Below, piece by piece: positions 1 to 22,598 of a stretch of 22,598 bases of DNA (within the stretch, counting starts at the first letter, position 1; each line of letters opens with the position of its first letter). The notes beneath the pieces were generated by a model. It had not been told where the DNA came from, ran no database searches, and saw only the letters and a program-made list of their open reading frames with translations. The stretch covers positions 1 through 22,598 of the forward strand of contig JAILZY010000060.1 in assembly GCA_023512255.1 (NCBI GenBank), given 5' to 3'. The translations under genes and the position numbers were made by a program. The stretch comes from a bacterium (GTDB lineage Bacteria > SZUA-182 > DTGQ01).

Positions 1-92
1 AACTTTCTTCTCTCTTTATTTTCTCTCCTCCCCTTTATATTTTCAACATTATTTTTTCAACATGGGGAACATCTGGCTTCGAAGCGTTTCAA

Positions 93-120
93 TTGACTTT
101 AAAAAAAATTGTGTTATACT
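93..120 (+). promoter_or_regulatory. Sigma70-type promoter for the TPR/lipoprotein operon
   Basis: TTGACT at 93-98 and TATACT at 115-120 are separated by 16 bases that include an A-run. The predicted transcription start lies near 127, giving a leader of about 70 bases before the TPR gene. The hexamers are close to consensus, but promoter activity is inferred. Confidence 0.6.
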
Positions 121-198
121 ATCTTCAATAAAGTGGTATATTTGCATGTTTAAAGCTTAAACCGCAAGGCTCAATATTTAAGACTGAAAGGCAGAAAG

Positions 199-1935
199 AT
201 GATGGATAAAAGAGCCCTGTTTCCAGGGAGAATTGGCTGGCTGCTTATACTTATCGGAGTGGTAGTATGGCTTCTGAGCCCAAGGGTGTGTCTGGCTGGA
301 GGCAGGGCCCCGAGTTCGTCGGATGGTTTGAGTGCTGCTTATTATCACTTTCTGATGGCTGAATTATTTGGCCATGAAGGGAAAATAGACCAATCGGTTG
401 AGGAGTACGCGAAAGCCTCAGAGGCTGATCCAAACTCTCTCTTTCTTCATAGCGAGCTGGCTAATCTTCTGCATCAGCAGGGTAAGATAGAAGAGGCCAT
501 AGCGCATTGTGAAAAGATTTTAGCCATAGATCCCAATAACGTGGGGGCTATCTTCCGGATGGCTCGTATTTATTCTCAGCAGGGTACGATTGACAAAGCC
601 ATATCCCTTTATCGGAAGGCGATCAGCATTGATCGGGAAAATCCTATGGCCTATATGTTTCTGGGACAAGTGTATTCGACCGCCGGGAATTATGAAGAAA
701 GTATCAAAATTTACAAGCAGCTCATCAGCATTATCCCTGACTATTATATTGCCTATTATTATCTGGCCAAGGTGTATCTTGAACTTGACATGGTGGAGAC
801 GGCGATTGATTATTTGAAGAAGGCTATCCAGATTAATCCGGAGTTTAAATCCGCACTCATTAAGCTGGCGGTTATCTATGAAAATAAGAAACAGTATGAG
901 CCGGCGGCCAAGATTTATCAACAGCTTATTGATCAGGATCCTGAGGCTTTGGAGTTTCGCTATCAGCTTGGCAGGCTGTTCATTATGGCGGACAAGTTGG
1001 AAGAAGCGCTGAAGCAGTTTCAGATTATTCAGCAGAAAGATCCTGATAATATGGAAAATTATGTCAAGATCGGGCTCATTTACTATGAGCAGAAGCACTA
1101 TTCGAAAGCGATCGAAGCCTTTGGAAAGTATCTGGAATTCAATCCTGCTGACGAGGATGTGAGGCTTTATCTTGGCATGTCCTATGAAGAGATGAAGAAT
1201 TATGAGGCTGGTCTTTTGCAGTTTAAAAAGATCCTGACCTTTCACCCCGAGTCGATCAAAGCCAGGGTTCATCTAAATTATATATATCAGAAATTGAACC
1301 GTCTGCCCGAGGCGGTTGAGGTGCTGAAAGAGGCGATTCGGCTTCAGCCCAAAATGGTAGACCTATATATAACCCTGGCTCTTACCTATAATCAGACCAA
1401 GCAGTATCAAGAGGCTATTGATTCTCTGTCGAAGGCCTTGGCCATTGAGCCTAATAATGACAGCCTGCATTTTTATCTTGGGGCCGTTTACGAGAAGGCT
1501 GGCCGATTTGAAGACTCCATTCGTGAGTTTGAAAAGACCATTGAGTTGAACCCGCAGCGGGCGGAAGCTTACAATTACATCGGCTACATGTATGCCGAGC
1601 GGGGGATCAATCTTGAAGATGCGGTTTCGAAGATCAAAAAGGCGCTTGAATTTGAACCCCAAAACGGAGCCTACTTAGACAGCCTCGGCTGGGCCTATTT
1701 TAAAAAGGGATTGTTAGAAGAGTCGGTGGTGGAATTAGAAAAAGCGGTCAAGATAATTACCGATGATCCGGTGATCTATGAGCATCTTGGCCAGGTGTAT
1801 TATCGGAAGGGCAACCTGCCTCTGGCTCTTGACTATTTGAAAAAATCGCTGCAATATGATCCGAACAATGTTAATGTCAAGCGGTTTCTGGAAGATTTGC
1901 AGCGAGAGCTTGAGAAGAAGAAAGAAGCCAAATGA
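199..1935 (+). CDS. Exported TPR-repeat protein (about 15 TPRs)
   Basis: A 578-residue protein with an N-terminal hydrophobic segment (about residues 13-33) ending in a signal-peptidase-like Ala-Gly-Gly, so it is probably exported. From about residue 42 to the end it is almost entirely 34-residue tetratricopeptide repeats, roughly 15 of them. They show the usual Gly-Tyr-Ala pattern and the Asp-Pro-Asn turn between helices. A segment near residues 455-510 (YLDSLGWAYFKKG) is typical of envelope TPR proteins that sit next to DUF4292 lipoproteins. TPR arrays are protein-protein scaffolds, and no catalytic domain is visible. Two adjacent ATG codons (199 and 202) could serve as start; the ribosome-binding site is only a weak AAAGG. 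The gene overlaps the next by four bases (ATGA), so the two are likely co-translated. The role is probably in outer-membrane or envelope assembly, but the partner is unknown. Confidence 0.85.
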   Translation: MMDKRALFPGRIGWLLILIGVVVWLLSPRVCLAGGRAPSSSDGLSAAYYHFLMAELFGHEGKIDQSVEEYAKASEADPNSLFLHSELANLLHQQGKIEEAIAHCEKILAIDPNNVGAIFRMARIYSQQGTIDKAISLYRKAISIDRENPMAYMFLGQVYSTAGNYEESIKIYKQLISIIPDYYIAYYYLAKVYLELDMVETAIDYLKKAIQINPEFKSALIKLAVIYENKKQYEPAAKIYQQLIDQDPEALEFRYQLGRLFIMADKLEEALKQFQIIQQKDPDNMENYVKIGLIYYEQKHYSKAIEAFGKYLEFNPADEDVRLYLGMSYEEMKNYEAGLLQFKKILTFHPESIKARVHLNYIYQKLNRLPEAVEVLKEAIRLQPKMVDLYITLALTYNQTKQYQEAIDSLSKALAIEPNNDSLHFYLGAVYEKAGRFEDSIREFEKTIELNPQRAEAYNYIGYMYAERGINLEDAVSKIKKALEFEPQNGAYLDSLGWAYFKKGLLEESVVELEKAVKIITDDPVIYEHLGQVYYRKGNLPLALDYLKKSLQYDPNNVNVKRFLEDLQRELEKKKEAK

Positions 1936-2756
1936 GTTTTTTACTTCAGCCAAGGTGCCAGAGAGTGCTGCTCTTGGGGTGCTTAGGCTGTCTGTACTTC
2001 CTGTTGTGCGGATGCGGCGGGTTGAAGTACACTAAGCGAGTCCAACCCCCTATTTCTGTTGAGCGGGTACTCGCCCAGTTGGTTGAGCATCGCCGCGGCT
2101 TTGAGGATTTGCGGGCTAGGGTCTTTATAAGTATAAGCAGAGAGGGGAAGCGGCAGAGCTTTTCGGCCAATCTTCTCTTTGACTCCTCTGGTCGGATTCG
2201 AATCGAGGGAGTCGGGTTTGCTGACATTCCTTATTTTTTCTTGGCCGCTGATCCTAATCGTATCTGTCTTTATGAGCCGGCTCAGCAGCGACTGATTTGT
2301 GGGGAATCATCGAGTCAAAATTTGGAGCGGTTAGTTGGCCTCGAGCTTCAACCTGAGTCAGCAGTGGCTATTTTTTCAGGAAATCTTCCGGCCAGCGTGT
2401 CCTTTCCACCCCTAAGAGGGGTCTTCTCCCGAGCTGATCAGGATGGGAGTGTGGAATTTTTTTCTGACTCTGACCAGACCTGGTATCGCCTCTGGGTAGA
2501 TCGGCAAAAGGGGGTAATGGTAAGGATGGAAACCAAGAGTGCGGACAAAAAGCCTCTCCTGACTGTCCGGTTTGAGGACTACCAGATGGTGGATGGGTAT
2601 TATTGGCCTAGGCAAATAGAGTGTTCTCTCCCTTCAAGGGTAGATCTTAAAATCAGGTATAAGCAGTTTTCGTTAAACTCAGGAATTTCTGACCATGCCT
2701 TTCACCTGCCGTATCCTCCTGGAACTGTGATCGAGAATATTGGCAGTCTCTGGTAA
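1932..2756 (+). CDS. DUF4292-like outer-membrane lipoprotein (LolA/LolB fold)
   Basis: A 274-residue protein with a hydrophobic leader and a lipobox-like Leu-Cys-Gly-Cys, lipidated cysteine probably Cys28. The rest resembles the DUF4292/LolB-like family, which adopts the LolA-type open beta-barrel that holds acyl chains. Visible family features are the region after residue 50 (FEDLRARVFISISREG), then RIRIEGVGFADIPYFFLAADP and the stretch LERLVGLELQPE. Its start codon overlaps the stop of the TPR gene (ATGA), indicating translational coupling, and the TPR plus DUF4292 pair is a familiar arrangement in deltaproteobacteria-like genomes. The function is probably lipoprotein or lipid handling at the outer membrane, by family analogy. 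Family assignment is from pattern recognition. The leader carries four cysteines (9, 17, 20, 26) before Cys28, so the exact lipidation site is uncertain. Confidence 0.72.
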   Translation: MSFLLQPRCQRVLLLGCLGCLYFLLCGCGGLKYTKRVQPPISVERVLAQLVEHRRGFEDLRARVFISISREGKRQSFSANLLFDSSGRIRIEGVGFADIPYFFLAADPNRICLYEPAQQRLICGESSSQNLERLVGLELQPESAVAIFSGNLPASVSFPPLRGVFSRADQDGSVEFFSDSDQTWYRLWVDRQKGVMVRMETKSADKKPLLTVRFEDYQMVDGYYWPRQIECSLPSRVDLKIRYKQFSLNSGISDHAFHLPYPPGTVIENIGSLW

Positions 2757-2785
2757 GGTAAATCAAGGGAAAGAAAAACCACAAG

Positions 2786-2877
2786 GGTAAGGAGCAAATT
2801 ATAAAGGCAAGGAGTTTTAGCCTTATCCAGCCGAGATTCTAATTTCTGGTAAGGAGCGAATTATAGCAAGGAGTTTT
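2786..2877 (+). repeat. Direct repeat duplicating a ribosome-binding-site leader upstream of trxB
   Basis: Two near-identical leaders lie at 2786-2818 and 2848-2877. Each begins GGTAAGGAGC, continues through AATTATA, and ends GCAAGGAGTTTT. They differ by one substitution and a three-base indel, with a period of 62 bases. Only the second copy is placed to serve the ATG at 2882. The first copy has no start codon at useful spacing and looks like a relic of duplication. Confidence 0.8.
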
Positions 2878-2881
2878 CTTA

Positions 2882-3865
2882 ATGTCTATTTATGACACTA
2901 TTATTATTGGTGGAGGACCGGCAGGGTTGAGCGCTGGCCTCTATGCCGCCAGAGCTGGCCTGCGATCTTTACTTTTGGAAAAGAGCTTTCTTGGGGGGCA
3001 GGCCATAACTGCTGATCGGATTGAGAATTATCCCGGTTTCCCCGAGCCGATCAGCGGGCTAAAAATTATCCAGAACATGGAAGAGCAGGCCAGAAAATAT
3101 AATTTGGCGATCGTGGTCCGGGAGGTCAAATCTCTTGAGGCAGAGGAGGGTAAATTTCGGATCTATCTCGAAGGGGGGCTTGAGGGGAAGCTTGAGCCTG
3201 AACTTGAAAATAAGCTCGAAAATGGGCCAGAAAACGGAGGGCTTTTGCTCAGCCGGACAGTGATCGTAGCTACGGGCGCATCTCCTATTCGTCTCAATGT
3301 TCCGGGTGAGGTGGAGTTTACAGGTCGTGGGGTCTCCTACTGTGCTACCTGCGATGGGCCGCTATTCAGGGATCGTGAGGTGGTGGTTGTCGGAGGGGGA
3401 AACTCTGCTGTGGAGGAAGCACTCTTTCTGGCTAAATTTGCCAGGAAAGTTACCATTGTCCACCGCCGGAGCGCTCTTCGGGCAGATAAGATTCTTCAAG
3501 ATCGGGCCTTTCAAAACCCCAAGATACACTTTTTATGGAATTCGGTGGTTCAGGAGATCAAGGGAGATTCGCAGGTTCGGGCCGTTAGCTTGCAAGACCT
3601 CACCTCTCGCTCCCTGACTACCCAGCCAACAGATGGTCTATTTATTTATGTAGGTTCAAAACCCAATACCGCTTGGCTGCCTCCGGCAGTCAAATTGGAT
3701 GATAAGGGGTTTATCATTACCGATGAGAGGCTCTCAAGCAGTCTGGCTGGTCTATTTGCCGCTGGGGATTGTCGGCAGAAACCGCTGCGGCAGATTATTA
3801 CCGCGGCCAGTGATGGAGCCTTGGCTGGAATGATGGCTTATCACTATCTCCAGGAAAAAACTTGA
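2882..3865 (+). CDS. trxB: Thioredoxin reductase
   Basis: A 327-residue flavoprotein that transfers electrons from NADPH to thioredoxin-like proteins in the cytoplasm. The FAD-binding GGGPAG is at residues 10-15. The redox-active CATC is at Cys154-Cys157. The NAD(P)-binding GGGNSAVEEA starts at residue 171, followed by VHRRSALR, whose arginines fit NADPH preference. The C-terminal FAD motif is GDC near 295-297 followed by RQIITAASDGALAG. Length is normal for the family, but residues about 97-121 hold an odd Glu/Leu/Asn/Gly-rich insertion where E. coli TrxB has a short beta-hairpin. AAGGAG lies about ten bases upstream of the ATG, within the duplicated leader. The stop codon lies inside the -35 box of the downstream promoter. 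The disulfide oxidoreductase encoded at 11684-12316 is a plausible electron acceptor. Confidence 0.93.
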   Translation: MSIYDTIIIGGGPAGLSAGLYAARAGLRSLLLEKSFLGGQAITADRIENYPGFPEPISGLKIIQNMEEQARKYNLAIVVREVKSLEAEEGKFRIYLEGGLEGKLEPELENKLENGPENGGLLLSRTVIVATGASPIRLNVPGEVEFTGRGVSYCATCDGPLFRDREVVVVGGGNSAVEEALFLAKFARKVTIVHRRSALRADKILQDRAFQNPKIHFLWNSVVQEIKGDSQVRAVSLQDLTSRSLTTQPTDGLFIYVGSKPNTAWLPPAVKLDDKGFIITDERLSSSLAGLFAAGDCRQKPLRQIITAASDGALAGMMAYHYLQEKT

Positions 3866-3891
3866 CAAAGATTTAGTAAATACAGTATAGT
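3862..3891 (+). promoter_or_regulatory. Strong promoter overlapping the trxB stop codon
   Basis: A consensus TTGACA (3862-3867) and TATAGT (3886-3891) are separated by 18 bases. The trxB stop TGA (3863-3865) lies inside the -35 element, so the promoter begins within the last codon of the previous gene. It would start transcription of the polyprenyl synthase-ApbE-NusG_II-Gx cluster near 3898. Confidence 0.65.
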
Positions 3892-3940
3892 GGCTTTGTT
3901 TTTGACTGTCTATTAACCCAATAAAAACAAAAGGTTTGTC

Positions 3941-4945
3941 ATGTTACCATCGACTATTTCCTCCCTGATCGGCGATGATCTTGCCAAGGTCGATCAGCAT
4001 CTGAAGAGCTTGCTTGAGTCGGACAATCCCCTGATTTCGCAGATTGGAAATTACATATGCCAGAGCGGCGGCAAGAGAGTGCGGCCTATTCTACTTTTGT
4101 TGAGCGCCCAGGTGGCTGGACATCAAACTCAGCAGACAGAAGACTATCAGGGACAGAGGGAGCGAGCCGTTCATTTGGCCAGTATTATCGAATTTATCCA
4201 TGCAGCCACGCTGCTGCACGATGATGTGATCGATAATGCCTCTTTGCGTCGGGGAAGCCCATCAGCCAATAAAAAGTGGGGAAATCATTTGCCTGTGTTG
4301 GTCGGAGATTACCTATACGCTATCTCCTTTTATCTTCTGGTTAAGGATAACGATACGAGGATAATGGAAACGGTATCCAAGGCTACGGCCACGGTAACTG
4401 ATGGCGAGATTTTGCAGCTGCAAAAATGTGGAGACCTTGGGATTCGAGAGGAAGAATATCTTGAGATCATTGCCAAAAAAACCTCCTGCCTGATGGCTGC
4501 AAGTTGCCGTATCGGGGCTATTTTGGGAGGGGCTCAAAAGGAGCAGGTGGAAGCCCTCTGTGATTATGGAACAGATGTCGGCATAGCCTTTCAACTGGTG
4601 GATGATCTTTTGGATTATATCTCCCGTGAGGAGAAGCTCGGCAAGCCGGTCAATAATGATCTGCAGGGAGGAAACTGCACACTCCCCCTGATTAGGACCT
4701 TGCAGGTAGCCTCTTTGCAAGAAATAGAGCGGATTCGACAGATTATGTCTCAGCCTATATTGTCGCCGGATGACCTTGCCTGGATTGTCAGCCTGATCAA
4801 GCGTTACGGTGCAGATAAATTTACCCTGGATCGGGCAGCCTGGTATGTCCAGAGGGCTAAAGAGCGGCTGGCAGTATTTGCCGATTCTGTCTACCGCAAG
4901 GCTCTGTTTGATTTTTCAGACTATATCATCCAGCGGGATTTCTGA
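3941..4945 (+). CDS. Long-chain all-trans polyprenyl diphosphate synthase (IspB/DmkB-like)
   Basis: A 334-residue cytoplasmic isoprenyl synthase that adds isopentenyl units to an allylic diphosphate to make the side chain of menaquinone or a related quinone. The first Asp-rich motif is HDDVID (Asp94, Asp95, Asp98), preceded by small residues in FIHAATLL that leave room for a long product. The second is DDLLD (Asp221, Asp222, Asp225), followed by EEKLGKPVNNDLQGGN and TLPLI. GGKRVRP near residue 45 binds diphosphate. Size and motifs match octaprenyl/heptaprenyl synthase large subunits. It is the first gene after a strong promoter, and apbE starts 11 bases after its stop. Chain length cannot be set from sequence alone. 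In this context it resembles DmkB of flavin-based electron transfer loci. Confidence 0.9.
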   Translation: MLPSTISSLIGDDLAKVDQHLKSLLESDNPLISQIGNYICQSGGKRVRPILLLLSAQVAGHQTQQTEDYQGQRERAVHLASIIEFIHAATLLHDDVIDNASLRRGSPSANKKWGNHLPVLVGDYLYAISFYLLVKDNDTRIMETVSKATATVTDGEILQLQKCGDLGIREEEYLEIIAKKTSCLMAASCRIGAILGGAQKEQVEALCDYGTDVGIAFQLVDDLLDYISREEKLGKPVNNDLQGGNCTLPLIRTLQVASLQEIERIRQIMSQPILSPDDLAWIVSLIKRYGADKFTLDRAAWYVQRAKERLAVFADSVYRKALFDFSDYIIQRDF

Positions 4946-4956
4946 TTGATCAGATC

Positions 4957-6003
4957 GTGAAAAAAGCATACCTACTTTCTTTTATTGCAGGCCTACTTAT
5001 TGCAGGTCTAGTGGTGCTGGCGACTTTATCGTTTATCCCATCCTGTGGTCTTTTCTCTTCTTCATCTGAGCAGATTTATCACCAAGATAGATTTCTGATG
5101 GGTACCCTGGTTACGATAAGTGTAGTCTCTCCCAACAAGGAGCAGGCGATGGCAGCCATAGGCCGGGCCTTTGAGGTCATGCAGGAGATTGAAAATCAGG
5201 CCAGTAAAAGGATCCCCTCTAGCCTGACCAGCAGAATTAATCAGGCTGCTGGCCGCGGCTCTATCCCCGTTTCTGCTGATTTTTTCGAGATGATCAAAAA
5301 GTCTCTTGAATATTCAAGGCTGACCGAAGGAGCCTTTGACATAACCATCGGGGCCGTTACCGAGCTCTACCACTTTGAGGATGGCCAGGGTACCCTTCCT
5401 GATCCTTCTGCCATACGGCAAAAATTGCCGCTGGTCGGCTATCAGCAAATTCAGCTTGATGAGGAGCGCCGGACCGTTGGGCTGGGCAGACCCGGGGCCA
5501 TGATCGACCTTGGAGGAATAGCCAAGGGGTTTGCGGTCAATAAGGCCGTAGAGTCGCTTAAAGAGAGTGGCATAAAAGCCGGCATTGTCAATGCGGGGGG
5601 TGATATCCGGCTCTTTGGTTACAAGCCCGGCCATAAGCTTTGGAGGATCGGCATTCAGCATCCCCGAAAACCCGACCAGGTCATAGCCTCTTTGGAGATT
5701 ACCGACCAATCCATTGTTACCTCAGGTGATTATGAGCGATTTTTCATCCGTGGTGGCGTTCGCTATCATCACATCCTAGACCCCAAAACCGGATACCCAG
5801 CCAGGGGATGCCAGAGCGTTACCATTGTCTCAGAGACAGCCACCGATGCCATGAGTGCTGGAATTTTTGTGCTTGGTCCGGAAAAGGGAATGGCCCTGAT
5901 TGAGCGGCTGCCGCAAATCGAAGGCCTGATCATTGACCGGGAAGGCAAAGCATTTGTTTCCTCTGGCCTTCGATCAAGGCTGGTTTGGAGGGATAGCCAT
6001 TAA
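4957..6003 (+). CDS. apbE: ApbE-type FAD:protein FMN transferase, lipoprotein
   Basis: A 348-residue enzyme that moves FMN from FAD onto Ser/Thr residues of extracytoplasmic flavoproteins. The start is GTG at 4957, since no ATG fits the hydrophobic leader. The lipobox-like Ile-Pro-Ser-Cys puts lipid on Cys30, so it is membrane-anchored and faces the periplasm. Family motifs appear in order: FLMGTLVTISV (about residue 46), DLGGIAKGFAV, NAGGDIRLFG, HHILDPKTGYPARG and TDAMSAGIFVLG. The last block normally reads Asp-Ala-x-x-Thr, with Asp and Thr binding Mg2+. Here it is Asp297 and Ala301, which may weaken metal binding. No obvious flavinylation target (FMN_bind domain) is in the window. The stop codon overlaps the apparent ATT start of the next gene. 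Confidence 0.92.
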   Translation: MKKAYLLSFIAGLLIAGLVVLATLSFIPSCGLFSSSSEQIYHQDRFLMGTLVTISVVSPNKEQAMAAIGRAFEVMQEIENQASKRIPSSLTSRINQAAGRGSIPVSADFFEMIKKSLEYSRLTEGAFDITIGAVTELYHFEDGQGTLPDPSAIRQKLPLVGYQQIQLDEERRTVGLGRPGAMIDLGGIAKGFAVNKAVESLKESGIKAGIVNAGGDIRLFGYKPGHKLWRIGIQHPRKPDQVIASLEITDQSIVTSGDYERFFIRGGVRYHHILDPKTGYPARGCQSVTIVSETATDAMSAGIFVLGPEKGMALIERLPQIEGLIIDREGKAFVSSGLRSRLVWRDSH

Positions 6004-6397
6004 GGTTTTCCGCAGATTGACCTGGGGAGATAGGATCTTGATTCTCCTCTTGATGCTGATCAGTCTTGGGTCGTTCTTTTTTTTGCCCGCGCGGGGAAAG
6101 AATGGCCGGGTGATTATCCAGGCAGAGCAGGGCATTATTGGCCTCTATAGCCTTGATTCTCCCCGGCGGGTGATTTCAGTCTCTGGTCCCTTGGGCTCAT
6201 CAAGGGTTGAGATTGGGGGAGGAAGGGTGAGGATGCTCTCATCGCCCTGCCCCAATCAGGTATGCACAAAAGCGGGCTGGATCGAGCAGCAGGGGCAAAT
6301 GATCTGCTGTGTGCCCAATCAGGTCCTGATCCGCATCGTAGGTGATGAGAGCAAAGAGAATGAGTCCTCCCTGCACCTGGATGGAGTAACTCGATAG
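5999..6397 (+). CDS. NusG domain II (EetA-like) small membrane-anchored protein with ATT start
   Basis: About 132 residues from ATT at 5999: a short basic N-terminus (IKVFRRLTWGDR), one transmembrane segment (residues about 13-30), then an extracytoplasmic NusG_II domain. That domain carries the family hallmark CPNQVCTKAGW (Cys84, Cys89) and a Cys103-Cys104 pair. The only upstream ATG in frame, at 5933, would add 22 residues that merely re-read the apbE 3' end. GGAGGG sits six bases before the ATT, and family members usually begin with Met-Lys just before such a Gly-Asp-hydrophobic segment, so ATT is the best start; TTG at 6017 is the alternative. The ATT overlaps the apbE stop (ATTAA). NusG_II proteins next to Gx proteins resemble EetA of flavin-based electron transfer loci. 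They are not transcription factors despite the name. Confidence 0.75.
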   Translation: MKVFRRLTWGDRILILLLMLISLGSFFFLPARGKNGRVIIQAEQGIIGLYSLDSPRRVISVSGPLGSSRVEIGGGRVRMLSSPCPNQVCTKAGWIEQQGQMICCVPNQVLIRIVGDESKENESSLHLDGVTR

Positions 6398-6435
6398 ATA
6401 AAGAGAAAACTGATCTGATCGGGGAGTGGTTTTAA

Positions 6436-6566
6436 GGCCATGAATAGTAAAGAGTGAGGCCATTAATAGTGATTATTAAGTGATTATTATTATGATATGA
6501 ATAGCGATCTTGAAGCCATGACTAGCACAAATAGCCTAAATAGATCCCATAGCCTGAATAGATCCC
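6436..6566 (+). repeat. Cluster of short imperfect repeats at the start of the Gx gene
   Basis: GGCCATGAATAGT (6436-6448) recurs as GGCCATTAATAGT (6458-6470) and, more degraded, near 6515-6526. An 18-bp unit, ATAGCCTAAATAGATCCC (6531-6548), is repeated at 6549-6566 with one change. The second set lies inside the coding region and encodes a doubled Ser-Leu-Asn-Arg-Ser. Confidence 0.75.
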
Positions 6567-7090
6567 AGCGACGGGAGAAAATCAACCGGACCGTGCTTCT
6601 TTCTCTTCTGTCTAGTCTGGCTGTTATCCTTTTTATTGTCGAATCAGCTATACCCAATCCGCTGCCTTACCTGAGATTGGGGCTGGCCAATATTGTCATC
6701 ATGGCGGTCATTGCCCTGTATGGTCTGAGGGATGGGCTTTGGGTATCTTTCCTCAGAAGCATGGTAGGCTCTTTGCTTATTGGCACCTTCTTGGGGCCAA
6801 GCTTTTGGCTGAGCATATCGGGAGGGTTAGTCAGCACTATGGCTATGGGCTTGATGTATCGGCTCTTTTCCCCTTTTTTTAGCCTAGTTGGCATAAGTGT
6901 TGTTGGAGCTTATGTCCACAGTCTGACTCAGATGGTATTGGTCTTTGTCTTTCTTATTAAGCGGAAAGAGATCTTCTGCCTCTTGCCTGTTATTCTCATG
7001 AGCTGTCTGATCAGCGGATTCATTAATGGGCTGGCCGCAACCTTTCTGGTTGAGCATCTGCGAAAGGTGCGGCCTATTAATCTTCTATAA
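6497..7090 (+). CDS. Gx transporter family / Hpre_diP_synt_I membrane protein (EetB-like)
   Basis: A 197-residue integral membrane protein with about five or six hydrophobic segments after residue 32, matching the family historically named heptaprenyl diphosphate synthase component I. Diagnostic stretches are ESAIPNPLPYLRLGLANI, GLRDGLWVSFLRSMVGSLLIGTFLGP and GGLVSTMAMG. The family resembles ECF transporter S components and is not an enzyme subunit despite the name. It sits after polyprenyl synthase, ApbE and NusG_II genes, the context of EetB in flavin-based electron transfer loci. The start is uncertain: ATG at 6497 or 6518, neither with a good ribosome-binding site. The first ~28 residues are hydrophilic, contain an 18-bp duplication and are not expected from the family, so the functional start may be further in. 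Confidence 0.82.
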   Translation: MNSDLEAMTSTNSLNRSHSLNRSQRREKINRTVLLSLLSSLAVILFIVESAIPNPLPYLRLGLANIVIMAVIALYGLRDGLWVSFLRSMVGSLLIGTFLGPSFWLSISGGLVSTMAMGLMYRLFSPFFSLVGISVVGAYVHSLTQMVLVFVFLIKRKEIFCLLPVILMSCLISGFINGLAATFLVEHLRKVRPINLL

Positions 7091-7121
7091 TTTAATCGCT
7101 CTTATTTATTAGCTACCATTG

Positions 7122-7139
7122 AGGGACATAACCCTTTTT
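7122..7139 (+). terminator. Possible weak terminator after the Gx gene
   Basis: AGGG (7122-7125) can pair with CCCT (7132-7135) over a six-base loop, followed by a short T-run. The stem is only four base pairs, and the element overlaps the stop codon of the converging Fe-S gene, so support is weak. Confidence 0.25.
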
Positions 7140-7806
7140 ACCCTATCCATAAACCTTCAATACGTACCCTCAGCCCATCCTTGGTTTTGCCAAGGCTATT
7201 GACCAGCCCGCAGTGTCGCCACTGGAGCATGCAGTAGCGAGGCTGGAAGTAATACCGCCTGCCGATCTGAAGCTCAACTCTGCTTGAGTGTACCAGACCT
7301 TCATAGGCCGTAGTATTGTAGTAGCCGATATTGATACCTCTTTCTCTGGCCAGCATTGGCCCAACTACACACCAGACTACGGTGCCGTTGAAATAGTCAG
7401 GTTCTTCGACCACAACTCCCACGTGGCTAACCGGGCATCCGCAGGAAATCCAGCCAGGTCGTCCATAGAGGATATCGCCCTTTTTGAGGCCAAGTTTTTC
7501 CACGTTAGCCGGATTAAACAGGATGATAGTCTCTCGTGGTCCGGGCTCTTGTGGAAACTTATCTAGGATAAAATCATACTCTCGGCCAAGGTTATCCTTC
7601 CAGCAGATCTCGGTGTCGGCAGCAGCAGCAGATTCCTGGGCATTTGCCGGCTCAGGCTGCACAGATGATTCCCCAACAAAGATGCATCTTTTAATAGCCT
7701 GGGGATTTTTTGATACTATTTCGGAAAACTCTTCACAGCTTTTAAGTCCACACAGACCGCAATTCTTTCCTGGCAATTTAGCCATTATTTCGCTTGTGCT
7801 GTTCAT
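7138..7806 (-). CDS. Fe-S domain protein with C-terminal beta-rich domain, unknown function
   Basis: A 222-residue protein. The start at 7806 is preferred over an in-frame upstream ATG at 7902 because GAGGAGAG lies just before it and the 32 upstream residues would be translated from a tandem repeat and hairpin. Residues 16-41 form a Cys-x2-Cys-x4-Cys-x16-Cys motif (Cys16, 19, 24, 41), matching the 4Fe-4S domain seen in CdhE-like and related proteins. After a low-complexity linker (about 47-62), residues about 65-222 form a beta-rich region including VEKLGLKKGDILYG, resembling the double-psi barrel of molybdopterin-type proteins. It carries further cysteines (SCGCP, a Cys in VVWCVVG, RYC...RHCG). 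It is the last gene of a minus-strand operon with a GTPase and an ABC-type ATPase. The operon context suggests metal-cofactor assembly or reductive activation; no function is claimed. Confidence 0.7.
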   Translation of the reverse strand: MNSTSEIMAKLPGKNCGLCGLKSCEEFSEIVSKNPQAIKRCIFVGESSVQPEPANAQESAAAADTEICWKDNLGREYDFILDKFPQEPGPRETIILFNPANVEKLGLKKGDILYGRPGWISCGCPVSHVGVVVEEPDYFNGTVVWCVVGPMLARERGINIGYYNTTAYEGLVHSSRVELQIGRRYYFQPRYCMLQWRHCGLVNSLGKTKDGLRVRIEGLWIG

Positions 7807-7836
7807 GGTTATTCTCTCCTCATGCAATTTTAGGGA

Positions 7837-7856
7837 GGGCGGCCTTGTGGCCGCCC
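7837..7856 (-). repeat. Perfect hairpin in the leader of the Fe-S gene
   Basis: GGGCGGCC (7837-7844) and its exact complement (7849-7856) flank a four-base loop. It lies in the 99-base gap between the GTPase stop and the Fe-S gene start, on the transcribed strand. No U-tract follows, so it is more likely an mRNA-stability or partial attenuation structure than a terminator. Confidence 0.7.
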
Positions 7857-7894
7857 CAGGATATGCGCCCCAGGATATGCGCCCCAGGATATGT
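7853..7894. repeat. Triple 14-bp tandem repeat
   Basis: GCCCCAGGATATGC occurs at 7853-7866 and 7867-7880, and at 7881-7894 with the last base changed to T. It abuts the hairpin at 7837-7856 and sits between the GTPase and Fe-S genes. Confidence 0.9.
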
Positions 7895-7905
7895 ATGTCC
7901 ATTTG

Positions 7906-8604
7906 TTATTCCCCACGATAAAATATATCCGCCTCAAGAGGCCGCAGTACTCCAAAGTGAGCCTCTCTCCCGATATCTTTTTTGCCCACGCAGATCGTGC
8001 AGGTTCCTACTGGTGGATTTCCCCGCAGAAAGGATGGCTCTTGTATTTCTCCCATTTTCTCTATTCTCCTCACGATATGGTCGATATTGATTCCGTGCAG
8101 GGCATCGGTTTCGATCACAGCCACATTCGCGGCATCATTGATGTTGGCTCTAAATACCTCCCGCTCGGCCTGAGATACTAGATCAATTTTGGTGACTACC
8201 GCAATGTCGGCCAGCGACAGCATGGGACCAATTTTCCTGGGCAGATTTACGCCGCTGGTGGCCTCCAGGATGACTATACCTAGTGAGTTTTCGATGTAGG
8301 GTGAGCAGCGCAGGCACAGGCCTGCTGTTTCCACAAAGAGCATCTCGGCCCCGGTTTGTTTAGCCCATCGCAGGGCATCACCTAGAACCACCACATTGCA
8401 ATGGTCCGGGCACAAATCCCCTGAATAAACCTTTCTGGCAGGGATTCCATACTCTAGGGTAAAGATCTGATCCTCGTCCGCGAACTGAACATCAATCTTC
8501 AGATAGACTAGCTTATATCCTCTGGCCAAGAGTCTTTTGATTACCTGCTTTAAGACGGTTGTTTTCCCGCTTGTCGGAGGACCAGCACAGATAATAGCTT
8601 TCAT
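7906..8604 (-). CDS. CobW/P47K/HypB-type GTPase, cysteine-rich
   Basis: A 232-residue SIMIBI-class GTPase. Walker A is GPPTSGKTT (residues 8-16), the switch region is ETAG (92-95) and the base-specificity motif is TKID (138-141). Three cysteine pairs stand out: Cys65/Cys69 (DLCPDHC), Cys97/Cys100 (GLCLRC) and Cys202/Cys205 (GTCTIC). The middle pair directly follows the switch, as in GTPases where metal binding gates nucleotide hydrolysis. Relatives deliver Ni, Co or Zn, or have been annotated as cobalamin-synthesis P47K proteins. The start at 8604 has GGAG seven bases upstream. It lies between the ABC-type ATPase and the Fe-S protein on one transcript. The most likely role is nucleotide-driven insertion or quality control of a metal or corrinoid cofactor; the client is unknown. 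Confidence 0.8.
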   Translation of the reverse strand: MKAIICAGPPTSGKTTVLKQVIKRLLARGYKLVYLKIDVQFADEDQIFTLEYGIPARKVYSGDLCPDHCNVVVLGDALRWAKQTGAEMLFVETAGLCLRCSPYIENSLGIVILEATSGVNLPRKIGPMLSLADIAVVTKIDLVSQAEREVFRANINDAANVAVIETDALHGINIDHIVRRIEKMGEIQEPSFLRGNPPVGTCTICVGKKDIGREAHFGVLRPLEADIFYRGE

Positions 8605-8660
8605 GATATTTCTCCTTCAGTTAAGTAGGTCAAGGGCGTAATTAGGTTCAGGCACAGGCA

Positions 8661-9467
8661 TCAGGCAATATACCCTAAGGCCCGCAGCTGCTCCTTTAGG
8701 TCTCGTTCTTCAAGTCGGCATCCTGCTCGAATCTGCGACCTTAGGCCAAGCAGGAGATCATCCAGCTTTTTGATTTCCTCGGCAACCTGCTTCTCCTCAT
8801 CTCCTGTGATGATTAGCTCCTGCATGGCTCCGGCTTTCATGACCACTCGAAAGTCAGACAGGAGGGTAATTCGAGGATCGTGGGTAACGAAGATGAATAT
8901 TTTCTTGTAGTGCCTTAGAAGCTCTAGGGCCTTGGTTCGGTGGATCCCGGCATTTTCTATTTCATCCAGCAGGATGATTGGTGAATTTCCAATGATGACC
9001 GCGTCGGCTATCAGCAAAGCGCGGGTTTGGCCGCCTGAGAGTTCGGTCATGGCGCTATCCATGATAATCGGCTCTCCGGTAAGGAGGTTGGCAAATTCCA
9101 GGGTTTGGTGGATGATAGAGACTGGTGATGAGCTGGTTTGTCGTATTCGAACATGGGTTTCGAGAAAGCGGTACACGGGCAGATCGGAAAGGAAATTGGT
9201 GTGTTGGGTAATTAGGGCAATTGGATTTGTGGATGGATCTTCCAGATACTTTTCTGAAGGGGGACGGTCATTTATGAGTATCTTTCGCCGTGAGGGGGTG
9301 TTGCAGTTAGCGAAAAGAGCGATGTCATTGATCAGGGTGGTCTTTCCCGATCCGGTAGGGCCGACGATACTCACCACGTTGCCCATTGAAAGGGTTATTT
9401 GCTCGACCAGGTCTTTTTGGCCGTTTTTGCCCTGGCCACCGATGATGGTGATTTTTTCTATCTCCAT
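8661..9467 (-). CDS. ABC-type ATPase without a membrane partner
   Basis: A 268-residue nucleotide-binding protein with a complete ABC set: Walker A GPTGSGKTT (36-44), Q-loop Gln88, signature LSGGQ (143-147), Walker B IILLDE (164-169) and H-loop His196 (VTHDP). All catalytic residues look intact. No permease or substrate-binding protein is encoded nearby, and the neighbours are a soluble GTPase and an Fe-S protein. A soluble role is therefore more likely than transport, by analogy with stand-alone ABC ATPases such as SufC or the methyl-coenzyme M reductase activator AtwA. The C-terminus (from about 222) is charged and helical. AAGGAG precedes the ATG at 9467. It is the first gene after the minus-strand promoter at 9589-9617, with a leader of about 115 bases. 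Confidence 0.8.
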   Translation of the reverse strand: MEIEKITIIGGQGKNGQKDLVEQITLSMGNVVSIVGPTGSGKTTLINDIALFANCNTPSRRKILINDRPPSEKYLEDPSTNPIALITQHTNFLSDLPVYRFLETHVRIRQTSSSPVSIIHQTLEFANLLTGEPIIMDSAMTELSGGQTRALLIADAVIIGNSPIILLDEIENAGIHRTKALELLRHYKKIFIFVTHDPRITLLSDFRVVMKAGAMQELIITGDEEKQVAEEIKKLDDLLLGLRSQIRAGCRLEERDLKEQLRALGYIA

Positions 9468-9481
9468 GATATAATCTCCTT

Positions 9482-9512
9482 TATTATAATTTGTTACTAT
9501 TATAATTTGTTA
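9482..9512. repeat. 16-bp-period direct repeat in the ATPase leader
   Basis: TATTATAATTTGTTA occurs identically at 9482-9496 and 9498-9512, one base apart, immediately upstream of the ribosome-binding site of the minus-strand ABC ATPase gene. It is AT-rich and could be an unstructured ribosome-access region, a protein site, or a slippage product. Confidence 0.85.
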
Positions 9513-9588
9513 TATTATTATCGCCACGCGGCTATCATGGGTTAAGCTTTATAGTTAGTTACCATTAGTTTTCAGCTTGTACACTCTT

Positions 9589-9617
9589 ATTATACTCTAA
9601 TCGGAGTGTTAAGTCAA
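9589..9617 (-). promoter_or_regulatory. Near-consensus promoter of the ABC-GTPase-Fe-S operon
   Basis: On the minus strand TTGACT (9617-9612) is followed after exactly 17 bases by TATAAT (9594-9589). This gives a leader of about 115 bases to the ATG at 9467 and one transcript for the three genes, whose gaps are 56 and 99 bases. Confidence 0.75.
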
Positions 9618-9641
9618 GGAATACTATTTCACCTAACAAAA

Positions 9642-9659
9642 AAATAGAGCAAATAGAGC
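9642..9659. repeat. Short tandem repeat upstream of the uracil-DNA glycosylase gene
   Basis: AAATAGAGC is repeated head to tail (9642-9650 and 9651-9659), with a near copy AAATAGGGC close by at about 9665. It lies in the divergent gap between the ABC ATPase operon and the glycosylase gene. Confidence 0.7.
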
Positions 9660-9702
9660 GACCAAAATAGGGCTGCCTACAGAAATCACCGAATAAATAA
9701 AT

Positions 9703-10305
9703 ATGCATCTTTCTGATAAGCCTTATGATAAGCCTATAGATAAGCTGGCTGAGCGGATTAAGTCTTGCGACTGGTGTCGATTGAGTGGCGGAAGACCGGT
9801 TGCGGGCGAAGGCAACCCGCGAGCGCAGATCATGTTTATCGGAGAAGCCCCGGGCAGACAAGAAGAGCTGGCAGGCCGCCCCTTTATCGGTGCTGCTGGA
9901 AGATTGCTCAATCAACTCTTGCACGATATCGGTCTTGAGCGGGATGAGGTTTATATCACTAATGTGATAAAATGTCGCCCTCCAGAAAATCGGGACCCAT
10001 TGCCGGAAGAAATCGAGGCTTGCCGACCGTGGCTCGATGAGCAGATAAGATTGGTTCGTCCTAGGTTGATTGTGCTTCTTGGAAAGCATGCCTTGGGCCG
10101 TTTCCTGCCAGGGTTAAAAATATCGAATGTGCATGGGCGGCCTCAGCAGGCAGAAGTGCCAGGTCTTGGATCTATTGTCTTTTTTCCTGTCTATCATCCA
10201 GCCTCTGCCCTCTACAACAAGGGTATGCGGACTCCTCTTGAGGAGGATTTCAGGAAAATACCAGACCTTTTGCGATCAATTGTGGCTGGGCGCTGGCCGT
10301 CGTAG
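9703..10305 (+). CDS. Family 4 uracil-DNA glycosylase ([4Fe-4S])
   Basis: A 200-residue repair enzyme that excises uracil from DNA in the cytoplasm. It matches the thermophile-type family 4 (UDGa) that is widespread in bacteria. Motif A is GEAPG (47-51), followed by GRPFIGAAG. The four cluster cysteines are Cys22, Cys25, Cys91 (KCRPP) and Cys107 (ACRPW). Motif B is HPAS (165-168). Length is normal for the family. The start at 9703 gives the expected N-terminus plus a short tandem repeat (gene positions 9715-9750) that adds Asp-Lys-Pro-Tyr-Asp-Lys-Pro-Ile-Asp-Lys before the first conserved helix. No clear ribosome-binding site is visible and the upstream gap is repetitive. It is divergent from the Fe-S/GTPase operon, and no functional link is evident. 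Confidence 0.9.
   Translation: MHLSDKPYDKPIDKLAERIKSCDWCRLSGGRPVAGEGNPRAQIMFIGEAPGRQEELAGRPFIGAAGRLLNQLLHDIGLERDEVYITNVIKCRPPENRDPLPEEIEACRPWLDEQIRLVRPRLIVLLGKHALGRFLPGLKISNVHGRPQQAEVPGLGSIVFFPVYHPASALYNKGMRTPLEEDFRKIPDLLRSIVAGRWPS
9715..9750 (+). repeat. 12-bp tandem repeat inside the glycosylase N-terminus
   Basis: GATAAGCCTTAT, GATAAGCCTATA and GATAAGCTGGCT lie head to tail. The first two are near-identical and the third is half conserved. They encode a repeated Asp-Lys-Pro/Leu at residues 5-16, before the conserved part of the enzyme. Confidence 0.8.
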
Positions 10306-10328
10306 GTTAAAGTTTTAGGAAAGGGGTT

Positions 10329-10386
10329 TTAAGGGGAAAACCTTTTTTCAAAAAGGTTTTCCCCTTAACAAGGTTTTCCCCTTAAC
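10329..10386. repeat. Long perfect inverted repeat with a duplicated right arm
   Basis: A 19-base arm (10329-10347) is the exact complement of 10350-10368. The T6/A5 stretch forms the tip, so the real loop is larger than two bases. The right arm unit AAGGTTTTCCCCTTAAC (10353-10369) is repeated directly at 10370-10386. The left arm can therefore pair with either copy, giving two exclusive hairpins. It separates the glycosylase gene from the glycosyltransferase gene and may end or attenuate transcription, although no 3' U-tract follows. Confidence 0.75.
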
Positions 10387-10392
10387 AAAGTT

Positions 10393-10402
10393 AGGAGGTG
10401 AT
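10393..10402 (+). promoter_or_regulatory. Extended Shine-Dalgarno for the glycosyltransferase
   Basis: AGGAGGTGAT is complementary over ten bases to the usual 3' end of 16S rRNA and ends ten bases before the ATG at 10413. It rules out the in-frame GTG at 10398, which lies inside it. Confidence 0.75.
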
Positions 10403-10412
10403 TAACTACTTA

Positions 10413-11633
10413 ATGAAGATCGCTATTTTAACCAATGAATATCCTCCATATATATATGGAGGAGCTGGAGTTCATGTTCAGTATCTTGTCCGCGAGCTGG
10501 CTGCTCTTGAGGACAGGAGGCACACGGTCAGGGTCTTGTGCTTCGGAGACCAGAGAGAGCGGGCCGAAAACCTAATCGTTGAAGGAGCTTGGGCATCTTT
10601 TGATTTTCCTCTTCAAGACAGGCGGCACAAGAGGCTAATGGATACCCTGCTGAAAGATATAGTCATGGCTGGCTCTTTGCCTGAAGCCGATCTTGTTCAC
10701 TGCCATACCTGGTATACTCACTTTGCTGGCTGCCTGATCAAACAGCTTTTTTCCATTCCGCTGGTTCTGACTACCCATTCCCTTGAGCCTCATCGGCCCT
10801 GGAAAGAGGAGCAGATGGGTTCAGCTTATTGGGTCAGCACCTGGCTAGAGCGAAGTGCTTATAGTCTCGCTGACGGGATTATCGCCGTATCCCAGGCCAT
10901 GAGGCGGGATGTTCACGAGCTGTATCAGGTTCCCTGGGATAGGATACAGGTCATCCCTAACGGGATTGATTCTGATCAGTACAAGCCTACTCCTGATCCA
11001 GCAACTCTTGCCCATTACCAGATCGATCCTGATCAGCCATTCATCCTCTTTGTAGGTCGGATTACCAGGCAAAAGGGGATAATTCATCTGGTGCGGGCAG
11101 TAAGATACTTGCAGCCTGGGATTCAGATCGTGCTCTGCGCTGGTGCTCCTGACACTGAAGAGATTGGCCGTGAGATGGCAGAGGCAGTTGAAGAGACCAG
11201 GTCACAAACCAGCAATAGGATTATCTGGATACCGCAGATTGTTCCGACCGACCATCTGATCAGGCTCTATAGCCAGGCGGCGGTGTTTGTTTGTCCCTCG
11301 GTGTATGAGCCGTTCGGCATTATCAACTTGGAAGCTATGGCCTGCGGGACGCCAGTGGTCGCCTCTAGCGTAGGCGGAATCACTGAGGTAGTCGTTCATG
11401 AAGAGACAGGATTGCTGGTCCCGTTTGACTCTCGCGGCCCGGGCGACTTCGAGCCAAAGGATGCGGAAAAATTCTCCCAGGACCTGGCCCAGGCAATCAA
11501 CAGGCTCCTGTCCTCGCCGCAAGAGAGAAAACTAATGGGGGAGAAGGCCAGGGCAAGGGTGGAGAAATATTTTAGCTGGAGGAGTGTGGCTAGTCAGACC
11601 CTGGGATTTTATCGAAAATTGCTCTCAAAATAA
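10413..11633 (+). CDS. GT4 glycosyltransferase, GlgM/actinobacterial glycogen synthase-like
   Basis: A 406-residue GT-B enzyme. The N-terminus MKIAILTNEYPP leads to GGAGVHV (from residue 16), the glycine-rich loop of glucan synthases. HCHTWYTHFAG, TTHSLEPHRPWK and YWVSTWLERSAY are typical of the actinobacterial-type glycogen synthase family, which includes GlgM, the ADP-glucose-dependent maltose-1-phosphate synthase. The C-terminal donor site shows IPNGID, FVGRITRQKG and the retaining E-x7-E motif (EPFGIINLE, Glu299 and Glu307). The product is likely an alpha-1,4-glucan or maltose-1-phosphate, but other GT4 donors cannot be excluded. ATG at 10413 is chosen for its extended Shine-Dalgarno and family N-terminus. 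The start of the gene carries a 22-base perfect palindrome at 10442-10463. No other glycogen genes are in the window. Confidence 0.82.
   Translation: MKIAILTNEYPPYIYGGAGVHVQYLVRELAALEDRRHTVRVLCFGDQRERAENLIVEGAWASFDFPLQDRRHKRLMDTLLKDIVMAGSLPEADLVHCHTWYTHFAGCLIKQLFSIPLVLTTHSLEPHRPWKEEQMGSAYWVSTWLERSAYSLADGIIAVSQAMRRDVHELYQVPWDRIQVIPNGIDSDQYKPTPDPATLAHYQIDPDQPFILFVGRITRQKGIIHLVRAVRYLQPGIQIVLCAGAPDTEEIGREMAEAVEETRSQTSNRIIWIPQIVPTDHLIRLYSQAAVFVCPSVYEPFGIINLEAMACGTPVVASSVGGITEVVVHEETGLLVPFDSRGPGDFEPKDAEKFSQDLAQAINRLLSSPQERKLMGEKARARVEKYFSWRSVASQTLGFYRKLLSK
10442..10463. repeat. 22-bp perfect palindrome in the glycosyltransferase 5' coding region
   Basis: The sequence from TCCTCC through an alternating AT core to GGAGGA is its own reverse complement over 22 bases, centred between 10452 and 10453. 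The left arm could also pair with the Shine-Dalgarno at 10393-10398 over five bases. Confidence 0.85.
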
Positions 11634-11683
11634 GAGCGGCAAAAGATAAAACCGATAAGCTCTGGCGCGCGTATTATAGGCCA

Positions 11684-12316
11684 TCAGACCTCCAGGAGCC
11701 GATCAATAAAGGCCTCCTCTGGCAGCGCTCCCTCAAACTGAACCTTTTCGTTGATCACCACTTTGGGCACGCCGTAAACCTGGTACTTGCTGACTAGGTG
11801 AGGAAATTCAGTGATATCAACCATCTCGGCAGTAATAAACTCATTTTCAAAGGCCAATTGATGGGCTGTTCTAACTACCTGAGGGCAATAAGGGCAGGTG
11901 AGGGTAACCATAACCTGAATGCGGGTAGGTTTATTCCAACCTTTAATCCTTCGCTTGCTTTCTGCTGACAGCCCTGACTCTCTTTGCGAAACCATGACAA
12001 TGGTATCCAGGAGAGAGTTAAATTCGTATCCTCCGGGAATGCCGTAAAACCGAAGGCCGTAGTCTCTCTCTCCCATAACCACTGTGGCTGGAATCTGGCT
12101 GATTCGGTAGCGTTCTACTTCAATTCGGTTCTTTTGGAAATCAAAGACTTCCACATCGATCTTATCGGAGACAGAAGCGATCTCCTCATTCAGGGTGCGG
12201 TTTTCCTGACAAAACTGACATTCGAACTCCTGGGTAAAGACGATGAGCCTTACTCTTTCCTTCAGAGCGGAAAAGCGCTCTTTGACCTTATCAATTATTC
12301 GTGAATTTAGCAGCAT
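11684..12316 (-). CDS. Protein disulfide oxidoreductase / glutaredoxin-like, two thioredoxin folds
   Basis: A 210-residue cytosolic protein (no signal peptide) with two thioredoxin folds. The N-terminal fold has ECQFCQE (Cys33, Cys36) and a cis-proline in QIPAT (Pro76). The C-terminal fold has TCPYCP (Cys141, Cys144) and a cis-proline in GVPKV. This double-CxxC layout is the PDO family of thermophilic and anaerobic bacteria and archaea, which exchanges disulfides and can be reduced by thioredoxin reductase. The trxB gene at 2882-3865 is the obvious partner candidate. GGAGG precedes the ATG at 12316. The gene converges on the glycosyltransferase with only 50 bases between, and diverges from the giant lipoprotein gene across the 535-base AT-rich gap. 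Confidence 0.88.
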   Translation of the reverse strand: MLLNSRIIDKVKERFSALKERVRLIVFTQEFECQFCQENRTLNEEIASVSDKIDVEVFDFQKNRIEVERYRISQIPATVVMGERDYGLRFYGIPGGYEFNSLLDTIVMVSQRESGLSAESKRRIKGWNKPTRIQVMVTLTCPYCPQVVRTAHQLAFENEFITAEMVDITEFPHLVSKYQVYGVPKVVINEKVQFEGALPEEAFIDRLLEV

Positions 12317-12366
12317 GGATCAAGCCTCCATCCTCAAAAATGAGATCTTCTTTTATGATCTTCATC

Positions 12367-12398
12367 TGATTGAGAAAACCCTTGATTGAGAAAACCCT
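12367..12398. repeat. 16-bp tandem repeat
   Basis: TGATTGAGAAAACCCT occurs identically at 12367-12382 and 12383-12398 upstream of the disulfide oxidoreductase gene. Confidence 0.9.
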
Positions 12399-12611
12399 AA
12401 ACCGCTTATTAATTCGGCAGATTTCCTTCTTTGATTGCAGAGTTAACCTCTAAGGCTTGGGCTAATCCTTTTTATAATTTCTGAAGCTATCCCCTCCTTG
12501 TGCCGATAAAAGAAATATCACTGGGAGTCTCACACCGCGGGAGTTTTTCATCCTCTGATTTTTATTTTAATAATCTAATTTTAAACCATAATATATAAAA
12601 TATTAAATTGA

Positions 12612-12640
12612 TTGACTTATTTAATACAATTAAATATAAT
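12612..12640 (+). promoter_or_regulatory. Near-consensus promoter for the first giant lipoprotein gene
   Basis: TTGACT (12612-12617) and TATAAT (12635-12640) are separated by exactly 17 bases in an AT-rich block. The start site would be near 12647, leaving a leader of about 205 bases before the ATG at 12852. Confidence 0.75.
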
Positions 12641-12748
12641 CATCTTATCTATAAGCACTCAATCACCAAAAGTTGGTCAAAAAAGCCTCCTCGACACCAA
12701 TCGCTTTTTCCCTTCTGAGATCTTGAGGATAGACCGTTTAAGGAAGTA

Positions 12749-12826
12749 ATGCCTCTTAGGTTTATCTCGCGATGGCTATATATAACGTTTTTATCACTAC
12801 TTAACCCTGAGAAAAGGAGTTTTTAA
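12749..12826 (+). CDS. Possible 25-residue leader peptide
   Basis: An ATG at 12749 with AAGGAAG just upstream opens a 25-codon frame ending TAA at 12824-12826. The peptide (MPLRFISRWLYITF...) has a basic and hydrophobic N-terminal half and a KRSF end. It lies in the leader of the giant lipoprotein gene and ends about six bases before a second small ORF (12832-12855). Coding is unproven; a frame this short can occur by chance. Confidence 0.25.
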   Translation: MPLRFISRWLYITFLSLLNPEKRSF

Positions 12827-12856
12827 CTTTTATGAGAAGGAGTCTTGGTTTATGAG
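12809..12856 (+). repeat. Duplicated ribosome-binding-site/start cassette
   Basis: GAGAAAAGGAGT followed by TTTATGAG (12809-12836) is repeated as GAGAAGGAGT followed by TTTATGAG (12834-12856). The first ATG (12832) opens a seven-codon frame whose TGA overlaps the giant gene's ATG at 12852 (ATGA), a typical coupling arrangement. Confidence 0.6.
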
Positions 12857-15800
12857 GAAAAAGAGACAAGATCTTCTAGTTAGCCTGGCAGTGAGTTTTT
12901 TAATAACCCTCCTGTTCTCTGGCTGTGGAGGGGGTGGTGGAGGGGGAAAATCCCAAACACCCCCTGCAACTACAACCTATACCTATACCTTGACTGGAGA
13001 GGTTTATGATGAGCTCCTTGATGGAGCCACGGTTTCCTTTTACTTGACCGATCCCAATCATCCTATTGCCCAGACAGTGACTAATTCGAGCGGGACCTAT
13101 CAGGCTCAGGTTACGGTAAATGCCGGCACTCAGATTATCTACACCAGGGCTTGCGGAGGGAGATTAGCCACTTCTGGTGAGGAATTCAGCGGAAGGCTCT
13201 ATGGGGTAGCGCCGCTTACAGGAGCAGCAGGAGGTGCTACCTTGCAGGTTCACCTCAATCCTATAACCTCCCTGCTCCGGCACTATCTGACCGAAACATC
13301 GGGCGCTACCCTCGATAATGCCCTCGGTCTGCTGGCCGGAAAGCTCAAAGAGATCGACCCCAATGCTCCTGATAGTATTTCCCAAAGTGATTTGCCCCGA
13401 CTCAGCAGATCCAATGCCCTGGTTAGGCGGATCAGCAACCTGATCAGCTATCAGGTCGATCAGGCTGATCCGAATAGCCGCAGTATTGATCGGGTAATTA
13501 GCCGTATTGCTGGCGGATGGCTGCCTGATGAGAGCAAGCTTAGGCAGGCTCTGGAGCTAGCCGAAGCAGCGGTTGCGAACGGGAAAGGGGAGCTGACCGG
13601 ACTGGTAGTTGATTTTGATACCAAAAATCCGGTCCAGGGAGCTACGGTTAGGGTTCGGGGCACTTCTTTCCAGAGCCAAACTGATACGGATGGAAACTTT
13701 TTCTTCCGCCAACTGCCTGCCGGCATGTCCCTGATTGTTGAGGTAGAGGCTTCTGGATATGCCAGCACGCAAGAGATAGTCGAGATCTCTTCGCATGAAA
13801 AGAGTCAGAATATACTCATCAGCCTCAAGGCTGTGGCGGCCAGGGCGGTCCTGGACCTTGAGCAGGGGATCGTCGCCTCCCGCTATCGTGCTAGGGCTCG
13901 GAGCCTGCGGGATGGCGGGCTGCAGATCTCAACCTTAGACAATTCCATGAGTCTGACCTTTCCGGCCGAAGCCCTTGGCCGGATGCGGCGCCACTTCAGC
14001 CAGCAGCAGGCTCGCTATAGCGGCGGTGCCGAAAATCAAAATCGGATTGTCTATGTCAATATGACCCCAATAGACCCTACGAGGGAGATCGAGGCTTTCC
14101 CTGGCGATTTTACCACTAGCGATCCTGATGCCGAAGGAGTTTTGGCCGCAAGGGAGAAAAAGCTTGAATCTGTAGTTTTGGGAGAATTTAGCCTAGTGGA
14201 TGAATCCGGCAGGCCGATCACCGATCTTGACCTGGGTGAGGGGGTCGAGATTCGCTTTCGCCTTCCCGAAGCCCTTCAGGAGATGTATAGACAAAAATAT
14301 GATCAGGGCGAGCGCACTATTCCCTGGTATGCCTATGATCCAAATGATGGCATCTGGAAAAGATCGGACCAGCCATCGAGGCTGATTCTGGTGGATGATG
14401 TTTTGTATGCCGTGGCTGTGGCCACTCACTTTAGCTGGTGGAACGTGGATTGGCCAGTGGAAACCCACGGCTGCATTGAGGGATATGTGCGGCAGGATGA
14501 TCAGCCACTGGCTGGAGTTCAGATTGAGGCCAGCGGCATTGATTATCAGGGGCAGAGCTTTGCCATGACTGACCAGAGCGGCCATTATCAAATTACGGTC
14601 AAAAGGGGTGCCTGGTCCAGGATCACTGCCCGCTTCGGAGGATATGAAATAAAAGATCCAAATCCCGTTTATGTAAGCCGTCAAAAGTCAGAAGGGTGTG
14701 AGCAAAAGGATATTAATTTTCACCTGGTGGATATATGTGGCCGAGTGGTAAACCAGAATAATCAGGGGATTCGCGGGGCCTATGTCTATGTTGACACCGG
14801 GATTGGAAAGTTCACTGATCCAAATGGAGATTTTCACTTAATCAGTGACCCGAATCGCAGCCTAAAATTGAAGGTTTCCTATACTCACAATCAGATTAAC
14901 TATCATGTAACCAAGGATGTGGCTGTAGGGAGTGAAGATTTGTGTGGTGATCGCAAAATCATCATTCCCCTTGATCTTTCACCCCAGTATGTGCGGGGAT
15001 TCATAAAAATTATTGAAAATAATGCGACAAAGCCTCTTTTAGGCAAGGAAGTCAAAATCTCGGCTGACAATGGATTTACCACTAGCAATGACAGCCAAGG
15101 CTTCTATGAGGTGGCGGCAGAGCGAGGCACAAGTAATCTCAAAATCCTCTATCGCTACTATGCCAGCAATGGAAGCTATCTTGAGCAGAGCCGCTCGTTT
15201 TCCTGGTCAGGGTCAGGCGCTCTTCAGGGTGATCCGAATGTAACCTTTGAGCTTCATCCTGCCTGGATCTGGGGGAGGGTAGCTGATAAAACCACCGGTG
15301 AGCCGATTCCTAATATCCGGATCTCTACTACCCTAGGTACCTACACTCTGTCTGATCCGAACACGGGAGAATATGAGCTTGAGGTTCCGGCCAATACTAG
15401 TTTTAAGGCCATAGCCCGGCTGGTCATTCCCGCGGCTGCAGTGGTGGAGGAGGATTGCCAGCAGATTGATCCTCTTGGCTTTGGTGAGCGAAGACAGGTT
15501 AACTTTACCCTGGACAGCAGGGTAGCCAAAATCAGCGGCCAAGTCACTGACTCCCAAGGCAATCCGCTCCCCTATGTTTCGGTCGTCAGCGAGTACAAGG
15601 CCCGGACAATGACTGACTCAAGCGGCAATTTTACCCTAATTGTTCCAGCTAAGATTAATGTAAAGCTAGCCTTTACCTGTGAGGGATATATACCGGAAAT
15701 CAGCGAATTTTCTACCCCAGATCGTGGAGTAACCAAGGATATTGGCCAGGTTGTGCTGAATAAGCCCAATTTTAGACCAGTGATTCAGAAGGTGGATGTC

Positions 15801-17468
15801 CAGCCAGGTCTTCGGGTCTGCTGGGGCGGGGACCCCAATTCAACGGTCATTACCCTGAAGATTACGGCTATAGATATTAACGGCGATCCGCTGACCTATC
15901 AGGTCATAACGCCAAATGGTACGCCTGCGGCCACCCTGATCGCTGATCCTAACTGCTTTAGCTGGAAGGCGCCTGCCCTAGGTCAGTATTCATTAACCGT
16001 GCAGGTATCGGATGGAAAAGAAAATGGCACAGCCACCGTTCGGCTGCCGATCGAGGTAGTGAATTGTGTAGAGAATCGAGCTCCGGTAATTATCTACCTA
16101 TCGCCAGACAAGCCCGTGATCGGCACAGTTGGCCAGACTAAAAGCTTTGGGGTTGTAGCCTATGATCCGGATGGAGATGAGCTGGCCTACCAGTGGCAGA
16201 TCTTGGATCAAAACCAGCAGGTCCTTGACCATAATGTCTGGTCATTATCCGCACCTTCTGGCAAAAATACGAATCTGACTATCCCAGCAGGGCTATTTAA
16301 CGACCGTGATCCGAATCAGCCTGCTCAATTTACCGTCCGGGTAACTGTGAGTGATGGGAAAGGGAAATCCGTCACCAAAGGGGTCTCCTTGACCGTGTGG
16401 GCTAATCTGCCGCCGCAGATCCGAACAATCATGGTTGAACCTAACCATTGTATTTTGGGGGATACGGTTAAACTCCTGGCTGAGGCTACGGATCCTGACG
16501 GAGATTATCCTCTTGTCTATAGCTGGTCCTGCCGGGGAGTTTCGATTGGGATTGGTTCCAATATTAACTGGACCATTCCTGATGATCCAAACTATGTTGG
16601 CTCTCAGGCTATCCAATTGACGGTTGAAGATAGTGATCCTGATCATCCTCGCTCAGCCAGTCAAATTGTGCAGTTGGTGGTCGGGGCAAACAGTGCGCCT
16701 GTGATTAGCGCCTTGACTCCTGACAAGATAAGGGTTTTGCCTGAGGAGGTGATTGGTGTTCAGGCGGCAGTGTCTGACCCTGAAGGCCGGGCTCTTGAGT
16801 TTGTATGGTCCTGCACTGCTGGAGCCATTATGAGCGGGCAGGGGACAGGCCAGATCACCTGGAAGGCTCCGCAGGATACCGGCGATAGCAAGATTTCTCT
16901 TACTGTAAGCGATGGGCTCAGGCAGACCACAAGAGAGGTTACTATCCGGGTATCTACCCTGACGGTTGATGCCGGAGAAAATAGGGTGATTCTCCTGCAA
17001 GCTTTACCCATTACCCTTCAGGGACAGGTGAATATCAGCCCAGCGAATGAGCCCTACACCATAGCCTGGCGGATCGATCCAAACAGCATCCCTGAGGGGG
17101 CGAGCCCGCAGCTTTCTTCCCCCACTAGCCTAGCTACTCAATTCAGCACCAATGCTGTTGGCAACTACCACATCTGGCTGACGGCAACTGCGGGTGGTGA
17201 AATTTCCGACCAAGATGACCTTTGGGTGAAGGTTACCGATCAGACCCCGCCCACGGTCTCAGGCTATGTGAAGGATGCTCAAGGGAATCCGATCTCTGGG
17301 GCTGCGGTTGAGATGTACAGTGCAAATAGCCGGCAGGACTGGGATCAGAAGACAGTAACTGACCAAAGCGGCTATTATGAATTCAGAGATGTTCCATCCG
17401 GCACATACTATGTGATTGTGGCCCGCGAGGGATATTGGCAGATGACCAAAGTGATCACCATTCCTTAA
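12852..17468 (+). CDS. Giant modular lipoprotein: carboxypeptidase-regulatory-like and Ig/PKD-like domains
   Basis: A 1,538-residue surface or periplasmic lipoprotein. The lipobox is Phe-Ser-Gly-Cys with Cys25, followed by seven glycines. Carboxypeptidase-regulatory-like beta-sandwich modules lie at about 47-110, 246-325, 540-620, 627-695, 713-785, 804-880, 893-970 and 1466-1538. They show the G-x-V...G-x-P(L/I)-x-G-A-x-V and TD-x-x-G-x-Y/F pattern. Residues about 330-537 form a different domain ending WYAYDPNDGIW...HFSWWNVD, like the ZU5-related region found before such repeats. Residues about 975-1460 are five Ig/PKD-like modules with the DPDGDxLxYxW hallmark. No catalytic residues are recognised, so a structural, adhesive or ligand-binding role is inferred. 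Asp-Pro-Asn occurs about 14 times with varied codons. It starts at ATG 12852 behind AAGGAG and is followed by a second giant lipoprotein gene. Confidence 0.85.
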   Translation: MRKKRQDLLVSLAVSFLITLLFSGCGGGGGGGKSQTPPATTTYTYTLTGEVYDELLDGATVSFYLTDPNHPIAQTVTNSSGTYQAQVTVNAGTQIIYTRACGGRLATSGEEFSGRLYGVAPLTGAAGGATLQVHLNPITSLLRHYLTETSGATLDNALGLLAGKLKEIDPNAPDSISQSDLPRLSRSNALVRRISNLISYQVDQADPNSRSIDRVISRIAGGWLPDESKLRQALELAEAAVANGKGELTGLVVDFDTKNPVQGATVRVRGTSFQSQTDTDGNFFFRQLPAGMSLIVEVEASGYASTQEIVEISSHEKSQNILISLKAVAARAVLDLEQGIVASRYRARARSLRDGGLQISTLDNSMSLTFPAEALGRMRRHFSQQQARYSGGAENQNRIVYVNMTPIDPTREIEAFPGDFTTSDPDAEGVLAAREKKLESVVLGEFSLVDESGRPITDLDLGEGVEIRFRLPEALQEMYRQKYDQGERTIPWYAYDPNDGIWKRSDQPSRLILVDDVLYAVAVATHFSWWNVDWPVETHGCIEGYVRQDDQPLAGVQIEASGIDYQGQSFAMTDQSGHYQITVKRGAWSRITARFGGYEIKDPNPVYVSRQKSEGCEQKDINFHLVDICGRVVNQNNQGIRGAYVYVDTGIGKFTDPNGDFHLISDPNRSLKLKVSYTHNQINYHVTKDVAVGSEDLCGDRKIIIPLDLSPQYVRGFIKIIENNATKPLLGKEVKISADNGFTTSNDSQGFYEVAAERGTSNLKILYRYYASNGSYLEQSRSFSWSGSGALQGDPNVTFELHPAWIWGRVADKTTGEPIPNIRISTTLGTYTLSDPNTGEYELEVPANTSFKAIARLVIPAAAVVEEDCQQIDPLGFGERRQVNFTLDSRVAKISGQVTDSQGNPLPYVSVVSEYKARTMTDSSGNFTLIVPAKINVKLAFTCEGYIPEISEFSTPDRGVTKDIGQVVLNKPNFRPVIQKVDVQPGLRVCWGGDPNSTVITLKITAIDINGDPLTYQVITPNGTPAATLIADPNCFSWKAPALGQYSLTVQVSDGKENGTATVRLPIEVVNCVENRAPVIIYLSPDKPVIGTVGQTKSFGVVAYDPDGDELAYQWQILDQNQQVLDHNVWSLSAPSGKNTNLTIPAGLFNDRDPNQPAQFTVRVTVSDGKGKSVTKGVSLTVWANLPPQIRTIMVEPNHCILGDTVKLLAEATDPDGDYPLVYSWSCRGVSIGIGSNINWTIPDDPNYVGSQAIQLTVEDSDPDHPRSASQIVQLVVGANSAPVISALTPDKIRVLPEEVIGVQAAVSDPEGRALEFVWSCTAGAIMSGQGTGQITWKAPQDTGDSKISLTVSDGLRQTTREVTIRVSTLTVDAGENRVILLQALPITLQGQVNISPANEPYTIAWRIDPNSIPEGASPQLSSPTSLATQFSTNAVGNYHIWLTATAGGEISDQDDLWVKVTDQTPPTVSGYVKDAQGNPISGAAVEMYSANSRQDWDQKTVTDQSGYYEFRDVPSGTYYVIVAREGYWQMTKVITIP

Positions 17469-17484
17469 AAAGTGAGGTTGACTT

Positions 17485-17525
17485 AAGGAGGTGAAGTGTT
17501 AACGAAGAAAAAAAGGGCTTTTTAA
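17485..17525 (+). other. Perfect Shine-Dalgarno with a nine-codon ORF
   Basis: AAGGAGGTGA (17485-17494) is a full-strength ribosome-binding site, but the giant gene starts over 110 bases later. It is placed to translate GTG at 17496, giving the basic nonapeptide VLTKKKRAF with stop TAA at 17523-17525. It may be a leader peptide or the remains of a deleted gene start. Confidence 0.4.
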
Positions 17526-17609
17526 GGCCTAAGTGCTAAGCTCAATTGTTGTGGCCATGAAATATTTTTTGAGAATTTATCAATCATCTCTTTGAGAAAG
17601 GAGAAAGGA

Positions 17610-20600
17610 ATGAAAGCTTTCAGAAAATCATGGGTCTTTTCCCTAGCCTTTTTGCTCATCCTTGGGCTGGGATGCTCGTCAAAGAGCAATCAGACCGCCG
17701 CGGATGCAGACGGAGGAAAGACGAGCGAGAGACGGGTTCTCCTCAGCGGTACGGTTGACACTAACGGCGCTTCGCCAGAGGGAGTTTTGATTACCGCCGC
17801 CAGCATTGATTATATTCCAGGGCAAAGCTCCTCAGGATTATATACCACCCAGACTAACTCTGAGGGCTACTACGCCATGACCATCCCGGTGGGTGTATAT
17901 AATGTAACCGCTGAAGGTGTGGGGCTTCAGAAGGCGGCTCGGAGCAAAGTACGCCTTTCAGGCACGACCACCCTTGATTTTGTTCTGACCGCAACCGGTG
18001 ATTTGGCCGGTCGAATCAGCTATCACCAAAGCCCGCAGGAAGGAATAGTGGTCTTTTTGTACGGCACCCAGTTTATGGCCGTAACTGACCAAAATGGAAG
18101 CTATAGTCTGCGGGGTATTCCGATTGGGAGCTATCGGCTGGGGATTATTATCCCTAATGAAGATGGAGGAGCTCTGCCGGTGGCTGATGCGGTAGTTATT
18201 GAGGCTGGAAAGACCAAAGACTTAGGAACCCTCGATGGCTACACTTTGGGGCGCTTTGCCTTCATTGATTATCTTGAGCCTGGTAAGATTGAAACCAGCC
18301 ATGATTCTGACTATCCGATTATTATTCACCGCTATGAGCTGTTTGATGAGTGCATGAACCAAAATCAAGGAATTTTGGTGAAATTTCAGCGGGAGATGGA
18401 TGCCAAGTCGGTCGAGGAGGCGATCCAGATTGAGGCCCCGCCGCAGTTTGCAGCTAGAAACCTGCGCTGGAAATATGAATGGGGATATTACCAAACTTAC
18501 CAGGAAGAACATTGGGATTCCGAGACCGAATCCCACCAATTTATCACTAAGCGGCGCTTTTATCCTTCGGCCTGCCACCTGCTCATAACTCCCCAGGATG
18601 AGAATGGACAGCTTGCTGTCAGGAGTATGCCGGCTGGCAAGTATGTCATTCGCCTAGCCACTTCAGCTAAGGATAGGTGTGGCCATCCTCTCTATCGTGC
18701 TTGTGCTTATTCATTTGAGATTCGGGAGATGATGCGCTGGGCAGTCAATGATCATTTTCTTCCCAATGGAGCCAGCGGAGTTGATGTCGCCGGCGGCATA
18801 CAAGCTCAGTTTACTAACCTGATTGATCATAACTCACTGGACCTGTCCGCGGTAAATATCACTCCGGAGCTCTCAGGCAAAGAGGTTCTTTGGACTGACA
18901 ATAACCTTCTCATTCGTGGCCGGTATGCCGAAGGGACCAGCTACACTATCACCTTGCCTGCGGGCATAAAGACTATCTATGGCGATCCGATCATCGACGC
19001 TGCTGAGCCAGACTCTAATACCATCAGCATTCAGTTCACGACCGCATCTCCTAGGGTAGCCGCTATGCTGCCAAAGCCCGGCAGTCAGGGATACGGGATT
19101 CATGAGCCGGTAACCTTGATATTCAACACCATCACTGACCGCGACTCCGTAGAGCAACACATTAAGGTCTACGCTGAGACCGAGGCCGGCGGCAGCGTAG
19201 AGATTCCAGCCTGGCAGGATGCCAATAGCCCATCGCCCTCATATAAGCTGCTCTGGGCAAATCCGCCTGAGGAGAACCCCTCTAATTTTTACATCAGCTA
19301 CTATGAAAAGTGTGAAGGCTGCGGCCCAGGCTCAGAATGTGATGAGGTCTGCCCGAAAAGCCTTGGCGATCATCTGCTAATCTCCTTCCCACGGCAATAT
19401 GGCCATACCTATCGGGTTGAGCTGGACGGCAACGCTGTTTCCTCAATGGGGAGTAAAATCGCTGCTTTCTCAGGCTCATTTAAGACCAAGGTCCCCTGCC
19501 TGGTGGACCAGAATATCAGGGATGGGGAAACCATAACCGACCTGTATATAGAAAATCTGTGGTTCAGATACAATGTCCCGATTGATATTTCTGAGGCCAA
19601 CATCATCCTGGCCACAGAGGATGGGGAGAATATTCTGCTGGGAATAAAACCCTGGCACAGCGAGCTTTATCTTTTCCCCAAGAGTTTGCCCCACTCTACC
19701 CACTTTATCCTGACCTTGCAGAATATCAAAGCCGATGATGGCTCGCTGATTCCTGATCAGACCATTAAATTTTCAACCCCGGGGCTGACAGTGGTCGAGA
19801 GCCTGCCGTGGCATGGGCAGATCGGCTATATTCTTGAGCCGGATGGCCGCAATAATTTCGTCAACATTAAGTTCAACGGCCAGTTGACCGAAGAGATGAA
19901 ACAGGCCATTGAGGATACTACCCGGGTTATCGGTAGTATTTACAGCCCGGATGTTGATCCAAACAGTCTGCCTGCTAACTATCCACGGCCGATGTTCATC
20001 TGGTGCACTTGGAAATTTGGCTGGACACAGCTTCGGATTGCCTTTACTATGGATCCTTGCACCAACTACAAGATTCAGTGGGATAGGAATTCGACCGCTA
20101 CTTCCTGGCTGCCCCGGGACATTGTCTTCAGCACGGCCTGCCCACAAGATGAGCCGATGATGGTCAAATTGCTGTATCGCACCGAGCCTGAAAATGGGAG
20201 CAGAGGGGTAGATCTATATTCTAACGTCAATCTTTATTTTGCCGTGCCGGGAATTCAAGAATATTACGGCCCATACCGGGTGAATCTTGAAGTCTGGGCT
20301 GGCGAAACCAAGCTTAATCGCTACAACGACTACAATATCACCTTCTCTCCCTATGAGTGGGATTGTCCGATGGGACAAAAAGATCCTTGGGGCAACTGGA
20401 GATGTGACGAATCTACCTCCACATACGTCAGCCACCTTATCTTATCCTTCTCCCATCTCAAGCCCAATACCACCTATAAGATCGAGGTTACGGATATCTA
20501 TAGTGATCCATGCTATTCGGGCAGTATGCCAAGCCTGCCGCCGCTTGAGTGGAATATCCCCTATACCTATACCTTCACTACCGGAGCACCTAAGATCGAG

Positions 20601-22487
20601 ATACAGGCGGATAACAAGGCTGGAGAGTTGATCTTCAAAGCTGATGAGGGTTACTTCTTCAGGACCTCTGACCTTAAGGATCCGAACATAGTGTCAATTC
20701 AGCCGAATCTGCGCGATGGCGGAAAGTGGGAATTTTATGGCAATCCAAATGATTCAACCAATGATCCAACCTATGCCACCAAAGCTATCTTGCACTATCG
20801 GCCTACTAATTATGCCCTGATCAAGGTCCAGATTCTAAAAGGGATGGACTGCTTTGCTCCTGCTGACGAGGTAGGGGGCTGGAACCTGATCGGCCAATTT
20901 GGCAATACTCCCGGCAAGTGGGTTCTTCAGGTCGAGCCGGATATCTTCCTGCCTAAGCTGGAGAGAGTCGAGCAGGTAGGTGGAGATCGCTATAACTTCA
21001 TCCGCCTGTTCTTTAATGTGGATCTTGACTCGGCCACAGCTCTTGATCCTAATAAGTATCAGATTTCCTATATCGACGGCAATGGAGCAGTCAAGAGCCT
21101 TGGGGTTCAGCGGGTCTTGGATTACTCTTGCCTCCAGAATAACGGTTGGGATCCTAACAGATGTGATCCTTCCCTTGCGCCTCCCAGGATAGGGGGAGAT
21201 GGACAGGTGGTATTGAAGACCGACCCACAGGATAATAATGTAGAGTATACCCTAAGGGTAAGTGGAGTTAAGAGCCACAGTCTAAGATACGAGATCGTAC
21301 CAGAAAACGGCCTGGCCAAATTCCTTGGAAGAGCATATACCGGTCGGGTAATGGAGGCTACCTGCCTTGAGACCATAGATGATATCCGCAATACCGATGG
21401 TGATCTTTTGGATGGTTATCTCTCTAGCTGGTATTCCTGGAAGATGCGAGCTAAGAAAATCGCCATACGGTTTGATCTGCCTATGGATCCAAACACGGTC
21501 AGAGCAGGGGAAAATGTGGTCATTACTCCGTACGGCTCTTCCACTTCCCCAAGTTGGATCGACTGGAGATGGTATAATGATAATACCATCATGGTGATTA
21601 CCTACCTCTATCAGGGCACTGACAACGGCTACGGCGGATACTATAATAATTATCCTCCCTCAAATTTTACTATCAACGTAGGTGAAACCTGCCGAAATGC
21701 TAAAGGCGAGAAGCTGACTAACACCCCCACCTCTTTCTGGGCGTATTCTTATAATCCGATCATTCTCTCTCCATCTGCTCAGCTTATTCTTGACAGCACA
21801 ACCGACCCGAGCAATCCTTCGGCTACTGTCGAGATTGACTATTCCTACTTGTACGGTGTTCCTGAAGATGCGGCTCAACTTGCGGGCAATTATCGGCTGG
21901 TTGATCCCAATCGGATCAATGCTGCTTCAGGAGCGCCGATCAGCGTTCTTGACTGCGATGGGAATCCGGTAGTCGTCGAATCGGTTGATACCTCTGGCTG
22001 GCCAGGCCGGTGTGTCCTGAAGCTTAGTAAGCCTCTAGCCAATGAGCGTGTGTGGCTAGTTCTCTCTGGGATTCCCAACTCTAGTATGATGCCGAGCTGG
22101 TTCCCGAGGGAAGCTTTGGGGGATACAGGCGCCTGCTCTCTTTGGTATCAACCCCCTGCTTGCGGTCAGCCTCCTGTGCCTCCACCGCCAGCAGGCACTG
22201 CGCCCATTGTGTCCATCGTATCGCCGACGGAAGACCAAACCTTTAGGCCTGGGGACCTCATTACCTTGCAGGCGAGTATTTCCGATCCTGATCCTGAGGA
22301 TGCTACCTTCCCGTCAGAAAATGTTGTTTGGGAGGATGAGACAAACGGCCAGCAGATTGGAAATGGAACGACATGTAGCGGTACAATACCATCTGATATT
22401 TCACCTGGACTCCATCAGATCACCGTAACGGTAACGGATAGTCAGGGCCATGTGGTAAGTGCCAGTGTGAATATTAATATTGAATAA
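17610..22487 (+). CDS. Second giant modular lipoprotein with Ig-like (Big_5-type) modules
   Basis: A 1,625-residue lipoprotein with lipobox Gly-Leu-Gly-Cys (Cys22). ATG at 17610 is preferred over an in-frame TTG at 17592 because GGAG sits seven to eight bases before it. Two carboxypeptidase-regulatory-like modules (about 46-125 and 131-200) come first. A long array of Ig-like beta-sandwiches follows, several beginning with phrases like PKPGSQGYGIHEPVTLIFN that are typical of Big_5/SbsA-like domains (prokaryotic surface Ig domains). A small cysteine cluster (Cys568, 571, 577, 581) interrupts one module. The end is a proline-rich linker (about 1514-1530) and a PKD/Ig-like module (1531-1625) with DPDPED. 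No enzyme domain is seen. It is probably a paralogous or partner surface protein of the preceding lipoprotein, 141 bases away; shared transcription is possible but a separate promoter was not identified. Confidence 0.82.
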   Translation: MKAFRKSWVFSLAFLLILGLGCSSKSNQTAADADGGKTSERRVLLSGTVDTNGASPEGVLITAASIDYIPGQSSSGLYTTQTNSEGYYAMTIPVGVYNVTAEGVGLQKAARSKVRLSGTTTLDFVLTATGDLAGRISYHQSPQEGIVVFLYGTQFMAVTDQNGSYSLRGIPIGSYRLGIIIPNEDGGALPVADAVVIEAGKTKDLGTLDGYTLGRFAFIDYLEPGKIETSHDSDYPIIIHRYELFDECMNQNQGILVKFQREMDAKSVEEAIQIEAPPQFAARNLRWKYEWGYYQTYQEEHWDSETESHQFITKRRFYPSACHLLITPQDENGQLAVRSMPAGKYVIRLATSAKDRCGHPLYRACAYSFEIREMMRWAVNDHFLPNGASGVDVAGGIQAQFTNLIDHNSLDLSAVNITPELSGKEVLWTDNNLLIRGRYAEGTSYTITLPAGIKTIYGDPIIDAAEPDSNTISIQFTTASPRVAAMLPKPGSQGYGIHEPVTLIFNTITDRDSVEQHIKVYAETEAGGSVEIPAWQDANSPSPSYKLLWANPPEENPSNFYISYYEKCEGCGPGSECDEVCPKSLGDHLLISFPRQYGHTYRVELDGNAVSSMGSKIAAFSGSFKTKVPCLVDQNIRDGETITDLYIENLWFRYNVPIDISEANIILATEDGENILLGIKPWHSELYLFPKSLPHSTHFILTLQNIKADDGSLIPDQTIKFSTPGLTVVESLPWHGQIGYILEPDGRNNFVNIKFNGQLTEEMKQAIEDTTRVIGSIYSPDVDPNSLPANYPRPMFIWCTWKFGWTQLRIAFTMDPCTNYKIQWDRNSTATSWLPRDIVFSTACPQDEPMMVKLLYRTEPENGSRGVDLYSNVNLYFAVPGIQEYYGPYRVNLEVWAGETKLNRYNDYNITFSPYEWDCPMGQKDPWGNWRCDESTSTYVSHLILSFSHLKPNTTYKIEVTDIYSDPCYSGSMPSLPPLEWNIPYTYTFTTGAPKIEIQADNKAGELIFKADEGYFFRTSDLKDPNIVSIQPNLRDGGKWEFYGNPNDSTNDPTYATKAILHYRPTNYALIKVQILKGMDCFAPADEVGGWNLIGQFGNTPGKWVLQVEPDIFLPKLERVEQVGGDRYNFIRLFFNVDLDSATALDPNKYQISYIDGNGAVKSLGVQRVLDYSCLQNNGWDPNRCDPSLAPPRIGGDGQVVLKTDPQDNNVEYTLRVSGVKSHSLRYEIVPENGLAKFLGRAYTGRVMEATCLETIDDIRNTDGDLLDGYLSSWYSWKMRAKKIAIRFDLPMDPNTVRAGENVVITPYGSSTSPSWIDWRWYNDNTIMVITYLYQGTDNGYGGYYNNYPPSNFTINVGETCRNAKGEKLTNTPTSFWAYSYNPIILSPSAQLILDSTTDPSNPSATVEIDYSYLYGVPEDAAQLAGNYRLVDPNRINAASGAPISVLDCDGNPVVVESVDTSGWPGRCVLKLSKPLANERVWLVLSGIPNSSMMPSWFPREALGDTGACSLWYQPPACGQPPVPPPPAGTAPIVSIVSPTEDQTFRPGDLITLQASISDPDPEDATFPSENVVWEDETNGQQIGNGTTCSGTIPSDISPGLHQITVTVTDSQGHVVSASVNINIE

Positions 22488-22499
22488 CTATTGAATAGC
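22478..22499 (+). repeat. 11-bp duplication spanning the stop codon of the second giant gene
   Basis: TATTGAATAAC (22478-22488) is followed directly by TATTGAATAGC (22489-22499). The first copy holds the TAA stop and the second has an in-line TAG. A small CTAT/ATAG stem and TTTTT follow, which might act as a weak terminator. Confidence 0.6.
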
Positions 22500-22598
22500 T
22501 TTTTCAACCCTTACCTTCTTCCCCAGATGTTCCCCATATTTAAAATTAGGAGAAGTAGATAAGCTGCAGGGGAAGGGTATTGAGGTAAAAGACAATAG

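Follow-up and report, generated by a model that had tools for sequence, protein, structure and literature searches.

In a 22,598-nucleotide stretch of bacterial DNA (hereafter the window) three neighbouring genes encode an ABC-type ATPase, a GTPase and an Fe-S protein, here called A, B and C, and the locus raises the question of what these three proteins do together. The sequence-only reading took them for two nucleotide switches with an Fe-S partner, and for the best candidate in the window for an undescribed system. We analysed the proteins, their gene order in other genomes and the genes beside them. The neighbourhoods suggest a role in sulfur assimilation and in the making of thiols and coenzyme M (CoM), not in transport. 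How anaerobes deliver sulfur is not well understood; for coenzyme M synthase the donor has yet to be established (PMC12068725), and SUF is reported to be dispensable in a methanogen (PMC10500019). A triad with invariant putative metal or cluster ligands, located beside CoM genes as well as bacterial cysteine and methionine genes, is a concrete and genetically testable candidate, and culturable bacteria such as Heliobacterium and Rhodoblastus could inform the archaeal question.

Organisation of the operon

All three open reading frames of the described operon were present on the minus strand (Table 1). The near-consensus promoter was recovered as well, with 11 of 12 consensus matches when read from 9617 to 9589. 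Over the whole region six promoter-like sites were found where 3.3 were expected, and the site of the operon was much the best of them. The element repeated in the leader may act as an operator. The reading frame of C is readable from 7902, but the ATG at 7806 was preferred because it is preceded by an AGGAGAG ribosome site and because the homologous frame from the same genus (MQTTSEIMAKLPGKNCG, locus L193) starts equivalently. Within the window no permease gene adjoins the triad, and neither the open reading frames nor the profile matches contained a CoM gene.

Table 1. Features of the A-B-C operon, in coordinates of the window.
Feature	Position	Strand	Details
C, Fe-S protein: N-terminal PF04060 [4Fe-4S] domain, C-terminal beta-barrel	7138..7806	-	222 aa
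B, GTPase of UreG/HypB fold; invariant CPDH, CLRC and CTIC motifs	7906..8604	-	232 aa; ORF and PF02492
A, ABC-type ATPase, stand-alone	8661..9467	-	268 aa; ORF and PF00005, 57.6 bits
Leader of about 120 nt with repeated AACAAATTATAATA element and AGGAG ribosome site	9468..9588	-	direct sequence reading
Candidate sigma-70-like operon promoter, TTGACT-17-TATAAT	9589..9617	-	consensus match only

Properties of the three proteins

The ABC ATPase domain of A is complete and exceeds the PF00005 cut-off of 25 bits. It carries the SGGQ signature, the LLDE Walker B motif and an H-loop, and Walker A, SGGQ, LLDE and VTHD were kept across 40 homologues. The sufC model did not appear among the 25 NCBIfam models that matched A best. 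No permease recurred beside A among approximately 80 loci, and the description of A as an intact ABC-type ATPase without a permease was thereby borne out.

B matched PF02492 with 43.5 bits (cut-off 20.7), and its structural model (pLDDT 86.7) resembled in fold UreG and HypB, the nickel GTPases of urease and [NiFe]-hydrogenase; the earlier comparison with HypB proved apt. Superposition on Ni-bound UreG (5xkt_A) gave Z 21.3 and 2.4 Å over 185 residues, and on HypB (2hf8_A) Z 19.6 and 2.4 Å over 184 residues. B thus has the SIMIBI GTPase fold in common with these proteins (Z 18-21), but it lies far under the cut-offs of the curated families, with 45.3 against 121.2 bits for TIGR00073 and 31.8 against 204.2 bits for TIGR00101, and it contains two extra invariant CxxC motifs. 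It also differs in having an ABC ATPase together with an Fe-S protein as partners, and genes for urease or hydrogenase are not among its recurrent neighbours. The Cys and His residues of the motifs CP(D)H, CxxC and CxxC were invariant in 148 sequences. Of the three cysteine pairs that had been assigned to the GTPase two were confirmed, C97/C100 and C202/C205, both invariant; the first is in fact the Cys-His pair of CPDH, as C65 and H68 are invariant while C69 is kept in only 48 of 81 sequences. When B is aligned with UreG, C65 and H68 correspond to its CPH, and in M. jannaschii HypB they correspond to an adjacent Cys-His pair; by this alignment CP(D)H is a switch-region metal motif of the UreG/HypB type and a putative metal site.

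In C the predicted cysteine spacing C-x2-C-x4-C-x16-C was found exactly, and the C-terminal domain, described as beta-rich, forms a beta-barrel in the model (pLDDT 90.2). C matched PF04060 with 35.8 bits (cut-off 23), and its N-terminal domain resembled the large subunit of CFeSP with Z 5.7 over 47 residues. The N-terminus is therefore predicted to be a [4Fe-4S] domain of the CFeSP/RnfB type. The likeness in sequence and fold to the CFeSP gamma subunit and RnfB covers the first 48 or so residues, whereas the remaining 150 or so contain no corrinoid or Rnf domain. For this barrel the fold search for a solved relative returned only weak and mixed beta-barrel matches with Z not above 3.9, none of them convincing, and we assign the barrel neither to a known fold nor to a new one. 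In the alignment of its homologues H128, C192 and H198 were invariant and C124 nearly so.

Distribution and gene order

The approximately 80 loci came from archaea and from many phyla of bacteria, and nearly all of them retained the order A-B-C. Adjacency in this genome only, which would have spoken against a common system, was thus decisively refuted, and the grouping of A, B and C is far beyond chance. When loci were fetched by B alone, A and C almost always accompanied it in unchanged order, and C was present in 40 of 40 genomes picked for B. Among bacterial loci, some of which were counted twice, we found the orders ABC in 61, ABSC in 22 and ABS in 5, S being a cysteine desulfurase; by clade, ABC was counted 50 times in clade 1b and 11 times in clade 2. 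In a sister clade the related A' and B' are paired without C.

The operon is rare inside any single phylum and its distribution is patchy across bacteria and methanogens. In the methanogen phylum a B homologue of any kind occurred in only 38 of 148 genomes. Methanogen proteins of clade 1b were 44-49% (A), 50-56% (B) and 33-37% (C) identical to those of the window, and B of methanogen clade 2 approximately 40%.

Sulfur-related neighbours

A NifS-type cysteine desulfurase (S) is encoded between B and C in about 22 loci. The catalytic Cys and the PLP-Lys motif were kept in 21 of 21 sequences, and S of locus L057 scored 494.8 bits against the NifS model TIGR03402, whose cut-off is 530.75. In about 20 loci an Rrf2 regulator lies upstream, and among named equivalog models it scored highest with CymR and then with IscR. 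Further loci adjoin CysK, MetX/MetW, MetY or genes for the uptake of sulfate or sulfonate. CysK, MetY, ComA and HydE were confirmed as neighbours by NCBIfam, HydE adjoining C in L030 and L049. In a small HMM census of 126 flanking proteins, of which the cysteine synthase of L030 and the protein next to it were manual additions, the top families included Cys/Met PLP enzymes (4), MetX (4), MetW (3) and PALP (3). In methanogens we found the order A-B-C-ComF-cysteate synthase-ComDE (L161) and cysteate synthase-A-B-C-ComDE (L157 and L160). Many bacterial loci, those of Gallionella included, have no sulfur gene nearby. Corrinoid methyltransferases, CO dehydrogenase and nickel enzymes had been suggested as associated functions. 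The neighbourhoods gave this no support, since no such genes recur in them and sulfur genes do.

Some neighbours were named by eye. An IscU-like gene lies near the triad of L198, and the triads of L180 and L181 adjoin importer genes. In L050, an isolated exception, A-B-C is flanked on one side by a likely sulfate-binding protein and on the other by a likely sulfate permease.

Comparison with known systems

The literature on COG2000 yielded one relevant paper, and a search joining cysteine desulfurase, CobW/HypB, ABC ATPase and Rrf2 returned nothing on an A-B-C operon. In that one paper (Chadwick et al. 2025, PLoS Genet; PMC12068725, legend of Fig. 2) an archaeal triad of an ATPase, a Ni2+ binding GTPase and a COG2000 Fe-S protein is noted, and its role is called unknown. 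The description fits the methanogen A-B-C, which is joined to ComF (MMP16), cysteate synthase and ComDE and has homologous genes and the A-B-C order in common with the operon of the window. The paper covers archaea only; the bacterial loci are without adjoining CoM genes, and in their place a NifS-type desulfurase and an Rrf2 regulator are often encoded. For bacteria it is thus fair to view the operon as an undescribed system, whereas in archaea the triad had already been noticed in 2025. Its composition, two nucleotide switches with an Fe-S partner and no dedicated permease, is in the style of cofactor or metal handling, in agreement with the sequence-only reading.

As in SUF, a cytosolic permease-free ABC ATPase shares its cluster, at many of the triad loci, with genes for a cysteine desulfurase and a regulator of the Rrf2 type. 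Unlike in SUF, no SufB/D was recognised beside A in the loci that were read, SUFBD_core was missing among the families listed in the flank census, the desulfurase is NifS/IscS-like, and GTPase B and C have no SUF counterpart. A replacement of SUF by the triad was not supported, the SufB/D core being found in 21 of 42 genomes searched (E 1e-20). COG2122 (MA1715) of the DUF39 homocysteine pathway provides auxiliary sulfur delivery at low sulfide (PMC5764234, PMC12068725), as we propose for the triad, but it is an unrelated protein encoded by a single gene and without NTPases.

Proposed function and alternatives

We tentatively favour, with confidence a little short of even, that A-B-C is a nucleotide-driven donor of sulfur, as an Fe-S cluster or persulfide, which serves sulfur assimilation. 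Sulfur would be taken from the desulfurase or from free sulfide, and the cysteines of B and C would receive it either in persulfide form or within a labile Fe-S cluster. A, as a soluble SufC-like dimer, would drive assembly and release together with GTPase B. The sulfur or cluster would then be passed to thiol-forming enzymes, in methanogens to ComF and in bacteria to homocysteine or cysteine enzymes or to Fe-S partners of these. Donation would occur mostly under scarcity of sulfide; without added sulfide ComF turns essential (PMC12068725). M. acetivorans makes CoM, and its cs and comDE genes are only about 140 bp apart (gene coordinates, PMC12713407), so no triad lies between them and the triad can at most be auxiliary to CoM. 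COG1900, the ComF family, is absent from most bacterial holders and was rejected as the client for these, where the client may be a different one. The source genome has one COG1900 gene, located on another contig, which is of the homocysteine type since it adjoins a NIL-domain-like gene.

Sulfur itself need not be the product. It is possible, if on the doubtful side, that the triad is a dedicated assembly and insertion system for Fe-S or metal cofactors, functionally analogous to SUF or UreG/HypB, which serves the maturation of a single client or of a few, with sulfur genes nearby because clusters need cysteine sulfur. The UreG/HypB metal motif of B, the CFeSP-type cluster domain of C, HydE beside C and the IscU-like gene of L198 all agree with this, and ComF, a possible client, is itself a metalloprotein. 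Fe-S operons usually comprise Rrf2, NifS and CysK, and these are present at triad loci. This account alone does not cover the CysN/CysD, MetX, MetY and sulfate or sulfonate transport neighbours, and no single client gene recurs. Two candidate clients were rejected. A role as nitrogenase accessory disagrees with nifH, which was over the cut-off in none of 6 triad-bearing Gallionellaceae and in 22 of 54 without the triad. Maturation of [FeFe]-hydrogenase as the common role disagrees with HydF, which exceeded the cut-off in just 16 of 40 holders, among them neither a Gallionella-type holder nor the source genome.

An ATP-driven reductase or activator resembling RACo or the activator of 2-hydroxyacyl-CoA dehydratase appears improbable to us. 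Hydrolysis by A and B would here push low-potential electrons through the cluster of C, for instance for a reductive thiolation (R-CHO + H2S + 2e- -> R-CH2SH). The N-terminal domain of C is of the electron-transfer kind found in RnfB and CFeSP, and the conversions of sulfoacetaldehyde to CoM and of aspartate semialdehyde to homocysteine take two electrons each (PMC12068725, PMC5764234). The cysteine desulfurase of the operon is left unexplained by such a reductase. Moreover, driving electron transfer is not a known activity of ABC ATPases or of UreG-type GTPases. That A is the ATPase of an importer for sulfur compounds, with B and C as unrelated regulators, would suit the importer genes at L050, L180 and L181, yet we consider it very improbable, given the lack of a recurring permease, the inseparability of A-B-C and the pairing of A' with B' in the sister clade.

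With slightly less confidence than for the sulfur donor itself, we suggest that the ABC ATPase and the UreG-type GTPase are a reusable motor pair in a hitherto undescribed class of machine, shared by bacteria and methanogens, that delivers sulfur or Fe-S at the expense of ATP and GTP. The job would depend on the third partner: with C it would be sulfur assimilation and coenzyme M, and in the sister clade a DUF1858-like, DUF364-like or binding-protein-like protein would take the place of C.

Operon organisation in the window

The row of ATPase, GTPase and Fe-S protein genes claimed by the sequence-only reading was found, behind a promoter that is real as a consensus match (table below). The long reading frame of C, the Fe-S protein, opens at 7902, and an ATG with a ribosome site lies at 7806. 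In the genus's other genome the homologue (L193) starts at the equivalent position, and on both grounds C was assigned 222 aa; its apparent frame is lengthened by a short tandem repeat of about 13 bases (CCCAGGATATGCG) between B, the GTPase, and the true start of C. The leader of A, the ATPase, holds two copies of AACAAATTATAATA, a possible operator. No Rrf2 gene adjoins the window's copy of the operon. A type-4 uracil-DNA glycosylase gene diverges from the promoter region, likewise in L193. Two neighbouring very large secreted-type proteins, with frequent DPN motifs, contain repeated stretches that are immunoglobulin-like or carboxypeptidase-regulatory-like.

Features of the operon and its surroundings
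Feature	Position	Strand	Basis
A, ABC-type ATPase	8661-9467	minus	ORF and Pfam search
B, CobW/HypB-type GTPase	7906-8604	minus	ORF and Pfam search
C, Fe-S protein, 222 aa	start, ATG at 7806	minus	ribosome site and homologue start
Promoter TTGACT-17-TATAAT	9617-9589	minus	consensus match
Tandem repeat	7857-7893		
Element pair in leader of A	9480-9516		
Type-4 uracil-DNA glycosylase	9703-10305		
Secreted-type protein, 1538 aa	12852-17468		
Secreted-type protein, 1631 aa	17592-22487		

Motifs and predicted structures

Of the three cysteine pairs ascribed to B, C97/C100 and C202/C205 were invariant in the alignment; the first is really C65 and H68 (CPDH), C69 being variable. All seven positions checked (C65, P66, H68, C97, C100, C202, C205) were invariant in 148/148 B proteins. 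The model of B (pLDDT 86.7) shares the fold of Ni-bound UreG (5xkt_A) at Z 21.3 and of HypB (2hf8_A) at Z 19.6, with 2.4 A over 185 and 184 residues, respectively. In sequence alignments C65/H68 coincide with HypB's adjacent Cys-His pair and lie near the CPH of UreG, and C97/C100 flank or approach the cysteine that follows the switch in HypB. From these motifs B is a putative metal-binding protein.

The C-x2-C-x4-C-x16-C pattern of C proved exact, with a PF04060 domain, and the predicted beta-rich C-terminal domain was borne out by the model (pLDDT 90.2) as a beta-barrel of 150 residues, in which H128, C192 and H198 are invariant and C124 nearly so. Residues 1-48 alone resemble the CFeSP large subunit (Z 5.7; 2.2 A over 47 residues), and the fold search gave no convincing match for the barrel. 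A is a divergent but otherwise ordinary ABC ATPase.

Distribution

With B as sole query 80 loci were retrieved, mostly from MAGs, and in nearly all of them A precedes B and C comes after; the adjacency is thus not peculiar to this genome. C was full-length or nearly so in 40/40 genomes picked for having B, including cases on another contig. The loci span Omnitrophota, Planctomycetota, Acidobacteriota, several classes of Proteobacteria, Bacteroidota, Chloroflexota, Hydrogenedentota, Myxococcota, Bacillota and archaea, and include the isolates Heliobacterium mobile DSM 6151, H. chlorum DSM 3682 and Rhodoblastus sphagnicola DSM 16996. Within groups the operon is sparse (Omnitrophota 13/384, Hydrogenedentota 8/68, family Gallionellaceae 6/60). 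Among the window's relatives it is carried by the genus's other genome (91% identity), and none was found in the remaining searched members of the family, order and class. The pattern as a whole suggests horizontal transfer.

Bacterial neighbourhoods

A NifS-type cysteine desulfurase gene (S) lies between B and C in about 22 loci, and an Rrf2 regulator immediately upstream in about 20; one such regulator scored 79.5 bits for CymR and 64 bits for IscR, both below cut-off. HMM searches confirmed CysK (L030, L053), MetY (L067), ComA (L080) and HydE (L030, L049) as neighbours. Among 126 flanking proteins, a set including two L030 proteins added by hand, the most-matched families were Cys/Met-metabolism enzymes, MetX and MetW, plus general ABC and radical-SAM domains; a more distant control of 67 proteins had one Cys/Met enzyme among the best 25 families listed, a comparison that is indicative only. 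By eye, L183 reads MetX-MetW-MetB-like-Rrf2-A-B-S-C-permease-CBS, a methionine importer adjoins in L181 and a sulfonate-type importer in L180, and L050 has sulfate importer genes and L007 CysN/CysD. In L030 (2017-3569 and 4374-5477) S is separated from C by CysK and a gene that by eye is cysteine-dioxygenase-like, and HydE follows C; in L049 (3292-4404) HydE likewise adjoins C.

Methanogen neighbourhoods

The order is A-B-C-ComF(MMP16)-cysteate synthase-ComDE in L161 and cysteate synthase-A-B-C-ComDE, with ComF nearby, in L157 and L160; the L063 neighbour is MMP16 (503 bits), shown by Chadwick et al. (PMC12068725) to be the principal coenzyme M synthase and indispensable when sulfide is absent. 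A legend in that paper notes that coenzyme M genes frequently adjoin those of an ATPase, a Ni2+-binding GTPase and a COG2000 Fe-S protein, and gives the role of these as unknown. Judged by composition and context this triad is A-B-C. The proposal of an undescribed system is thus fair for the bacterial operon, the archaeal triad having been noticed in that paper. In M. acetivorans 140 bp separate cs from comDE (coordinates in PMC12713407), leaving no triad between them, which makes the triad auxiliary at most.

Possible function

Our observations concern how the genes cluster, which motifs they encode and what lies beside them. Sulfur passing into thiols or clusters is the thread common to bacteria and archaea, and the reading we therefore tentatively prefer is a donor machine for sulfur or Fe-S clusters, driven by nucleotides, which would be loaded with sulfur or a cluster, transfer it and couple this to nucleotide energy. 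A client-specific cofactor inserter is possible, with a somewhat lower probability; the main difference is the product, sulfur or cluster, and the sequence evidence does not separate the two readings cleanly. An ATP-driven reductant appears unlikely, and a transporter ATPase is a very improbable reading.

No single client accounts for the bacterial presence. nifH exceeded the cut-off in 0/6 triad-bearing against 22/54 other Gallionellaceae, HydF did so in 16/40 holders of the operon, COG1900 (the ComF family) was absent from most bacterial holders, and SufB/D occurred in 21/42 genomes searched, so that the operon's distribution does not follow that of SUF. Away from the triad, the genome of the window encodes a homologue of COG1900 (G000 C97 6322-7913, L199) followed by a NIL-domain-like gene, a homocysteine-type arrangement.

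Clades of B

The tree of 148 B proteins contained four clades: 1a, made up of bacteria, the window and a few archaea; 1b, with Bacillota and methanogens; 2, comprising methanogens that show the cysteate synthase/ComDE arrangement; and 3. Support was 0.96 to 0.98 for 1b, 2 and 3 and only 0.48 for 1a. Heliobacterium mobile has two triads from two clades (L057, L072), one (1a) with Rrf2, NifS and MetY, the other (1b) bare. Clades 1 and 2 keep the order A-B-(S)-C. Clade 3 has the sister pair B'-A' without C (L142-L149, L150-L156, L158, L159, L162, L167), A' often with an N-terminal extension. The neighbouring gene there, named by eye, encodes a 411-aa DUF1858-like protein in methanogens and a DUF364-like or binding-protein-like protein in Bacillota; in L167 a hybrid-cluster-protein-like gene (by eye) is close by.
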